This document shows positions 1 to 64,000 of a stretch of DNA of 64,000 bases, one piece after another (the first letter of the stretch is position 1; every line of letters starts with the position of its first letter). The translations under genes and the position numbers were made by a program. The stretch is taken from assembly GCA_016744295.1 (NCBI GenBank), contig JADGEQ010000029.1, forward strand, positions 27,929 to 91,928, read 5' to 3'. This DNA comes from Desulfobacteraceae bacterium (lineage in GTDB: Bacteria > Desulfobacterota > Desulfobacteria > Desulfobacterales > Desulfobacteraceae). The notes beneath the pieces were generated by a model that saw only the letters and a list, made by a program, of their open reading frames with translations, made no database searches and was not told the origin of the DNA.

Positions 1-1560
1 AAACGAATGACACTCTCTCTTCTGGTGGTGGACGAGGCCCATTGCATTTCCGAGTGGGGTCACAATTTCCGGCCCGATTACCTGAAAATCCCAGAGTACA
101 AAGCAGATTACGCCATTCCCCAGGTGCTTTTACTGACGGCTACCGCAACCGACCGAGTAGCCGGTGACATCTGCTCAAAATTCGGCATGGGAGATACAAG
201 TACCATCCGAACGGGCTTTTTCCGGCCGAATCTTCACATACAGGTCCTACCGGCCAAAGACGACCATGAAAAGCGGGACCAACTTCTCACGGCCATGGGT
301 GAATTGCCCAGAGGTCCGGCCATCATTTACACCACCCTCCAGAAAACCGCCCAGGAGACCGCATCCTATCTGTCTCAAAACGGATTTAACTGCGAGGCAT
401 ATCATGCCGGTTTATCCACGGATGTACGCACAGATATTCAGGACCGGTTCATGGAAGGATCCCTTGGGGCTGTTTGTGCCACCATTGCCTTTGGCATGGG
501 CATTGACAAGAGCGATATCCGCAAGGTGATCCACTTTGATCCTCCCAAATCCATTGAAGGGTACAGCCAGGAGATCGGCCGGGCCGGAAGGGACAATTTG
601 CCTGCCGTCTGCACCTTTATCGGTTCCAGGAAGGGCATTCATACCCTGGAGAATTTCATCTACGGCGATACCCCGCCAAAGGACAGCATCCATTGTCTTC
701 TCACTGAGATTGCCAACCACGGCAGGCCTGAATGGGAAGTCCGCCAGAACAAGCTGTCACAGGATCTGGACATGCGGCCCCTGCCCCTGAAAACCCTTCT
801 GGTCTATTTGGAGCTTTTCGGCATCATCAAACCGGTTAGGGTCTTTTTTGAAAGTTATGCCTTTAAATATGAACAGAGCAAACAAAAGATCCTAAACCTA
901 TTTCAGGGAAATCGCCAAATTTTTGTCCAGACCCTCATGGATCTGAGTGATGACAAAAAGGTGTGGAGCTATCCCGATATGGAGGCCATCTGCCTCCAGA
1001 GCAATTCCCCCAGGGAGCGGGTTCTCTCTGCCCTGGCCTGGTTTGAAGAAAAGGGGTTGATTACCCTTAAGCAGGGGCGGGCTGTGGATGTGTTTAAGAT
1101 TCTGTCTCCTGACTTTGATGTCCATAATCTTGGTAAAAAAATATTTGACCTGTTCTCAGACAAAGAGCGGTCTGAAATCCGGCGGATTCACAGCGTACTA
1201 GAGCTTGTCAATCAAAAACACTGCCTGGCTTCAGCTCTTTCAGCCTACTTTGGAGAGCCCTTAAATGATCCCTGTGGCACCTGCTCTGTGTGCCGGGGGA
1301 TGCACCGGCCCATCCCGGATAGGGTGCAGGCTGCAGACCTCAATAATTTTAATATAGTTGATCTGGCCGGCCCGTTTATTGATAGTTTATCGATCAAAGA
1401 TCCCCGTGTTATCGCTAAATTCCTTTGCGGCATCCCGTCTCCCTCCCTATATCGATTGAAAAAAGAAAAGGGCTTTGCCGTTCTGGAATCCCTTCCCTTC
1501 CACGATGTCCTCTCCTGGTGCAAGAGCCTGGTGCAAGGACCTGGTGCGAAAATTGGATAA
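1..1560 (+). CDS. recQ: RecQ-family ATP-dependent DNA helicase, 5' truncated by the window edge
   Basis: 3'-5' superfamily 2 DNA helicase acting in recombination and repair. The frame is open to base 1 and begins just before motif II (VVDEAHCISEWGH), so the N-terminal Walker A region (about 130-150 residues) lies outside the window. Motif III (LLLTATAT), motif IV (AIIYTTLQ) and motifs V-VI (FGMGIDK, QEIGRAGRD) follow in the usual order. A winged-helix-like segment comes next, then a zinc-binding cluster near residues 410-430 (CLASALSAYFGE...CGTCSVC). The roughly 85 residues after the zinc site do not look like an HRDC domain, so this may be a shorter RecQ variant. No obvious terminator follows. 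The family call is secure; the exact orthology is not. Confidence 0.9.
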   Translation, partial: KRMTLSLLVVDEAHCISEWGHNFRPDYLKIPEYKADYAIPQVLLLTATATDRVAGDICSKFGMGDTSTIRTGFFRPNLHIQVLPAKDDHEKRDQLLTAMGELPRGPAIIYTTLQKTAQETASYLSQNGFNCEAYHAGLSTDVRTDIQDRFMEGSLGAVCATIAFGMGIDKSDIRKVIHFDPPKSIEGYSQEIGRAGRDNLPAVCTFIGSRKGIHTLENFIYGDTPPKDSIHCLLTEIANHGRPEWEVRQNKLSQDLDMRPLPLKTLLVYLELFGIIKPVRVFFESYAFKYEQSKQKILNLFQGNRQIFVQTLMDLSDDKKVWSYPDMEAICLQSNSPRERVLSALAWFEEKGLITLKQGRAVDVFKILSPDFDVHNLGKKIFDLFSDKERSEIRRIHSVLELVNQKHCLASALSAYFGEPLNDPCGTCSVCRGMHRPIPDRVQAADLNNFNIVDLAGPFIDSLSIKDPRVIAKFLCGIPSPSLYRLKKEKGFAVLESLPFHDVLSWCKSLVQGPGAKIG

Positions 1561-1768
1561 AATAATTGTTTAGGAGGCGAAAATCAAAATAAAACCTTCA
1601 GGGGTCATCCTGAGGCAAATAGTGCTTGCCATTTAAAATCATTATGCTAAGTATTAAGCTCATTTATTGAAGGGTTTATCGTTATTTAGCATGGCTTCCT
1701 ACGGATTTCCGGGATTATTCACCCGGGCTGTATACAGTCAAACATTAATTTTTTTTAGGAGGAGAAAG

Positions 1769-2590
1769 ATGAAAAAAGTACTTATTTCATTGTTTGCATT
1801 GGCGTTTTTTTTCGTATCCGCACCTGTGTTTGCAGATAATATCGAACTTGCCAAAACATCCACCATTGAAGCAATTGTAAAATCGGGTAAACTTCGCGTC
1901 GGAATGGAATCAGGATACCTTCCCTTTGAAATGACCAACACCAAGGGAAAATACATTGGATTTGATGTTGACATGGGAAAAGCCCTTGCAAAAGCCATGA
2001 AAGTAAAATATGCCCCGATCAATACTGCCTGGGACGGTATTATTCCCGGCCTGATCACCGACAAATATGATATCATCATCTCCGGCATGACCTGTACCCA
2101 GGAAAGAAACCTGGCCATCAACTTCACCGATCCCTACATTGTTATCGGACAGGCCATCCTGCTCAACAAAAAGCATGAAGGCAAAATATTATCCTACAAA
2201 GATCTCAATGACCCCAAGTTCACCATTACTTCCAAATTAGGAACAACCGGCGAACAAGCGGTTAAGCGGATGATCCCCAAGGCTACCTATAAATCCTTTG
2301 AAGTTGAAACAGAAGCCTGCATGGAAGTTATCCAGGGCAATGCAGATGCCACTGTATACGACCTCCCCTTGATTGAAATCATGCAGGCACAGCATGGTGC
2401 AGGCAAAACCGTTGCCCTGACCACACCCTTTACCTTTGAGCCCCTGGCCATGGCCGTTAGAAAAGGCGACCCGGATTTTCTTAACTTTTTGAACAACTTT
2501 TTGCGCCAGTACAAAAATGACGGAAGATATGACAAAGCCTATGACAAATGGATCAGATCCGACAAATGGCAAAAAGACCTTCAAAACTAG
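1769..2590 (+). CDS. Amino-acid ABC transporter substrate-binding protein (family 3)
   Basis: Periplasmic binding protein that delivers a polar amino acid to the permease and ATPase encoded just downstream. The ORF track starts at 1667, but the ATG at 1769 follows a strong TTTAGGAGGAG site and gives a 273-residue protein with a typical Sec signal peptide (MKKVLISLFALAFF, cleavage after VFA). The mature part has the SBP_bac_3 fold signatures: a KLRVGMESGYLPFE strand, a GFDVDMGKALAKAM helix and a DIIISGMT segment. A stem-loop with a T run separates it from the permease gene, which fits higher expression of the binding protein than of the membrane parts. The substrate cannot be read from the sequence. 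Confidence 0.9.
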   Translation: MKKVLISLFALAFFFVSAPVFADNIELAKTSTIEAIVKSGKLRVGMESGYLPFEMTNTKGKYIGFDVDMGKALAKAMKVKYAPINTAWDGIIPGLITDKYDIIISGMTCTQERNLAINFTDPYIVIGQAILLNKKHEGKILSYKDLNDPKFTITSKLGTTGEQAVKRMIPKATYKSFEVETEACMEVIQGNADATVYDLPLIEIMQAQHGAGKTVALTTPFTFEPLAMAVRKGDPDFLNFLNNFLRQYKNDGRYDKAYDKWIRSDKWQKDLQN

Positions 2591-2611
2591 ATTGATTGCA
2601 AAGATTTAATC

Positions 2612-2650
2612 GGGGCCGGCAGAAAAAATTTTCTGTCGGCCCGTTTTTTA
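2612..2650 (+). terminator. Intercistronic stem-loop with T run between binding protein and permease
   Basis: GGGCCGGCAGAAAA pairs with TTTTCTGTCGGCCC (one G-U pair) and is followed by GTTTTTT. It lies in the 73-base gap inside an otherwise co-directional transporter operon, so it is probably a partial terminator or mRNA-stabilising hairpin that sets the binding protein to permease ratio. Confidence 0.7.
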
Positions 2651-2663
2651 AGGCATACAATAT

Positions 2664-3680
2664 ATGGAACAAAAGATATCCAATATAAAGCGGTTGAGTA
2701 ACCCAACCGCCCATGCATTTTCCGTTGCCGGCTTCATTACATTGATGATTTTGGTATTCGGCTCAGTCTATTATGCAACCGTGGCAGTTGAGTACCAATG
2801 GCGCTGGTTTAAAATCCCCAAATATTTCATGTACCAGGAGGCCATCACCGTCTATGTGGAAGTCGATGGGGAAATTGATACCATCACGGAGAACAAGGAC
2901 AAATTTGATATCGTCATCCAGGATGAGGAGGGGAAAACAACATATACTGTTCCTGCGAAATCCTTTGATTGGGACGAAGGGGACATGGTCTCCCCGGGAG
3001 ATATCCTTGCCGAATACAAGGGGGGATGGAAACCGGGGCTCATGGCCAAGGGATTGTGGGTGACCCTGAAAATCAGCTTTATTTCCACCCTTTTCGGCAT
3101 CCTTCTGGGAATTATCGGGGGGGTTGCCAGGGTGTCGGATACTCCGGTGTTGAAATGGTCGGCCATCACCTATGTTGAAATCATCCGAGGGTCGCCTCTG
3201 CTGGTCCAGATCATGATTTTTTATTTTGTTCTGGGAACCACCATGAACAAAATACTGATGATGAACGGAATTCCAAAGCTCGACCCCGAGTGGTACGGTA
3301 TCATGGCCTTGTCCATATTCACCGGTGCCTATGTGGTGGAAATTGTCAGGGCCGGTATCGAAGCCATTCATCCCGGGCAGGTAGAAGCAGCACGGTCCGC
3401 AGGCATGGGCTATTTCCAATGTATGTTTCACATTATTCTTCCCCAGGCCTTAAAAACCATTTTACCCCCCCTGGCAGGACAATTTATCAATTTGATCAAA
3501 GATTCATCTCTGCTGGGCATGATTTCCATCCGGGAGTTGACAAAAGCGACCCGTGAAGGGATTACCACAAGTCTTCAGACCTTTGAATTGTGGATTTTAT
3601 GTGCAATTCTCTACCTGCTCATGACCTTTACGCTTTCCATGTTTGTTCAGTATCTGGAAAGGAGGACAGCCCAAAAATGA
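2664..3680 (+). CDS. Amino-acid ABC transporter permease with a periplasmic insert
   Basis: Inner-membrane permease of the His/Glu/Gln/Arg/opine family. The C-terminal 220 residues form the usual core ([30 protein letters not shown], and an [10 protein letters not shown] coupling-helix EAA motif). It is 338 residues, about 100 longer than a minimal family member. The extra length is a hydrophilic segment at about residues 45-125, between the first hydrophobic helix and the core, rich in acidic residues and containing [14 protein letters not shown], which resembles a barrel-sandwich turn. It overlaps the ATPase gene by ATGA, so the two are translationally coupled. The start has only a weak SD (AAGG). 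Confidence 0.88.
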
Positions 3681-4408
3681 TTGAAATCAACAATATTTAT
3701 AAAACTTTTTATGTCCCCCACGAAGTACGTGCCCTGGTGGATGTTTCAAATAAAATTGAAGCCGGTGAAGTGGTGGTGGTCATCGGGCCCTCGGGTTCTG
3801 GAAAGAGTACTTTTCTGCGATGCCTGAACCGGTTGGAAACAGCAGACCACGGCCAGATTCTGGTAGATGGGGTGGATATATTTGATCCCAAAACCAATAT
3901 CAACAAAGTAAGAGCAGAAATGGGCATGGTATTCCAGTCCTTTAACCTGTTTCCCCACCAGACTATTTTGGGCAATGTCTGCCTGGCCCAGCAGCTGGTC
4001 CGAAAACGGGGAAAAAAAGAGAGGGAAGAAAAGGCCATGATGCTCCTTAAGAAGGTGGGGATTGCCGAAAAAGCCCATGCCCATCCCTCCAATCTTTCCG
4101 GCGGCCAGCAACAGCGGGTTGCCATTGCCAGAGCCCTTGCCATGGATCCCAAAATCATGCTCTTTGACGAACCCACATCTGCCCTGGACCCGGAAATGAT
4201 CGGCGAGGTTTTAGATGTCATGAAAACCCTTGCAAAAGAAGGTATGACCATGGTCTGCGTCACCCATGAAATGGGGTTTGCAAAGGAAGTGGGTGACCGG
4301 GTAATTTTCATGGACGAGGGCCGGGTGGTAGAAGAGGGTACTCCCGAGCATTTCTTTACCGCTCCCAGCCATGACAGAACCAAGCTGTTCCTAAAACAAA
4401 TTCTTTAA
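3677..4408 (+). CDS. Amino-acid ABC transporter ATP-binding protein
   Basis: Cytoplasmic ATPase that powers the importer, GlnQ/HisP type, 243 residues. The start used is the ATG overlapping the permease stop (ATGA). The track start at 3590 would add 29 residues encoded inside the permease. All motifs are present: Walker [11 protein letters not shown]-loop [12 protein letters not shown], signature LSGGQQQR, Walker [13 protein letters not shown] and the H-loop VTHEMGFA. It ends a three-gene operon closed by the hairpin at 4450. Confidence 0.93.
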
Positions 4409-4449
4409 AACAGTTTATTTTAAACCACTTATTTTAGATTTGATACACC

Positions 4450-4490
4450 AGACCCTGGCGGAACAAATGGTTTCCGGCCAGGGTCTCTTT
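4450..4490. terminator. Hairpin terminator after the ABC importer operon
   Basis: AGACCCTGGC and GCCAGGGTCT form a perfect 10-bp stem, with further pairing inside the loop (CGGAA/TTTCCG). It is followed by CTTTCTTTCC, a T-rich but imperfect tract. It sits between the plus-strand importer operon and a minus-strand CBS remnant and could serve both. Confidence 0.6.
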
Positions 4491-4499
4491 CTTTCCTGC

Positions 4500-4688
4500 C
4501 TAAGAATTTTCCTGATTGATCAACCCATCTCTTGCAAAAAGATGAAAATAGATATTGGCAATGTACACAATTCCAATGGGCTCATTATTTTCTATAACAG
4601 GACGTCTGTGATACTTGTTTTTTACCATTCGATCAAAGAACATCATCAGATGTTCATCCGGCAAAGCGCCCGCGATTTCCGAGCTCAT
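4500..4688 (-). pseudogene. CBS-domain remnant
   Basis: A 62-codon open frame that reads like one CBS repeat: HRRPVIENNEPIGIVYIANI is the typical beta-strand/turn ending of a CBS motif. In frame upstream of the listed ATG are the codons for TRDI, giving TRDIMSSEIAG, the usual CBS entry, but a TAA stop lies three codons further on. A functional Bateman module needs two repeats of about 55 residues, and no SD precedes the ATG. It is most likely the decayed end of a larger CBS protein, although a one-repeat mini-protein cannot be excluded. Confidence 0.55.
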
Positions 4689-4944
4689 GATATCCCTGGT
4701 TTTCTTTTTTTATAAGTTTTTTGGGTTCTATGTTGACAAGAAAACCAAAAATGGTCATGCTGAGAATAATAATACATAAAATTCGTCGCGAAAGCTAGGG
4801 CAGATATCCTTATTCCCCTCCACGAAGCCAGATTTACAACCCTCTATCTATGTTATTGGAAAGTTTTCTTTGCCATTATATCTTTCTGACAACCCCTTGT
4901 TTTTATGCACAATAACAGCATGATATTTTTTTTGATTTTTTTAT
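4689..4944. other. AT-rich intergenic region, no gene seen
   Basis: No ORF or RNA gene could be supported between the CBS remnant and the cooS promoter. The stretch is AT-rich with T runs just upstream of the promoter at 4945. Confidence 0.5.
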
Positions 4945-4973
4945 TTGTGCCACAACGTGGTATGTGCTATACT
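4945..4973 (+). promoter_or_regulatory. Putative sigma-70 promoter of cooS with a palindrome in the spacer
   Basis: TTGTGC and TATACT are separated by exactly 17 bases. The spacer contains the inverted repeat CCAC-AAC-GTGG, placed where a bound regulator would block or remodel the promoter. Transcription from here would give a leader of about 210 bases before the cooS ATG. Confidence 0.6.
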
Positions 4974-5019
4974 CATATTTATTTTAACAAGAGGCGGCTG
5001 GAACAAACGAGCAAAAAAG

Positions 5020-5061
5020 CTGGGTCTGCTGAAATTTCCGGAATAAATTCGCAGAACCCAG
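5020..5061 (+). promoter_or_regulatory. Long hairpin in the cooS leader
   Basis: CTGGGTCTGC pairs with GCAGAACCCAG (one bulged A). The intervening bases form a second near-palindrome (GAAATTTCCGGAATAAATTC). No T run follows, so it is not a simple terminator. It may stabilise the leader or act as a regulatory element of the CO dehydrogenase mRNA. Confidence 0.45.
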
Positions 5062-5191
5062 GATCAGTTATTTAGTCTCCTACGCCAACCTCTTCAATAA
5101 AACAAAGGATTTTCATGCCTTACGCGTTGTGCATAATTTGGAGCAACTTAAGTTAGCAACCCATTTTCAAATCAATTCAAAGGAGATACTT

Positions 5192-7153
5192 ATGGCCAGT
5201 GACAAACCCATCAATAAACAAGTGAGTTCATCGGAGAGAACCATGTGTGAGGCCACGGCCCAGATGCTGGACAAGGCTCGGCGGGATGGGGTGATAATTG
5301 CCCTTGACCGGGGGTATGAGATGAAACCTTGTCCCATCGGAGTGGAGTCTGCCTGTTGCAAGCACTGCTACATGGGCCCCTGCCGCCTGAACCCCAGAGA
5401 CCCTTATAAAAAAGTCGGGGTCTGCGGTGCCACCATTGACACCATCATGGCCAGAAATTTGGCCCGGAATGTGGCCACGGGTTCCGCTTCCCATAATGAC
5501 CACGGCATGCACATTCTTAAATTATTCAAGGAGATTGTAGACGGGCGCGTCAAGGATTTTTCCATTCAAGACACAATCAAGCTGGAGCGGGTGGCTAAAT
5601 CCATTGGCATTGATGTTGAGGGTAAAGAGGTCTATGCAGTGGCCAAGGAGCTCTATGTTGAGCTGGAAAAAACCTTTTCCAATGTGGATGGGGAGATGCC
5701 CTTTACCCGGCGGGCACCCAAGGCAACCCTGGAACAATGGCGCAAGGACGGCATCGTTCCCAGGGGCGCCATGCGGGAAGTCATGGAAATGATGAGCCGG
5801 ACCCACATCGGATGCGACCAGGAGTATAACAATATCACCAAACAGATCAGCCGGACAGCCCTTGCCGACGGATGGGGCGGCTCCATGGTGGCAACGGAAC
5901 TGTCCGACATTATGTTCGGTACCCCCTCTCCCACGGTGGCTGAGGTCAACATGGGGGTTCTTAAGGAAGACCATGTGAATGTCATTGTCCATGGCCATGA
6001 ACCGGCCATGTTTGAAGGGATGCTGGCAGCGGTCAGCGACCCCTTCTTTGTTGAAGAGGCCAAGGCCAAGGGTGCTGCAGGCATCAACCTTGTGGGAATG
6101 TGCTGTTCAGGGGCGGAGATGATGTCCCGGCATGGCATTCCCCATGCAGGCAATTTCAGTTCAACAGAAGCGGTATTGGTCACCGGAGCCGTGGATGCCA
6201 TGGTCGTGGATATCCAGTGCATCAAGCAGGGATTGGCGTCAATTGCCAAATGCTATGACACCCATTTAATTACCACCAACTCAAGGGCCCATATTGAAGG
6301 GGCCACCCATATTGAGTTTGAAGAGCAGGATCCAAGGGGTTGTACCGACCAGGTTTTAATAAAGGCCATCGCCCGTTTTGGCTCCAGAAGCATGCCCATT
6401 GAAATTCCGAAACAGGTTCAAAAAGGAGTTCACGGATTCACCCATGAATACATTGAATACATGCTGGGCGGTACCTTCAGGGGATCCTATTCTCCCTTGA
6501 ACGAGAACATTATCAATGGCAGAATCCGTGGGGTAGCCGGTGTTGTGGGCTGTACCAACCCCAAGGTCAAACAGGATTCATTCCATGTGGCCCTGGTACA
6601 AGAACTGATCCGAAATGATGTTCTGGTTCTCCAGACCGGGTGCTCCCAGATTGCCCTTGCAAAGGCAGGATTTTTGACACCGGAAGCAGCCCCCCTGGCA
6701 GGCCCTGGCCTGTCGGAAGTTTGTGAAACCGTTGGCATACCGCCGGTCCTGGGGCTGGGTTCCTGTGTGGATAATACCCGGATTCTCATAGCCGCCTCGG
6801 CCATGGTGGAAGCAGGAGGCCTTGGCAACAGCATTGCCGATCTTCCCGTTGCCGGGTGTGCACCCGAATGGATGAGTGAAAAAGCCCTGGCCATTGGTCA
6901 GTACTTTGTGGCGTCCGGGGTCTACACGGTCTTTGGCATTGGGTTTCCCACCATCAAAGGAACGAAGTTCCATGACCTGCTCTTTAACGGGCTTGAACAA
7001 CAGGGATATGGAAAATGGGGAACCGCAGCTGACCCCATTGAAATTGCCCAGATGATGATTGCCCATATTGATAAAAAACGAAAAGAACTGGGCATTGACA
7101 AAACAAGGGAAAGAACCCTTGTGGACATGTCCGACAGGCGGGATATTGCCTGA
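5192..7153 (+). CDS. cooS: Anaerobic carbon-monoxide dehydrogenase catalytic subunit
   Basis: Ni-Fe-S enzyme that oxidises CO to CO2 (or the reverse) in the cytoplasm, passing electrons to ferredoxin-type carriers. The ATG at 5192 follows AAGGAGATACTT and gives 653 residues, close to the family norm of about 640. The track start at 5129 adds 21 residues without an SD. The N-terminal cysteines that bind the D and B clusters are visible (CPIGVESACCKHCYMGPCR, GVCGA), as are HEPAMFEGM, GMCCSGAEM, VVDIQCI, GCTNPK, QTGCSQIA, GSCVDNTR and the late PVAGCAPEWMSEK, which carry cluster C ligands. No cooF, cooC or acs genes are adjacent, so the electron acceptor and nickel chaperone must be elsewhere. 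A strong terminator follows. Confidence 0.96.
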   Translation: MASDKPINKQVSSSERTMCEATAQMLDKARRDGVIIALDRGYEMKPCPIGVESACCKHCYMGPCRLNPRDPYKKVGVCGATIDTIMARNLARNVATGSASHNDHGMHILKLFKEIVDGRVKDFSIQDTIKLERVAKSIGIDVEGKEVYAVAKELYVELEKTFSNVDGEMPFTRRAPKATLEQWRKDGIVPRGAMREVMEMMSRTHIGCDQEYNNITKQISRTALADGWGGSMVATELSDIMFGTPSPTVAEVNMGVLKEDHVNVIVHGHEPAMFEGMLAAVSDPFFVEEAKAKGAAGINLVGMCCSGAEMMSRHGIPHAGNFSSTEAVLVTGAVDAMVVDIQCIKQGLASIAKCYDTHLITTNSRAHIEGATHIEFEEQDPRGCTDQVLIKAIARFGSRSMPIEIPKQVQKGVHGFTHEYIEYMLGGTFRGSYSPLNENIINGRIRGVAGVVGCTNPKVKQDSFHVALVQELIRNDVLVLQTGCSQIALAKAGFLTPEAAPLAGPGLSEVCETVGIPPVLGLGSCVDNTRILIAASAMVEAGGLGNSIADLPVAGCAPEWMSEKALAIGQYFVASGVYTVFGIGFPTIKGTKFHDLLFNGLEQQGYGKWGTAADPIEIAQMMIAHIDKKRKELGIDKTRERTLVDMSDRRDIA

Positions 7154-7159
7154 TCACTT

Positions 7160-7190
7160 CCCGGCCCGGTATCCCCGGGCCGGGTTTTCC
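7160..7190 (+). terminator. Rho-independent terminator of cooS
   Basis: A perfect 10-bp GC stem CCCGGCCCGG / CCGGGCCGGG with a 5-base loop is followed by TTTTCCC, six bases after the cooS stop codon. Confidence 0.85.
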
Positions 7191-7284
7191 CTTCCCCAAA
7201 AATCAGATTTACCACCCCGCAAAAATCTATAGTCAAACCCATTGGATATGTCCCCAGCGTGTCCCATGAAATGAAACAAAAAAA

Positions 7285-7312
7285 TTGACAACAAACAGGA
7301 GAATAATATATT
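7285..7312 (+). promoter_or_regulatory. Putative promoter of the TetR gene
   Basis: TTGACA and TATATT with a 16-base spacer lie 36 bases upstream of the TetR ATG. Together with the terminator after cooS this makes the regulator an independent transcription unit. Confidence 0.6.
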
Positions 7313-7347
7313 AACGACCAGACAAACAATTAAACAATGGAGATACC

Positions 7348-7959
7348 ATGGGTCGAAAAAGCATATCACACATTCGCAAACCTGAAATTCTTAGAAATAC
7401 ATATAAAGTTGTTCAAGAAGAAGGATTCATGGGTATGACAATAGGGAAAGTTGCCACCCGCATGGGAGTCAACTCAGGGCTTTTAATCCACTATTTTAAA
7501 AGTAAGGAAGGGTTGATAATGGAGATGGTGGATTATCTCTATGAATCCTCCTTGACCGCCTACCAGGAAGAGCTGAAAAAGCACACAACTCCCAAAGAAA
7601 GGCTTGGGACAATGCTGGATATGATCTTTGACGTAAGCGGCAGCATGCCCCAGCGGGATGGGGTTTTCTGGTCCTGTTACGCCATGGGGTTCCGGAACGA
7701 CCAGATCAAAGAAAAGATTAAAGAACTAATGAAAAAATTTATTGATTTTGGCATTGCCGAGATTCAAAGCTGGGAGAAAAACGGGTTGGCCAATGTGGCG
7801 GATAAAGAAAAAGCCGCTGCAACCATCCTGGCACTTTCCGAAGGATTTGGCATCCTGAGAAATTCCATTGATGATATGACCACCTTAAAAGAGGTGTCTC
7901 TTTTCATGAAAAAAACCGCTTTAAATACATTGGGAAGCCAATATACCCCAACCCTATAA
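7348..7959 (+). CDS. TetR/AcrR family transcriptional regulator
   Basis: 203-residue repressor-type protein. Residues 10-55 form the TetR helix-turn-helix (ILRNTYKVVQEEGF...TIGKVATRMGVNSGLLIHYFKSKEGL), with the usual Y/F-F-K-S-K-E ending of the recognition helix. The C-terminal 140 residues are helical, with the segment MPQRDGVFWSCYAM reminiscent of BetI-type regulators. An SD-like GGAG precedes the ATG. It follows cooS but is separated by a terminator and has its own promoter. Regulation of cooS is possible by proximity only. Its 3' end overlaps the convergent AEC gene by six bases. Confidence 0.85.
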   Translation: MGRKSISHIRKPEILRNTYKVVQEEGFMGMTIGKVATRMGVNSGLLIHYFKSKEGLIMEMVDYLYESSLTAYQEELKKHTTPKERLGTMLDMIFDVSGSMPQRDGVFWSCYAMGFRNDQIKEKIKELMKKFIDFGIAEIQSWEKNGLANVADKEKAAATILALSEGFGILRNSIDDMTTLKEVSLFMKKTALNTLGSQYTPTL

Positions 7960-8886
7960 AAGAAGGGCTGCGGACAGGGAGACAAAAGAAAAAAGCGTGG
8001 ACAGCATGATGGCGGCTGAAGCGAGCTCTGTGTCGGAATTTAGCTGGGCCGACAATACATAAATGGCTGTGGATGTAGGCAGACAAAAAAATATCATTCC
8101 GGTTTTAAAGGGAATGCCTGTCACATCAAAAAGAGTTAACATCAAAAATCCCAGCACCGGCAGCACCAGCAATTTAAGCATAGCGGCAACCAAAGATGCC
8201 TTTGTATGGGAGGCAAGCCCCTTAAAGCTCAAGGTGCCGCCAATGGAAATCAAGGCCAGGGGTAGGGTAACCGATGTCATCAAGGAAAAGGTATTGTTCA
8301 TCACCCGGGGGAAGACAAACCCGGACCGGGAGACCAAAAGCCCGGCCACACACCCCAGGATCAATGGATTGGAAATAAGGGCACGGGCAAAAAAACGGAT
8401 TTTCTCCCTTATGTCGAGATTCTGGCCTGAATGCCAAATCAAAACAGAAACCGCCATGACATTTATCAAGGGAATGGCAAACCCCACCAGAATCCCAAAA
8501 TACCGGACCCCTTCCTCTCCTAAGGTATTCATAACAATGGCCATACCAATATACGTGTTAAACCGATAGCAGGCCTGGGAAAAGGAACCAGCCTGAAATC
8601 CGGGCATCCGGCTTTTATGAATAAAAACAAGGCTCAGGCTGAAAACAGCCCCCACCGCCAAAATCCCTGCCAGACAAAGTCCGAAACTAAATCCTGTGTG
8701 AGGTGCAGAATTTCCTATTTTCCAGAACAGCATGGCCGGAAAAAAAATATAATACACCAGCTTATCTGCTGTTTTTAAAAAAGCCTCATTTGTGATATGG
8801 GTAATCCTTAACACACAGCCCAGCAAAAGGAGGGCAAACAAAGGGAATATGGTATCCAGTACAATCATGATCTGTTCTGCCTTCAT
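7954..8886 (-). CDS. AEC-family transporter (auxin-efflux-carrier fold)
   Basis: 310-residue inner-membrane protein with about ten hydrophobic helices, split into two five-helix halves by a short hydrophilic link near the middle. The PAMLFWKIGNS helix break and the PLALISIGGTLSF turn are characteristic of the AEC superfamily, whose bacterial members export or import carboxylates such as malate. The first ATG is used; an internal ATG six codons on (MIVLDTIFPL) has an AAGG about 12 bases upstream and could be the true start. It is transcribed divergently from a GntR-family gene with a 32-bp palindrome between them, which suggests that regulator controls it. The substrate is unknown. Confidence 0.82.
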   Translation of the reverse strand: MKAEQIMIVLDTIFPLFALLLLGCVLRITHITNEAFLKTADKLVYYIFFPAMLFWKIGNSAPHTGFSFGLCLAGILAVGAVFSLSLVFIHKSRMPGFQAGSFSQACYRFNTYIGMAIVMNTLGEEGVRYFGILVGFAIPLINVMAVSVLIWHSGQNLDIREKIRFFARALISNPLILGCVAGLLVSRSGFVFPRVMNNTFSLMTSVTLPLALISIGGTLSFKGLASHTKASLVAAMLKLLVLPVLGFLMLTLFDVTGIPFKTGMIFFCLPTSTAIYVLSAQLNSDTELASAAIMLSTLFSFVSLSAALLL

Positions 8887-9021
8887 TAACGACTGTTTAT
8901 GTTGATCTGTCCTGTCTGTCTTTGATTCATAGGTTTCAAAGAGTTTGACTATACCCAGGGTTGTTCAGGAATATCAATATCCAAAAAGAATTTTATGTGC
9001 ATCATTATTTCCCTTGACCCG

Positions 9022-9053
9022 AAACTGATATCTGATATATTAGATATCAGTTT
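9022..9053. promoter_or_regulatory. Perfect 12-bp inverted repeat, candidate operator
   Basis: AAACTGATATCT and AGATATCAGTTT are exact inverse complements separated by the 8 bases GATATATT. The element lies between the divergent AEC and GntR genes, about 20 bases upstream of the GntR -35 box, and is a likely binding site for a dimeric regulator. Confidence 0.65.
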
Positions 9054-9073
9054 AATAAAGAGACACCTGTTCA

Positions 9074-9102
9074 TTGACCGGGTCCTCCTCTTCGCATATA
9101 AT
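9074..9102 (+). promoter_or_regulatory. Putative sigma-70 promoter of the GntR gene
   Basis: TTGACC, a 17-base spacer and a consensus TATAAT lie 20 bases upstream of the ATG, giving a very short leader. Confidence 0.75.
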
Positions 9103-9122
9103 ACAAAGGTTATTAACAGAGC

Positions 9123-9821
9123 ATGGAAAACAAAGGGCTGTATAAAAAAATGAAGACACCTTTAAATGTCTTGTCATTGCGAGAACAGGTATATGAATAT
9201 CTGAGAAATGAAATGACTGCCGGTAGCCTGACCTCCGGTTCCACCATTAACCTTACCAAGATTGCAGAACAGTTGGGGATCAGCAAAACCCCCCTAAGGG
9301 ATGCATTGATCCACCTTGAGATAGAAGGATTTGTCACCATACTTCCCAGAAGAGGCGTTATGGTCAACGCCTTGAAATTAAAAGATGTAAAAGATGCCTA
9401 TGAGGCAATTGGCATAATTGAGTCTTCCATTCTCCTGGATTGTTTTGATCAAATAACCCCCTCCCATATATCCCGGTTGGCGGAACTCAACCAGCGGATG
9501 ATCAAGGACATCCAAAATAATGATTTTTCACAATTGTTCCAGACAAACCTGGCATTTCATAATGTTTTTAACGCTCTTTCCAGTAACCCGCTTTTAAATA
9601 AATTCATGTTCCCCATCAAGCACCGGTTGTACGATTTTCAGGGCCAGAGTTATATCAGTGACTGGGAACTGAAAAATTGTGAAGAGCATTCACAGGTTAT
9701 CAGTTTTTTAAAACAGGGAAATTCCAGGGAAGCTGCTAAAATTTTAAAGGATTTTCACTGGTCCTATTCGATCAATGAGGCCTTTATTAAACAATTTTAT
9801 GCCATGACCGAGCAAAATTAA
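9123..9821 (+). CDS. GntR family regulator with FCD ligand domain
   Basis: 232-residue transcription factor. Residues 15-80 are a GntR winged helix (REQVYEYLRNEM, LTKIAEQLGISKTPLRDAL, EGFVTILPRRGVMV). Residues 90-225 are an FCD-type helical domain with a metal/carboxylate-binding pattern (FHNVFNAL, EEHSQVISFLKQG). FCD regulators respond to organic acids. Placement between an organic-acid-type AEC carrier (divergent) and acetate kinase (60 bases downstream, same strand) suggests it senses a carboxylate and controls these genes and itself through the adjacent palindrome. This regulon is inferred, not shown. Confidence 0.86.
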   Translation: MENKGLYKKMKTPLNVLSLREQVYEYLRNEMTAGSLTSGSTINLTKIAEQLGISKTPLRDALIHLEIEGFVTILPRRGVMVNALKLKDVKDAYEAIGIIESSILLDCFDQITPSHISRLAELNQRMIKDIQNNDFSQLFQTNLAFHNVFNALSSNPLLNKFMFPIKHRLYDFQGQSYISDWELKNCEEHSQVISFLKQGNSREAAKILKDFHWSYSINEAFIKQFYAMTEQN

Positions 9822-9881
9822 TCGCTCCCTGCATATAATTTTATTTTTTTATCTTTATTTTTATCTTTACGAGGAAAATCC

Positions 9882-11057
9882 ATGAATGTACTGGTAATCA
9901 ACACGGGCAGTTCTTCATTAAAATATCAGCTGTTTGACATGAACAGTCAGGCCGTCCTGGCTGGCGGTGTCATGGAAAGGATTGGAGAAACAAAGGGAAT
10001 ACTGACCCATAAAGAGTTCTCCACGGGCAGAGAAGTAAAAACAAAAAAAACACCCGTCATCCAAAACCACCAGGAAGCCATGCATTTGATGGCAAAACTC
10101 ATCACCCAAAAAATTGACGCCATCGGTCACCGGGTGGTCCAGGGGGGTGAAAACTTCAAGACCGCCACCCCGATAAATGGGGATGTTAAAAATGCAATCC
10201 AGGCAAACAATCCCCTGGCACCCTTGCACAATCCCCCCAACCTCATCGGAATTCAACTGGCTGAGGATCTGTTCCCGGGCAAGCCCCAGGTGGCCGTCTT
10301 TGACACCAATTTTCACCAGACCATTCCGGAAAAAGCCTATCTCTATGCACTGCCCTATGAATACTATACAGATTATAAAATTCGCAAATATGGCTTCCAC
10401 GGCACCTCCCATAAATATGTGGCCAACAAGACCGCCGCACTCATGGGGAAAAAGCCCGATCAAGTGAATCTGATCACCCTTCACCTGGGCAATGGCTGTT
10501 CCATTAGCGCCATTAAAAAAGGGGAATGCCAGGACACCTCCATGGGCATGACCCCCCTGGCCGGAGTGATGATGGGAACCAGAACCGGTAACCTTGACCC
10601 GGCTATCTTCGGATATTTAATGGACAACACCGGCATGACACAGGCTCAAATTGACGATGTTCTGAACAAAAAAAGCGGGCTCAAGGGCATCTGCGGGCTC
10701 AATGACCTGCGGGACATCCATGAGAGGGCTGCCCAGGGCGACAAATTGGCGAAACTTGCCGTTGAAATGTTTGCCTACCAGATCAAAAAATATATTGGGG
10801 CCTATGCAGCCGTGCTCGGCCATGTGGACGGACTGGTGTTTACTGCCGGTGTCGGGGAAAATGATGAAATCGTCCGGGCCAAAGCCCTGGCAGACATGTC
10901 TGTTTTCGGCATTGAAATTGACCTTGCCAAAAATGATATCAGATCCTCTGAACCCCACACGATCCACAAGGAGGGCAGCCGGCTCCAGGTGTGGGTGGTA
11001 CCCACCAATGAGGAACTCCAGATTGCCACGGAGACCTGCCAGGTGTTAACAAAATAG
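9882..11057 (+). CDS. ackA: Acetate kinase
   Basis: Cytoplasmic ASKHA-fold enzyme interconverting acetate + ATP and acetyl phosphate + ADP. It is 391 residues, near the usual 400. Visible motifs are the N-terminal LVINTGSSSLKYQLFDM, the substrate region YGFHGTSHKYVA, the phosphate loop LHLGNGCSISAI, the TPLAGVMMGTRTGNLDP signature and the C-terminal GLVFTAGVGEND. The start has a GAGGAAAA site. No pta neighbour is seen. Downstream there is an inverted repeat but no clear terminator. Confidence 0.97.
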   Translation: MNVLVINTGSSSLKYQLFDMNSQAVLAGGVMERIGETKGILTHKEFSTGREVKTKKTPVIQNHQEAMHLMAKLITQKIDAIGHRVVQGGENFKTATPINGDVKNAIQANNPLAPLHNPPNLIGIQLAEDLFPGKPQVAVFDTNFHQTIPEKAYLYALPYEYYTDYKIRKYGFHGTSHKYVANKTAALMGKKPDQVNLITLHLGNGCSISAIKKGECQDTSMGMTPLAGVMMGTRTGNLDPAIFGYLMDNTGMTQAQIDDVLNKKSGLKGICGLNDLRDIHERAAQGDKLAKLAVEMFAYQIKKYIGAYAAVLGHVDGLVFTAGVGENDEIVRAKALADMSVFGIEIDLAKNDIRSSEPHTIHKEGSRLQVWVVPTNEELQIATETCQVLTK

Positions 11058-11451
11058 CGCTGAGTTTTGGTCCATATACAAGGTGCATTAAAAGTTGCAT
11101 ACTATATTCAGCCTTTGATTCAACGAAGTAGATGGACCAAAATCTGCATTTTTCACTCATCGATGTCAATCTCTGGAAAATGAGTTCCATCTTTCAAAAA
11201 AGAGGTGGACTATTATTGATAGCCAGCCGCCGCTTAATGGCCCCTTGGAAAAGGAATATTGATTTTTACGCGATAGCTCCCTTTGATATTATCCTTAAGG
11301 TCAACTTCATATGATGTGTATTTGGATAACTTCTGACGTGAATAGCTGAGTGGTACTCGTATCGGTGGTTTCTTTAATGGTTCTGGGGTTGATGCTGGAA
11401 GGTAGGTGGCGGTACTGGCTTGGATGGGTACTGCATATTAATAGTTATTAT
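11058..11451. other. Intergenic region with an 11-bp inverted repeat
   Basis: TTTTGGTCCAT (11065-11075) and ATGGACCAAAA (11132-11142) are perfect inverse complements 56 bases apart, just after ackA. No T run follows. The remaining 300 bases contain only short ORFs with no recognisable protein features. It may be a degraded mobile element or an mRNA 3' structure. Confidence 0.4.
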
Positions 11452-11826
11452 TCATTCGGAGCATAAAAAAACTGCTGCCTTATTCGTGTCATTAAACGCA
11501 CAATATTTAAATGGAAGTCGGGTAGCCATATTAATAAATAAATCTGCCATAGCCTTGTGCATCTGTCCTGGGACGACAATAGCAGATTTGTTTGCAAAAT
11601 CTTTTTCTTTTGGTTTGTAAAGGCTCAGAACACCCGCAATTTCTTTCAGATCCCCAATCGTTAATCCCATTGTGGAATCAGACAAATCCCAAAGTGAATG
11701 CTTGTACAAATACTCTGAATGCTGCATAAGTTCAGATATAGCGGCAACAAAACTTACTTTTTCTATAATGCCCGATACCGTAATTTTTATATACTTTTCA
11801 TGGGATGCATCAAGTGCATAAGCCAT
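11452..11826 (-). CDS. Small STAS/SpoIIAA-like protein
   Basis: 124-residue soluble protein starting at an ATG behind CAGGAGAATAAG. The pattern (an N-terminal strand KYIKITVSG, a central SLWDLSDSTMGLTIGDLKEI, a later SAIVVPGQM and a final CAFNDTNKAAVFL) matches small single-domain proteins related to the STAS/SEC14 fold that occur in many Deltaproteobacteria. No enzymatic residues are visible and there is no operon partner. The fold assignment is tentative and the role unknown. Confidence 0.6.
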   Translation of the reverse strand: MAYALDASHEKYIKITVSGIIEKVSFVAAISELMQHSEYLYKHSLWDLSDSTMGLTIGDLKEIAGVLSLYKPKEKDFANKSAIVVPGQMHKAMADLFINMATRLPFKYCAFNDTNKAAVFLCSE

Positions 11827-12051
11827 CTTATTCTCCTGTGAGTGAGGGTCAATATCGCAAGCTTGAATATAAAAAATGCAATTCTAATTTCATAGCAAAT
11901 TGTTTCAAGCAAGAAAAGGATAATCAAAGATTCAATTTTTTATAAAGTTGGAATCTGATCCTATTCCAAAAAAACGGAGACCGATTTAAGCCACGATCAC
12001 ACGAAAACGGGAAGCAGACTTAAAAATCAATTATAAGGATATGCCAGAGCA

Positions 12052-13257
12052 CTAGCAGGAAAAAACCCTATTCTCTGTTTGGCTCAAAAACCGGCTCCCG
12101 GTTTCGGTGATCAGAATGACACTCTCAATACCCGCAGCAAACCGGTTTTTAAAGATAAACTTGGGTTCCACGGCCAAAACCATACCCGGCTGAAGCCGTG
12201 CGGATCTTCCCCGGGCAAGGACAGGATGTTCTACCAATTCCAACCCAATCCCATGGCCCACAAACCGTGATTTCAAACTTGGAAGCCCCAGATATTCCTG
12301 CTCATATCCCATTTTTGCCGCCATTTTTACAGAAGTATCAAAGAGCTCTCCCATGACAACATCGGGTTTCATGGCTTCTTGAAGTTGGTTTAGTATTTCC
12401 ATGGAAGCCAGGCTTGCTTCCTTGGCAGATGGTTCCATCGCTCCCAGAACAAACATTCTGGATTCATCCATGTGGTATCCTTTGACCATGGTTCCAAAAT
12501 CAATGAGAATCGGTTCATTCTCCCGGATCAATTTGGGCCCGGCCCCAAAGGGATAGGCTGTACAGGTTCCGGTCCCGCAAACCGGTGAATCCAGGGCGCC
12601 GGCAAGCCCTCCTGTTCTTCCGCTCATAAGATGGAAGGAGAAACCTTCTGATCTATAATGGCGCATCTGGAGCTTGCCGGAATGACCGTGCCGCCGGGCA
12701 AAGGCTTCGACATAACCGCAAAATTCCATTTCAGTCATCCCTGGACTCAGCTTACCAGCCATAAAATCAAATATTTTTTTGGACACCCGACCAGCCGCTT
12801 CCATCTGCCCAATTTCATAGACAGATTTGATTTGACGGCAACCTTCAATCAAAGGGGTTCCATCCAAAAATGACGTATTCTTAAACAATTTCTGGTAAAA
12901 TTGAAAATCCCTGACCGGAACCACATCAAAGGCAATTCCCATGGTTGACGGAAGCCTTTGGTGGGCAGCCCTTATCCCATGGGGAATCTCCTTTACGGAC
13001 TGAACAGGGATGATATCTTTAATGCAGGTCTCCAGCCTGGCCCTTGGCAGGTAGCGTTTAACAAAGAGCAGGGGATCCTGATCCAGGCAAACATAAAGAT
13101 AGCAATCTTGGGCAGTACCTGAAAAATAATAGATATCTGGTTTATGGGTCAAAAAAAGGGCCTGGAGACCCGCCCCTTTCATATGCCGTTTCAAGATGTT
13201 GATCCGGGAAAGGATTTCAAATTCAGGGGTGATGTCCAGGAGCAAGTCAGGATTCAT
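12052..13257 (-). CDS. M24 family metallopeptidase (Xaa-Pro aminopeptidase-like)
   Basis: About 401 residues with the two-domain layout of creatinase/aminopeptidase P proteins: an N-terminal creatinase-N domain (LKRHMKGAGLQALFLTHKPDIYYFSG) and a C-terminal pita-bread catalytic domain. The dinuclear metal ligands can be traced: Asp in ILIDFGTMV, Asp in HMDESRMF, His in FVGHGIGLEL, Glu in MVLAVEPKF and Glu in AGIESVIL. Cytoplasmic, no signal peptide. The GTG at 13272 used by the ORF track would add five residues; neither start has a good SD. It would cleave or bind N-terminal Xaa-Pro peptides. It stands alone on the minus strand. Confidence 0.85.
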   Translation of the reverse strand: MNPDLLLDITPEFEILSRINILKRHMKGAGLQALFLTHKPDIYYFSGTAQDCYLYVCLDQDPLLFVKRYLPRARLETCIKDIIPVQSVKEIPHGIRAAHQRLPSTMGIAFDVVPVRDFQFYQKLFKNTSFLDGTPLIEGCRQIKSVYEIGQMEAAGRVSKKIFDFMAGKLSPGMTEMEFCGYVEAFARRHGHSGKLQMRHYRSEGFSFHLMSGRTGGLAGALDSPVCGTGTCTAYPFGAGPKLIRENEPILIDFGTMVKGYHMDESRMFVLGAMEPSAKEASLASMEILNQLQEAMKPDVVMGELFDTSVKMAAKMGYEQEYLGLPSLKSRFVGHGIGLELVEHPVLARGRSARLQPGMVLAVEPKFIFKNRFAAGIESVILITETGSRFLSQTENRVFSC

Positions 13258-13487
13258 GGTCGGAAAATACACGATATATTATTTCTTCACAATGAAAATA
13301 ATCTTCAGAACCGCTTTTTTTGGCAGTTCCCAAAGGATGATTCTCCAGAAAGGCCATAAAGAAAAAATTGACTGTCCGATCCAAACTTTGTAAAAAGGAC
13401 AACAACAGGTGACTGACCTTTTTGAAAAAACAAACCGCAGACACGTACTCACCCGTGCAAATGAAAACAGCATAAGGAGTTTTGCCC

Positions 13488-14171
13488 ATGGCCCTGCCCT
13501 GGAAGATTGTTGATCAATTCACTACCCAGGATGAAGGGACACTGGAACTTCGCCAGCGGGGTAAAAAAGATTTTCTCATCACCCTTGGCACCCAGGTACT
13601 CATGAACTCCATGGCCCAACGCTCGGAGATCGCCCTGGGAAAACTCGGCGCCAAACCCCTTAAAAACAATCCGGCCCCGCGGGTTCTTTTGGGAGGTCTG
13701 GGAATGGGGATAACCCTCAGGGCAGTTTTGGATTCCCTTGCCCAAACAGCAAAGGTTGTGGTCTGGGAACTCAACCCCAAAATCTGCCAATGGTGCCGAG
13801 GACCGCTTTCAGGCTTAACCGACGGGGCGGTCTCAGACCCCAGAGTTTGTGTTAAAATCGGCAATGTTGTCCAGGGAATAGAAGATGCCGCCAAAGGTAA
13901 AAACAACGGCCGGTTTGACGCCATCATCCTTGACCTCTACCGGGGGCCCCATCCCCACACAAACAAAAGAGATGACCCTGTTTACGGCAGCCGGGCTCTG
14001 GAGCGCACCCGCAAAGCCCTTAACCCCGGAGGAACCTTTGCCGTATGGGGGGAAGACCACGACCAAGGATTCATGAAACGCCTTGCCAACGCCGGATTTT
14101 TCCCAGAGTTTAAACGACCCGGCAAGGGCGGATATTCCCATGCTGTTTTTTTAGCCACAAAAAAAACTTAG
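13488..14171 (+). CDS. Spermidine-synthase-like class I SAM-fold protein
   Basis: 227 residues. The ATG at 13488 lies eight bases after AAGGAG; the track start (TTG, 13482) is less likely. The Rossmann core is recognisable (VLLGGLGMGITLRAVLD nucleotide loop, KVVVWELNPKI acidic strand end, DAIILDLYRGPHP). The family resembles the SpeE/MnmC-like proteins often annotated as spermidine synthase, but the N-terminal beta domain of true spermidine synthase is reduced and the product is not predictable. It runs tail-to-tail with mobB, 27 bases apart. Confidence 0.7.
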   Translation: MALPWKIVDQFTTQDEGTLELRQRGKKDFLITLGTQVLMNSMAQRSEIALGKLGAKPLKNNPAPRVLLGGLGMGITLRAVLDSLAQTAKVVVWELNPKICQWCRGPLSGLTDGAVSDPRVCVKIGNVVQGIEDAAKGKNNGRFDAIILDLYRGPHPHTNKRDDPVYGSRALERTRKALNPGGTFAVWGEDHDQGFMKRLANAGFFPEFKRPGKGGYSHAVFLATKKT

Positions 14172-14198
14172 AACACCGACGCATATCCGAACAACTCC

Positions 14199-14708
14199 CT
14201 AGGCGCGGGCAAGGAGAAAATCCACAACACCCGAAAGATCCGACCGTTGAAAACAATCAATTTTTTGCCCCCCTGCCCCGGCACCATCATCCATTGCCGT
14301 AGAATCATCCGAAACAAATGCGTTTACCTGCTTGATGGAAGAAAAAAGCGGGGGCCGCCCCACATCCTTGCGCCAGACTTCAATTTTATTATACGGACCT
14401 GAAATCCAGCCCTCAATAAGGACAATATCCACCTGGGCATAAAAGAGATCCAACAGCCGTTGGGGGGTGTACTCCGGTGTTCTTGGCAGGTAAACGGCGC
14501 TCATGGTCTCCGTGACCATGGACACGGGCACGGCCCCGGCCTGTCGATGACAAAATGAATCCTTGCCCGGCTTGTCCAGTTCATGAACATGGGCGGAATG
14601 CTTCATAGAACCGACCCGGATGCCTTTTTCAGACAAATGCCTGACCAGGTCTGTGATCAGGGTTGTCTTACCGCTACCGGCATGGCCGATGATGTGAAAA
14701 GGGGTCAT
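14199..14708 (-). CDS. mobB: Molybdopterin-guanine dinucleotide biosynthesis protein MobB
   Basis: GTP-binding adaptor that assists MobA in forming the bis-MGD cofactor. The start used is the ATG at 14708 behind TTAAGGAGACCC; the GTG at 14747 would add 13 residues. The 169-residue protein opens with a Walker A loop (HIIGHAGSGKTTLI), followed by GSMKHSAHVHELDKPGKDS and VDIVLIEGWISGPYNKIEV, which are diagnostic for MobB. The cofactor it serves is needed by the NapA encoded 17 kb away. No mobA neighbour is present. Confidence 0.9.
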   Translation of the reverse strand: MTPFHIIGHAGSGKTTLITDLVRHLSEKGIRVGSMKHSAHVHELDKPGKDSFCHRQAGAVPVSMVTETMSAVYLPRTPEYTPQRLLDLFYAQVDIVLIEGWISGPYNKIEVWRKDVGRPPLFSSIKQVNAFVSDDSTAMDDGAGAGGQKIDCFQRSDLSGVVDFLLARA

Positions 14709-14964
14709 GGGTCTCCTTAAATTATCTCTTGTTTCCTGTATTACCACACAATAAATTTACCATACAATGTACATATTGTTGTTTTAGGAGTCTTGTCAAG
14801 GAATTGGACGTAAAGGATTAAAGATAATTGTTCTTGAATAAATCAGATAATTTTTTTACACTGACGGTAAGTTTCAGTGAAATTATTCAAAAACATTATT
14901 CAACCTGGTTTCAACATAGACTGTCAGCAATTTTTTATCCCCATCCCAGCAAAAAGGGAAAATC

Positions 14965-16161
14965 ATGAAGCAACGTATTTTATTTGTTGATGACGAGTCC
15001 AATATTTTAAAGGGTCTCCAACGAAGTTTAAGACCCTTGAGGAACCAATGGGAGATGACCTTTACGGGAAGTGCTGTTTCTGCCTTGGAATGCCTTGAAC
15101 GAGACCCCTTTGACGTTATTGTTTCTGATATGAGAATGCCGCAAATGGATGGAGCCCAATTGCTCGGGACGGTTCAGGAAAAATATCCCCTGATGGTCAG
15201 AATCATTCTTTCCGGGCATTCTGATCAGGAAATGGTTATGAAATCCGTAAAATCCGCCCATCAATATCTTTCCAAACCCTGTGAGAAACAGGTACTCATC
15301 GATACGATAACAAGGGCCTGTTTCCTGCGAAATACCTTGAATCAAAAATCCCTGCAATATGTGGTCTCCGGGATTGATACCATACCCATTTTACCTGCCT
15401 TGTATACGCAAATCATGGCGGAACTTAATTCAAAGGATGCCTCAGCCGCAAGTGTGGGAGAAATTATAACAAAGGATATCGGGATGACGGCCAAGATACT
15501 TCAATTGGTGAACTCTTCATTTTTTGGCATGCCCCGGCATGTGGCCAATCCAATGGAGGCGGTCATTTTTTTAGGAATTGATGTGGTAAAAACCCTGGTA
15601 TTGAGCATTGAGGTCTTTGCTGAATTCCAAGAAAGAACCCTGTCCATCCTGCCGGTAAAAAAAATATACGATCATTGTGTCAAAACCGGGATAATTGCCA
15701 AAAAGATCGCTGTTCTCGAGAAAATGGGCAAGGAAGAATCCGATAATGCCATGATCGCTGGAATTCTCCATGATCTTGGGCGTTTGCTTTTGGCAGAAAA
15801 TTTTCCCGATGAATACCAGGAGATCATGGAGAAGGTCAAAAAGGACCAGAAAGAGATTCATGTGGTGGAACTTGCGATCCTGGGGGTGACCCATGCCCAG
15901 ATCGGGGCCTATCTGCTGGGGTTGTGGGGGTTGCCCGATAATATCGTAGAGGGGGTGGCCTTCCACCATAACCCCTCCGCCGACATCGTAAAAAAATTCG
16001 ACCTTTGCGGTCTGCTCCATGTGGCAAATCTCATGGAGCACCACGAACAGATACTGCCCAATGGATGGGACCACTTGATCGGGGTGGATACCGATTACCT
16101 GGATCAATATGATATGACCAAAAGAATCCCTTTGTGGCGAGATTCTCTGCGGATAAAATGA
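14965..16161 (+). CDS. Response regulator with HDOD output domain
   Basis: 398 residues. Residues 1-120 are a receiver with intact acidic pair (VDDES), phospho-acceptor Asp (VIVSDMRMPQMDG) and Lys (YLSKPCEK). Residues 140-380 are an HDOD domain (KILQLVNSSFFGM, AGILHDLGRLLLAENFPDEY, LGVTHAQIGAYLLGLWGLP). HDOD proteins relay signals in motility, development or second-messenger pathways without clear hydrolase activity. First gene of a translationally coupled operon: its stop overlaps the hybrid-kinase ATG by ATGA. A 6-bp inverted repeat (CACTGA/TCAGTG, 14859-14879) lies upstream. The ATG follows AAAAGGGAAAATC. Confidence 0.9.
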   Translation: MKQRILFVDDESNILKGLQRSLRPLRNQWEMTFTGSAVSALECLERDPFDVIVSDMRMPQMDGAQLLGTVQEKYPLMVRIILSGHSDQEMVMKSVKSAHQYLSKPCEKQVLIDTITRACFLRNTLNQKSLQYVVSGIDTIPILPALYTQIMAELNSKDASAASVGEIITKDIGMTAKILQLVNSSFFGMPRHVANPMEAVIFLGIDVVKTLVLSIEVFAEFQERTLSILPVKKIYDHCVKTGIIAKKIAVLEKMGKEESDNAMIAGILHDLGRLLLAENFPDEYQEIMEKVKKDQKEIHVVELAILGVTHAQIGAYLLGLWGLPDNIVEGVAFHHNPSADIVKKFDLCGLLHVANLMEHHEQILPNGWDHLIGVDTDYLDQYDMTKRIPLWRDSLRIK

Positions 16162-18473
16162 AATTAAAAACCATCATTGAAACCTGTGCAGAGCCCATTG
16201 TGGTTTATGACAGACAAGGACTTGCAACCTATGTAAACCCTTGTTTTGAACGAGTGTTTGGTTGGGAGGGACAAGAAATCATCGGCAGCCGAATTGACTT
16301 TGTTCCCAAAGATCAGGTCGGAGCGACCGGACAAGCGGTTGCCGAAATCCTTTCCGGGAAAACCATTTCCGGTATGGAAACCCAGCGGCAAACAAAAAAA
16401 GGGAAGACAATCCATGTCCGGCTGAGTGCCGCCCCCCTCAAGGATGGGGAAGGCAATGTTGACGGAATGGTGGTGACCCTCCAGGATATCACTGATTTGG
16501 TCGGTTCCCGGCGGGAAGCCCTGGCAGCAAACCAGGCCAAAAGTGAGTTTCTTTCCAATGTCAGCCATGAGGTTAGAACCCCCATAAACCACGTCATGGG
16601 AATGGTAGAATTGCTACTCAATACCCGGCTGGATGCGCAACAGCAGGAGTTTGTGGAAATCCTTCAAAAAAGCGCTGATTCTCTTATGATGGTGGTCAAT
16701 GACATGTTGGATTACTCCAGGATCGAATCGGGGAAAGTTGACTGTGATGCCATCGGGTTTGATTTGCGAACCCTGGTTGAAAAGGTCGAAAACCTGGTGG
16801 TCCCTAAATCTGTGGAAAAAGGACTGGCCTTTGATCTTTTTGTCCATCAATTTGTTCCCTCCTTGCTCATGGGTGATCCGGGCCGCCTGCGCCAGGTATT
16901 GGTCAATCTTTGTCTCAATGCCATTAAATTTACGGAAAAGGGAGGGGCCAAATTAAACATTTTCCTTGAAAAGGAAAATGATACAACAGCCCGGATCCGA
17001 TTTGAGGTCAATGATACGGGAATCGGTATCGCCCTGGATCAGATCCCGGTGATATTTAATTCCTTTTCCCAGGTAGATGGATCTGCAACCCGCAAATATG
17101 GGGGAACCGGGCTGGGGCTAAGCATCTCCAGCAAACTGGTTCAGATGATGGGCGGTACCATTGAGGTCAAGAGCCTGCTGGGAAAAGGAACTTGTTTTTC
17201 TTTCACCCTGTCTTTTGCGAAACAGGTCCCTGGGACTAAAATAAATCGGGTAATCCCAACCTCCTTTCAGGGTAAAAAAATTTTGGTGGTGGATGAAAAT
17301 ATCACGGACAGGCTGGTGCTGAAAAGCTTGATTCTGGATTGGGGTTGCTTGTTTGATGGGGCAGGGACTTCCGAGGAAGCCCTTGAAAAATTGAAGCATT
17401 CCAAGGAGAGAACCCCTTGCTGTGATATTATATTGTTGAATCTTGAGCTGCCGGGGGGGGAAGCCCTGGCAAAAAAGGCTAAAACCCTTCCCTGGGCCAG
17501 GAACCTTGTGATTATAGTGCTGGCTTCCATGGGCAAACAGGGGGATGTGGCACGGCTTAACAAAATCGGGGTAAACGGATATCTTCCCAAGCCAATCAAA
17601 CCCCAGGAACTCTATGATTGTATTGCCACAGCTCTTACGGCCAGAAACCTGGGGCAAGAGATGATCACCCGTCATACCTTAACGGAGAATAGAAAACAGC
17701 AAGTAAAAATTCTTCTGATTGAAGAGAACCGAGTCAACCGGAAAATCATCCTTAATATTCTGGGCAAATCCGGTTATAGCCCAAAGGCAAAAAGCACTAT
17801 GGACAATGTTTTTAAAAGGTTTAAAACCGGAAAATTCAATTTGATCCTCCTGGATATTGATTCACCCGAAAGCGGGGGATTGCTCAACACCATCCGGCAG
17901 TATGAAACAAAAGAAAAACAAAAGCGGATCCCCATCATTGCCATGACAACCCCCCCCCTGGACGAAAAATGGCAAGAGGGCTTTCAAAAAGATGTGGAAG
18001 ACTGCTTGTTAAAACCCGTGACACCTGAACTATTATTGGCGTCAATCGAAACATGGACCTGGCGGAATGAAAATTTTTTAAGGGCCCAGGTTGGCGGATA
18101 TTTCCATATGAAGTTACAAAAAAAACAGGGAATCGTTTTCAATCTGAAGGCAGCTCTTGAAAGAGCAATGGGTGACAAAGAATTTCTTGAAATGCTGGTA
18201 ACTGAATTTACGGCCTCTCTTCCTTCAAAAATTGAGCTGATTAAAAAGGCCGTTTCAGAAAAAAAATTAGATGCAGTGATATTGGCAGCCCAATCCTTGA
18301 AAGGATCTTCAGCCAATATGGGGGCAAACATGATCAAGGCCGCGGCCCAAGCCGTTGAAAGGATGGGGGAAAAAGGTGACCTGGGCCTGGCCGAAAACAG
18401 GATTAACCGCCTTATGAATGAATCTGAACGGTTTATAGAGCATATACACACTATCGAATGGAGTGAGGTATGA
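16158..18473 (+). CDS. PAS hybrid histidine kinase with two receivers and a degenerate Hpt
   Basis: 771 residues starting at the ATG that overlaps the upstream stop. Order: PAS sensor (1-125), HisKA with intact H-box FLSNVSHEVRTPINHVMGM (about 135-200), HATPase (NDTGIGIALDQIP, GTGLGLSIS; about 245-365), REC1 (about 375-500), REC2 (about 515-635), Hpt-like helical end (about 670-765). No transmembrane segment, so cytoplasmic. REC1 has Asn in place of the phospho-acceptor Asp (IILLNLELPGG), and the Hpt motif reads AAQSLKGSSANMG, with Gln where the phospho-accepting His belongs. REC2 keeps its Asp (LLDIDSPE). Phosphotransfer through the normal HK-REC-Hpt chain therefore looks broken. Runs of 8 G and 9 C occur in the coding sequence. 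Coupled by ATGA to the next gene. Confidence 0.9.
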   Translation: MKLKTIIETCAEPIVVYDRQGLATYVNPCFERVFGWEGQEIIGSRIDFVPKDQVGATGQAVAEILSGKTISGMETQRQTKKGKTIHVRLSAAPLKDGEGNVDGMVVTLQDITDLVGSRREALAANQAKSEFLSNVSHEVRTPINHVMGMVELLLNTRLDAQQQEFVEILQKSADSLMMVVNDMLDYSRIESGKVDCDAIGFDLRTLVEKVENLVVPKSVEKGLAFDLFVHQFVPSLLMGDPGRLRQVLVNLCLNAIKFTEKGGAKLNIFLEKENDTTARIRFEVNDTGIGIALDQIPVIFNSFSQVDGSATRKYGGTGLGLSISSKLVQMMGGTIEVKSLLGKGTCFSFTLSFAKQVPGTKINRVIPTSFQGKKILVVDENITDRLVLKSLILDWGCLFDGAGTSEEALEKLKHSKERTPCCDIILLNLELPGGEALAKKAKTLPWARNLVIIVLASMGKQGDVARLNKIGVNGYLPKPIKPQELYDCIATALTARNLGQEMITRHTLTENRKQQVKILLIEENRVNRKIILNILGKSGYSPKAKSTMDNVFKRFKTGKFNLILLDIDSPESGGLLNTIRQYETKEKQKRIPIIAMTTPPLDEKWQEGFQKDVEDCLLKPVTPELLLASIETWTWRNENFLRAQVGGYFHMKLQKKQGIVFNLKAALERAMGDKEFLEMLVTEFTASLPSKIELIKKAVSEKKLDAVILAAQSLKGSSANMGANMIKAAAQAVERMGEKGDLGLAENRINRLMNESERFIEHIHTIEWSEV

Positions 18474-19738
18474 AAATACTAATTGCAGAGGATGATTTTG
18501 TTTCTAGGCTCCTGGTCAAAAAAGCAGTAACAGAAATAGGACATGAGGTCATTGTTGCTGAAAACGGGCAACAAGCCTGGGAAGCCTTTTTGGAGCATGA
18601 ACCCGACATGGTGATCTCCGACTGGATGATGCCGGAAATGGATGGTCTGGAACTTTGCAAAAAAATTCGAAGCGCCAGTAAAAAAACCTATTCATACATC
18701 ATGCTGCTGACAGCAAAGGACAAAACAACCGACCTTGTGGAAGTGTTTGAAGCTGGAGCGGATGATTATATTATCAAGCCCTTTAAACCCGATGAACTCA
18801 GATCCAGAATCAAAAGCGGTGAACGGATTGCCATTTTGGAAAGTCAGCACCATGAACTCCAGGAAAATTTGTCCCTAAAAAACAGACATCTGGATGAAGC
18901 CCTTAGAAATTTAAAGGCAACCCAGGTCCAGGCCATGCAGTCTGAAAAGATGGCTTCCATTGGTCAACTGGCTGCCGGGGTCGCCCATGAAATCAATAAC
19001 CCCATAGGGTTTGTAGGCAGCAACCTGGAGGCATTATCCGACTATCTTAAGGATTATAATAGACTGCTGGAACATTACCAGGCCATGGCAGCAAATCTGG
19101 ATAAGGCCGGGACCGACAATCTTGCCACAATAGTCAAGACGCATCTGGAGACCATTCAAACCTGTGAGAAAGATATTGAAATTGCCTATATAAAGGATGA
19201 TATTCCCGACTTGCTCAAGGATTGCATTGAGGGAACCTCACGGGTGGGGAAAATCGTCGCAGACTTGAAAAATTTTGCCCATCCCGGCAATGACAAGCAG
19301 ATGCTCATGGACATTAACAAGGGACTGGAATCCACCTTGAATGTTGTTGCCAATGAGCTCAAATACAAGGCAATTGTAACAAAAACGTTTGGAAAGATTC
19401 CCCTGGTGGAGGCCTGGCCCCAAAAATTGAACCAGGTATTTGTGAATATCCTTATCAATTCAGCCCAGGCGATTCTTGAAAAGGGCGAAATCCGCATCCA
19501 TACCTTTGCTGAAGGCCGTGAGGTGAAAATCGCCATTTCCGATACAGGATCCGGTATTTCACCTGAAAACCTGTCCAAAATTTTTGATCCCTTTTTTACC
19601 ACCAAGGCCGTGGGCAAGGGAACCGGGCTGGGCATGAACATCGCCTATAATATTGTTAAAGAGCACAAGGGAATAATTGAGGTCACAAGCGAAGTGGGAA
19701 AGGGCACCTGTTTTACCATCACCCTGCCCGGAAAATAG
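18470..19738 (+). CDS. REC-histidine kinase fusion
   Basis: 422 residues: a receiver (1-120) with all key residues (IAEDD, MVISDWMMPEMDG, IIKPFKP), a coiled-coil link (about 125-155), a HisKA-like helix pair with GQLAAGVAHEINNPIGFVGSN, and an HATPase domain (ISDTGSGISPENL, GKGTGLGMNIA). The kinase is itself controlled by a receiver, as in cytoplasmic phosphorelay intermediates. It overlaps the hybrid kinase gene by ATGA and ends the plus-strand operon, 19 bases from the convergent REC-FapA operon. It is a plausible recipient of phosphate from the hybrid kinase. Confidence 0.9.
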   Translation: MKILIAEDDFVSRLLVKKAVTEIGHEVIVAENGQQAWEAFLEHEPDMVISDWMMPEMDGLELCKKIRSASKKTYSYIMLLTAKDKTTDLVEVFEAGADDYIIKPFKPDELRSRIKSGERIAILESQHHELQENLSLKNRHLDEALRNLKATQVQAMQSEKMASIGQLAAGVAHEINNPIGFVGSNLEALSDYLKDYNRLLEHYQAMAANLDKAGTDNLATIVKTHLETIQTCEKDIEIAYIKDDIPDLLKDCIEGTSRVGKIVADLKNFAHPGNDKQMLMDINKGLESTLNVVANELKYKAIVTKTFGKIPLVEAWPQKLNQVFVNILINSAQAILEKGEIRIHTFAEGREVKIAISDTGSGISPENLSKIFDPFFTTKAVGKGTGLGMNIAYNIVKEHKGIIEVTSEVGKGTCFTITLPGK

Positions 19739-19757
19739 GGAGAAGGGCTTTTTGGGG

Positions 19758-22178
19758 TCAGTAGGCCCCTATTTTCATCTCGTAAAAATCGATCCCATGG
19801 GTTTCTCCAGTGTTTTTTTTAACCTCTGTTATCCTGCACCGGCTGTCGGGATTGTACAAGGTGATGGCGGTATTCGGCCCAAACACCCGGGTGCCGGACC
19901 GGATTTTTTTGCCCACACGTACCTGGGCCAGGGGCTGTTTTCTGGCGGTAAACTCCAGCAGCCGTTTTTTCTCCTCTGCCAGAGCCAGGTTCAGCTCTTC
20001 AAATTGTTTGATTCGGTTCTTTTTCTGTGAAATTTCCAACTCAATGGCATCCTGTCGTTCAAATTGGCAATTGATCTTTTCTTCTGCCTGGGCTGCATCT
20101 ATTTTGAGCTGCTTGGCCGCCTGTTTTACCTTTTGATAAGCCGCCATATTTCCCGAAGCCTTCAGATCGCCTATTTTGCTTTCAATCTTTTGCAATTCCA
20201 ACTGGGCCCGGTCCTGTACATGGGCATGTTGGGATATTTCTCCATGGAGACTGGCATCCTCTCGCTCAAGGATTGAGATCTCTTTTTTCAAGAGAGCTGC
20301 TGCCTCGGAATGAATCCGCATTTTCTCCGCCACCAATGCCACCAGCCGGTTAGTATGTTCGTCCACCCCCACCACAAGTTTGGCCGGGCTTGAAGCGTCC
20401 GTTCCGATGTTTCCGGCATCTATACCCATGTTGGCCGATATCTGGGAGGCAATGATGGTTCCATTGGTATTGATACAGGCACCGGAAAGCTGGATAATTG
20501 AATCCATGATTTCCCGTTGAACAATGAGATCCCCAAAGGCATTGATCGTTGAGTTGTGGATATATTTGGCCTGGACAGATCCTTTTACATTGACCAATTG
20601 TGTATCCACTATCCCTAGAGAAACATTCAAATCCCCGGTCAGGTCAATTTGGGCCCCTTCTATGGCCCTGGCCGTCAAGGAGGCTCCTTTCACTTTAAAG
20701 CCCTGTTTGACAACCCCTTCCACCACCACATTGCCTTCAAAAATCACATCCCCTGTTTCAAATCCCAAATCCCCCTTGATTTTCAGCTCCGGGCAGATGG
20801 TCACCTTGCCCATGGCATCCAGGTGGGGCTGGCCGTCAATTTCGGCATAGATTTTGTTCCCCTCTTCGGAAAGCCGGGTGCCGGGACCTGCTTCAAAAGC
20901 TCTGTCAATGGGGTCTCCTACCAGGATTTCTCGACCCGTCACGTCGATGCCGTCTTTCCCCTTTTTCGGAGATATCTTGGCTGCCAAAAAGGCATTTTTG
21001 CTCACAAAAGGGATTTCTCCCCTTTCCCTGAAATTGATGCTGCCATCCTCGTCCACCTTTCCGACATGACGAAAATCAGTGGAAAAATGGTAGTTGATGA
21101 CCGCATCTCCCGGAGGGACCGGTGCGAGTCCCCGGGCGATAACAAAGGGCTTGTTTTTTTCGGTCACAGACAGGAGCCAGGATCGGATGGTGCTGTCCGC
21201 TTCAATGCCATAGTTAATATTGTGCCAGAATAAAAAATACTTGATAATGGTCAGGTCCAGAATCCGGGGTTCCTTTTTTTTTACCTGAATAAAGGCTGTG
21301 GACCCGTCAGGGGAGAGGGTTATCTGGAGGTGGTTATCCAGGTATTGTTGGAATTCTTTCCCAAACAGATTCATCTTTGCCGCATTGCTCTGGTATAACA
21401 GCATCCGGATGGATGGGATCAGGGTTGCGGTCAGGTCGGCAAAGGGGTTGTCCTGGCCGGACCGATAGAGCGCATCTCTATAATACAGTGGGCTAAGCTC
21501 AATGGAGTGGCGAAAGACAGCGGTTTCAAGGATCAGCTTGACCTGTTCTTTGACTTTTATAAACTGGGCACCCAATCCCTGGGCGGACAATTCAACCTGT
21601 TTTGCTCCCAGGATTTCTTTTAAGGAAGGAATTTTATCAGGATTTATCGCCCCTTTTCCGATCTTTAATTTTGATTCAAGAATCCGTATTTGCCGCTGGC
21701 GATCTGATATTTGGACCAGGTCCGAGGCTTCCTGCTTTTTGAAATTACTGGCAATCTGAAACAATTGTCGATTTTGGCGCTGGGTAATTCTTTGAAGATT
21801 GTTAAGTTTCACGGAGGCTTGATACTGCTGACTGCACGCTTCCACCTGGACAATCAGGTCATGATCATCAAAGGGGAGGGTGAGGCAGGAATGGATCTGG
21901 GCCGTATTGATGGCAGAGAAAATGATCTCAAGATAAGCGGCATCCGCCATGAGAATACGAAGGGTTGAAGGCGATGCCTCCCTGGCCTTTAACAAAATTT
22001 GGTCCCCCTTCATTTTCGGCATGGCATAGCTTGCAATAATAACGGCATAGGGAAAATTTCCGGCATCTTTCAGGGCAAGCAGGCCAGCGACAGCGGTGTC
22101 AAAACAATGAACCTCAAACCCCTTTGCCGATAAAAGGTATTCCAACTGGGATCGTACCGAATCCAGGGCCTCAATCAC
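19758..22178 (-). CDS. Pseudo-receiver fused to FapA/DUF342 beta-helix protein
   Basis: 806 residues from the GTG at 22178. The N-terminal domain is receiver-like but has lost the acidic pair (VIEALD), the acceptor Asp (VIIASYAMPKMKG, Ser) and the conserved Lys (CLTLPFDD), so it cannot be phosphorylated normally. A helical linker follows (QRQNRQLFQIASNFKKQ), then a FapA domain: FVIARGLAPVPPGDAVINY, GKVDEDGSINFRERGEIPFV and a repeated right-handed beta-helix with VIFEGNVVVEGVVKQGFKV. The C-terminus is a long coiled coil (about 640-760) and a short beta end. GTG has no SD, but an in-frame ATC at 22205 lies 8 bases after GAGGGAG and would restore the first strand (ALKILVIE). Last gene of a three-gene REC operon. 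FapA relatives are linked to flagellar assembly and polymer-like scaffolds; the role here is unknown. Confidence 0.82.
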   Translation of the reverse strand: MIEALDSVRSQLEYLLSAKGFEVHCFDTAVAGLLALKDAGNFPYAVIIASYAMPKMKGDQILLKAREASPSTLRILMADAAYLEIIFSAINTAQIHSCLTLPFDDHDLIVQVEACSQQYQASVKLNNLQRITQRQNRQLFQIASNFKKQEASDLVQISDRQRQIRILESKLKIGKGAINPDKIPSLKEILGAKQVELSAQGLGAQFIKVKEQVKLILETAVFRHSIELSPLYYRDALYRSGQDNPFADLTATLIPSIRMLLYQSNAAKMNLFGKEFQQYLDNHLQITLSPDGSTAFIQVKKKEPRILDLTIIKYFLFWHNINYGIEADSTIRSWLLSVTEKNKPFVIARGLAPVPPGDAVINYHFSTDFRHVGKVDEDGSINFRERGEIPFVSKNAFLAAKISPKKGKDGIDVTGREILVGDPIDRAFEAGPGTRLSEEGNKIYAEIDGQPHLDAMGKVTICPELKIKGDLGFETGDVIFEGNVVVEGVVKQGFKVKGASLTARAIEGAQIDLTGDLNVSLGIVDTQLVNVKGSVQAKYIHNSTINAFGDLIVQREIMDSIIQLSGACINTNGTIIASQISANMGIDAGNIGTDASSPAKLVVGVDEHTNRLVALVAEKMRIHSEAAALLKKEISILEREDASLHGEISQHAHVQDRAQLELQKIESKIGDLKASGNMAAYQKVKQAAKQLKIDAAQAEEKINCQFERQDAIELEISQKKNRIKQFEELNLALAEEKKRLLEFTARKQPLAQVRVGKKIRSGTRVFGPNTAITLYNPDSRCRITEVKKNTGETHGIDFYEMKIGAY

Positions 22179-22220
22179 CAGTATTTTAAGTGCACTTTCT
22201 TCGATGAATGCTTCTCCCTC

Positions 22221-25106
22221 TTACAGGTTAAGGGTCTGATGGGTGATTTGTTTCGGATTGTCCGGATTTTGAGAATCAATTTCCATGAATTTTGACATGC
22301 CGATGTCATCGCCAAGGATGGTGGAAGCCATGGTTCCCATGATCTTAGTTCCCCGGTAAAGTTTTTTGTTGACCTTGAGGATGGGAATGGGATCTTCTCG
22401 CTCAAGCCTTTTGGTGGCCCCTTCCTTTTCTTTTTGCAGGTCCGCAATCTCCTGATTCAGCGCCTCGATTTTTGTGTCGCAATCCTGGATCTTATTCATC
22501 ACCCCATCCTGGGCTTCAAAAATTGTTTTAATGCGCTCATCTGCCTGTTCAATACTGGCTTCAATCTCTTTGAGCTCATTGACTAACTTTTGTTTTTCTT
22601 CTTTGCCTGATGCCTTGCCCATCATTTTTTCCAGAAACTCCATCTTTTTATTCAGCTTTTCCTGGGCAAAGGTCTGGTTGGCCACATCAACATGGAGCCC
22701 ATTATAATTTTCGTCATGGGATCGTTTTGTATCGATGATCTCATCCAGTTTCCTTTGAAGGGTGTCGATTTTAGCCTCAAATTTTTCGGCAATCCATCGG
22801 ATATGGTCATCAACCCCTGTTTTGATGGTGGAGGGTTCCGCCTTTTCCGTACCAATCTGTTTGACACTCAATCCCATCCTGGCGCCAATATGGGAAGCGG
22901 TTATCCTGCCGGCCTCATTGGCCAGTGCCCCTGAGATGAGGATACGGGATCCCATGATTTCCCGGGTGATCATCATATTCCCATGGGCAAATATTTTGAC
23001 ATTGTTGAGAAACTTTGCCTGGACATTTCCCTGGGTTTCAATATGGGAATTGACAATTCCGTTAGATACCTTAAGATCCCCCCGGATAAGGATGGTTGCC
23101 CCATTGATCTCATTTGCCGTCAGGTCATCACATTCCACCATAAATCCCTCTTTTACCATACCGGTCACCAACACATTTCCCTTAAAGTTTATGTTTCCTG
23201 TTTTAAAGTCCACATCCCCCTTAACAATGAATTGTTCCAGAACGCTGATGATGCCCTTGGCATCCATACTGGGTTGCCCCTGGATGGTGGCGGTCAGTTG
23301 CAGTTCATCTTCGGAAAATTTCACCCCTTCTCCTCCCAACAGGGGGATGTCCTCCACCTCTCCCACCAGAAGGGTTTCACCAAAAATATCTATGCCGGGT
23401 CTGGGATGTTCCATGTTTTTTTTTTCTGCCAGGAGCTGGCCTTTTTTCACAAAGGGTGAATCCCCCCTGGCGGAAAAATCAATGGAACCATCTTCCCGGA
23501 TCACCCCTGCGGCATCATGCTCGGTATTGAAATGGTAAATAATTCGGGCAGGGTTGCCCACACTGGCGGGCACCCCCCTGGCCACCACAAATTTTTCATG
23601 GGGATCGGTACAAGTTTGAACAAAGTTTCGAATCTCACTGTCGGGTAAAATTCCGTTTTTGATGCCCCGTTTCTTGACCATCTGCTTGATGGGGGTGATA
23701 TCTGTTGTCCCCTGTACTGTTTTGGGAACCCGTATCCAGGCTTCCACCCGGTCTTGGGACACCTGGAGATCCACAAAGGCGCCAAATTCCGAAGAAAAGG
23801 CAGCACCCGGGTCCATGGTTTTCTTTTTTCCCCCGGATCTGTCCTGCCCAGCCATGATCTCATCCCTCAACTCCGATGCGATAACCTCCGATTCCACCAG
23901 AATATCGCCGATGAGCATGGAAACCCCACTGTCTTCAAAATAGTTTAATTGTTTGCGGAGGGCCCTGTCCACATCCTTTTTGCTGGCAACCTCACGGTCC
24001 ATGAGCATTTTTCCAAACTCCCTGTCCAGCAACCGGGTTTCGATGAGCGCCATTTTGGCAAATAGCCGGCTTAGGTCTTTTCTCTGGAGAAACCCTTGGG
24101 AAATAAGCACCTTGTCGATGGTCAGACCGGTTGATTGTTCCGCTTCTTTCTCCTCCAGCTCATCCTGGGCCTTTTCAAATTCACCCCTGGTAATACATCC
24201 GTCATTAAAGGCCAGGGTGCCAAAATCAGGCAACTCTTTATAATCATCAATGAGAATGCCCGCAGTGGGTTCGGATCCAATGCCGAACAAGGTGGGCTCA
24301 ACTGCCTGGACCACATTTTCAATAATCTGGTCTATGATCTCGAAGGTATCGTCTTCAAGGTTGTCAATATTGGCGGGCATGCCCGCCGGAGAAAAAGGGA
24401 TCTTGCTTCTTTGGGCGATTTCCCCAAGGGTGGCCACAACTTCCGTCCTGGAAATAGAGAAAGCTTCTGCCAGGTTTTTCTGGTTCATGGTGATGGTCCG
24501 GGAAAGCAATTCATCCAGCCCAAGAAACACCTCTTTGTATTCCGCCTGTTCCTTATCCTCGGCCAGGGTCTGGGTCAAAGAATCCACTTGTTTTTTTTTG
24601 GTTTCAAGCTGTGCCGTGAAATCTTTTAGCTTTTTTTTCATGCCGGCAGCAATGTCGAATAGCTTGGCATTCTGGTGACGGGTAAGATTGAACAATCGTT
24701 TTCTTTCCTGAAATTGCTTATAAATATCCAGCTCCCCCAGGATTTTGAGCAACAAATCGTCATTGTTCCATGGTTTTGAAATATATTGGTGGATTTCTCC
24801 TTTGTTGACCGCATCCACAATGGCCTCAAAATTGGAATATCCTGTCATCAGCATCCGCCTCGATTCAGGGCTGAGCAATATGCTTTTTTCCAAAAATTCG
24901 CTACCGGAAATACCCGGCATCCGCTGGTCCGACATGATCAGAAAAAAATGATTCCGGGTATCTTCCAGCAACTTTATGCCCTGTTCTGCACTCAGGGCAG
25001 AGATCACCTTGTCAAATCCTTTCCGCTTTAACACCCGTCTCATGTTTTTTACGATGGGTTCGTCGTCATCCACCACCAGAATCGCATATTCATCTGTGTT
25101 CGGCAT
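22221..25106 (-). CDS. Receiver, MshEN-like repeats and FapA/DUF342 fusion
   Basis: 961 residues from the ATG at 25106 (behind GGGGAGATAAG); the track start at 25175 adds 23 residues lying inside the upstream gene. Order: intact receiver (ILVVDDDEP, IMSDQRMPGISG, ISKPWN); coiled coil (about 130-195, RHQNAKLFDIAAGMKKK); a region of four short helical repeats with an L/I-x-x-G/E-x-L pattern (FGTLAFNDGCITRGEF, LIGDILVESEVIASEL) resembling the N-terminal MshEN domains of pilus/secretion ATPases; FapA domain (FVVARGVPASVGNPARIIYHF, GVIREDGSIDFSARG, beta-helix FKGNVLVTGMVKEGFMV); C-terminal coiled coil. Its stop lies 15 bases before the ATC candidate start of the next gene. It looks like a phosphorylation-controlled scaffold. 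Confidence 0.87.
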   Translation of the reverse strand: MPNTDEYAILVVDDDEPIVKNMRRVLKRKGFDKVISALSAEQGIKLLEDTRNHFFLIMSDQRMPGISGSEFLEKSILLSPESRRMLMTGYSNFEAIVDAVNKGEIHQYISKPWNNDDLLLKILGELDIYKQFQERKRLFNLTRHQNAKLFDIAAGMKKKLKDFTAQLETKKKQVDSLTQTLAEDKEQAEYKEVFLGLDELLSRTITMNQKNLAEAFSISRTEVVATLGEIAQRSKIPFSPAGMPANIDNLEDDTFEIIDQIIENVVQAVEPTLFGIGSEPTAGILIDDYKELPDFGTLAFNDGCITRGEFEKAQDELEEKEAEQSTGLTIDKVLISQGFLQRKDLSRLFAKMALIETRLLDREFGKMLMDREVASKKDVDRALRKQLNYFEDSGVSMLIGDILVESEVIASELRDEIMAGQDRSGGKKKTMDPGAAFSSEFGAFVDLQVSQDRVEAWIRVPKTVQGTTDITPIKQMVKKRGIKNGILPDSEIRNFVQTCTDPHEKFVVARGVPASVGNPARIIYHFNTEHDAAGVIREDGSIDFSARGDSPFVKKGQLLAEKKNMEHPRPGIDIFGETLLVGEVEDIPLLGGEGVKFSEDELQLTATIQGQPSMDAKGIISVLEQFIVKGDVDFKTGNINFKGNVLVTGMVKEGFMVECDDLTANEINGATILIRGDLKVSNGIVNSHIETQGNVQAKFLNNVKIFAHGNMMITREIMGSRILISGALANEAGRITASHIGARMGLSVKQIGTEKAEPSTIKTGVDDHIRWIAEKFEAKIDTLQRKLDEIIDTKRSHDENYNGLHVDVANQTFAQEKLNKKMEFLEKMMGKASGKEEKQKLVNELKEIEASIEQADERIKTIFEAQDGVMNKIQDCDTKIEALNQEIADLQKEKEGATKRLEREDPIPILKVNKKLYRGTKIMGTMASTILGDDIGMSKFMEIDSQNPDNPKQITHQTLNL

Positions 25107-25107
25107 C

Positions 25108-25833
25108 TTATCTCCCCGGGATGTTATCGGGCATTTCAAATCCGTTTCTGGTTGCAATATCCTGGAATTGTTCAAACAGCTCTGCCATTATGGCAGCATA
25201 GAGTGTGTTGAGTTTTTCCTTTTCCAAAAGATTGTTTTCCTTGAGCAAGGCTTCTATTTCATTGATATAGTTCCGATTTTCAAATCCGATTTCCAGTCGC
25301 TTTTTGAGTTGTTCTACTTCCTTGTCCCGTTGAATAATGGCTCGCTGATGGACGACGGAACTTTTTTTCAAATCTGTATTCAAGGCGAATAATTTCGCAT
25401 TCTGGGCCTTGGCAAGCTTGAAGAGCCTTTCATTCTCAATGATCAATTCATACTGTTCCAAGCCCGCCTTTATGGTTTCAATACAGGCATCCTTGTTCCA
25501 GGGCTTGGTCATATACCGGTGAATGGACCCTTTGTTCACCGCCTTGGTAACGGCATCCACATCGGCATAGCCCGTAAGGAGAAAACGGATGGTATTTGGG
25601 GTTATTTTTTTTGCTTTTTCCAGAAATTCATCACCTTCCATCCCCGGCATCCGCTGATCTGAAATAATGAGGGAAAAGGGGGTTGCCGCAGATCTTATCC
25701 GGTCAAGGCCTGCCTGTCCGGAGTCCATGTACACATATCTAGCGCCGATCTGTTTCATTAATCTGCCAAGTGCTTTTCCAACTTGTTCTTCATCATCGAC
25801 GATTAATATGGTGTGATCAAATTTACCTGCCAT
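25108..25833 (-). CDS. Receiver with C-terminal coiled coil
   Basis: 241 residues from the ATG at 25833, which follows GGAGG by five bases (the track start at 25863 lacks an SD). The receiver is intact (LIVDDEEQ, LIISDQRMPGMEG, YMTKPWNKD). The linker ERLFKLAKAQNAKLFALN matches the linkers of the two downstream REC-FapA proteins, so the three are paralogues by their front halves. The remaining 90 residues are predicted coiled coil without an enzymatic output. First gene of the operon; its stop is one base from the next ATG. Possible roles are phosphate sink or heteromeric partner of the FapA proteins. Confidence 0.85.
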   Translation of the reverse strand: MAGKFDHTILIVDDEEQVGKALGRLMKQIGARYVYMDSGQAGLDRIRSAATPFSLIISDQRMPGMEGDEFLEKAKKITPNTIRFLLTGYADVDAVTKAVNKGSIHRYMTKPWNKDACIETIKAGLEQYELIIENERLFKLAKAQNAKLFALNTDLKKSSVVHQRAIIQRDKEVEQLKKRLEIGFENRNYINEIEALLKENNLLEKEKLNTLYAAIMAELFEQFQDIATRNGFEMPDNIPGR

Positions 25834-26167
25834 CAAACCTCCATCTGACGCCATGAACCACAACGGTCAGCATCTCTTAGGTAGTCTTAGATTCAGTATA
25901 AAATTGTTCTGTCGCCTATATTGGCCTACCATGGGAGTTTAAGGCCTGGGCAACCGCTACTTTTTGTTTGTTCGCGCTCGGAATAAATTTTACTCGGTAA
26001 TGTTTTTTTTCTCAAGTGTTTTTTCCGATCATTTGTTGTTCCGACTTAAAATAAAGATTGAAATTCCCCCAGGAATTACATATGTTTAAAGGCGTAAATT
26101 CCAAACGAGTCTTTCTTCAACAGACCATGGGTGTCACCACACTTAAGTGCCAAGTTAAGGATATACA
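25834..26167. other. Divergent intergenic region between REC operon and HTH gene
   Basis: 334 bases with no supported gene. It must hold the promoters for the minus-strand REC operon and the plus-strand HTH-SLOG gene; no convincing -35/-10 pair was identified. Confidence 0.4.
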
Positions 26168-26917
26168 ATGAAGTCGATCCCTCAGATAGCTCAAGAGCTG
26201 GATATTTCTTCAACCACCATCAGGGAATATCTAAAACAGTTTAACAAATTTTTTGCAGATCCGGTAGAGCATGAAGGGGTAAAAGAATATCCGGATGAAA
26301 CCCTTGATCTGGCCCGACGGATTCACGAATATTACCAAACAACGGAAATGACAAAAGAAGAAATTCGGATCAAGCTTGGCGGCATTCAGGATTCCGAGGA
26401 TAACCCGCCTGCCGCCATGGCCATTGCATCCCCCATGGACACAGCACAAGTTTCACTTCTGGGAGAAAAGCTGGATCATTTGATATCAGTGATTGAAAAC
26501 CTGACAAACGCTCTTACCGGTTCAGGTGGCAAATTATTTCCCACTGTTAAAAAAAAAATCGGCAGCAATGAAAAACTCAACGAGATAAAAGCCCAGATAA
26601 CGGATATCATCGAAATGAGCAAGGGCAATGATAGTGAAAATCTTGAGGAAAACGTGCTGGCGGCAGACGGATCGATTATTTTTTCCTATGGAAGGCTTTC
26701 CCCCAATGCAGCAGATACCCTGAATTTCGCAAAGGCCCATAAAAAACCGTGGCTCCACATTGACCTTGAAACGGAAAAAAATCCCTCCCCCATTCTCCGT
26801 AAATGGCTGAATCAATTTCAGGTAAAAGTGCTGAATGTGGCGGGTAAAAGTGCCAGCAAGGTGCCGGGGCTGCAAAAATCGGTAAATGATATTATCTCCC
26901 TTGTTCTCAAGGAATAA
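26168..26917 (+). CDS. MerR-like HTH protein with MoCo-carrier/SLOG-like C-terminus
   Basis: 249 residues. The first 75 form a MerR-type helix-turn-helix (IPQIAQELDISSTTIREYLKQF...KEYPDETLDLARRIHEYY). A variable link and a coiled region follow (about 90-165). The last 85 residues resemble the C-terminal half of the putative molybdenum-carrier (YpsA/SLOG superfamily) fold: ADGSIIFSYG, AADTLNFAKAHKKPWLHIDLE and VLNVAGKSASKVPGL align with its strand-loop pattern. The N-terminal GG-x-TG half of that domain is absent. Possibly a DNA-binding sensor of a nucleotide or cofactor. Followed 17 bases later by a membrane protein gene. The SLOG relation is from memory of family patterns and needs a profile search. 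Confidence 0.65.
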   Translation: MKSIPQIAQELDISSTTIREYLKQFNKFFADPVEHEGVKEYPDETLDLARRIHEYYQTTEMTKEEIRIKLGGIQDSEDNPPAAMAIASPMDTAQVSLLGEKLDHLISVIENLTNALTGSGGKLFPTVKKKIGSNEKLNEIKAQITDIIEMSKGNDSENLEENVLAADGSIIFSYGRLSPNAADTLNFAKAHKKPWLHIDLETEKNPSPILRKWLNQFQVKVLNVAGKSASKVPGLQKSVNDIISLVLKE

Positions 26918-26934
26918 TTTATAATAACAGGTGA

Positions 26935-27771
26935 ATGAAATTGGGATATATTTATATTTCCTATTGTGTACTCTTATCCTTGCTGACAATGGCAGCCTGT
27001 TTCAGGCTCAAACAACCAAAATGGTGGGCAGCGGTGATCTTGTTATTGCCCGTTGCGATCCCTTTTTTTATCCGTAAATCAAAAAAAAACACTGGCACTA
27101 TTTGGATGGCAGCCTTTTTTATCTCCTTTTTTGCCGTGGCAGGCACAGAATATTTTCTCTATACCTCAAACCAGAAAAAAGAGAACCGCCCCCCACCCAT
27201 TGTCCGGGAAATGATCCGGCTTAATAAGGGGGTGAAAACCTCCACCATTGAATTGTACAATGCATCGGCAAAACTCCAAAGCCTGACCATGGCCCAGTCA
27301 AGGATTACAGACCTTAAAACAGCCCTTGATCTCATTAAAGAGGTCCGGCAGCTGATCAAAAAAAATCAGGCAGCCATTGACGTTCTTAACGCTTATATTC
27401 AGAAACATGACAATTATATAAAACGAAAGAATCTGTCCTGGGCATTTTTGATCCACGAATTCTATACCGATCAGACTGTGACAAGTCACCGTCATTCCCG
27501 GAAAAATTATCTTTCGGCCTTTGAAGGCATGCTGCAATACACCCACGACAATTTTGATAACATAATGGAACTGCAGAGTTCCCAGCACATGGCAAACTAC
27601 GACGCGTATTATATGCGGTACCGGACGGTGGCCGACAACCACAACCGTACAAATAGAAAGAGGATCGGTTTCCAAAAAGGATTTATTCAAAAAAATCCTT
27701 TGGTCAAACCGTTTCTGCCCGGGGCGCACCAACTGGGAGCCTTTAAATTCTGGGATAAGTTTTCATTTTAA
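26935..27771 (+). CDS. Membrane-anchored protein of unknown function
   Basis: 278 residues. Three hydrophobic helices occupy about the first 75 residues (YISYCVLLSLLTMAACF, WWAAVILLLPVAIPFF, WMAAFFISFFAVAGTEYFL). A hydrophilic, helical, probably periplasmic domain follows (about 85-278), with a coiled-coil-like stretch (RITDLKTALDLIKEVRQLIKK) and a Tyr/His-rich part (AFEGMLQYTHDNFDN). No family recognised. The 17-base spacing suggests co-expression with the HTH gene upstream. Confidence 0.65.
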   Translation: MKLGYIYISYCVLLSLLTMAACFRLKQPKWWAAVILLLPVAIPFFIRKSKKNTGTIWMAAFFISFFAVAGTEYFLYTSNQKKENRPPPIVREMIRLNKGVKTSTIELYNASAKLQSLTMAQSRITDLKTALDLIKEVRQLIKKNQAAIDVLNAYIQKHDNYIKRKNLSWAFLIHEFYTDQTVTSHRHSRKNYLSAFEGMLQYTHDNFDNIMELQSSQHMANYDAYYMRYRTVADNHNRTNRKRIGFQKGFIQKNPLVKPFLPGAHQLGAFKFWDKFSF

Positions 27772-27792
27772 CCCTTGTTTTCACCCTGGGAA

Positions 27793-28680
27793 TTATTTTC
27801 CCAAAAAAAAGTTACAGGCATCATGAATTATTATTTTGACTTCAGGGAACCATTTTGAAGAGGACTCAATCCACAACCGCATCTTTTTGTGTGCACTGGG
27901 TTCAAAATAGCGGCCGATAATTTTACCGGGGCTTGTATTATTATTCAAGAAATCAGGAATATAACTATTGATGATTCCATCAGCCGTATTGACAATAATG
28001 TCCTCTTCAAAGGTAGATGACCCAACCTTGATTCCATGATGGGCGTAAATGGTGTTGGTCAGATGGGTTGGAAGCTTCCATTTTTTTGCCAAAAAATAGC
28101 CTATCTCATTGTGGAATACAGGAATTACAGCTCTTTCAGCATCCCGATAAATAAGTTTCTCGGTTCTTGCCAATTCATACACCCTTTTAAACTCATCCAT
28201 GAAATAATAGGCCGTCAAAAGCTTGCCCATATCATGAAGAAGACCTCCAACAAAACATTTTTCAGGATCTGCGTTGTTTGATCTGTCAGAGAGGTGTTTA
28301 CTTAAAACCGCCACACCAATGGAATGTTTCCAGAATGCTTCAATTTTAAATTGATCACAACACTGATCTTTGGTGATATTATTTAAGGCTTTAAAGGTTG
28401 AGAGTGAAACAATGATATTGCGAATGGCATCAAACCCAAGAACAATGGCGGCTTCCTTTACCGATGAGATTTCCTCTCTGAGTCCGAAAAATGGTGAGTT
28501 AACCAAAACAAGCATCTTGACAACAATAGCCTGGTCTTTTTCAATAACCTTGCTTAGGCTATCAATGGTGGTATATGGATCATCCAGCATCTGGTTCACC
28601 TTCATGACAATAGCAGGCAAAGATGGAAGATCCCTGATCATATCAAATTTCTTTAAAAAATCTGCTTTTTTATTTTCCAC
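27793..28680 (-). CDS. HDOD domain protein
   Basis: 295 residues from a GTG start (MENKKADFLKKFDMI). Nearly the whole chain is one HDOD domain: LPSLPAIVMKVNQML, VKMLVLVNSPFFGL, VGGLLHDMGKLLTAYYFM, AVIPVFHNEIGYFLAKKWKLP and YAHHGIKVG. It lacks the receiver present on the HDOD protein at 14965, so it could act as a free output module for the kinases around it. It is convergent with the preceding membrane protein and upstream-adjacent to a REC-kinase on the same strand (118-base gap). Confidence 0.88.
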   Translation of the reverse strand: MENKKADFLKKFDMIRDLPSLPAIVMKVNQMLDDPYTTIDSLSKVIEKDQAIVVKMLVLVNSPFFGLREEISSVKEAAIVLGFDAIRNIIVSLSTFKALNNITKDQCCDQFKIEAFWKHSIGVAVLSKHLSDRSNNADPEKCFVGGLLHDMGKLLTAYYFMDEFKRVYELARTEKLIYRDAERAVIPVFHNEIGYFLAKKWKLPTHLTNTIYAHHGIKVGSSTFEEDIIVNTADGIINSYIPDFLNNNTSPGKIIGRYFEPSAHKKMRLWIESSSKWFPEVKIIIHDACNFFLGK

Positions 28681-28798
28681 GGGAATAGACTCTGGTTAAA
28701 TATTTATGTGAATTCCATATTTTTTTACGAATTGCAATCCTGGGTTCGTTATGACTTAATCTGCATTGGAAGAAGACTAACATGCGCAAAGATCTGAG

Positions 28799-29956
28799 TC
28801 AATTGAATGGAAATGATATGGTAAAGGTGGTACCGGAATCTGGTTCGGATTCAACTGTTATGGTGCCATGATATCCTTCCACCATGGCCTTTACACTGGC
28901 AAGTCCGAGTCCTGTTCCCTTTCCAATGGGTTTGGTGGTAAAATTTGGTAAAAAAATATGTTCCAATTTTTCTTTCGCAATTCCGCAGCCTGTATCTGAA
29001 AGCCAAATGAATATCTTATCTTCTCTAAAACGTGTTTTAACAAAAAACCGTTTATCATCTGTATCTTCCATTGCATCAATGGCATTTTTAATAATATTGT
29101 CAAATATCTGTTTTAGCTGAATCCTTTTCCCCATGAAGCAAGGAAGGGAGTCATCAAGATCAATCTCCTTTTGAATCTTATTTTTAAAAAGAAAATTAAT
29201 ATCATATAATTTAAATTCACTCTTAATCAAAGCATTCATATCAATGGATTCTTCATCCTGATTTTCAGAATCCCGCATGTGAATAAGAATGCTCGAAATG
29301 ATCTGATCCATATCATCGGATGACTTTCTTGCAATATGGATATATTTTTTTATTTCATCCATGTTCGGCAAAGCTTGATTCGCCAGCAATTCGATTAGTT
29401 GCAAAGCACCGAGCATACCACTGAGGGGATTGTTCAGATTATGTACGATTTGTGACGTATATTTACCTATTTCAGCTGCATTTTGAATTTCAAACAATTC
29501 CTTTGTTTTTTTTGCTACCCGTGCCTCAAGTTCAGCTGTGTATTCTTGTAATTGATTGAGCAGATCTTTTTTCTCTTGTTTGAGATTATATAACTCAAAG
29601 GCCTGTTTTATAATATTGATCAGTTCAATATCATCCCAGGGTTTACTGATGTATCTTAGAATATTGCCGTCATTTATGGCATTTAAAACTGTTTGGGATT
29701 CAGAATTACCCGACAGAACCAGCCTGATGATGTCGGGGTGGGTTTTCTTAACCGTTTTTAAAAGCTCAATACCGTTCATCACAGGCATATTTAGATCAGA
29801 AAGCACCACATGAATCTTTCTATTTTTAATAATTTCAAGAGCTTCATTTCCGGATAAGGCAAAAAAACACTCAAAACCCATATTCCTTAAAAGCCTTTTT
29901 AAAGCCAATAGAATCATCTTTTGGTCATCGACGATCAATAATGCATTTGTTCCCAT
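28799..29956 (-). CDS. REC-histidine kinase fusion
   Basis: 385 residues: receiver (1-120; LIVDDQKM, VVLSDLNMPVMNG, YISKPWDD), coiled coil (about 125-160, LQEYTAELEARVAKKTKEL), HisKA with TSQIVHNLNNPLSGMLGAL, and HATPase (LSDTGCGIAKEKL, GKGTGLGLASV). The architecture parallels the gene at 18470. Cytoplasmic, soluble. The ATG sits behind AAAAGGTATTT. It probably forms a transcription unit with the HDOD gene downstream on the minus strand. Confidence 0.9.
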   Translation of the reverse strand: MGTNALLIVDDQKMILLALKRLLRNMGFECFFALSGNEALEIIKNRKIHVVLSDLNMPVMNGIELLKTVKKTHPDIIRLVLSGNSESQTVLNAINDGNILRYISKPWDDIELINIIKQAFELYNLKQEKKDLLNQLQEYTAELEARVAKKTKELFEIQNAAEIGKYTSQIVHNLNNPLSGMLGALQLIELLANQALPNMDEIKKYIHIARKSSDDMDQIISSILIHMRDSENQDEESIDMNALIKSEFKLYDINFLFKNKIQKEIDLDDSLPCFMGKRIQLKQIFDNIIKNAIDAMEDTDDKRFFVKTRFREDKIFIWLSDTGCGIAKEKLEHIFLPNFTTKPIGKGTGLGLASVKAMVEGYHGTITVESEPDSGTTFTISFPFN

Positions 29957-30274
29957 AAATACCTTTTGAGACCAGGTGGGTTGGGTTAGGCTTTTAAATA
30001 TTCCAAAACGTTGCTGCCTGTATATTGACTATCCTTAACTTTAATAATTACAATACCCAGAGATAAAAGTCAAAATTCCTTTTCCCCAAAATCCGCTGTG
30101 TGATTTTAACTGACGACTCCAAACTTGGTTCAATCTTTTTAAACAACTAGTTCGCATTTGGTTAATTTTGAGGTTTTATTTTATTTGAGAATGGGATATC
30201 CTGTTTCTGTTAAAAAATGGATTTATGGAACCAGTTGGCATTCAACTATAAAAGAAAGAGGTGGAAAATAAACG
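29957..30274. other. Divergent intergenic region upstream of the FmdE-like gene
   Basis: 318 bases, AT-rich. No ORF, no clear FNR palindrome and no convincing sigma-54 or sigma-70 promoter pair was found, although both flanking genes must be transcribed outward from here. Confidence 0.4.
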
Positions 30275-30874
30275 ATGAATGACTTTGAAACCCTTTTGGC
30301 AGGATCTGTCAGGGAACATGGCCACCTTTGCCCGGGTCAGGTCATTGGCGTTCGCATGGCGCTGCTGGGACTGGAACTTATAGGACTGAAAAATACCAGG
30401 GGAACCAGTGAAATCAAAAAACTCATCGTATATGTGGAAATAGACCGATGCGCCACAGATGCCATCTCCTACGTCACCGGCGTCAAGCTGGGCAGAAGAT
30501 CTCTAAAATTCAAAGATTACGGCATTATGGCGGCAACCTTTGTCAACCTTTCCACCCAAAAGGCCTTTCGAATTGTCTCAACAGAATCCTCAAGGGAAGC
30601 TTCCAAGGCCTATGCTCCCCAAGGGGAAAATCTCCATACCCGTCAACTTACGGCATATAAGATCATGCCCTTGTCAGAATTATTCAGGGTGCAGGAGGTA
30701 AGCGTTGATATTCCGGCGGCGGACATGCCCGGTCCCTCTGCATTTAAAATTGCCTGTGACAACTGCGGCATTGTCCTGAGAGATCAAAAAGAGGTCCGAA
30801 ACCAGGGCAGAATTCTTTGCCATGCCTGCGCCGGCACGGCCTACTATAGGGAAAAAAAGCTGATCTCCCTTTAA
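30275..30874 (+). CDS. FmdE-like protein with C-terminal zinc ribbon
   Basis: 199 residues. The first 130 match the FmdE/FwdE family (formylmethanofuran dehydrogenase subunit E region): SVREHGHLCPGQVIGVRMAL and IDRCATDAISYVTGVKLGRRSLKFKDYG. The C-terminus carries a four-cysteine ribbon (CDNCGIVL...CHAC). Bacterial members lack methanofuran pathways and usually sit beside molybdenum or tungsten enzymes. Here it precedes the napDA operon by 290 bases on the same strand, consistent with a metal or cofactor accessory role, which is inference. Confidence 0.8.
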   Translation: MNDFETLLAGSVREHGHLCPGQVIGVRMALLGLELIGLKNTRGTSEIKKLIVYVEIDRCATDAISYVTGVKLGRRSLKFKDYGIMAATFVNLSTQKAFRIVSTESSREASKAYAPQGENLHTRQLTAYKIMPLSELFRVQEVSVDIPAADMPGPSAFKIACDNCGIVLRDQKEVRNQGRILCHACAGTAYYREKKLISL

Positions 30875-31164
30875 ATAAACGCTGCAACACTAATTTCCTT
30901 CTCTTCTAGGATTTTTCCATTCTGTTTTTCTCCAGGGGTTGTAACAGTGAACTCCTAAAATCGTTACATGTTTTACATGGTTGTTTGTTCTGTAATTTCG
31001 ATAACTTGCCCAGACTATGGACAATTTCAATTGACACAGCCCTGACCATGTGAGCTTAGTAAAGAATACTATTTTGTGGTATCCTGCCCGGTGCTTCCCG
31101 TCGGGAATTCGAGCGGACAAGAAGAACGATATGTTACACCTAACCTTAAGACTAAGGAGTGACA

Positions 31165-31389
31165 ATGCCGATTTTCAGTTATCTGGTCTATCCTGAACAA
31201 GACAAAAAACAACAATTGATTACGGATCTCACCCGTGAACCCTTCTGTGAAATAAAGGTTGCTGAAAACCAAGAGGTGCTGATTCTGATCACAGACACCC
31301 CGGATGAGGAAACCAACAAATCCCTCCAGGACAGGATACAAAATCTGGATTCTTTGCAGTCCCTTTCCATGACATTCGGCCATAAATAA
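31165..31389 (+). CDS. napD: NapD chaperone for periplasmic nitrate reductase
   Basis: 74-residue cytoplasmic protein starting at the ATG five bases after AAGGAG (the GTG at 31159 is inside the SD). Ferredoxin-like alternating strand/helix pattern typical of NapD: PIFSYLVYP, FCEIKVAENQEVLILITD, QSLSMTFGHK. NapD binds the Tat signal of NapA and delays export until the cofactor is loaded. Its position directly upstream of napA supports the call. Confidence 0.85.
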   Translation: MPIFSYLVYPEQDKKQQLITDLTREPFCEIKVAENQEVLILITDTPDEETNKSLQDRIQNLDSLQSLSMTFGHK

Positions 31390-31455
31390 TGCTTGGTTAC
31401 TAAAGATACAGCCAATTTTATATAATCCTTCCACTCTAAAAAAGGAGTTTGGTCC

Positions 31456-33771
31456 ATGACGACGAACAGAAGATCATTTATCAAGGCCATGGCCATGAAC
31501 AGTGCAGCCGTTGCTGCCACTGCTATCTTTCCCGGCATTACGTTTTCCGGCTGGGAAAAAACCGACCCGCCTTCGGGATCAATCCTATGGAACAAGACAC
31601 CCTGCCGATTCTGCGGTACCGGGTGCAGCCTGCTTGTCGGCGTATCCGGGGAAAAAGCTGTGGCCGTCAAGGGAGATCCCAATTGTTCCGTCAACAAGGG
31701 TCTTTGCTGCGTGAAAGGATATCATTGTGTCCAGATTCTATATGGCAAGGACCGGTTCAAAACCGCCTATGTCCGAAAAAACGGAACGTTTGTGGCAACG
31801 CCCATAGCCGAAGCCCTGGACCTTGTGGCCAAAAAATTAGGAGAATCCATCCAGAAAACAGGCAAGGATTCCGTGGCCATTTATGGTTCCGGACAATGGT
31901 CCATCCCCGACGGGTATGCCGCCTCCAAACTGTTCAAGGGCTGTATCGGCACCAATAATGTGGAGGCCAATGCAAGACTCTGCATGGCCTCAGCCGTCAC
32001 CGGCTGTTTGACCAGTTTTGGCCTGGATGAGCCCATGGGCTGCTACGAGGACATTGACAATGCCGATGTCTTTGTCACCTGGGGCAACAACATGGCGGAG
32101 ATGCACCCGGTTCTCTTTTCCCGGATGCTGGCCAATAGAAAATCAAAAACCAATGTACAAATCATTGACCTTACCACCCGGTGGACCCGGTCCAGCCAGG
32201 CTGCAGACAAGTCCATTTTATTTGAGCCCCAGACTGATCTGGCCATTGCCAACGGCATTTGCCATGAGATCATTAAAAACAACTGGGTCAACTGGGAATT
32301 TGTGAACAACCATGTCTCATTTCACTCGGGTAAAACCAATATCGGTTATGGCACCCAGGACCATTTTAAATTCAAGGATGAGGCCAAAACAGAAGATTTT
32401 GCGGCCTATAAAACATTTCTTGCAGACTATACCCCTGAAAAAGTGGAAAAAATCTCCGGCGTGTCTGCGGAAGACATTAAATACCTGGCCTCCCTCTTTG
32501 GTGACCCGGACAAACGGGTCACCTCCTTCTGGACCATGGGAATGAACCAGCACACCCGGGGCACCTGGATTAACAACCTGGTCTATAATATTCATTTGCT
32601 CACGGGTAAAATTTCCACCCCGGGCAACTCTCCTTTTTCCCTGACCGGTCAGCCCTCGGCCTGCGGCACGGTGCGGGAGGTGGGAACCCTGACCCACAAA
32701 CTTCCCCACGGGGTGGTCATGAACCAAAAGGACCGGGAAATGGCGGCCAAAATCTGGGAGGTTCCCGTGGAAAACATTGATCCAAAGCCCACCTACCATA
32801 CCGTGGAGATGTTTCGGGCCCTGGACCGGGGGGATATCAATTTCATGTGGATCCAGGTGACCAACCCCATGGTGACCATGCCCAATTTAAAACGGTATCG
32901 CGACGGGGCCAAAAAGGATGACCGGTTCATTGTGGTATCGGAAATCTACCCCACCCCCACCTCGGATGTGGCAGACGTCATCCTGCCCTCGGCCCTCTGG
33001 GTGGAACGGGAGGGTTTTTTCGGCAATTCCGAACGAAGGACCCAGCACAATGCCCAATTGGTGCCCAAACCCGGCGAGGCCATGTGCAACACCTGGCAGC
33101 TCATCCAGGTGGCAAGGCGGTTGGGATTTAAACGTCAATTTTCCTGGAGCCAGGAAACCTATATTGAAGATATCTGGAACGAATATACAAGGTTCCATGA
33201 CAACCCCAAACATCGAATGGCTCCCTATAAACTTCTGAAGGAACGATCCGGGGTTCAATGGCCCTTTGTCAACGGCAAAGAGACAAGGTGGCGGTACAAT
33301 GGCAAATATGACCCGGCCTGTGAGGGGGATTCCTTTGATTTTTACGGGAAACCCGATCACAGGGCCTGGATCTGGCTGCGCCCCTATGAACCGCCAGCCG
33401 AATCCCCGGACAAAGAGTATCCCTTCTGGCTCAATACGGGCCGGGTGCTGGAGCATTGGCACACAGGCTCCATGACCCGTCGAATTCCCATTCTGCACAA
33501 GGCAGTTCCGGAATCCTATGTTGAAATAAATGCCGAAGACGCCAAAGAAATGGGGGTTGTCAACAAAAGTCTGGTAAACATCATTTCCAGGCGGGGGAAG
33601 ATGGCCATGAAGGCCAACATCAATGGGAGGGGCAATCCCCCCAGGGGTCAGGTCTTTGTCCCCTTCTTTGATGAAAATTTTCTGATCAACGAGGTCACCC
33701 TGGATGCCTTTTGCCCCATATCCAAGCAGCCAGATTATAAAAAATGTGCCGTAAGAGTGGAGAAAGCATGA
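31456..33771 (+). CDS. napA: Periplasmic nitrate reductase catalytic subunit
   Basis: 771-residue bis-MGD molybdoenzyme that reduces nitrate to nitrite in the periplasm. The N-terminus is a Tat signal (NRRSFIKAMAM). The 4Fe-4S ligands are CRFCGTGC and the Cys of KGLCCVKGY. The molybdenum ligand Cys is in NARLCMASAV. The segments MNQHTRGTWINNLVYNIHLL and FSLTGQPSACGTVREVGT match NapA closely and distinguish it from formate dehydrogenases. The start has AAAAAGGAG. It overlaps the next gene by ATGA. The length is in the range of monomeric, NapB-poor NapA enzymes of sulfate reducers. Confidence 0.94.
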   Translation: MTTNRRSFIKAMAMNSAAVAATAIFPGITFSGWEKTDPPSGSILWNKTPCRFCGTGCSLLVGVSGEKAVAVKGDPNCSVNKGLCCVKGYHCVQILYGKDRFKTAYVRKNGTFVATPIAEALDLVAKKLGESIQKTGKDSVAIYGSGQWSIPDGYAASKLFKGCIGTNNVEANARLCMASAVTGCLTSFGLDEPMGCYEDIDNADVFVTWGNNMAEMHPVLFSRMLANRKSKTNVQIIDLTTRWTRSSQAADKSILFEPQTDLAIANGICHEIIKNNWVNWEFVNNHVSFHSGKTNIGYGTQDHFKFKDEAKTEDFAAYKTFLADYTPEKVEKISGVSAEDIKYLASLFGDPDKRVTSFWTMGMNQHTRGTWINNLVYNIHLLTGKISTPGNSPFSLTGQPSACGTVREVGTLTHKLPHGVVMNQKDREMAAKIWEVPVENIDPKPTYHTVEMFRALDRGDINFMWIQVTNPMVTMPNLKRYRDGAKKDDRFIVVSEIYPTPTSDVADVILPSALWVEREGFFGNSERRTQHNAQLVPKPGEAMCNTWQLIQVARRLGFKRQFSWSQETYIEDIWNEYTRFHDNPKHRMAPYKLLKERSGVQWPFVNGKETRWRYNGKYDPACEGDSFDFYGKPDHRAWIWLRPYEPPAESPDKEYPFWLNTGRVLEHWHTGSMTRRIPILHKAVPESYVEINAEDAKEMGVVNKSLVNIISRRGKMAMKANINGRGNPPRGQVFVPFFDENFLINEVTLDAFCPISKQPDYKKCAVRVEKA

Positions 33772-34472
33772 TGGAAAAACCCAAACCGGCAAAATTATTT
33801 TTTCTTTTTGCAGGGATCTGCGTCATTGCCATACCATTTATTATATTTTCAGCCCTGTCCCTAAGCTCCCAGGAAATGGGATCCCAGGAGATTAAATCCC
33901 ATGGGACAAGCTCACAGACACAGAACCTTAATTTTGATCACAACGGCAGGGTGGTATTTACCGGATATGATGATACCACGGCTGACTATATGGAAGGCAA
34001 TTCCACCTCCCGCACCCTGAATTATTATTATTCCCTGCGCCAGTATCCGGGTTCCCCGCCTTACATTGTCCACACCCTTGAGGATGAGAAAGGAAGGACC
34101 TATGAATGCCTGTCCTGCCATGCCAGGGGCGGGTTTACCCAAAGCATGAACCGGTTTACCCCGGTCACCCCCCACCCAGAGCAAACCTATTGCCGACAAT
34201 GCCATGTGAAACCTGTCACAGAAAAATTGTTCAAGGAAACCGACTGGGCCAGCATCATGCCGCCGAGGCTGGGTCGGTCTGCCCTGCCCGGAAGCCCGCC
34301 ACCCATTGCCCATGAGCTCCAGATGCGGGAGAACTGTATTGCCTGCCATGTGGGACCGGGGGCGGTGGCCGTCATCCGGGTGGAACACCCCATGCGGGGA
34401 AACTGCAGGCAATGTCATTTGCCAATGGTTGCAACGGATGTGTTTAAAAGAGCCCCACAATCCAAAGAATGA
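33768..34472 (+). CDS. Four-haem c-type cytochrome with duplicated NapB-like segments
   Basis: 234 residues from the ATG overlapping the napA stop. An N-terminal signal anchor (LFFLFAGICVIAIPFIIF) exports it. Four CXXCH motifs: CLSCH, CRQCH, CIACH, CRQCH. The first half (CLSCH...PVTPHPEQTYCRQCHVKP...LFKETDWAS) reads like NapB, the di-haem electron donor of NapA. The second half (IAHELQMRENCIACH...HPMRGNCRQCHLP) repeats the pattern, suggesting an internal duplication. NapB normally has two haems, so this is either a fused NapB dimer or a distinct donor. Probably passes electrons directly to NapA. Confidence 0.82.
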   Translation: MMEKPKPAKLFFLFAGICVIAIPFIIFSALSLSSQEMGSQEIKSHGTSSQTQNLNFDHNGRVVFTGYDDTTADYMEGNSTSRTLNYYYSLRQYPGSPPYIVHTLEDEKGRTYECLSCHARGGFTQSMNRFTPVTPHPEQTYCRQCHVKPVTEKLFKETDWASIMPPRLGRSALPGSPPPIAHELQMRENCIACHVGPGAVAVIRVEHPMRGNCRQCHLPMVATDVFKRAPQSKE

Positions 34473-34484
34473 GGTGGTATAAAA

Positions 34485-35105
34485 ATGCAGTTGGTTAAAA
34501 TGAAATTGCTTAAAAACAACCTTTTACGGATACTGCCGGTGTTGCTGATTCTGATTTTTACAGTTGCTTTTTCCGGCACCCCCGGAATAAACGAACGGAT
34601 AAAACAGGCCCAAGCCCCCTATGACAAAAGAATAGAACCGCCCATCCCCCTTCCCGTCAACACGGTAAAGGTATTGGTTCCCGACCAGGGCGGAACATTT
34701 TATACCCAGACCAGAAAGGACCAGATAAAACGCTTCCAATGCAGCGCCTGTCACAACAACAAAGAGGTGATGATCAAAAATGCCGCCCGAATCTCCCATG
34801 CAGACAAACGAATCGTCCATGGCAGCACATCGGGCCCTCTGGATTGCAACACCTGCCACAGCAAAGAAAATCGGGATTTTCTGACCACCAGCAAGAATAG
34901 AAAAATAGACATGGATCATGCCTATGCCCTTTGCGGGGAATGCCATTTCAGGCAGAAAAAAGATTGGATCGGCGGGGCCCACGGCAAGCCCGTGAGCCAC
35001 TGGGCCGGGGAAAGGGTGGTTAAAAATTGCACCTCCTGCCATGATCCCCATTCCCCCCGGTTTAAAAAAAGATGGCCGGCAACCTATTCTCCCCCGTTTA
35101 AATAA
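34485..35105 (+). CDS. Second four-haem c-type cytochrome
   Basis: 206 residues with a Sec signal or anchor (LLRILPVLLILIFTVAF). CXXCH motifs at CSACH, CNTCH, CGECH and CTSCH give four haems. It ends in CHDPHSPRFKK, a tail seen in cytochromes associated with NrfCD-type complexes. It lies 12 bases after the first cytochrome and 12 before the Fe-S subunit, so it is part of the operon. Probable electron link between the NrfCD-like quinol dehydrogenase and the NapB-like cytochrome. Confidence 0.82.
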   Translation: MQLVKMKLLKNNLLRILPVLLILIFTVAFSGTPGINERIKQAQAPYDKRIEPPIPLPVNTVKVLVPDQGGTFYTQTRKDQIKRFQCSACHNNKEVMIKNAARISHADKRIVHGSTSGPLDCNTCHSKENRDFLTTSKNRKIDMDHAYALCGECHFRQKKDWIGGAHGKPVSHWAGERVVKNCTSCHDPHSPRFKKRWPATYSPPFK

Positions 35106-35117
35106 ACAGGAAAATAT

Positions 35118-36122
35118 ATGGATCCCAATAAAAAGACAAACAAGACTCCACAGGACAAGCACCCTGCCAATGACCCAATCGATAATCGGGTCAATAATCG
35201 GGTCAATAATCAGGTCAATCACCTGTCCCGGCGAAGCTTTCTGAAAGGGACGGCAGCTGTTGCAGGCTCTGCCGCAGCCTCCGGATGTAAGCCCGCAGGG
35301 CTTCTGGGCAGCACCGAAGCCTTTGCCCTGGAATTCCAGGAATACTTTAAAAAACATTACAAACTCATGACCCCGGAAGAACAGCTGGAGACTATACGCC
35401 GGTTGGAGCGCCTGGCAATGCTCAGGGAGAAGGCTGAGGTTAAAATTTCCACTCGACCTGCCCAGCCAAATGTCCTCTACGGCTATGCCTTTAACGTGAC
35501 CCGGTGCGAAGGATACATGGAATGCGTCAAGGCCTGTATCAAAGAGAACAATCTGGATCGTGACTCCAATACCCAGTATATCCGGATTTTTGAAATGGAG
35601 CACGGAAAAATGTCCCCGGACCAGGGGGATGGTAAATTTTTCCACGAGGTGCCAAGGCTTGGTCATTTCTACATGGGGATCCAATGTTTTCAATGCGAAA
35701 ACCCGCCCTGTGTCAAAGCATGCCCCACCAAAGCCACCTGGAAGGAACCCGACGGGATTGTGGTGGTGGATTATGACTGGTGCATCGGCTGCCGCTACTG
35801 CATGGCTGCCTGCCCATACTGGGGCCGGCGATTCAATTGGAATCAACCCCGGGTGCCAAAGGATGAGGTCACCCGGGACCAGCATTATCTGGGTAATAGA
35901 CTGCGGGTCCGGGGCATGATGGAAAAATGCACCTTTTGTATCCAGAAAAGCCGGAAGGGTGAACTGACGGCCTGCGCCCAGGCCTGTCCCACCGGGGCCA
36001 GGGTGTTTGGCAACCTTCTGGACCCTAGTTCAGAAATCCGGTTTGTACTGGAAAACAAAAAAGTTTACCGGCTCAAGGAAGATTTGGGAACCGATCCTAA
36101 ATTCTGGTTTTTTATAGATTAA
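35118..36122 (+). CDS. Tat-exported multi-cluster ferredoxin subunit (NrfC/NapG-like)
   Basis: 334 residues. A twin-arginine signal lies after a polar 37-residue extension (SRRSFLKGTAAVAGSAAASG). That extension is encoded by a 12-base repeat (GTCAATAATCGG), giving the VNNRVNNQVNH peptide. Cys motifs for four 4Fe-4S clusters: CEGYMECVKAC (wider first spacing), CFQCENPPCVKACP, CIGCRYCMAACP, CTFCIQKS with CAQACP. It resembles NrfC/PsrB/DmsB subunits. With the NrfD partner downstream it would move electrons from quinol to the cytochromes, taking the place of NapC or NapGH. Confidence 0.87.
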   Translation: MDPNKKTNKTPQDKHPANDPIDNRVNNRVNNQVNHLSRRSFLKGTAAVAGSAAASGCKPAGLLGSTEAFALEFQEYFKKHYKLMTPEEQLETIRRLERLAMLREKAEVKISTRPAQPNVLYGYAFNVTRCEGYMECVKACIKENNLDRDSNTQYIRIFEMEHGKMSPDQGDGKFFHEVPRLGHFYMGIQCFQCENPPCVKACPTKATWKEPDGIVVVDYDWCIGCRYCMAACPYWGRRFNWNQPRVPKDEVTRDQHYLGNRLRVRGMMEKCTFCIQKSRKGELTACAQACPTGARVFGNLLDPSSEIRFVLENKKVYRLKEDLGTDPKFWFFID

Positions 36123-36176
36123 AATTTAAGGACCAACTTCAAGGAGAAACTTAAAGTACGAAACCTAAGGAGAAAT

Positions 36177-37400
36177 ATGAATCAAGTCCAGTCGAAAAAA
36201 AATCTTGTTACCTTTATCAAGGATACCCTGGCATGGAATTTTTCCGGCTCCACCGGATATCAGCTGTATCTTTGCTTTACCCTCTGCCTCATGGTCACCG
36301 GTGTCTATGGATATTTTATTCAATTCAAACAGGGACTTGTTGCCACCAACATGTCCAATATTGTATCCTGGGGGTTTTACATCTCCAATTTCACCTTTCT
36401 GGTGGGGGTGGCAGCAGCAGCTGTCATGCTCATCCTTCCCGCCTATATTTTCAATGACAAGGATCTGCACAAGGTGGTTATCATAGGTGAAGTGGTGGCG
36501 GTGGGAGCTCTGATCATGTGCATGAGTTTTGTATTTGTGGATCTTGGCCGGCCCTTGCAGTTCTGGCACCTGATTCCAGGGATAGGCCAGCTCAATTTTC
36601 CCTCATCCCTTCTTGCCTGGGATATCCTGGTACTCAACGGATATCTGGCCCTCAACGCTCTGATACCGGCCTATATTGTCTATTGCCATTATCATAATAG
36701 GGAACCTGTGGGCAAATACTACAAACCCTTTATCTTTATCTCCATTGGCTGGGCCGTTGCCATCCACATGGTAACCGCCTTTCTCTACCAGGGGCTTCCG
36801 GCAAGACCCTTTTGGAACAACCCCCTCATGGGACCGCGTTTCCTTGCGTCTGCTTTTGCAGCCGGGCCTGCCATTATCAGCCTGGTCCTCCATGTGGTCA
36901 ATTCCGCCACAAATTATAAGATTGAGAACAAGATTTTCAACAAGCTGAGAATCATCATTGTGGTGGCCGCTGTCATCAATCTGCTCATGCTTTTTTCAGA
37001 GATTTTCAAGGAATTTTATTTCCCCACCCACCACAGCCAGTCGGCCATTTACCTGTTTTTCGGCCTGGAAGGGCACAATTCCCTTGTGCCATGGATCTGG
37101 ACCGCCATTTCCATAAACCTTCTGGGAACTCTTATCCTGGCCTTTAACCCCTTCAGAGAGCGTCAGATTTTTCTTTTTCCGGCACTGATCCTGATCATTG
37201 TAGGCATCTGGATTGAAAAGGGCATCGGCCTTATTGTCCCGGGCCTGGTTCCTTCCCCCATGGGCGAACTCATAGATTATGCGCCAAGCTTGGTGGAACT
37301 GATGATCACCCTGGGCATTGTGGGGTTGGGGATGTTTGTGATTACCATGCTCTTAAAACCGGCCCTGATCATTGAAAAAGAGTATGAAAAAAACCATTAA
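36177..37400 (+). CDS. NrfD/PsrC-family quinol dehydrogenase membrane subunit
   Basis: 407 residues with about ten hydrophobic helices (FSGSTGYQLYLCFTLCLMV, YISNFTFLVGVAAAAVMLIL, LAWDILVLNGYLALNALIPAY and so on). Typical NrfD-family elements are FVDLGRPLQFWHLIPG and SLLAWDILVLNGYL. It binds menaquinol and passes electrons to the adjacent Fe-S protein. The ATG has an AAGGAGAAAT site. Last gene of the nap operon; no terminator is evident before the convergent MFS gene, 25 bases away. Confidence 0.9.
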   Translation: MNQVQSKKNLVTFIKDTLAWNFSGSTGYQLYLCFTLCLMVTGVYGYFIQFKQGLVATNMSNIVSWGFYISNFTFLVGVAAAAVMLILPAYIFNDKDLHKVVIIGEVVAVGALIMCMSFVFVDLGRPLQFWHLIPGIGQLNFPSSLLAWDILVLNGYLALNALIPAYIVYCHYHNREPVGKYYKPFIFISIGWAVAIHMVTAFLYQGLPARPFWNNPLMGPRFLASAFAAGPAIISLVLHVVNSATNYKIENKIFNKLRIIIVVAAVINLLMLFSEIFKEFYFPTHHSQSAIYLFFGLEGHNSLVPWIWTAISINLLGTLILAFNPFRERQIFLFPALILIIVGIWIEKGIGLIVPGLVPSPMGELIDYAPSLVELMITLGIVGLGMFVITMLLKPALIIEKEYEKNH

Positions 37401-37425
37401 AAGATATTCTCATAAACCCCTCACC

Positions 37426-38721
37426 TCATCTCATCTGGCGGCAATGGGTCTCCTTGGTAAAGAACAGGAGTAAAACAGATAAAAGAACCCAGCACATCAT
37501 GGGGGTGAATCCAATCTCATAGGCATCCAGGGAATAGACCCTTACCCCCTTGATCAACTGACCGGTCCAGTGTCTGTCCAAAATCCAGCCAACAGCGGGC
37601 TGGAGAAACATGGGTCCCATCATCACCCCCATGTTGGTAAGGCCGGAAACTGTCCCGGACAAAGAAGGAGGAACCGATTCCCTGGCAAAGGCAAAACCTA
37701 AGATCATACAACCTGAAAAAAAACCAGTCACAAAAAAAACCAGAAAAAGCTGCTGAAAGGAAAGACTTTCCCGAAACAAAATCAAGGCCCATCCCATGGC
37801 GACCACCATGCTTCCAATAAGATACAAAGGTTTTCGTTTCCCCAGATAGTCTGACAGCCAACCGAAGAAAGGAGCACCCAGGGCCCAGGCAACCAGTAAA
37901 ACCGAGGTAAGGCCGGCTGCCCTGGCCGGACTCATTTGATGATGGGATATCAAATACGGCACCCCCCAGAGTCCGGAGAAAGTAAGGATACACCCCACAA
38001 TTCCGCCGGGGATGATAAACAACAACCAGGTATTCCGAAATGCAGCCACCTTTAAAAGAGACTGGCAAATGCTACGCCCGGACAATGGTATGGGCGGGGG
38101 GAGATTTTCTGTGAAACCCGGATATCCCTTTTCCTGGGGCCAATCCCTGACAACAAACCAGATCAGTCCGCCCAGAGCAAGGGTCATCACACCGGTGACA
38201 CCAATAACCATACGCCAATGGAAGGTGTCCATGAGAAACCGTAGGGGGGGACCTGCGGTGACCGCACCAATAAGACCAATGGACAGAGCATTCCCCCCAA
38301 CAAAGGCATAGATTTTTTCAGGGAACCAGGAAGAGGAGAGTTTAAGCAGTCCCACAAAGGCCACTGCCACGGACCCGCCAATGAGCAACCGACCCAGTCC
38401 GGCCAAAAAAAATCCAGAAGACAGGGCAAAAAGAAGGGTTCCCACACCTGCCACCAGACAACCGGCGGTGAGAAGTTTTCTGGGGCCCAGGGCATCTGCC
38501 AGAATCCCCGTGGGAATCTGCATGGCCACATAGGCATAGAAATAAAGACCGGACAGATGCCCCAGACCCGAGGCCGAGATATGAAAATCCTGCATCAATT
38601 CCAGCGTCATGACCCCCGGAGCCACCCGCTGAAAAAATCCAGCCAAATAAAAAAGGGCGCCCAGCCCCCAGACAAACCAGGCCAACGCCATGGGGGGCCC
38701 AATCTGTTTATTGATTTCCAT
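37426..38721 (-). CDS. Major facilitator superfamily transporter
   Basis: 431 residues, 12 predicted helices. The start at 38721 (MEINKQIGPPM) has AAAGGA about ten bases upstream; the track start at 38760 adds 13 polar residues. The MFS loop 2-3 motif is IPTGILADALGPRKLL. The closest flavour is the anion:cation symporter/organophosphate group. The nitrate signature of NarK-type carriers was not seen, so its position convergent with nap should not be read as nitrate transport. Substrate unknown. Confidence 0.8.
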   Translation of the reverse strand: MEINKQIGPPMALAWFVWGLGALFYLAGFFQRVAPGVMTLELMQDFHISASGLGHLSGLYFYAYVAMQIPTGILADALGPRKLLTAGCLVAGVGTLLFALSSGFFLAGLGRLLIGGSVAVAFVGLLKLSSSWFPEKIYAFVGGNALSIGLIGAVTAGPPLRFLMDTFHWRMVIGVTGVMTLALGGLIWFVVRDWPQEKGYPGFTENLPPPIPLSGRSICQSLLKVAAFRNTWLLFIIPGGIVGCILTFSGLWGVPYLISHHQMSPARAAGLTSVLLVAWALGAPFFGWLSDYLGKRKPLYLIGSMVVAMGWALILFRESLSFQQLFLVFFVTGFFSGCMILGFAFARESVPPSLSGTVSGLTNMGVMMGPMFLQPAVGWILDRHWTGQLIKGVRVYSLDAYEIGFTPMMCWVLLSVLLLFFTKETHCRQMR

Positions 38722-38915
38722 TGATATATTATCCTTTAAAAAATAATCATTTACAGGCATCTATCCCACATGGAAGAGGTGGAATCAAGTTATAATGCAA
38801 GGCTCAGATTTTCCTTGACACACCCCGAATGAAATGTGTATTTTTTAGAAACGTTCCATAAATTCTATCTGGTCACCTCAATTATTTCTTAATATAACGA
38901 TGAAACAGGGACCCC

Positions 38916-40001
38916 ATGCAGATAAACTCTGAAAACCATCCGCTTAGGAAAGCACATATTCTGATTGTGGATGATGATCCCACCATCTTAAGTCTGTTTA
39001 AACGGGCAATGAAAGTTGCCAGCCACAATTGTACCGTTGCCCATAGCGGAAAATCAGCTCTTTTTATGCTTTCCCACACCGCCTTTGACCTGGTTATCAC
39101 AGATATCAATATGCCGGAAATGAACGGAATTGAACTTGCCCAAAAGGTCCTCACTCATTTTTCAGCAGATGTCATTGTTATGACGGGCCAGGCAAAGGGG
39201 TACCAATATGATGAAATTATCAGTATCGGGGCCAGTGATTTTGTTGAAAAACCCTTTTCAATTCAGGAGATCATTTTGAGAATCCGCCGGGTCCTAAGGG
39301 AACGCCGCCTGAAGGAAGAGACGAAAAACGCCCATGAGGAACTCAAGGAGGCCTATGTGGATTCCATACACCGGTTGGTCATGGCCTCGGAATTCAAGGA
39401 TGAAGATACAGGGGACCACATCATCCGGATCGGGGATTATTCCTCCCTGATCAGCAGAAAACTCAACCAGTCCGACCAATTTGTCGAAAACATCAATTAT
39501 GCCTCTCCCATGCACGATATCGGAAAAATAGGCATTCCGGATATGATCCTGCTGAAACCGGGAAAACTGACCGAAAAAGAATTTAACATTGTGAAGGGTC
39601 ACACCCTTATCGGCGCAAAACTATTGTCCCAATCAAAATCCAGAATACTTCAACTGGCCATGGAGATTGCCCTGAGCCACCATGAAAAGTTTAACGGAAA
39701 GGGATATCCAAACGGGCTCTCAGGAGAAAGAATCCCCCTTGCCGGAAGAATTGTGGCAATTGCAGACACATTTGACGCATTGATATCCAAACGGCCCTAT
39801 AAAGACCCCTATCCTCCTGAAATGGTGTATGATATCATTAAAAGAGAAAAAGGCGCCCACTTTGATCCTGATATCACCGATATTCTCCTGGATAATTTTG
39901 AAACCTTTGTTGACATCAGGAATGAATCAGAAACTCTGCCCGTGGTAGGTCTTGAAAATTTCAAACTTAGCGAAAGAGATCAAATATGTATCCAAACATG
40001 A
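38916..40001 (+). CDS. Response regulator with HD-GYP domain
   Basis: 361 residues: receiver (1-125; LIVDDDPT, LVITDINMPEMNG, VEKPFSI), coiled linker, and HD-GYP domain (about 160-340) with SPMHDIGKIGIPD, HTLIGAKLL, SHHEKFNGKGYPNGLSG and IVAIADTFDAL. All metal ligands and the GYP triad are present, so it should hydrolyse cyclic di-GMP to pGpG/GMP under receiver control. It is followed 12 bases later by a single-domain regulator. Could feed the c-di-GMP level seen by the MshEN-like REC-FapA protein; this link is speculative. Confidence 0.93.
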   Translation: MQINSENHPLRKAHILIVDDDPTILSLFKRAMKVASHNCTVAHSGKSALFMLSHTAFDLVITDINMPEMNGIELAQKVLTHFSADVIVMTGQAKGYQYDEIISIGASDFVEKPFSIQEIILRIRRVLRERRLKEETKNAHEELKEAYVDSIHRLVMASEFKDEDTGDHIIRIGDYSSLISRKLNQSDQFVENINYASPMHDIGKIGIPDMILLKPGKLTEKEFNIVKGHTLIGAKLLSQSKSRILQLAMEIALSHHEKFNGKGYPNGLSGERIPLAGRIVAIADTFDALISKRPYKDPYPPEMVYDIIKREKGAHFDPDITDILLDNFETFVDIRNESETLPVVGLENFKLSERDQICIQT

Positions 40002-40013
40002 GAGGGAGATCCC

Positions 40014-40394
40014 ATGCCCCAGCAAATACTGGTGATTGACGACGAAAAATCCATTCGATCCCTACTCAGACAATTGTTTGAAAGACAAGGCTACAAGGTT
40101 CTGGTGGCTGCCAATGGTGATGAAGGTATCCAAACCTTTAATGAGAATTCCGTGGACCTTGTGATCATGGACCTGATCATGCCTGAAAAAGACGGAATTG
40201 AAACCATCCGGGAACTCAGGAGCCTTGATCCGGACATAAAAATAATCGCTATTTCAGGTGGAGGTATTCTCAAGCCGGACCTTTATTTGAAACTGGCCAG
40301 AAAATTCGGTGCCCTCTATTCATTCCAAAAACCGATCGAAAATGATAAAATACTGACCTTTGTGGAAAATTTATTCGGCCAATCCCCGGCCTAA
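40014..40394 (+). CDS. Single-domain response regulator
   Basis: 126 residues, CheY-like receiver only: VIDDEKS, LVIMDLIMPEKDG, IAISGGG and SFQKPIEN. All phosphorylation residues are intact. The SD is GAGAGGGAGATCCC. Co-transcribed with the HD-GYP regulator, which suggests a phosphate shuttle or competitor for the same kinase. Confidence 0.92.
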   Translation: MPQQILVIDDEKSIRSLLRQLFERQGYKVLVAANGDEGIQTFNENSVDLVIMDLIMPEKDGIETIRELRSLDPDIKIIAISGGGILKPDLYLKLARKFGALYSFQKPIENDKILTFVENLFGQSPA

Positions 40395-40515
40395 TATTAA
40401 ATACTGGACCCCAGGCATGAACCGCCCTAAGCAACCTCCCCTATTTTTTCGTTTGACAATTAAGAAGGAAACCTTAATGTTTGGTCATATTTTTATTTAA
40501 TTTAAGGAGATAAAT

Positions 40516-41046
40516 ATGGCAGACTTAACAGCTATAATGGAAACAAGCAAAGGACCGATCCGCATCAAACTTTTTGCAGATCTTACCCCTTTTACCTGTG
40601 GGAATTTTGTAAACCTTGCCAAAAGGGAATATTATAATGGTCTTAAATTCCACCGTGTCATCCCGGATTTTATGATCCAGGGCGGATGCCCTTACGGAAC
40701 CGGCATGGGCGGCCCCGGATATGAATTTGAAGATGAATTCAAAAAAGATCTGAAACATGAAAAAGCAGGAATTCTTTCCATGGCCAATGCAGGTCCCGGC
40801 ACAAACGGCAGCCAGTTTTTCATCACCCATGGCCCCACCCCCCACCTTGACGGTATGCACACGGTATTTGGTGCGGTCGAAACAGATGAAGACCAGAAAA
40901 TTGTGGACAGCATTGCCCAGGGAGACATTATTGAAAAGATCACCATCCAGGGAAATATCGGCGCACTTTTAAAAAAGGTAAAACCCAAAGTGGATGAATG
41001 GAATAAAACATTGAGCAAATCCTTTCCAAAGCTTCCCAAAGCATAA
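40516..41046 (+). CDS. Cyclophilin-type peptidyl-prolyl cis-trans isomerase
   Basis: 176 residues, PpiB type, no signal peptide (cytoplasmic). Core motifs: [52 protein letters not shown]. The active-site Arg (FHRV), the MIQGG loop and the QFFI strand are intact. The C-terminus carries a roughly 20-residue basic extension. The start follows TTAAGGAGATAAAT, and a strong terminator ends the gene. Confidence 0.95.
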
Positions 41047-41080
41047 CCAAACCAGCGGGAAGAGCAAAACGCCTTAATAA

Positions 41081-41117
41081 AAAAGGCTGGATTGAGATTC
41101 AATCCAGCCTTTTTTTA
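41081..41117 (+). terminator. Rho-independent terminator after the cyclophilin gene
   Basis: GGCTGGATTGA and TCAATCCAGCC form a perfect 11-bp stem with a 3-base loop, flanked by AAAA and TTTTTTT, so it can also work on the minus strand for the convergent gene. Confidence 0.93.
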
Positions 41118-41135
41118 TTCCTTTGGAATCCTAGG

Positions 41136-41519
41136 TTAGGACAATTTAAGATACAGCGGAATCACGTGGAGTGTGGCGCTGTTTTCTTCGGTCTCTCCCA
41201 AGCGCCAGCTGGCCACAGTAAGGCCAAATTCTTCAATTTTCCGAACCATGCCTTTGATATCAATCAGGGGGTGCCGCTGGAAAACAGTGGGAAGCCCATA
41301 GGTCAGATTGCATACCAGACATTTGCCCGGCCGCTGGATCAGATTAAAAGCAAGCACAATCCTGTCTGATGAAGCAGAGAGACACTCCAACCGGATATCA
41401 TAGGCACCCTCTGATGCATCCCCGAATAGGGCCTCAAAAAACTGATCACTTTTTTCCGGGGGCAATAGGCTGTCCAAAAAATCCTGGGTAACTATTTTTT
41501 CTAAACCGCTCTGATTCAT
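41136..41519 (-). CDS. Conserved small protein of unknown function
   Basis: 127 residues from the ATG at 41519 (the GTG at 41531 adds four). Acidic and soluble; notable segments are LLPPEKSDQFFEALFGDASEGAYDIRL and RPGKCLVCNLTYGLPTVFQRHP, the latter with a CLVC pair. Similar short proteins recur in sulfate-reducing Deltaproteobacteria and have been misnamed after a eukaryotic homeobox protein; that recollection is not verified here. No operon partner. Confidence 0.65.
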   Translation of the reverse strand: MNQSGLEKIVTQDFLDSLLPPEKSDQFFEALFGDASEGAYDIRLECLSASSDRIVLAFNLIQRPGKCLVCNLTYGLPTVFQRHPLIDIKGMVRKIEEFGLTVASWRLGETEENSATLHVIPLYLKLS

Positions 41520-42250
41520 TATAATCACCAATCCTTTATCAACTTAAGTGTCAAACCATAAACTTCACTTTTATTAGACCTGGTTTATAAAATCAAGGGT
41601 TAAAAAAACAGAAGGACGGATACTCGACTCTATCCGGCAATTACAGCAAGCTTATTCATACCCTCACACCGATTTCGGATCCTATAAAGCTGTGAACTGG
41701 AGTCCAGTAGCTACTCAAACAACACGGTTTTCTTAACGCTCCACTGCATTAAGAACCTGTACGCAATTGCAATCAATGATACACCCACAATCCCCCCTCT
41801 AACAAACTCAGACAGGATCTCCACAGCCAAAGCTATTCACTTTTTTGGAAATAATTTGGAACTCTTGCCGGGCTGAAATTTAATGAATGTTACCTCAAGT
41901 CTCCAATAAAATTTACCGGGAAAATGATTCATTTAAAAATGCCTTGTCCCATATGGATGAATTTCACTTTAAAAATTTGGTTTATCCCAGATGTTGTGGC
42001 TTGAAGATTTTCTTTAAAGCGACACATACACGTTAAAAGACTCACCTTGACTCAAAGGTAGATCACCACAAGCACTTCTTTTTCCAGTTCTGCCTGTTTT
42101 GAATTCATGAAAAGCGACCATGTATAGCATCTATAGTCACGACTAAACTGAAATTAATTATTTTTGAAATATAGGACTTTTTAATGTATTCTATTCTTTA
42201 AGAAATTTCACAAATACAATTTAAATTATATTTAAGGCGAATGAAGGAAA
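41520..42250. other. Long intergenic region containing a diverged repeat copy
   Basis: 731 bases without a supported gene. It holds one copy of the repeat also found beside the group II intron. On the minus strand the copy extends into a frame reading SLIAIAYRFLMQWSVKKT and a stop, which looks like the decayed end of a coding or mobile sequence. The last 150 bases are AT-rich and should contain the promoter of the sensor gene at 42251. Confidence 0.45.
41736..41790 (+). repeat. Dispersed repeat, copy C
   Basis: ACTGCATTAAGAACCTGTAC followed by GCAATTGCAATCAATGATAC matches the copy at 63672 at about 40 of 44 bases, in the same orientation. A more diverged inverse copy lies at 61527. Confidence 0.7.
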
Positions 42251-44170
42251 TTGAATTTGACGATAACAAATCAAAGCTTCAAAGAACGATATGCGTTTAT
42301 TGCTTGGGTGATCCTCTTGGTTTTATCAATCATAGCAGCTATTCTGTTGGGTGAATGGACTGAAAATAAACGTTTTCTGGAAAACCAGCGTCAATCTGTA
42401 GTTAAACAACTCAGTGCGATTCGAGCAAGATTAGAAGGTGAGCTAAATATGGAGTTGTTATTGGCTCAAAGTATCATTGTCGATGTGGAAACAAATACAG
42501 ACATTACAGAAGATAGATTCTTTAAAATCGCTCAGCACTTTATGAAAACATCGAAGCATATAAAAAACATCGGGCTCGCCAAAGGAACCGTATTGACATA
42601 TGTCTACCCCAAAAAAGGAAACGAGAAAGCAATAGGGTTTGATTACAAAAAAAATGCGCAACAATGGCCAGTAGTCCAGCGAGTCATTCAAGGACGTAAG
42701 ACCATTGTGGCAGGACCCCTTAATCTTGTGCAGGGTGGAGTGGGAATTATTGGTCGAACCCCTATATTTATTGGCAATGACGGTTCTGAAAATCACAGAG
42801 GAGAGTATTTGGGTATATTGTCAATTGTTATTAACCTGCCGAGTTTGCTCGAAGCGGCCGGGTTGGGTAAAAAGGACTCGCTACTAAATATATCAATAAG
42901 AGGAAAGGACAGTTTGGGCGCGAAGGGTGAATATTTTTACGGCTCCAAAGAGCTTTTTGAAAACAATCCCGTCCTGATGGGGGTCACCCTGCCTGGAGGT
43001 TCTTGGCTGATGGCGGCACTTCCTGTGAACGGATGGAAAATAAAATCTCCGCGTATTAAATACTATCGCATAGCGACGATGGCAGTAGGTTTGGTAATTT
43101 TATCCCTATTATTTATCCAGCATCGTGAAGTGAATAGGCGAAAAGCTGCAGAAAAAACTATGGTCGAAAAAGAAAAATTTATAGGGTCATTACTCCACGC
43201 AATCCCTGTTCCTGTTTTTTATAAAGATAGAGCAGGTATCTACCAAGGATTTAATGATGCTTATGAAGCTTTTTTTGGAAAAAGTAAAAATCAATTGATT
43301 GGAAAAAGCGTATTCGACATTAGTCCAAAAGAGCTTGCACAGATTTACCATGCTAAGGATACTGAACTTTTTGATTCGGGGGGAATCCAGCATTACGAGT
43401 CAAAGGTAAAAAATTCTAGACACGAAATACGGGATGTGGTTTTTGATAAATCAGTTTACACAGACGACAAAGGCAACGTTATTGGCTTGATTGGAACGAT
43501 ATTAGATATCACCACACGTAAACGAATGGAAGATGCCTTGAAGCAAAGTGAAGAACGGTTTAGAGAAATGGCCGATCTTCTGCCCGGGGCGATTGTTGAG
43601 ACAGATGCCGATTTAAGAGTCACCTATGTGAACCGACAAGGATTGAAACTATTCAATTATAGTGAGGAAAATGTGTTAACAGGCATGAATGCTCTGGATT
43701 TCATTCATCCCGATGACAGAGGGAAGGCCCGGAAAAGAGTCGCAGATCGGTTAGCAAAAAAAACTATCACAGCAACAGAATATAGAGTGCTAAAAAAATG
43801 CAATGAAGACTGCTGGGTATTTTCCAACGCTTCTCCAATTTATAAAATAGATCAAATTATTGGTTTTCGAATAGTCTTAACCGACATCACTGTGCGCAAG
43901 CAAATAGAAAAAGAACGTGAAAAGTTAATTGATGAATTACAGAGTGCTTTAGCAGAAATAAAGACGTTAAAGGGGATTGTTCCAATTTGCTCAAATTGTA
44001 AAAAAATCCGAGATGATGCAGGGTATTGGAATATCTTGGAATCGTATATTCAAAAACATTCCGATGCATCATTTAGTCATGGTATATGCCCTGAATGTTC
44101 CGACGAATTATATGGCAAAGAGGATTGGTATATTAAGATGAATCAAAACAAAGGGAAAAAGGATGAATAA
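42251..44170 (+). CDS. CHASE-type sensor with two PAS domains and a C-terminal Cys motif, no kinase
   Basis: 639 residues from a TTG start (SD GAAGGAAA). Transmembrane helix 1 (about 13-35, AWVILLVLSIIAAILLG) and helix 2 (about 280-300) enclose a periplasmic CHASE-like domain (IRARLEGELNMELLLAQSI, TVLTYVYPKKGNEKAIGFDY). The cytoplasmic part has two PAS domains (about 320-425 and 435-560), a short coiled coil, and a C-terminal module with two CxxC pairs (GIVPICSNCKKIRDDAGYW, SHGICPECSDELYG). No HisKA, GGDEF or EAL output is present. The Cys module recurs on deltaproteobacterial PAS and receiver proteins and probably binds zinc. Codon use looks more AT-rich than its neighbours. Confidence 0.85.
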   Translation: MNLTITNQSFKERYAFIAWVILLVLSIIAAILLGEWTENKRFLENQRQSVVKQLSAIRARLEGELNMELLLAQSIIVDVETNTDITEDRFFKIAQHFMKTSKHIKNIGLAKGTVLTYVYPKKGNEKAIGFDYKKNAQQWPVVQRVIQGRKTIVAGPLNLVQGGVGIIGRTPIFIGNDGSENHRGEYLGILSIVINLPSLLEAAGLGKKDSLLNISIRGKDSLGAKGEYFYGSKELFENNPVLMGVTLPGGSWLMAALPVNGWKIKSPRIKYYRIATMAVGLVILSLLFIQHREVNRRKAAEKTMVEKEKFIGSLLHAIPVPVFYKDRAGIYQGFNDAYEAFFGKSKNQLIGKSVFDISPKELAQIYHAKDTELFDSGGIQHYESKVKNSRHEIRDVVFDKSVYTDDKGNVIGLIGTILDITTRKRMEDALKQSEERFREMADLLPGAIVETDADLRVTYVNRQGLKLFNYSEENVLTGMNALDFIHPDDRGKARKRVADRLAKKTITATEYRVLKKCNEDCWVFSNASPIYKIDQIIGFRIVLTDITVRKQIEKEREKLIDELQSALAEIKTLKGIVPICSNCKKIRDDAGYWNILESYIQKHSDASFSHGICPECSDELYGKEDWYIKMNQNKGKKDE

Positions 44171-44553
44171 GTTGTTTGCTTAAAAAGCTTTTTAAAGTAA
44201 TCTTTGCCAAATAGAAAACGATTATAATGTCTATAATCAAACACTGACACTTCCTGTATAAATGGCGACTGATTATTTTTCCAGAATAGAACCCATTCAA
44301 ATATATGAACCTGGACATTATCAGGGGCAATTTTTCCAACTGTTTGAGGGAGCGAAGCGAGTGAGTTTTGCTGTTCAAATGAAGTGAGGATAGCGATTGT
44401 AAAAGGATCAAAGCCAGCGATTACAAGGTGATCAGACCGGAGCGGGTTAACCTGTCTAATTGAATATTTATCATACATTCGCTTATTATTAAATGAAACC
44501 GTTCTGGTTGATACAACCTGTTTATTTTTCTAATTTTATGATACCCATTTCCC
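44171..44553. other. Intergenic region, no convincing gene
   Basis: 383 bases with a 16-base AT palindrome (TTAAAAAGCTTTTTAA near 44180) and a GAGCGAAGCGAG element near 44350. A 111-codon minus-strand ORF (44143-44478) overlaps the 3' end of the sensor gene and has no SD or recognisable features. Confidence 0.4.
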
Positions 44554-45264
44554 ATGAAACCACGATTGTCCATCATCATTCCTGTTTACAGGGAAGCAGC
44601 TTTTTTATCCGCCACTCTTCAATCTATTTTGGATCTAACAATTCCCATTCCCTTTGAAATTATTGTATCTGATGGGGATTTGGCTCAGTCAACCCTGGCC
44701 CACCTTAGGTCGGATACCAGCATCGATAGCAGTCAACCTATCAAAGGGATCACTTCTCCTAAAGGCAGGGGGGCCCAATTGAATAGGGGGGCCAACGCGG
44801 CTGCCGGAGAATTATTCCTTTTCCTCCATGCCGATACCCGGTTGGATCAAAGGGGGCTGGACCTGATGATAAACGCATGGCAAAATCATGTGGACTCTCT
44901 TTTTTGCGGCGCCTTTGATCTTCATATTGATTCTGAAAAAAAAATTTTCCGAATGATTGAACGAGTTGCTTCGGCCCGATCAAGACTTACAAAAATTCCC
45001 TATGGAGACCAGGGTATTTTTATGTCACGACACTTGTTTGAAAAAATCCACGGATTTCCAGATGTTCCCATCATGGAAGATGTGGGGATGATGTCAAAGG
45101 TAAAAAAAGAAGCGGTTAAACCAATTTTTATTGCCCATCCCATTTCCACATCTGCCCGGAGGTGGAAAGACCAGGGTATTGTATTCACAAGTTTGAGAAA
45201 CTGGATACTAATTTGTCTGTATATCCTTGGTATTCCCCCGCGAGTGCTGACAAAATTTTATTAG
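44554..45264 (+). CDS. rSAM/selenodomain-associated glycosyltransferase (transferase 2)
   Basis: 236 residues, GT-A fold family 2: LSIIIPVYREAAFLSATLQSI, EIIVSDGD and LFLFLHADTRLDQRGLDLM (the DxD-type HADT site), SFFCGAFDL-like acceptor region and GDQGIFMSRHLFEKIHGFPD. This set matches the transferase 2 subfamily that often travels with a radical-SAM selenodomain protein. The DGD is unusual, as many members have DGGS. It is tail-to-tail with the companion transferase 1 gene (28 bases). No radical-SAM partner is in the window. Confidence 0.82.
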   Translation: MKPRLSIIIPVYREAAFLSATLQSILDLTIPIPFEIIVSDGDLAQSTLAHLRSDTSIDSSQPIKGITSPKGRGAQLNRGANAAAGELFLFLHADTRLDQRGLDLMINAWQNHVDSLFCGAFDLHIDSEKKIFRMIERVASARSRLTKIPYGDQGIFMSRHLFEKIHGFPDVPIMEDVGMMSKVKKEAVKPIFIAHPISTSARRWKDQGIVFTSLRNWILICLYILGIPPRVLTKFY

Positions 45265-45292
45265 ATTCGGTTGGATATAAATGAAACCGACA

Positions 45293-45919
45293 TCAACCCT
45301 CAAAATTATTCTCTTGAAAAACCTTAAGATCTTCCAGGGTGTCAATATCCCGGAGGACAGGCAAAATACCAGTGGACAGGCCGGCTGCTTTGCATTTTTC
45401 AATGGTGGCTGAAAACACCCCCTCCGTTCCCCAGTCAATTTGCCGGAAAAGCTCGGAACAATACCCATCCCTTTGAAATCCGATGAGCCAATACCCCCCG
45501 TCAAGGCTGGGACCAATGACCACATCCTTTTTGCTGAGCAGATCCAGGGCAGACAAAAGATGGTGAGCACTGATATCCGGGATATCAGTGCCAATCAGAA
45601 TGGCTTTTTGGACCCCCTGGGAAAACACCCGGGACAGGGCATTGTCCATGCGACCTCCCAAATCCTCTCCTGCCTGGTGCATATAGGTATGATTCTGCCC
45701 CAGCCATTCTTCCACCATCGCTTGGCCTTTGGCCGGGAAAAAACATATCCTATGATCCACACCTGATTTTTCAACAGCCAGAAGGGCTTTTCGAACAAAG
45801 TTTTTATACAGGGCAAGGGCTTTTTCATCCCCTATATCTCTGGCAAGACGGGTCTTTACCCGGCCTTTTTCAGGGGCCCTTAAAAAAACAAGAATTGTTT
45901 CGCTATTTTTTTGATCCAA
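45293..45919 (-). CDS. rSAM/selenodomain-associated transferase 1 (DUF2064)
   Basis: 208 residues from a TTG start overlapping the rhodanese stop in another frame (the track start at 46036 reads through the rhodanese gene out of frame). Hallmarks: VFLRAPEKGRVKTRLARDIG, a nucleotidyltransferase-like loop, and IGTDIPDISAHHLL and VVIGPSLDGGYWLIGF. This is the TIGR04282-type partner of the convergent glycosyltransferase. Together they are thought to build a nucleotide-linked sugar modification; the substrate is uncertain. Confidence 0.82.
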   Translation of the reverse strand: MDQKNSETILVFLRAPEKGRVKTRLARDIGDEKALALYKNFVRKALLAVEKSGVDHRICFFPAKGQAMVEEWLGQNHTYMHQAGEDLGGRMDNALSRVFSQGVQKAILIGTDIPDISAHHLLSALDLLSKKDVVIGPSLDGGYWLIGFQRDGYCSELFRQIDWGTEGVFSATIEKCKAAGLSTGILPVLRDIDTLEDLKVFQENNFEG

Positions 45920-46219
45920 CAGGATAGTCCATTCCTTTCCAGGCATAAATGCCGCCGGAAAACCGATACACATTTTTATATCCCAGTTTCTTGGCCCACA
46001 ACGCCCCGTTGTGGCTCCGGGTACACTTGACAACACCGCAGTATATCACAATCCGTCTCTCCTTGTCAGCCCCGAGGAGCGCTTCAAACTCTTGTTGGGT
46101 TTTCTGGTCGGTCTGACCCGTATCCCTGGTGTCCATTTCCAGAATGGGAAACAAAAACTGAACAGCACCAAGTACCAGCAAAAAGGCCAATAACGATGCC
46201 CATTGGGGCTCGATTTCAT
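45903..46219 (-). pseudogene. Rhodanese-like protein, frameshifted and N-terminally short
   Basis: The C-terminal frame (45903-46190) encodes IVIYCGVVKCTRSHNGALWA and NVYRFSGGIYAWKGM, the second half of a rhodanese domain with its active-site loop. The well-placed start (AAGGAGAGAAGAAC then ATG at 46219) is in a different frame. Adding one C to the CCCC run at 46205-46208 (minus strand) would join MKSSP to QWASLLAFLLVLGAV and give an intact signal-anchored protein. Even then the N-terminal rhodanese strand with its DAR motif is missing. Either a real single-base loss or a sequencing error, on top of a shortened domain. Alternatively translation starts at the TTG at 46190. Confidence 0.6.
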
Positions 46220-46241
46220 GTTCTTCTCTCCTTAAATTGAT

Positions 46242-46511
46242 TTACTTTCGCTTGGATTCATTGGGAAAAACAGGAACGGGACAATGCCCGGTTTTATGCC
46301 GCCACAGGTAAAGATAGCCTGTAACCGCCAGCACAATCATAAAGGCTGCCGACAATGAAAAGCTGTTCGGGGTAATCACAAAGGCCTGGATGATCTTTGA
46401 AAAAAAGAACAAATCCATACACTTTGCAAGGCCGGAATAAATAAAAACCAGCCCCAGACACACCCTTAACACCATGTAAATAGGGGATAAAAACATAAAC
46501 CGCATCATCAT
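46242..46511 (-). CDS. Short DoxX/MauE-like membrane protein
   Basis: 89 residues with two to three hydrophobic helices. It begins like DoxX/MauE proteins (YMVLRVCLGLVFIYSGLAKCMD, FSKIIQAFVITPNSFSLSAAF) but then passes straight to a last helix (MIVLAVTGYLYLW) and a CPVP tail. Full members have four helices and about 140 residues, so a central part seems deleted. It lies just upstream of the damaged rhodanese; DoxX-rhodanese pairs are common in sulfur-metabolising anaerobes. Probably non-functional or reduced. Confidence 0.6.
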   Translation of the reverse strand: MMMRFMFLSPIYMVLRVCLGLVFIYSGLAKCMDLFFFSKIIQAFVITPNSFSLSAAFMIVLAVTGYLYLWRHKTGHCPVPVFPNESKRK

Positions 46512-46742
46512 TCCTTTTCCCGCTTATTTCCGCAATTGTACCCGCTAAAAACAGCAGATAATTTGGAAAGACATACTAGAAAAAAAACAGAAAACAGGCA
46601 AGTTGATAATACGGATAGATCCAAGGAATAAAGATAGATTATTCCTATATCTACCTTTTGCAAAACCAATAATTTGAATCACTCTCCTATTTATGATAAC
46701 AATAGAAATTATTTTTTGTGTTTTATAATATCTGCCTTGGGG
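46512..46742. other. Intergenic region with a small hairpin
   Basis: Between the DoxX-like gene and the nqr promoter. AGGAATAA and TTATTCCT (46624-46646) form a perfect 8-bp stem with a 7-base loop. No ORF is supported. Confidence 0.4.
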
Positions 46743-46770
46743 TTGATATTAACTAAAGATTTGCTAAAAT
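46743..46770 (+). promoter_or_regulatory. Putative promoter of the nqr-pyr operon
   Basis: TTGATA and TAAAAT with a 16-base spacer lie 90 bases upstream of the nqrA ATG. It is the best -35/-10 match in this intergenic region. Confidence 0.5.
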
Positions 46771-46860
46771 GATCTGTCTTTTAAAAAACAAGATTTCAAA
46801 CAAGCAATTGCCTGATTCAATTTTAGTTTTAACACTAATTTATTATATGGAATTTAATTG

Positions 46861-48207
46861 ATGGAAAAAATCAAGATTTCCAAAGGGTTTACCCCAAAAC
46901 TTGCCGGAATGCCGGACACGAGCCTCATAAAATTACCCCCACCCCATACCATCGGACTGTCGGCCATGGATATTCCCCATATCCGTCCCAAACTACTGGT
47001 AAAGGAAAACGACAGGGTAAAAACCGGAACGCCTTTGTTCTGCGACAAACGGGATATTTCCATTCAATATGTATCTCCGGGCACAGGATCAATCAAAAAA
47101 ATCCGATTTGGAGAACGCAGAAAATTGCAGGAAATAGTCATTGCCCTGGACAAATCGGATAAATCAGCCAAATCAGAAGCCTTTATCCAATTTGATCCTG
47201 TCTCACGATCAACGCTTAAAAGCCTTTCCAAACAAGAGTTGATCCTCCAACTCAAACAGGGGGGACTATGGCAGTGCCTGCGCCAGTTTCCGGCAAAGGA
47301 TACTGCGGACAGCAGCCATATCCCGGCCATGATCATTGTCTCTCTGAACGGCAATGATATTTTTTCTCCCCACCCGGGCATTTTGATTGGACGGGAAAAA
47401 GCCGCCTTTGAATTTGGTCTGGAGATGCTAAAACTATTCTCCAATCGGATTGTTGTAACAGCCCGGCAAAGCAGTCTGCCTGAACTCGAATCTGTCAAAG
47501 CCCATATCACCCACCAGGTCACAGATACCTACCCGGCCTGGGATCCGGGAGTAGTGCTTTTTCACTTGAAAAAATCCATGGAAGAAAATACAGCCTGGTG
47601 TATCACTGCAGAACACCTGGTCATGATGGGTAAATTTTTGCTCACGGGCCGATACCCCATTGAAAAAATAGTAACCATCACAAAAAAAGGGGATAAAAAA
47701 CCCCATATCCTGACCCGGCAGGGAGCCCCCATTAAAACCATAGCCGGCAGTTTTCACCGGGAGGGAATGATCACCACGGGCCGGTTCAATGGCAGGATTG
47801 CCGATATAGAAGACCATTTGGGTCTCTTTGAAAACACCCTGAACATCATTGATAACGCCGGAGAAGAGGAATTATTCGGATTCATCAAACCCGGCACTGA
47901 CAAAACAAGCGTTTCAAGGGCCTTTCTGTCCTGTCTTTCCAACAGCCCCAAACAAGAGGACTGCACCCTCCACGGAGAGGAAAGGGCCTGTATTAATTGC
48001 AGCTATTGTGAAAACATCTGCCCCAATGATCTGATGCCCAATTTCATCATGAAGGCCCTGCACAGCGATGAGATAGAAAACGCTCTGGAATACGGGTTGC
48101 TGGACTGCTGTCGCTGCGGGCTATGCTCCTATACCTGTCCCTCCAAAATAGAACTGGCAAAAATTTTATCCCATGGAATGGATTCCCATTATAAGGACAA
48201 AGCATGA
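46861..48207 (+). CDS. nqrA: Na+-translocating NADH:quinone reductase subunit A, with two 4Fe-4S motifs
   Basis: 448 residues from the ATG at 46861 (the track uses the TTG before it). NqrA sits on the cytoplasmic side and contacts NqrB near the quinone site. N-terminal barrel (ISKGFTPKLAGMP, IRPKLLVKENDRVKTGTPLFCDK, YVSPGTGSIKKIRFGERR) and the LTGRYPIEKIVTITKKG segment are NqrA-like. Near the end are two complete ferredoxin motifs, CINCSYCENICP and CRCGLCSYTCP, as in RnfC. NqrA of Vibrio and chlamydiae lacks these cysteines. The downstream genes are clearly Nqr rather than Rnf, so this looks like an NqrA that kept ancestral clusters. Confidence 0.87.
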   Translation: MEKIKISKGFTPKLAGMPDTSLIKLPPPHTIGLSAMDIPHIRPKLLVKENDRVKTGTPLFCDKRDISIQYVSPGTGSIKKIRFGERRKLQEIVIALDKSDKSAKSEAFIQFDPVSRSTLKSLSKQELILQLKQGGLWQCLRQFPAKDTADSSHIPAMIIVSLNGNDIFSPHPGILIGREKAAFEFGLEMLKLFSNRIVVTARQSSLPELESVKAHITHQVTDTYPAWDPGVVLFHLKKSMEENTAWCITAEHLVMMGKFLLTGRYPIEKIVTITKKGDKKPHILTRQGAPIKTIAGSFHREGMITTGRFNGRIADIEDHLGLFENTLNIIDNAGEEELFGFIKPGTDKTSVSRAFLSCLSNSPKQEDCTLHGEERACINCSYCENICPNDLMPNFIMKALHSDEIENALEYGLLDCCRCGLCSYTCPSKIELAKILSHGMDSHYKDKA

Positions 48208-49364
48208 ATCCCTTAAAAAAACTGTTCGATGAAAGTGAACCCCATTTTACAGAATCCGGAAAATATAAAAAATTTGCGCCCCTGTTCGAAGCCACCAAAA
48301 CATTTTTCTTTTTTCCCTCGCCTAAAAACAAGGTAATGCCCTTTATCCGGGACCATTTGGACCTCAAACGGTATATGAGCTTTGTCCTTATTGCGCTTTT
48401 ACCTGTTCTGCTTTTTGGCATGTATAATACGGGGTTTCAATCCGGAATTGCCACGGGGGAAAGTTTTGGTTTAGGCAAATCCTTTCTGGTGGGTGCCGGC
48501 TATGTGCTGCCCATCATCATTGTTTCCTATGGCGTAGGATTTTTTTGGGAAATCCTCTTTGCCGTTATCCGAAAACATAAAATCAGTGAAGGATTCCTGG
48601 TAACCGGAATCTTGTTTCCCCTGACCCTGCCGGCCACCATTCCTTTGTGGCAGGTAGCTTTAGGGATCTCCTTCGGGGTTGTCATCGGCAAGGAAGTCTT
48701 TGGCGGCACCGGCCGGAATATTTTAAACCCGGCCCTGACCGCCCGGGCCTTTGTCTTTTTTTCCTATCCGGTTACCATGTCCGGAAACGTCTGGGTGGCG
48801 GTAAAAGACGGTGTGGATGGGATCTCCGGTGCCACCGCCCTTGCCGTCTCAGGGATGGAGGGTGAATCCATTACCGCAGCCCTTTCTTCTGCGGGCTTTT
48901 CATTGTCCGATCTTTTTCTGGGAATTGTACCGGGCAGCATCGGTGAGAGTTCGGCCCTGTGCTGTCTGTTGGGCGCTTTTTTCCTCATCCTCACCCGCAT
49001 CGCAAATTATCGCATTATTATAGGCGGAATTGCAGGATTGGTGGTAACGGCCATCTTCTTTTACCTCATTCCGGGAGGGCAGGAAACCTGGGCCAATGCA
49101 GGCCCCCTCTACCATTTATGCGCCGGGGGGTTTTTGTTCGGAATCTCTTTCATGGCAACGGATCCGGTTTCCGCCCCGGGCACCCATTGGGGGAGATGGG
49201 CATTTGGCTTTTTCATCGGATTTCTCACGGTGACCATCCGGGTGATAAATCCGGCCTTTGTGGAAGGCACCATGCTGGCCATTCTTTTCATGAATGTATT
49301 TGCCCCCCTGCTGGACCACATGGTCATCAAATACAAAACATCAAAGAGGATACCCAATGTCTGA
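48204..49364 (+). CDS. nqrB: Na+-NQR subunit B
   Basis: 386-residue integral membrane subunit, about ten helices. The N-terminus is typical (KYKKFAPLFEATKTFFFFP, IRDHLDLKRYMSFVLIALLPVLLFGMYN). The covalent FMN threonine lies in DGISGATAL. It provides part of the Na+ channel and the ubiquinone/menaquinone site. It overlaps nqrA by four bases (ATGA) and nqrC by eight. Confidence 0.93.
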   Translation: MNPLKKLFDESEPHFTESGKYKKFAPLFEATKTFFFFPSPKNKVMPFIRDHLDLKRYMSFVLIALLPVLLFGMYNTGFQSGIATGESFGLGKSFLVGAGYVLPIIIVSYGVGFFWEILFAVIRKHKISEGFLVTGILFPLTLPATIPLWQVALGISFGVVIGKEVFGGTGRNILNPALTARAFVFFSYPVTMSGNVWVAVKDGVDGISGATALAVSGMEGESITAALSSAGFSLSDLFLGIVPGSIGESSALCCLLGAFFLILTRIANYRIIIGGIAGLVVTAIFFYLIPGGQETWANAGPLYHLCAGGFLFGISFMATDPVSAPGTHWGRWAFGFFIGFLTVTIRVINPAFVEGTMLAILFMNVFAPLLDHMVIKYKTSKRIPNV

Positions 49365-50082
49365 ATCCAAGCCAGATAAAAATAGCAGAATAAATGTGAT
49401 CAAATTTGCATTGCTGGTTTCCTTTGTCTGCAGTCTGCTGATCACGGGGGCCGCCGGTGGTTTAAAAAAATTCCAACTGGAAAATATTGAGCTGGATAAA
49501 CAACTCAATCTTCTCAAGGCAGCCAACCTCGTCGAGCCCGGGAACAAACCCTCCAGAGAAGAGATCAAGCGACTATATGATACCCATATCCAGGCGGTGA
49601 TCGTGGACAGCCAGGGAAAAATTCTTGCAGCAGACATTGGGGATTCCCTGCATCTGTATTTTTTTAAAACCGAGGATGTGATCCAGGGGTATATTCTGCC
49701 CATCAACAGCCGGGGGCTCTGGGGGAAAATCAGAGGATACCTGGCCTTTGAAAATGATGGTCAGACCGTGTCCGGTTTTTCCGTGTTCAGCCATTCCGAA
49801 ACCCCCGGGCTGGGAGGTGAGATTGAAAGTGCCTGGTTTCAAAAAAATTTCAAGGGGAAAAAAATACTCAATTCCCAGAATAAATTTGTATCCGTGGGCA
49901 TTGCCAAGGGAAAAGTTGCCAACCTGCCTGAAACAGACAGAGGAAACTATGTGGATGGTATCAGCGGGGCCACCCTGACCGGAAAATACCTTTCCCAGGG
50001 CATCAAATCCACCCTTGCGCAATATGAAGCCGTCTCCATCACCTTCCGTCAGAAAAAACTGACCGCCACAGAAGAAAAGTAA
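49357..50082 (+). CDS. nqrC: Na+-NQR subunit C
   Basis: 241 residues from the ATG at 49357 behind AAAGAGGATACCC; the track start (49294) lies inside nqrB. One N-terminal membrane helix (FALLVSFVCSLLITGAAGG) anchors a periplasmic FMN-binding domain. The covalent FMN site is DGISGATLTGKY. Also visible is FSHSETPGLGGEIESAWF. The 8-base overlap with nqrB implies translational coupling. Confidence 0.93.
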   Translation: MSESKPDKNSRINVIKFALLVSFVCSLLITGAAGGLKKFQLENIELDKQLNLLKAANLVEPGNKPSREEIKRLYDTHIQAVIVDSQGKILAADIGDSLHLYFFKTEDVIQGYILPINSRGLWGKIRGYLAFENDGQTVSGFSVFSHSETPGLGGEIESAWFQKNFKGKKILNSQNKFVSVGIAKGKVANLPETDRGNYVDGISGATLTGKYLSQGIKSTLAQYEAVSITFRQKKLTATEEK

Positions 50083-50091
50083 AGGATACCC

Positions 50092-50724
50092 ATGTTAAAA
50101 GAAAAAAGTCACTATATGGAAATACTGATCCGGGGTATCTGGAAAGAGAATCCCGTGGCCTACCAGGTCCTAGGCATATGTTCAGCCCTTGCCGTCACCG
50201 TGAAGATGTCCACTGCCATTGTCATGGCCATTGCCCTGACAGTGGTCACGGCATTTTCCAGCATGATCATCTCTTCTTTGCGAAAAAAGATCCCCTCCAA
50301 TATCCGGATCATCGTAGAGCTGGCCGTCATTGCTTCCCTGGTAATCGTCACCGATGAGGTACTCAAGGCCTTTTTCTATGATACTTCCAAGCAGCTGTCC
50401 ATCTTTGTGGGGTTGATCATTACCAATTGTATCGTGTTGGGCAGGGCCGAAGCCTTTGCCCTGGCAAATGACCCCGTTGATTCCTTTGTGGACGGAATCG
50501 CCAACGGCATCGGCTACGGAATGATACTGGTTTTTGTGGCCTTTTTACGGGAATTGCTGGGATCGGGAAAAATATTCGGTCTGCCCGTGATCCCACAAGT
50601 GTTATTTGATGCCGGTTACCAGAACATGGGACTCATGGTATTGGCCCCGGGTGCATTCTTCATTATAGGGCTGCTGGTCTGGCTCAAAAACAGTTTGCCG
50701 GGGGTTTCCAGTGAAAAGAAATAA
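50092..50724 (+). CDS. nqrD: Na+-NQR subunit D
   Basis: 210-residue membrane subunit with six helices; [21 protein letters not shown] and [24 protein letters not shown] are close to the family. With NqrE it forms the pseudo-symmetric pair that binds an intramembrane 2Fe-2S cluster; its Cys is in GICSALA, and [12 protein letters not shown] follows. The ATG is preceded by AAAGGATACCC. RnfE homologues are similar, but the genomic order is Nqr. Confidence 0.92.
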
Positions 50725-50747
50725 GGGCAAGGAAATAAGGAGTTACA

Positions 50748-51356
50748 ATGGGTGATTTATTAAGTCTGTTTATCAATTCTGTGTTTATCGGAAATATCCT
50801 TCTGGCATATTTTTTGGGGATGTGTTCCTTTATTGCCGTATCCAAAAATATTGAAACTGCAACCGGGTTAGGGTTTGCCGTTATCTTTGTCCTCACCGTC
50901 ACAAGCCCCGTAAACTGGCTGATCTACCACGGCCTATTAGCGCCGGGGGCCCTTGCCTGGGCCGGATTTCCCGACCTGGACCTAAGTTTTTTAAAATTTA
51001 TCACCTTTATCGCTGTAATTGCCGCCATTGTTCAGGCAGTTGAAATGATCATTGATAAGTATTCCCCTTTGCTCTATGCCACCCTGGGGGTGTTTTTGCC
51101 CCTCATTGCCGTGAATTGTGCCATCCTGGGCACCTCGCTTTTCATGGTGGAAAGAAACTATACCCTGGTCGAATCCATTATTTTCGGGGCGGGCTCGGGC
51201 ACAGGCTGGATGCTGGCCATTGTGTCCATGGCAGCCATCCGGAAAAAGGCCCAATATGCCGATGTCCCCAAGGGACTTGACGGATTTGGTATTACCATGA
51301 TCATTGCAGGCCTCATGGCCATGACATTTATGATGTTCTCGGGAATTACCCTTTAA
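50748..51356 (+). CDS. nqrE: Na+-NQR subunit E
   Basis: 202 residues, six helices. [29 protein letters not shown] is diagnostic, and the cluster Cys is in [22 protein letters not shown] is the second half-motif. It completes the NqrDE pair. A strong AAGGAGTTACA site precedes the ATG. Confidence 0.94.
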
Positions 51357-51368
51357 AGGAGAGAATAA

Positions 51369-52580
51369 TTGATTTACCTTATCAGCATACTTGTCTTTTC
51401 AGGCGTCATCTTTTCCCTGGTCGCGGTTCTGCTTTTTGTGGAAGCCAAGGTTACCAGTGAGGGAGAACATGAGGTCATCATCAACAATAACCGGGAAACC
51501 CCCCTAAAAGTTTCCGGCAATCCCTCCCTTTTGTCTGCCCTGTCAAACCAGGAAATTTTCCTGCCTTCGGCCTGCGGCGGATCAGGCTCCTGCGGCATGT
51601 GCAAATGCGAGGTAACGGCAGGGGGAGGAAGCATTTTACCCACGGAGCTGGCCCATCTGAGCCGCAGGGACAAGCTGACAAACAAGCGGCTCTCCTGCCA
51701 GCTCAAGGTAAAAGAAAATCTTGAAATCAAAATTCCCGAATCCATTTTCGGCATCAAAAAAATCAATGCCACGGTCATCTCCAATGATAATGTGGCCACC
51801 TTTATCAAGGAGTTGGTATTGAGCCCCGAGATCCCCATGGATTTCAAGGCCGGGGCCTATATCCAGATTGATGTGCCGGAATATGATTTAACCTTTAAGG
51901 ATTTTCAAATTGCCAGTAAATATGTCAGTGAATGGAAAAAATACAATTTTCTCTCCCTGAGTTCCAGGGGGAAAAAAGCCGGTTTCAGGGCCTATTCCCT
52001 GGCAAATCCCCCCCATGACAATGGGATCATGATGATGAATGTCAGGATTGCCACCCCGCCGCCGGGTACCGAGGGTATCCCCCCGGGATTCGGCTCCTCC
52101 TTTGTCTTTGGTCTGAAACCCGGGGACAAGGTCCAGATCAGTGGGCCCTACGGGGACTTCATGGCCAAAGAAACAGAGAATGAAATGTGTTTTATCGGCG
52201 GCGGCGCCGGCATGGCCCCCCTGAGAAGTCATATCCTTCACCAGCTGGATGGGATTAACACCCAGCGGAAAATCAGCTTTTGGTATGGCGCCAGGTCGAA
52301 AAAAGAGATGTTCTATGATGAAACCTTCAAGGATCTGGATCAGCGCTATGCCAATTTTGATTACAAGATTGCCCTTTCCAATCCTGATCCCGAGGATAAT
52401 TGGACCGGGATGACAGGGTTTATTCACAACCATTTGTGCGGGGGCTATTTGTGTGACCATGAAGACCCCACAGAGATCGAGTTCTATTTGTGCGGCCCGC
52501 CCCCTATGATTGATGCCATTATCAACGCCCTCCATGATCTTGGTGTGGAAGATGACATGATTTTTTATGATAAATTTTAA
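51369..52580 (+). CDS. nqrF: Na+-NQR subunit F, NADH-oxidising
   Basis: 403 residues from a TTG start behind AAAGGAGAG (no nearby ATG). One N-terminal helix (ISILVFSGVIFSLVAVLLFVE), a 2Fe-2S ferredoxin domain (ACGGSGSCGMCKCEV...LSCQLKV), an FAD domain (RAYSLANPP, with GFGSSFVFGLKPGD) and an NADH domain (FIGGGAGMAPLRSH, FYLCGPPPMIDA). It is the electron entry subunit. Its presence instead of an RnfB confirms an NADH-dependent Nqr. pyrD follows 14 bases later. Confidence 0.95.
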   Translation: MIYLISILVFSGVIFSLVAVLLFVEAKVTSEGEHEVIINNNRETPLKVSGNPSLLSALSNQEIFLPSACGGSGSCGMCKCEVTAGGGSILPTELAHLSRRDKLTNKRLSCQLKVKENLEIKIPESIFGIKKINATVISNDNVATFIKELVLSPEIPMDFKAGAYIQIDVPEYDLTFKDFQIASKYVSEWKKYNFLSLSSRGKKAGFRAYSLANPPHDNGIMMMNVRIATPPPGTEGIPPGFGSSFVFGLKPGDKVQISGPYGDFMAKETENEMCFIGGGAGMAPLRSHILHQLDGINTQRKISFWYGARSKKEMFYDETFKDLDQRYANFDYKIALSNPDPEDNWTGMTGFIHNHLCGGYLCDHEDPTEIEFYLCGPPPMIDAIINALHDLGVEDDMIFYDKF

Positions 52581-52594
52581 AAAGAGCCAACACC

Positions 52595-53539
52595 ATGACA
52601 ATTAGATTTCTTGGTAAAACATTAAAAAATCCCCTGGTGCTGGCATCGGGGGTTCTTGGGAACAATAAGGAAATTCTGGAACGTGTCCATGCGAGCGGAT
52701 GCGGCCTTGTGACCATGAAATCCATAGGTTTTGCCCCAAGGGACGGACATAAAAATCCAACCGTCATTGACCTTGGACACGGAATGATCAATGCCGTGGG
52801 CCTGCCCACCCCGGGATACGCCCACATGGAAGCGGAGTGGGAAGCCCTTGAAACGAGAGATTTCCCCATCAATGCCAGCATCTACGGCGGCTCGGTAAAA
52901 GAATACCAAACCGTGGCAAAATTTGTTTCAGCCAAAAATCCCGATTTCATTGAGATTAATATTTCCTGCCCCAATTCCGACCAGCACGGCATGATCTTCG
53001 GAGTAAACGAACAATCGGCCTTTGACGTGGTTGCAGCGGTTAAGCAGGTGATTGATCTTCCTTTGATTGCCAAGCTGACCCCCCAGGCACCTGATATCGC
53101 CAAAATTGCAAAGGCCTGCGAAGATGCCGGGGCCGATGCCATCTGCGCCATTAATACGGCCGGCCCGGGCATGGTCATTGACATTGAAGCCCAAATGCCC
53201 GTACTGGCATTTAAAAAGGGCGGACTTTCAGGCCCCATGATAAAACCCATTGCCATTCGATGTGTCTATGATATTTACAGAGAAGTTTCCATCCCCATCA
53301 TCGGCCTTGGCGGCGTAACCACGGGAAAAGATGCCGTGGAAATGATCATGGCGGGAGCCAGCCTGGTGGGCATTGGTTCAGGCGTCCGGTACAGGGGTAT
53401 GGGCATTTTTAATCGGGTCAACCAGGAGCTTGATGACTGGCTTACTGCCCATGACACCACCATCAAGGATATCCGGGGTGCCGCCCATAAAAAAGACGCA
53501 GTCCATAAACATGTTCCCCTAGAAGAGAGTCCCCAATGA
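52595..53539 (+). CDS. pyrD: Dihydroorotate dehydrogenase B, catalytic subunit
   Basis: 314-residue TIM-barrel FMN enzyme of pyrimidine synthesis, class 1B (cytoplasmic, NAD-linked through PyrK). Motifs: PLVLASGVLGNNKEIL, FIEINISCPNSDQHGM with the catalytic Cys, INTAGPGMVIDIE, and IPIIGLGGVTTGKDAVEMIMAGASLVGIGSG. SD is weak (AAGAGCC), suggesting coupling to nqrF. It overlaps pyrK by ATGA. Confidence 0.95.
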   Translation: MTIRFLGKTLKNPLVLASGVLGNNKEILERVHASGCGLVTMKSIGFAPRDGHKNPTVIDLGHGMINAVGLPTPGYAHMEAEWEALETRDFPINASIYGGSVKEYQTVAKFVSAKNPDFIEINISCPNSDQHGMIFGVNEQSAFDVVAAVKQVIDLPLIAKLTPQAPDIAKIAKACEDAGADAICAINTAGPGMVIDIEAQMPVLAFKKGGLSGPMIKPIAIRCVYDIYREVSIPIIGLGGVTTGKDAVEMIMAGASLVGIGSGVRYRGMGIFNRVNQELDDWLTAHDTTIKDIRGAAHKKDAVHKHVPLEESPQ

Positions 53540-54399
53540 AAGACGTTACCGACCAGAACCCCATCATGCTCAGGGTGGTCAAAAAAGAGAGCCATGGCCC
53601 ACACTTTGCCACCCTGCATTTTAACTATACCCTAGGATTCAAGCCCGGACAGTTTGTCATGGTCTGGATTCCCGGTCTGGATGAAAAACCCTATACCATT
53701 TCCCATCATACCCAGGCAGGGTTCGGCATCACCATCGAAGCCAAGGGTATTTTTTCCAAACGAGCCGTGGGTCTGGAACCCGGGGATCTTGTGGGATTTC
53801 GGGGGCCCTTTGGCAACGGGTTTCGCATTTCTTCACCCGACAATATTGCTGTTGTGGCCGGCGGTTGCGGCATGGCCCCCCTGGCCCCCCTGGTTGAAGC
53901 CCTTGAAAAAAAGGCCAACACTGATAAAACGAACAAAACAGATAAAAACATCCTGTTTATCCACGGTGCCAGATCCAAAGCGTTTATCCTGTATCCCAAT
54001 CGGTTTGAAACACAGAGACAAATCTGCACCGACGACGGCAGTGAGGGACACAAAGGATTTGTCACCGATCTTTTGGAACAAGAAATTTTGAGCCGGAAAA
54101 AAACCCGAGAAAACCCATTGGAAATGGTCTATGCCTGCGGCCCGGAAATCATGATGCACCGTATTTATCTTATCTGTGAATCCTTTGGCATTCCCTGCCA
54201 GGTATCCCTGGAGCGATATATGCGCTGTGGATTTGGTGTATGCGGTGCCTGTGTCTGCGGAAAACAGGTGGTGTGCAAGGACGGGCCGGTATTTGAGTCA
54301 AACCGTCTTCGAACCATGGATGATTTTAACAAAACAGCCCTGTTAAAATCCGGAAAACCCGTCACCATGGACCAGTATTTTTCATGGAGATGTCAGTAA
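53536..54399 (+). CDS. pyrK: Dihydroorotate dehydrogenase electron-transfer subunit
   Basis: 287 residues. FAD domain (KPYTISHHTQAGFGITIEAKG), NAD-binding region (VAGGCGMAPLAPLVEALE, YACGPEIMMHRI) and the 2Fe-2S cysteines (MRCGFGVCGACVCGKQVVCKDGPVF). It shuttles electrons from PyrD to NAD+. It is translationally coupled to pyrD. The chain is slightly longer than many PyrK proteins because of a Lys/Thr-rich loop near residue 130 (ANTDKTNKTDKN). Confidence 0.94.
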   Translation: MKDVTDQNPIMLRVVKKESHGPHFATLHFNYTLGFKPGQFVMVWIPGLDEKPYTISHHTQAGFGITIEAKGIFSKRAVGLEPGDLVGFRGPFGNGFRISSPDNIAVVAGGCGMAPLAPLVEALEKKANTDKTNKTDKNILFIHGARSKAFILYPNRFETQRQICTDDGSEGHKGFVTDLLEQEILSRKKTRENPLEMVYACGPEIMMHRIYLICESFGIPCQVSLERYMRCGFGVCGACVCGKQVVCKDGPVFESNRLRTMDDFNKTALLKSGKPVTMDQYFSWRCQ

Positions 54400-54474
54400 C
54401 CCGATATTTCAACTCATATTTATCAACTTAATATTTAACTGCTTACTATTTAACTGCAAAAACAAAAGGACCCC

Positions 54475-55143
54475 ATGACATACCAACACCAATTTATTGA
54501 ATTTTTAGTGAGATGCAATGCCTTAAAATTTGGTGAGTTTGAATTAAAAAGCGGTCGCATCGCCCCCTACTTCATCAATACCGGCATGTTTGACACCGGC
54601 AGCAAAATCAAAAGACTGGGCACCTATTATGCAAAAGCCATCCAGGAGCACTTTGGACAAGATTTTGACGGGATATACGGCCCTGCCTATAAGGGAATCC
54701 CCCTGTGCATTACCGCCGCCGCCGCTCTGTCTGACATGGGCCTTGACAAGGGATATGTTTTCAACAGGAAAGAAGCCAAAACCTATGCTGACAAAAGCGC
54801 TGTGGTGGGCATGCCCCTAACCGCCGGCACCCGCCTTGTTCTGGTGGATGATGTCATCACCTCGGGCAAGGCCATCCGGGAATCCCTTGAGACGCTGAAA
54901 GCCTGTGACAATCCAAAGGTTACCGGAATTGTCATCAGCGTCAACCGCCAGGAAAAGGGAAAAACAGATGAAAATGCCTTAACAGAAGTTGAAAAGATCC
55001 TGGGGATACCCATTTTTTCCATTGTCACCATTTCAGATATCGTTGGCTATCTGCATAACAGGGTTATTGACGGGAGGGTAATTTTAGACGATACCATGAA
55101 GGAAAAGATTACTCGCTATCTTGAAGAGTACGGGGCAAATTAG
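54475..55143 (+). CDS. pyrE: Orotate phosphoribosyltransferase
   Basis: 222 residues. The PRPP-binding motif is RLVLVDDVITSGKAIRESL; also present are LKSGRIAPYFINTGMFDTG and YGPAYKGIPLCITAAAAL, typical of the longer PyrE subgroup. It forms orotidine 5'-phosphate from orotate and PRPP. The ATG follows AAAAGGACCCC, 75 bases after pyrK. A weak hairpin spans its stop codon. Confidence 0.95.
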   Translation: MTYQHQFIEFLVRCNALKFGEFELKSGRIAPYFINTGMFDTGSKIKRLGTYYAKAIQEHFGQDFDGIYGPAYKGIPLCITAAAALSDMGLDKGYVFNRKEAKTYADKSAVVGMPLTAGTRLVLVDDVITSGKAIRESLETLKACDNPKVTGIVISVNRQEKGKTDENALTEVEKILGIPIFSIVTISDIVGYLHNRVIDGRVILDDTMKEKITRYLEEYGAN

Positions 55144-55163
55144 CCCGTACTGTATCTGTTTTA
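55127..55163 (+). terminator. Weak hairpin spanning the pyrE stop codon
   Basis: AGTACGGGGC and GCCCGTACT pair with one bulge across the stop, followed by GTATCTGTTTT. The T run is poor, so termination may be partial and the kinase gene downstream could be co-transcribed. Confidence 0.45.
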
Positions 55164-55248
55164 CATTGACAATAAAAGACCGGGCTTGCTAAGGTATCTG
55201 ATATCAATCATTTGCGATTTTCTGATAACCCGAGGATGGATATTTTCC

Positions 55249-57714
55249 ATGGCCGGTCAAAGAAGCCTTATCAATATATTCTGGACCAGTATGACACTCA
55301 TTTACCTGACCCTTGTGTGTCTGCTGGTCTATTTATGGGTGGGAGGGGAGTTAAAAAACAGACAATTTGTATTTGAAAAAATCCGAGAAACCTATCTTGC
55401 CACCCAGAAAGAAACCATCCGGACCCAGGTAACTCAGGCCGTTCGCTACATTGAACACCAAAAATCCCTTGCCGGGAGCAGGGCCCGCAGTCAGGTAGCC
55501 TCCCGCACCCGGGAAGCCCATGAAACAGCAAGCTATCTCTACGAAAAGAACAAAACCCTCCTGCCCATCAAAAGAATAGAAGGACTGATCCACGATGCCT
55601 TGTTCCCAGCGGCCTGGGATGATGGCAAGGGCTATTATTTTGTTGAGGACATGGCAGGCACGGAAATGGTAAACCGAAATAATCCAGAACTTGAAGGAAC
55701 CAATATTCTGGACATTAGGGACAGCAAGGGAAAATATATCGTAAAGGAAATCCTTGCCATTGCAAAATCCCGGTCGGGGGAGGGATTTTGCACCTACCAT
55801 TGGAACAAGCCCAACAATCCTCAAATTCTTGTTCCCAAAATTTCCTTTGTCAAGTACTTCCCCCCTCTGGACTGGGTCATTGGCAATGGAAAATACCTGG
55901 CCGATGAAGAAGAGAAAATAAAAACCGAGGTGATCGACTATATCGAACAGATCCGTTATGGCGATGGCAGCTATATATTTGCAGGCACCCTTGAAGGTCG
56001 CAGCCTTTCCGGTCCCTTTAAAGGGGAAGACAGACGGGATATCACAGATATCAACGGCGTAAAAATTGTCAAACAACTCATCAATGCTGCAAAATCGGGC
56101 GGCGGGTTTGTCTCCTATGTTGCCCCTGAATTCAAAGACCAGGCACCCGTGCCCAAAATAAGCTATGCCAAAGCCATTGCCGATTGGGAATGGTATATTG
56201 GCACAGGGGTGTCCATTGATGCCATAGAAAAGGTTATCCTGAAAAAACAGACCCTGATAAAAAAGAGTATCCACGCCCTGATTGTAAAAAGCAGTATTGC
56301 CCTCGGTATTTTTCTGGTGCTCTCCTTTTTCATGGCCTGGCTGCTTTCCAAAAAAATAAAAAAAAATATGGATCTGTTTAGCCAGTTTTTTAGCAGGGCT
56401 GCCACCCGAAACCTGCCCATTGAAAATGACCAAATCTCCTTTATTGAATTTCAGTCTCTTGCTGTTTCTGCCAATAAAATGATCCAGAAACGGAATGAAT
56501 CGGAAACCGCCCTTAGAAAAAGTGAAGAAAAATATAGAAGGCTCTTTGAAAAATCCAAGGATGCGATTTTGATCATTGAAAATGAAATATTTGTGGACTG
56601 CAACCAGGCCGCGGTGGACATGCTCGGCTATAATGACAAGAAACAATTGCTCCTGATCCACCCGGCAGAACTTTCCCCTGATCACCAGCCAGACGGACAA
56701 CCCTCCATTTTAAAGGCCAAAAAGATGATAGCCCTTACAGCAGAAAAGGGCAGCCACAGATTTGAGTGGGATCATGTCCGGGCCAATGGGGTTGTGTTTC
56801 CCGTGGAAGTGCTGTTGACCTTGATCTCGTCGGACCAGGGCAAGCAGGTAATCCATACCAACTGGCGGGACATTACATACCGCAAAAAGGCCGAAGCTCT
56901 GGTAATCCAGTCGGAAAAAATGATGACCGTGGGAGGCCTTGCCGCGGGCATGGCCCATGAAATCAATAACCCCCTGGCCGGTATGATGCAAAATGCCCAG
57001 GTAATCAAAAACCGGCTTACCAAACCTATTCCGGCAAATAATGAGGCAGCCTCATCACTTGGGATATCTTTTCCCGACATCCAGGCCTACATGGAAATGC
57101 GGGGTATCCCCAAAATGCTGGAATCCATCGTTGATACGGGTGCACATGCCGCAAAAATCGTAGCAAATATGTTGGATTTTACCCGGAAGAAATCATCAAA
57201 AAAATCAGCCCAAGACCTGGGGCTGTTGTTGGACAAAACCATTGAGCTGGCCCAAAATGACTACAGCCTGAAAAAGAACTATGATATCAAAAAAATTGAG
57301 ATCGTAAAGGAATATAAAAAAGACCGGCTCCTGGTCTTTTGCGATGACAGCAATATTCAACAGGTTTTTTTCAATCTCATCAAAAATGCCGCCCAGGCCA
57401 TGTTCGATTCCCCCCAAAAAACAGAACACCCCCAACTTATTCTCAGGCTGTCCAGGGAGGGCTTCTTTGCCAGGGTGGAAATCCAGGACAATGGGCCGGG
57501 CATGAACAAGGCCACCTGTAACAGAATTTTTGAACCCTTTTTTACCACAAAAGACGTCAACAAGGGAACGGGTCTTGGGTTGTCAGTCTCTTATTTCATC
57601 ATTGTTGAGGACCATGGCGGAACCCTGAACCTGGAGTCAACACCTGACCAAGGAACCACCTTCTTCATCCGGTTACCCCTGTCAAGGCCGCCTGAAACCG
57701 ACCCTATGAATTGA
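55249..57714 (+). CDS. Membrane histidine kinase with tandem Cache domains and PAS
   Basis: 821 residues from the ATG at 55249; the TTG at 55186 is a weaker alternative. Order: helix 1 (about 10-35, SLINIFWTSMTLIYLTLVCLLV); two related Cache domains, the first with GKGYYFVEDMAGTEMVNRN and the second with GDGSYIFAGTLEGRSLSG; helix 2 (about 350-370, SSIALGIFLVLSFFMAWLLS); PAS (about 430-550); HisKA with GGLAAGMAHEINNPLAGMM; HATPase with IQDNGPGMNKATC and NKGTGLGLSVS. It senses a periplasmic small molecule. No cognate regulator is adjacent. A Leu/Lys-rich linker stands where a HAMP domain would be. Confidence 0.9.
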   Translation: MAGQRSLINIFWTSMTLIYLTLVCLLVYLWVGGELKNRQFVFEKIRETYLATQKETIRTQVTQAVRYIEHQKSLAGSRARSQVASRTREAHETASYLYEKNKTLLPIKRIEGLIHDALFPAAWDDGKGYYFVEDMAGTEMVNRNNPELEGTNILDIRDSKGKYIVKEILAIAKSRSGEGFCTYHWNKPNNPQILVPKISFVKYFPPLDWVIGNGKYLADEEEKIKTEVIDYIEQIRYGDGSYIFAGTLEGRSLSGPFKGEDRRDITDINGVKIVKQLINAAKSGGGFVSYVAPEFKDQAPVPKISYAKAIADWEWYIGTGVSIDAIEKVILKKQTLIKKSIHALIVKSSIALGIFLVLSFFMAWLLSKKIKKNMDLFSQFFSRAATRNLPIENDQISFIEFQSLAVSANKMIQKRNESETALRKSEEKYRRLFEKSKDAILIIENEIFVDCNQAAVDMLGYNDKKQLLLIHPAELSPDHQPDGQPSILKAKKMIALTAEKGSHRFEWDHVRANGVVFPVEVLLTLISSDQGKQVIHTNWRDITYRKKAEALVIQSEKMMTVGGLAAGMAHEINNPLAGMMQNAQVIKNRLTKPIPANNEAASSLGISFPDIQAYMEMRGIPKMLESIVDTGAHAAKIVANMLDFTRKKSSKKSAQDLGLLLDKTIELAQNDYSLKKNYDIKKIEIVKEYKKDRLLVFCDDSNIQQVFFNLIKNAAQAMFDSPQKTEHPQLILRLSREGFFARVEIQDNGPGMNKATCNRIFEPFFTTKDVNKGTGLGLSVSYFIIVEDHGGTLNLESTPDQGTTFFIRLPLSRPPETDPMN

Positions 57715-57733
57715 GGCAGACATCTGTCAGCTC

Positions 57734-58396
57734 TCAAAAAATAAAATCGGTAATATAAATATTTTCTTTTATCTCTTTTTCCAGGGTGGATTCTGTTCGA
57801 ATACCGGTGCGATGATGCCCGGGGTGAATAATGGTCTTTTTATCCAACACCATGATCCGGTCCCTGATGGACGCGATAAGCTGATCCAGATTTCCACCGG
57901 GAAGATCTGTCCGGCCTGCCTCCCCGGCAAAGAGGGCATCCCCGGTGAACAAATGGTCCTCCCATGAAAAACAAACCGACCCCGGCGTATGGCCCGGCGT
58001 ATGGATGACGGACAGGGTTGACCTGCCCAACTGAATTTGGTCTCCATGAAAAAGCGCTATGTCCGCCGGATAGGGAGGGGGCAGTCCCACCGCTTTTCTG
58101 GTCAGCTCTCTGACCTCTGGATCCATAAAAAAATTATTATCATGGGCATGAAGGCAACTGGGGATATCATGGGTTTCTTTAAAGAGCTTTGTGGAAAAAA
58201 ACGGGTCTGCATGGCCATGGGTATGAAGAAGCCTGACAGGTATGAGTTTTTTTTCTCTGATGAAACGAATCACCTCTGCAGTATCATCACCGGGATCAAT
58301 AATCACAGACTCCCCTGTCCTGGTACAGACAAGAAAATAAGTATCCAGATTATAGGGGCCGGAGGTCCGCCTAAAAATGTCAACCTTATCCTGCAT
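57734..58396 (-). CDS. MBL-fold hydrolase (glyoxalase II-like)
   Basis: 220 residues from the ATG at 58396, which overlaps the iorB end by 11 bases; the track start at 58681 reads through iorB in another frame. Metal site: LLHTHGHADPFF (THxHxD type), VIHTPGHTPGSV, FTGDALFAGEAGRTD and IHPGHHRTG. Preceded by YNLDTYFLVCTRTGESVIIDPGDD, typical of the GloB/persulfide dioxygenase-like family. The overlap places it in the ior operon. It could handle a thioester or a sulfur by-product; unproven. Confidence 0.86.
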   Translation of the reverse strand: MQDKVDIFRRTSGPYNLDTYFLVCTRTGESVIIDPGDDTAEVIRFIREKKLIPVRLLHTHGHADPFFSTKLFKETHDIPSCLHAHDNNFFMDPEVRELTRKAVGLPPPYPADIALFHGDQIQLGRSTLSVIHTPGHTPGSVCFSWEDHLFTGDALFAGEAGRTDLPGGNLDQLIASIRDRIMVLDKKTIIHPGHHRTGIRTESTLEKEIKENIYITDFIF

Positions 58397-58961
58397 AGCG
58401 ATTAAAAACATCCAGATTTCGGGCCAATATCTCGCCGGCGAGCAGATCTTCCAGGGCCCTTGTATAATTTGTCCGGGACACCCCGGGAATGAGCCCGTGT
58501 TTTGCCACACTTCCCACAAGGGCCATGTTCTGCATCCTGGAATCTGATATTCCGCCGGTTTCCACCTCAATGCTGCGAACATCCAATTGGGAACAGACTC
58601 TGGTGATATCCTCTGCCATAATCTCCCTGCTCTGACCCAAACGAACAGGAAGGGGCTGCCAGGAAATATCCATATAGACAAGAGTTCCTCCCTTTTTCAT
58701 GGCAACACCCAATCCGCGCAGGGCTTCGTGGATTTCCATCCCCAGCACCAGATCACAGTGGTGTGCCAGGGTCAAAGGAGAAAATACCCGGCCTCCGCAG
58801 CGGATCCTGGAAACCACCACCCCCCCCCGCTGGGCCAACCCATGGGTATCCACTGCCAGAACCTCTAACCCTGCATCATCCGCACCCCTCAACAGGGTTT
58901 GACTGAGCAGGCCGATCCCCTGGCCACCGACGCCGGTGATATAAATATTAAATTCTTTCAT
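58386..58961 (-). CDS. iorB: Indolepyruvate:ferredoxin oxidoreductase subunit beta
   Basis: 191 residues. ITGVGGQGIGLLSQTLLRGA is the gamma-type nucleotide-like loop of 2-oxoacid oxidoreductases; VDTHGLAQRGGVVVSRIR and DLVLGMEIHEALRGL follow. With IorA it oxidises aryl pyruvates to aryl-acetyl-CoA with reduced ferredoxin. The ATG overlaps the iorA stop (ATGA). The gene holds a run of 9 G (C on the plus strand) near residue 50. Confidence 0.93.
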   Translation of the reverse strand: MKEFNIYITGVGGQGIGLLSQTLLRGADDAGLEVLAVDTHGLAQRGGVVVSRIRCGGRVFSPLTLAHHCDLVLGMEIHEALRGLGVAMKKGGTLVYMDISWQPLPVRLGQSREIMAEDITRVCSQLDVRSIEVETGGISDSRMQNMALVGSVAKHGLIPGVSRTNYTRALEDLLAGEILARNLDVFNRYAG

Positions 58962-60835
58962 TTTTCTCCCCCTTCAAACCCAATGGCCTGTTCCGGACAG
59001 GAGGGCCTGCAGGAGCCGTCCCCTATGCAAAGATCGGTATTAACATCCACACTTCCATCTGAATTTCGAACAAAACTGGGGCAGCCAAAGGCCTGGACAC
59101 AGGTATGGGTTTGGTTACAGGCCTTTGGATCAATGGAAATATGTTTTTGAACATATCCCTGTTTCTTTTGCTGACTTCGGGTGAATTTAAGCATGCAGGG
59201 GTGCCTGGCAATGACCACGCTGATCCCCTCGGTTTTAAGAGAGGTTTTTACAAGGGTTGTCAATTTTTCCTGGCTATAGGTATCACAGGCAAAAACCTGG
59301 TCAATTCCAAACCCCTTTAACAGGGTTTCAATTTTGATAATTCCGCCGGCATGGTCCTGGTGACCGGTCATGGCAGTGGTGCCATTTTCCATAATGATCA
59401 GGGTAATATTATGGTGATTAAAAATTGTATTGATCAATCCGGGCAACCCTGCATGGAAAAAAGTGGAATCCCCTAGAAAAGCCACCACATTTCTTTCCCT
59501 GTTGTACAAAGAAAGCCCGGAAGCGATACCCGGAGAAGCCCCCATACACATGAGCACCTCCCCCACTTCATAGGGCGGCATGTAACCCAGGGTATGGCAG
59601 CCGATATCGGCCACGGTCACATCATTTTCATCCAGGGCTTTTTTGATGGCAAAAAACGCGCTTCTATGACCACAGCCGGGACACATCTGAGCCGGCCGCT
59701 CAGGCACATTTACCGCTGGAAAGTTCCCTGGCTCCTTTTCTTTTCCTCTGATTTCTTTGATTTTGTCCGGTATCATCTCCGGCCAGGTGGCAATAATTTT
59801 ATCCATGGTTTTATCCGGGGTAAATTCACCCACAAAATCCTCATCACAAATTTTTCCGATTATTTTTGTTGAAATCCCATGGTCATATGCCATGGCCTTG
59901 ATCTGATTTTCAAGGATATCATCCAATTCCTCTAAAATCAAAACCTGGTCATGGGCTGCTAAAAAAGAGAGAATTACCTCTTTTTCAAGGGGATTTGTGA
60001 CCCCCAGTTTGAGAAGGCCGGGCCGGTATTCGGCTTTTTCCAGCACATCCATCACAGACAGCCAGGTCAGTCCCGAGGTAATAACCCCACGGCCCCGGCT
60101 GTCCTTACTTTTATCGATCCGGTTCAGCCCATTTTTTTTAATAAAAGAAATAATTGGGCCAGTTCTTTTCAGACTCCGGCGTTTCATTTCCAGGGCCAAT
60201 ACGGTCAAGGGAATATAGGGGCCATTTTCTCTGTTAAATTCCGTTTTATATCCCTTTTCCTCTTTATATCCGGCAAACTTGATTTTCTGCCGGGCGTGGC
60301 AGACATGGGTGGTCAACCTCAGCACCACCACCGTCTGATGGGCAACGGCCAATTGGGCGGCATGTTTATAATATTCATAGGCTTCCTTGGGGGAAGCCGG
60401 TTCCAACACAGTCACCCTGGCCATGCGATAGATATTTCGATTGTCCTGCTCATTCTGGGACGAATTGGCCCCGGGATCATCCCCAATGACCACCACCATA
60501 CCGCCAATAATATTTAAAAGACCCAATTGAATAAAGGTATCAAGGGCCACATTCAATCCCACACTCTTAAAAAATGCGCAGGACAGGTTTCCATTCAGCG
60601 CCGCACCAAATGCCACTTCAGTGGCCACCTTTTCATTCACTGAAAATTCAAAATAAAAGGGCTGCCGATCTTTTGGAATATCGGCGATGGCAGATGCGAT
60701 TTCCGGCGTGGGTGATCCGGGATAGGATGTCACCACACGGGTTTTAGATTCCACCATGGCCCTGACAAGGGCCTGATTCCCCATTAGAATTTCTTCAAAG
60801 GGATGTTCTTGAACAAGTAACTCACCCAGTTTCAT
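58958..60835 (-). CDS. iorA: Indolepyruvate:ferredoxin oxidoreductase subunit alpha with altered ferredoxin domain
   Basis: 625 residues. N-terminal pyrimidine domain (GNQALVRAMVES, VVTSYPGSPTPEIASAI), central domain, and TPP-binding half (PGCGHRSAFFAIKKAL, FLGDSTFFHAGLPGLINTIFNHHNITLIIMENG with GDS). The C-terminal ferredoxin part reads CNQTHTCVQAFGCP and CIGDGSCRPSCP: in both clusters the second Cys of the C-x2-C-x2-C pattern is replaced (Thr and Asp). SD GGAGGG precedes the ATG. It produces reduced ferredoxin from aromatic amino-acid breakdown. Confidence 0.94.
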   Translation of the reverse strand: MKLGELLVQEHPFEEILMGNQALVRAMVESKTRVVTSYPGSPTPEIASAIADIPKDRQPFYFEFSVNEKVATEVAFGAALNGNLSCAFFKSVGLNVALDTFIQLGLLNIIGGMVVVIGDDPGANSSQNEQDNRNIYRMARVTVLEPASPKEAYEYYKHAAQLAVAHQTVVVLRLTTHVCHARQKIKFAGYKEEKGYKTEFNRENGPYIPLTVLALEMKRRSLKRTGPIISFIKKNGLNRIDKSKDSRGRGVITSGLTWLSVMDVLEKAEYRPGLLKLGVTNPLEKEVILSFLAAHDQVLILEELDDILENQIKAMAYDHGISTKIIGKICDEDFVGEFTPDKTMDKIIATWPEMIPDKIKEIRGKEKEPGNFPAVNVPERPAQMCPGCGHRSAFFAIKKALDENDVTVADIGCHTLGYMPPYEVGEVLMCMGASPGIASGLSLYNRERNVVAFLGDSTFFHAGLPGLINTIFNHHNITLIIMENGTTAMTGHQDHAGGIIKIETLLKGFGIDQVFACDTYSQEKLTTLVKTSLKTEGISVVIARHPCMLKFTRSQQKKQGYVQKHISIDPKACNQTHTCVQAFGCPSFVRNSDGSVDVNTDLCIGDGSCRPSCPEQAIGFEGGEK

Positions 60836-60863
60836 TTGCCCGCCCTCCCATGCTTTGGATTAA

Positions 60864-61049
60864 TCAGTCAGTTTCAGGATGTATTTGATAGGTGTTATCC
60901 AGCCGAAGCCACATCTGCTGATGGCGTTTCTCAAGATCTGCCACTGCTGTTTCAAATTGGACCGACGTCATTTTTTTTTGCCCGCGCCGGAATACCAAAA
61001 GATCATATTCATTGTCATACCATTTATCAGGATCAAAATTATAGGTCAT
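60864..61049 (-). CDS. Small protein upstream of iorA
   Basis: 61 residues from the ATG at 61049, behind AAGGAAGTATCAGT. The ORF track extends it to 61133 without an SD. Contents: TYNFDPDKWYDNEYDLLVFRRGQKKM and a helical FETAVADLEKRHQQMWLRLDN. No family recognised. It lies 28 bases before iorA and is probably the first gene of the operon. Confidence 0.6.
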   Translation of the reverse strand: MTYNFDPDKWYDNEYDLLVFRRGQKKMTSVQFETAVADLEKRHQQMWLRLDNTYQIHPETD

Positions 61050-61526
61050 ACTGATACTTCCTTGTGACACAGGGCAATTTATTTCCCCAAAAAGTTGATC
61101 CCTTTGTTTAAAGCGCACCCCTGATAAAAACAATTGCCCAGACTTTTTTTATTGGATTGCTTATTATGAAGCAGATTGGGGCGCTATGTCAAGGAGGGAA
61201 GCATCGGGATTTCACCTGTATACAAAATCTCCGATGAATTTGACATCTGTCCTAAAAAAACACTTGGCTGGCTGGCACCAACCCCTGCCGATTGTCAAAT
61301 AGCACGGCGATCTTAATAATTCGATTTCCACCTATTATTATCAGCTGATTTGAAAAGCCTGAATAAAAATGTTTCTATGGAATAGATAGACTCTTTATGA
61401 GCCAAATTTAATTTGCCTAAACCAACAGATTGTATCCGGTTTTAATTGGACACCCCCAAGACGTTTAATAATAGTCCGAAATTTCAAATCCAGCATTTGG
61501 AGAGATCGGATTTGCCAGTACCGGCC
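61050..61526. other. Intergenic region, no gene seen
   Basis: Contains the iorA operon promoter region (not resolved) and AT-rich sequence. TTGGACACCCCC near 61448 resembles ends seen in IS elements, but no partner end or transposase was found. Confidence 0.4.
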
Positions 61527-61576
61527 GGGGTGGGATGCAGTTCACGGATTGAACAATTTTGACAGGTTCTAAATTC
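61527..61576 (-). repeat. Inverse repeat copy A abutting the intron 3' end
   Basis: On the minus strand, AGAACCTGTCAAAATTG and GCATCCCACCCCGG align with copy B at 63672 at roughly 75 percent over 58 bases. It is the opposite arm of the locus into which the intron inserted. Confidence 0.6.
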
Positions 61577-61618
61577 ATCGGGTCGGAGGAGGCCTATATC
61601 AGCCCCCGTCCGCCCACA

Positions 61619-61648
61619 GAACCGTGCGTACGGGTCCGTACACGGCTC
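61619..61648 (-). ncRNA. Group II intron domain V
   Basis: GAGCCGTG and CACGGTTC form the lower stem, a CG bulge follows, and TACG/CGTA form the upper stem around GACC. It is 30 bases, slightly shorter than the usual 34, and the tetraloop is not GNRA. It begins two bases beyond the RT stop codon. Confidence 0.65.
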
Positions 61649-61649
61649 C

Positions 61650-62996
61650 TCATCTAACTTTTACCCACCGACGTACGTTAAACCAGTGTTTCATCTTGTC
61701 CTCAGACCTTATTTTCTGTCCCCATTCATTAATAAACAATCTATTGGGGTATGCTTTATTTAAAGCATATGTCCTGGACAGTGCCCAGATCCCTTTGTTG
61801 GAGTATGCAGCCTCTTGTGCCCTTTTCTTTGGTACCCCTTGTTTGATAAGTTTATTTGAAAGATGACGCCGTCTTTTCTGTTGGTAGACAAAGCGTGCCC
61901 TCAGACGACGTCTAATATGGGCTTCAATCACACGCAATTGATATGGATATTGGGTTATCAGATAATAGCCGGACCACCCTGTATACCAATTGTTGATTCG
62001 CGTTACTGTCTTTTCCAGATTTAGGTACGTGCCACGTGGCGTCAGGTCTTTGACCTTCTGCCAGGCTCGTCTCATTGATTCAACTGAGATGGCTACCGTT
62101 CCTCTGACTATTGTCATCCCTAAAAACTTCACGTCCTGGGATTTGCCTACTTTACTCTTATCCCAGTTAATCTTTAATTTGAGTTTCTTTTCGATAAACC
62201 GGCTGATGCTATCCATCACCCGATTTGCGGCTTTGAAGGACCGCACAAATATATTGCAATCGTCTGCATATCGGCAGAACTCAAGACCACGACATTCCAG
62301 CTCTTTATCCAGTTCATCAAGCACTACATTGCTAAGCAAAGGACTCAAAGGGCTGCCCTGAACGGTTCCTTCCCTCGTCAACAGCACTGTTCCCTTGTCC
62401 ATTACTCCGCTTCGCAGTATCATACCTATCAAACGCAAAATGCGTTTATCAGTCACACGGCCTGACAACAGATAAATAAACCGATCATGATTTACCCGGT
62501 CAAAAAATTTGGATAAATCAATATCAATCACATATTCTTTCCCTTTTTTAATGATCTGCTTTGCCGCTTCCACAGCTTTCTGCGGACTACGTCCGGGCCG
62601 AAAACCATAGCTGTGGTTCGAAAAAGTGGGATCGAATATCGGTTCCAATAATAACTTCAATGTTGCATGCACGATTCTATCACGCACACAAGGCACTCCG
62701 AGGAGTCTAACCCCTTTACCCTTTCCGGGTTTAGGAATCTCTACACGCCGAACTGGTTCCGGTTTATAGCACCAGCTTTCCAAATCCTTTTTCAGCTGGG
62801 CCAGCTCTTTATCAAGGCAAGCACTAAACTCCTGTATGGTGACACCGTCTATACCTGGGGAGCCACCATTCTTTCTCACCTGTTCGAAACCTGTGGCCAG
62901 ATTGGCTTGGTCACAGAGTTTCTCGAAGAGACTTCGTTTATCGACAAATAGGCTTTGTTGTCTCATTTTGCTTTGATTTATGGGCTGTATCTTCAT
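61650..62996 (-). CDS. ltrA: Group II intron reverse transcriptase/maturase
   Basis: 448 residues. RT motifs: GGSPGIDGVTIQEF, VEIPKPGKGKGVRLLGVP, YVIDIDLSKFFDRVNHD, EGTVQGSPLSPLLSNVVLDEL and the catalytic FCRYADDCNIFV. A C-terminal maturase X domain (NNWYTGWSGYYLITQ, EAHIRRRLRARF) is present; no HNH endonuclease follows. Intact, so the intron may be mobile. The alternative start (MRQQSLFV) is 11 codons on. Confidence 0.92.
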   Translation of the reverse strand: MKIQPINQSKMRQQSLFVDKRSLFEKLCDQANLATGFEQVRKNGGSPGIDGVTIQEFSACLDKELAQLKKDLESWCYKPEPVRRVEIPKPGKGKGVRLLGVPCVRDRIVHATLKLLLEPIFDPTFSNHSYGFRPGRSPQKAVEAAKQIIKKGKEYVIDIDLSKFFDRVNHDRFIYLLSGRVTDKRILRLIGMILRSGVMDKGTVLLTREGTVQGSPLSPLLSNVVLDELDKELECRGLEFCRYADDCNIFVRSFKAANRVMDSISRFIEKKLKLKINWDKSKVGKSQDVKFLGMTIVRGTVAISVESMRRAWQKVKDLTPRGTYLNLEKTVTRINNWYTGWSGYYLITQYPYQLRVIEAHIRRRLRARFVYQQKRRRHLSNKLIKQGVPKKRAQEAAYSNKGIWALSRTYALNKAYPNRLFINEWGQKIRSEDKMKHWFNVRRWVKVR

Positions 62997-63621
62997 CGTT
63001 CCGCATTTCCTTTGGTGTCCGAGAATCTATACGTCTTCTCCCCAAAAAAAACTCCATAATGGCTGAACTCTCTACATCCGCTGGATGAGGTTCCATTGCC
63101 TGTTAAATGTTCCGCCCTTCGGCTCCAACATCCGTGTTGTTTTCCGATAGTTTTCCCCTCAGATACGTCACCGCATCCTCATCGGCTACCGATTTTACGC
63201 CTACTATGGCATCATCTGAAGACCCTCTGTCCGTAACGGCTACATTGCTGCTCCGCTTAGGGCTTGGCTGTCGTAGTTATAACGGCCCAGTACAGACGGC
63301 CCTTCACCGGGTAAGGTCATACACTTTCATTGCCCACCCACCTCCTGTACCCTGTGGAAATACGAAAAGGATATTGGGCTTTGATAGTCGCGGGTATCTC
63401 GCCCTTTCCACATGGCCTGCCAGAGGTTCGCACCAAGCTTGGGTGACAATTTTGACGCAGGCTTCCTTCAGATCCCTCATTGGCTTTCATTCACCGTTTT
63501 ATCCCTCTTCGGGCAGATCCAGAAAGTTTCTTCGGGCACCCTTGCCGTTGTCTATACATTCCCTCCTTTCTGGGCTGTAGTTGGATTCCCACCAACTAGT
63601 TTATAACCATGCCGGTCACAC
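62997..63621 (-). other. Group II intron 5' ribozyme region (domains I-III)
   Basis: 625 bases between the intron 5' end and the RT start with no coding potential on the minus strand. The plus-strand ORF of 157 codons here (63107-63580) is a shadow of structured RNA. Confidence 0.6.
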
Positions 63622-63671
63622 CGCTACGCTGAAGGTGGAAAACTCGCTGCGCTCAAACAATTCCACCTTTT

Positions 63672-63740
63672 AACCGCTTCACTGCATTAAGAACCTGTAC
63701 AAAATTGCAATCAACGATTCACCCGCATTCCACCCCGACC
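63672..63740 (+). repeat. Dispersed repeat, copy B
   Basis: ACTGCATTAAGAACCTGTAC followed by AAAATTGCAATCAACGATTC. It is nearly identical to copy C at 41736 and inverse to copy A at 61527, so A and B flank the intron as inverted arms. Confidence 0.7.
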
Positions 63741-64000
63741 TCAACCCCAGATCCCAATCGGTCTTAATATTTCAAATCTCATATAGTAAAATTTTAGGCT
63801 AAGTAAAGTAGAGAATTGATTTCCGGTAGGCAAATTACAATTTCCCCCAACCACAAGATATTGTGCTAGGTTATGATTCTGAAACTCCCAGCCTATTAAT
63901 AAGAACTGAACCGCTTCGCGGAAGTAGCCTCGGCATATTTTAAAGTAGCATAAATTTTTAAAGACCTTTAGAATAAGGGGTCTCAAAGCCTTTGTGCGTG
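63741..64000. other. Terminal region, no gene supported
   Basis: An 81-codon minus-strand ORF (63741-63986) has no SD or family features. Nothing else is recognisable before the window ends. Confidence 0.4.

Follow-up and report, generated by a model that had tools for sequence, protein, structure and literature searches.

In the RNF complex, electrons pass from the riboflavin of RnfD to a proximal RnfC cluster (11.7 Å), and then via a distal cluster and FMN to NAD+ (PMC9588780). In canonical NQR, riboflavin reduces quinone directly (PMC12174285). A loop of Vibrio NqrA anchors the subunit and lines the quinone pocket (PMC9325719; for the role of the loop also PMC12779168), and the NqrB residues K54, E144, E157 and G158 contact the quinone or are fully conserved (PMC12779168). 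NqrA has been proposed to derive from an RnfC in which the FMN, NAD and cluster sites disappeared following the loss of RnfB, leaving a cofactor-free subunit of unassigned function (PMC4014512, PMC12174285). The same studies place the origin of NQR in Bacteroidota and regard the Chlorobi/Bacteroidetes side as the source from which Desulfobacteraceae acquired it (PMC4014512, PMC12174285), and genome papers on sulfate reducers list the complex as an ordinary Nqr (PMC2702500, PMC4046663).

We analyzed a 64,000-nucleotide stretch of DNA from a Desulfobacteraceae bacterium (the window), which contains an nqrABCDEF operon including NqrF (FAD, 2Fe-2S, NADH), as expected for a Na+-NQR (Table 1). The initial annotation had described the operon apart from nqrA as standard Nqr, and NqrB, NqrC, NqrD, NqrE and NqrF indeed all score above their NCBIfam cut-offs. 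Their translations contain the covalent FMN motif GISGAT in NqrB and NqrC and the cysteines of NqrD/E. RnfB, the ferredoxin-binding subunit, is absent from Cys-type operons such as this one, and NqrF stands in its place. NqrA itself departs from the definition of Na+-NQR, in which this subunit has no redox cofactor, as it carries two complete cluster motifs. Because the tree of the core subunits still puts the complex in the NQR clade, we regard it as a variant NQR. Our preferred reading, with a probability of about 0.6, is that it represents a genuine Na+-pumping NADH:quinone reductase in an ancestral state.

Table 1. Position of the nqr genes and of selected NqrA elements in the window
Feature	Position	Strand	Description
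nqrA	46861..48207	+	448 aa; NQRA_N, NQRA_2nd and C-terminal 2[4Fe-4S] ferredoxin-like domain
RnfC FMN-loop position (GGAxFPT in RnfC), here GGLWQCLRQFPAKD	47260..47301	+	FMN-binding signature lost; from RnfC alignment
NQR-specific loop (membrane anchor / quinone pocket side)	47863..47988	+	absent from RnfC; F at Vibrio W337 position, R375 (= Vibrio R372)
Motif 1, C377-x2-C380-x2-C383-x3-C387-P	47989..48024	+	C377-I-N-C380-S-Y-C383-E-N-I-C387-P388; invariant in 94/94
Motif 2, C416-x2-C419-x2-C422-x3-C426-P	48106..48141	+	C416-C-R-C419-G-L-C422-S-Y-T-C426-P427; invariant in 94/94
nqrB	48204..49364	+	NQR-type N-terminal extension; K54, G140, E144, E157, G158 (Vibrio numbering)
nqrC	49357..50082	+	FMN-binding, SGAT motif; start codon inferred
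nqrD	50092..50724	+	TIGR01939 294 bits, cut-off 245
nqrE	50748..51356	+	TIGR01940 302 bits, cut-off 248
nqrF	51369..52580	+	NADH-oxidizing FAD/[2Fe-2S] subunit; TIGR01941 534 bits, cut-off 295

An NqrA with two complete C-x2-C-x2-C-x3-C motifs at the positions of the RnfC clusters had been proposed in the initial annotation, and our reading of the translation (ATG at 46861, with a TTG upstream at 46858) confirms this. The second motif is complete as claimed, but the segment quoted for it, CRCGLCSYTCP, starts at C417 and has C-x1-C spacing; the first ligand is in fact C416, invariant in an alignment of the NqrA class, whereas C417 occurs in just 23% of the homologs. Both NQRA domains, N-terminal and second, exceed their Pfam cut-offs, the Fer4 dicluster family Fer4_7 is matched (E 1.8e-6), and the last ∼75 residues match RnfC (TIGR01945, E 1.7e-22). 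The closest NCBIfam models are the NqrA models NF003761 (437 bits, cut-off 450) and TIGR01936 (239 bits, cut-off 321), both below cut-off. Among solved structures, Vibrio NqrA aligns end to end with the window protein (E 4.6e-42), and residues 374–436 align with RnfC chain 8ahx_C (E 1.1e-10). An AlphaFold2 model (two rows from plasmid records left out; mean pLDDT 83, pTM 0.88) has Vibrio NqrA (TM 0.86) and then RnfC (TM 0.72) as its nearest solved folds, with the ferredoxin-like domain modeled at low confidence (pLDDT about 54–68). From these comparisons we infer that the C-terminal domain binds two [4Fe-4S] clusters inherited from RnfC.

The eight cysteines are present in 94/94 full-length NqrAs of the class (95 members were read; the remaining one, L023, is truncated at a contig end and lies outside this count), with a mean per-column identity of these 94 homologs to the window NqrA of 43%. 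This invariance rules out a chance or decayed motif. In genomes of the same order, Cys-class NqrAs share 33–66% identity with the window protein, and an NqrA-like match was found in 139 of the 292 sampled genomes, mostly of the window's class and in a few cases of the cysteine-less class. Nearly all class members come from Desulfobacterales, and among 395 genomes sampled across the phylum the class is almost confined to this order; two other Cys-bearing A subunits (L015 and L016) belong to the only two genomes sampled of another Desulfobacterota class. Our sample covers Desulfobacterota, Bacteroidota and plasmid-borne Pseudomonadota. Both motifs are absent from 51/51 Bacteroidota NqrAs and from 15/15 others (Pseudomonadota and other Desulfobacterota), which for the sampled Pseudomonadota and Bacteroidota bears out the earlier statement that NqrA of Vibrio and Bacteroidetes has lost them; our alignment reveals a motif 2 remnant, ALCxFVCPxK, in canonical NqrA. 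Two genomes (G648 and G771) encode both a Cys-bearing and a cysteine-less NQR, which hints at non-redundant roles. Individual operons deviate in layout: genes for a GMT-like wHTH and a DUF5131 protein are inserted between nqrC and nqrD in genome G798 (L111:7538-9447), and in genome G677 (L139) the NqrA open reading frame is ∼520 aa long with an internal insertion, two extra genes separating nqrA from nqrB.

We found no description of a Cys-bearing NqrA in open-access full texts on NqrA, RnfC, iron-sulfur and sulfate reducers. An earlier description of such proteins as common would have counted against the initial annotation, by its own terms; the papers found call NqrA cofactor-free (PMC4014512, PMC12174285). 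The Cys class is common within one order, though undescribed in the papers found.

Alignment with RnfC indicates which elements have been exchanged. The window NqrA has neither the FMN loop GGAxFPT nor the NAD loop ECEP of RnfC, and a Pfam domain search returned no Complex1_51K match in it. The NQR anchor loop continues straight into motif 1, and the sequence running out of motif 2 reads CPSK (K429, invariant), an ending common to the Cys class, the hybrid operons described below and most cysteine-less NqrAs; the RnfCs compared have CPAK, CPAN, CTAH, CTSQ and similar endings. For the quinone site we compared NqrB K54, G140, E144, E157 and G158 as well as NqrA R372 and the aromatic residue at position 337 (PMC12779168, PMC9325719). 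K54, G140, E157 and G158 are found in nearly all members of the Cys class, hybrid operons and cysteine-less NQRs and are mostly missing in RNF, while Glu-144 is common to all groups compared, RNF included. Arg-372 (Arg-375 in the window) is conserved, and Trp-337 is replaced by phenylalanine in most of the Cys class. Arg-375 lies two residues ahead of the first cluster ligand, and the clusters should therefore adjoin the quinone pocket.

The nqr operons L121/L122 (genomes G043/G079, the only two genomes sampled of their Desulfobacterota class) encode an RnfC/NqrA hybrid A subunit bearing both cluster motifs. This subunit scores higher with RnfC (221–236 bits) than with NqrA (124–153 bits), and in L122 it exceeds the Pfam cut-offs for RnfC_N, for the Nuo51 FMN-binding domain and for NQRA_SLBB, the NqrA C-terminal domain. 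Its FMN loop is altered and partly degenerate (ALGSTGIPS). The B subunit is NqrB-like with quinone-pocket residues, the C subunit is RnfG-like, and in L122, the one operon in which it was read, the F subunit lies above the NqrF cut-off. These operons are rarer than the Cys class and were first found in the present analysis; more speculatively, they may encode an enzyme that has survived from the transition between RNF and NQR.

In an RNF-rooted tree of NqrB, NqrD and NqrE, the NQR clade is separated from RNF with support of 100/100 and the Cys class is recovered at 100/100. The hybrid operons form the first branch of the NQR clade, and the Cys class is then sister to all cysteine-less NQRs (97.3/98; the supports for the order hybrid, Cys class, cysteine-less clade are 98.7/99 and 97.3/98). 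The same order is returned by a mixture-model tree (Cys class plus cysteine-less NQRs 100/100, cysteine-less clade 94/93) and by an NqrF tree rooted with phenol/benzoate oxygenase reductases (cysteine-less clade 98/93; long outgroup branches). AU tests on NqrB/D/E reject a grouping of the Cys class with the hybrid (p 7.8e-9) and do not reject groupings with Bacteroidota (p 0.19) or with the remaining cysteine-less NQRs (p 0.30); with five subunits, in an analysis that omits the ferredoxin domain and uses a “quick” tree of the three sampled phyla, both of the latter are rejected (p 0.0245 and 0.0054, respectively). The initial annotation had raised the possibility of an Rnf-to-Nqr intermediate, and the RNF-rooted trees and the NqrF tree support this in the sense of an ancestral state. 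The simplest history is that the clusters were inherited from RnfC and disappeared, probably once, in the ancestor from which the sampled canonical NQRs descend. Both NqrF and the quinone pocket would predate this loss, because the cysteine-bearing hybrid with NqrF branches first and the Cys class next, and the FMN loop probably decayed before the clusters disappeared. This history differs from the published Bacteroidota origin and from an acquisition by Desulfobacteraceae from that side; Desulfobacterota lineages, not Bacteroidota, are nearest the root in the present sample.

The gene neighborhood varies within the class. In the window, pyrD, pyrK (the electron-transfer subunit of dihydroorotate dehydrogenase B) and pyrE directly follow nqrF (52595-55143); the same arrangement occurs in six other loci and, among the Cys-type operons examined, only in the window's subclade. 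In four other Cys-type loci, cooS, encoding the catalytic subunit of anaerobic CO dehydrogenase, is located downstream of nqr, in some of them with small unnamed open reading frames intervening. No conserved soluble partner gene was found class-wide near the Cys-type operons examined. A search of the window's own genome for NqrM gave no match but carries no weight, since the controls had no match anywhere either.

Electrons from NADH would enter at NqrF (FAD, 2Fe-2S) and pass via the 2Fe-2S center of NqrD/E and the FMN groups of NqrC and NqrB to the NqrB riboflavin and on to (mena)quinone, with Na+ pumped as in other NQRs. Since the quinone pocket and both cluster sites are present and the FMN site is missing, NADH:quinone reduction with Na+ pumping is most likely the main reaction. 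The NqrA clusters would form a side branch in redox contact with riboflavin; with the FMN/NAD site of RnfC lost, they should therefore be unable to reduce NAD+. We consider a role as side port or electron buffer more likely than a purely structural one. Of the two, a side port that exchanges electrons with a soluble carrier is the leading candidate, at somewhat less than even odds, and a function as electron buffer for quinone reduction is by itself unlikely. That this carrier is of low potential, so that the pump, still reacting with quinone, would have two outlets or two inlets in all, is rather doubtful.

The clusters could also be assembled and yet purely structural, holding the C-terminal domain of NqrA on NqrB without useful electron flow until protein packing took over this task in later NQRs. 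Such a role, possible but on the doubtful side, would fit the loss of the FMN/NAD site, which leaves the old electron path ending nowhere, the lack of a conserved acceptor gene near Cys-type operons, and canonical NqrA, which folds alike although it has no clusters (PMC12174285) and keeps remnants of motif 2. It accounts less readily for eight cysteines that are invariant across many families, for a proximal cluster that by homology should lie within electron-transfer distance of riboflavin (PMC9588780), and for the Rnf2 complex encoded in the same genome, which likewise retains the clusters in an RnfC lacking FMN.

It had also been suggested that the clusters serve as a second electron entry, which would run from reduced ferredoxin through NqrA and riboflavin to quinone, by-passing NqrF. 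The hosts are anaerobes with a ferredoxin-based metabolism, cooS follows the operon in the four loci mentioned, and in the genome's own Rnf2 it is RnfB that carries the NAD(P)-binding domain, RnfC having clusters only. We nevertheless consider this entry quite unlikely: Cys-type operons lack RnfB, the RnfC clusters sit downstream of riboflavin, on the side where electrons leave RNF (PMC9588780), electrons entering at riboflavin would skip the steps at NqrD/E and NqrC to which Na+ transport is attributed, and cooS adjoins four loci only, the window not among them. The data fit an outlet, a buffer or a structural role no less well. A different objection concerns descent, namely that the cysteines were regained when an RnfC C terminus replaced that of a cysteine-less NqrA by gene conversion or recombination. 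The genome does contain RNF operons, and the AU test on the membrane core alone tolerates a nested placement, but the NqrA-specific loop leads into motif 1 without a break, the motif 2 ending is of the NQR type and unlike those of the RnfCs compared, independent trees find the cysteine-less clade to be derived, and the five-subunit tests reject nested placements. We therefore disfavor regain as very improbable.

In sum, the Cys-bearing NQR is a real and conserved variant of Na+-NQR, apparently undescribed, and is best understood as an ancestral state that has survived. It would document living intermediates in which NqrF and the quinone pocket arrive with the clusters in place, the FMN loop decays and the clusters go later. 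The function of NqrA becomes testable, because the role of the clusters can be asked in a complex that still has them. Many Desulfobacterales are marine sulfate reducers, and with the class so widespread in this order, its electron connections bear on how energy is conserved in sediments; if the enzyme did have two outlets or two inlets, a single complex would join the NADH, quinone and ferredoxin pools of marine sulfate reducers.

Like the Na+-NQRs of Vibrio cholerae, Bacteroidota and others, the window complex has the six-gene order, the NADH module NqrF, the N-terminal extension of NqrB, the quinone-pocket residues, and the NqrA-specific anchor loop and fold. It differs in the eight invariant cysteines and two predicted [4Fe-4S] clusters of NqrA (none in canonical NqrA, which has a two-residue insertion at motif 2 that the Cys class lacks), in the phenylalanine found at position 337 in most class members and in NqrA scores below the NCBIfam cut-offs. 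With RNF it shares the position and spacing of both RnfC (TIGR01945) cluster motifs, the domain order and homologous core subunits, but it has NqrF rather than RnfB, has lost the FMN and NAD loops, and has gained the anchor loop together with the residues of the quinone pocket. The Rnf2 complex known from Desulfobacteraceae (Desulfobacula toluolica type; PMC5109826, PMC11887813) likewise has an RnfC that keeps both clusters without the FMN loop; it differs in its large RnfB, which contains ferredoxin and GltD-like NAD(P)/FAD domains, in lacking NqrF and the quinone-pocket residues, and in a core that is only distantly related. In the Rnf2-type operon of the window's own genome (L143, G000:C68; L151), RnfB is ∼694 aa long with Fe-S and GltD-like NAD(P)/FAD domains, RnfC has no FMN loop and RnfD lacks the [ST]xAT flavinylation threonine (GYTALAPLA). 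The hybrid operons share with the window a Cys-bearing A subunit, NqrF and the NqrB-type quinone residues, whereas their A subunit is more RnfC than NqrA and matches the Nuo51 FMN domain, and their C subunit resembles RnfG.
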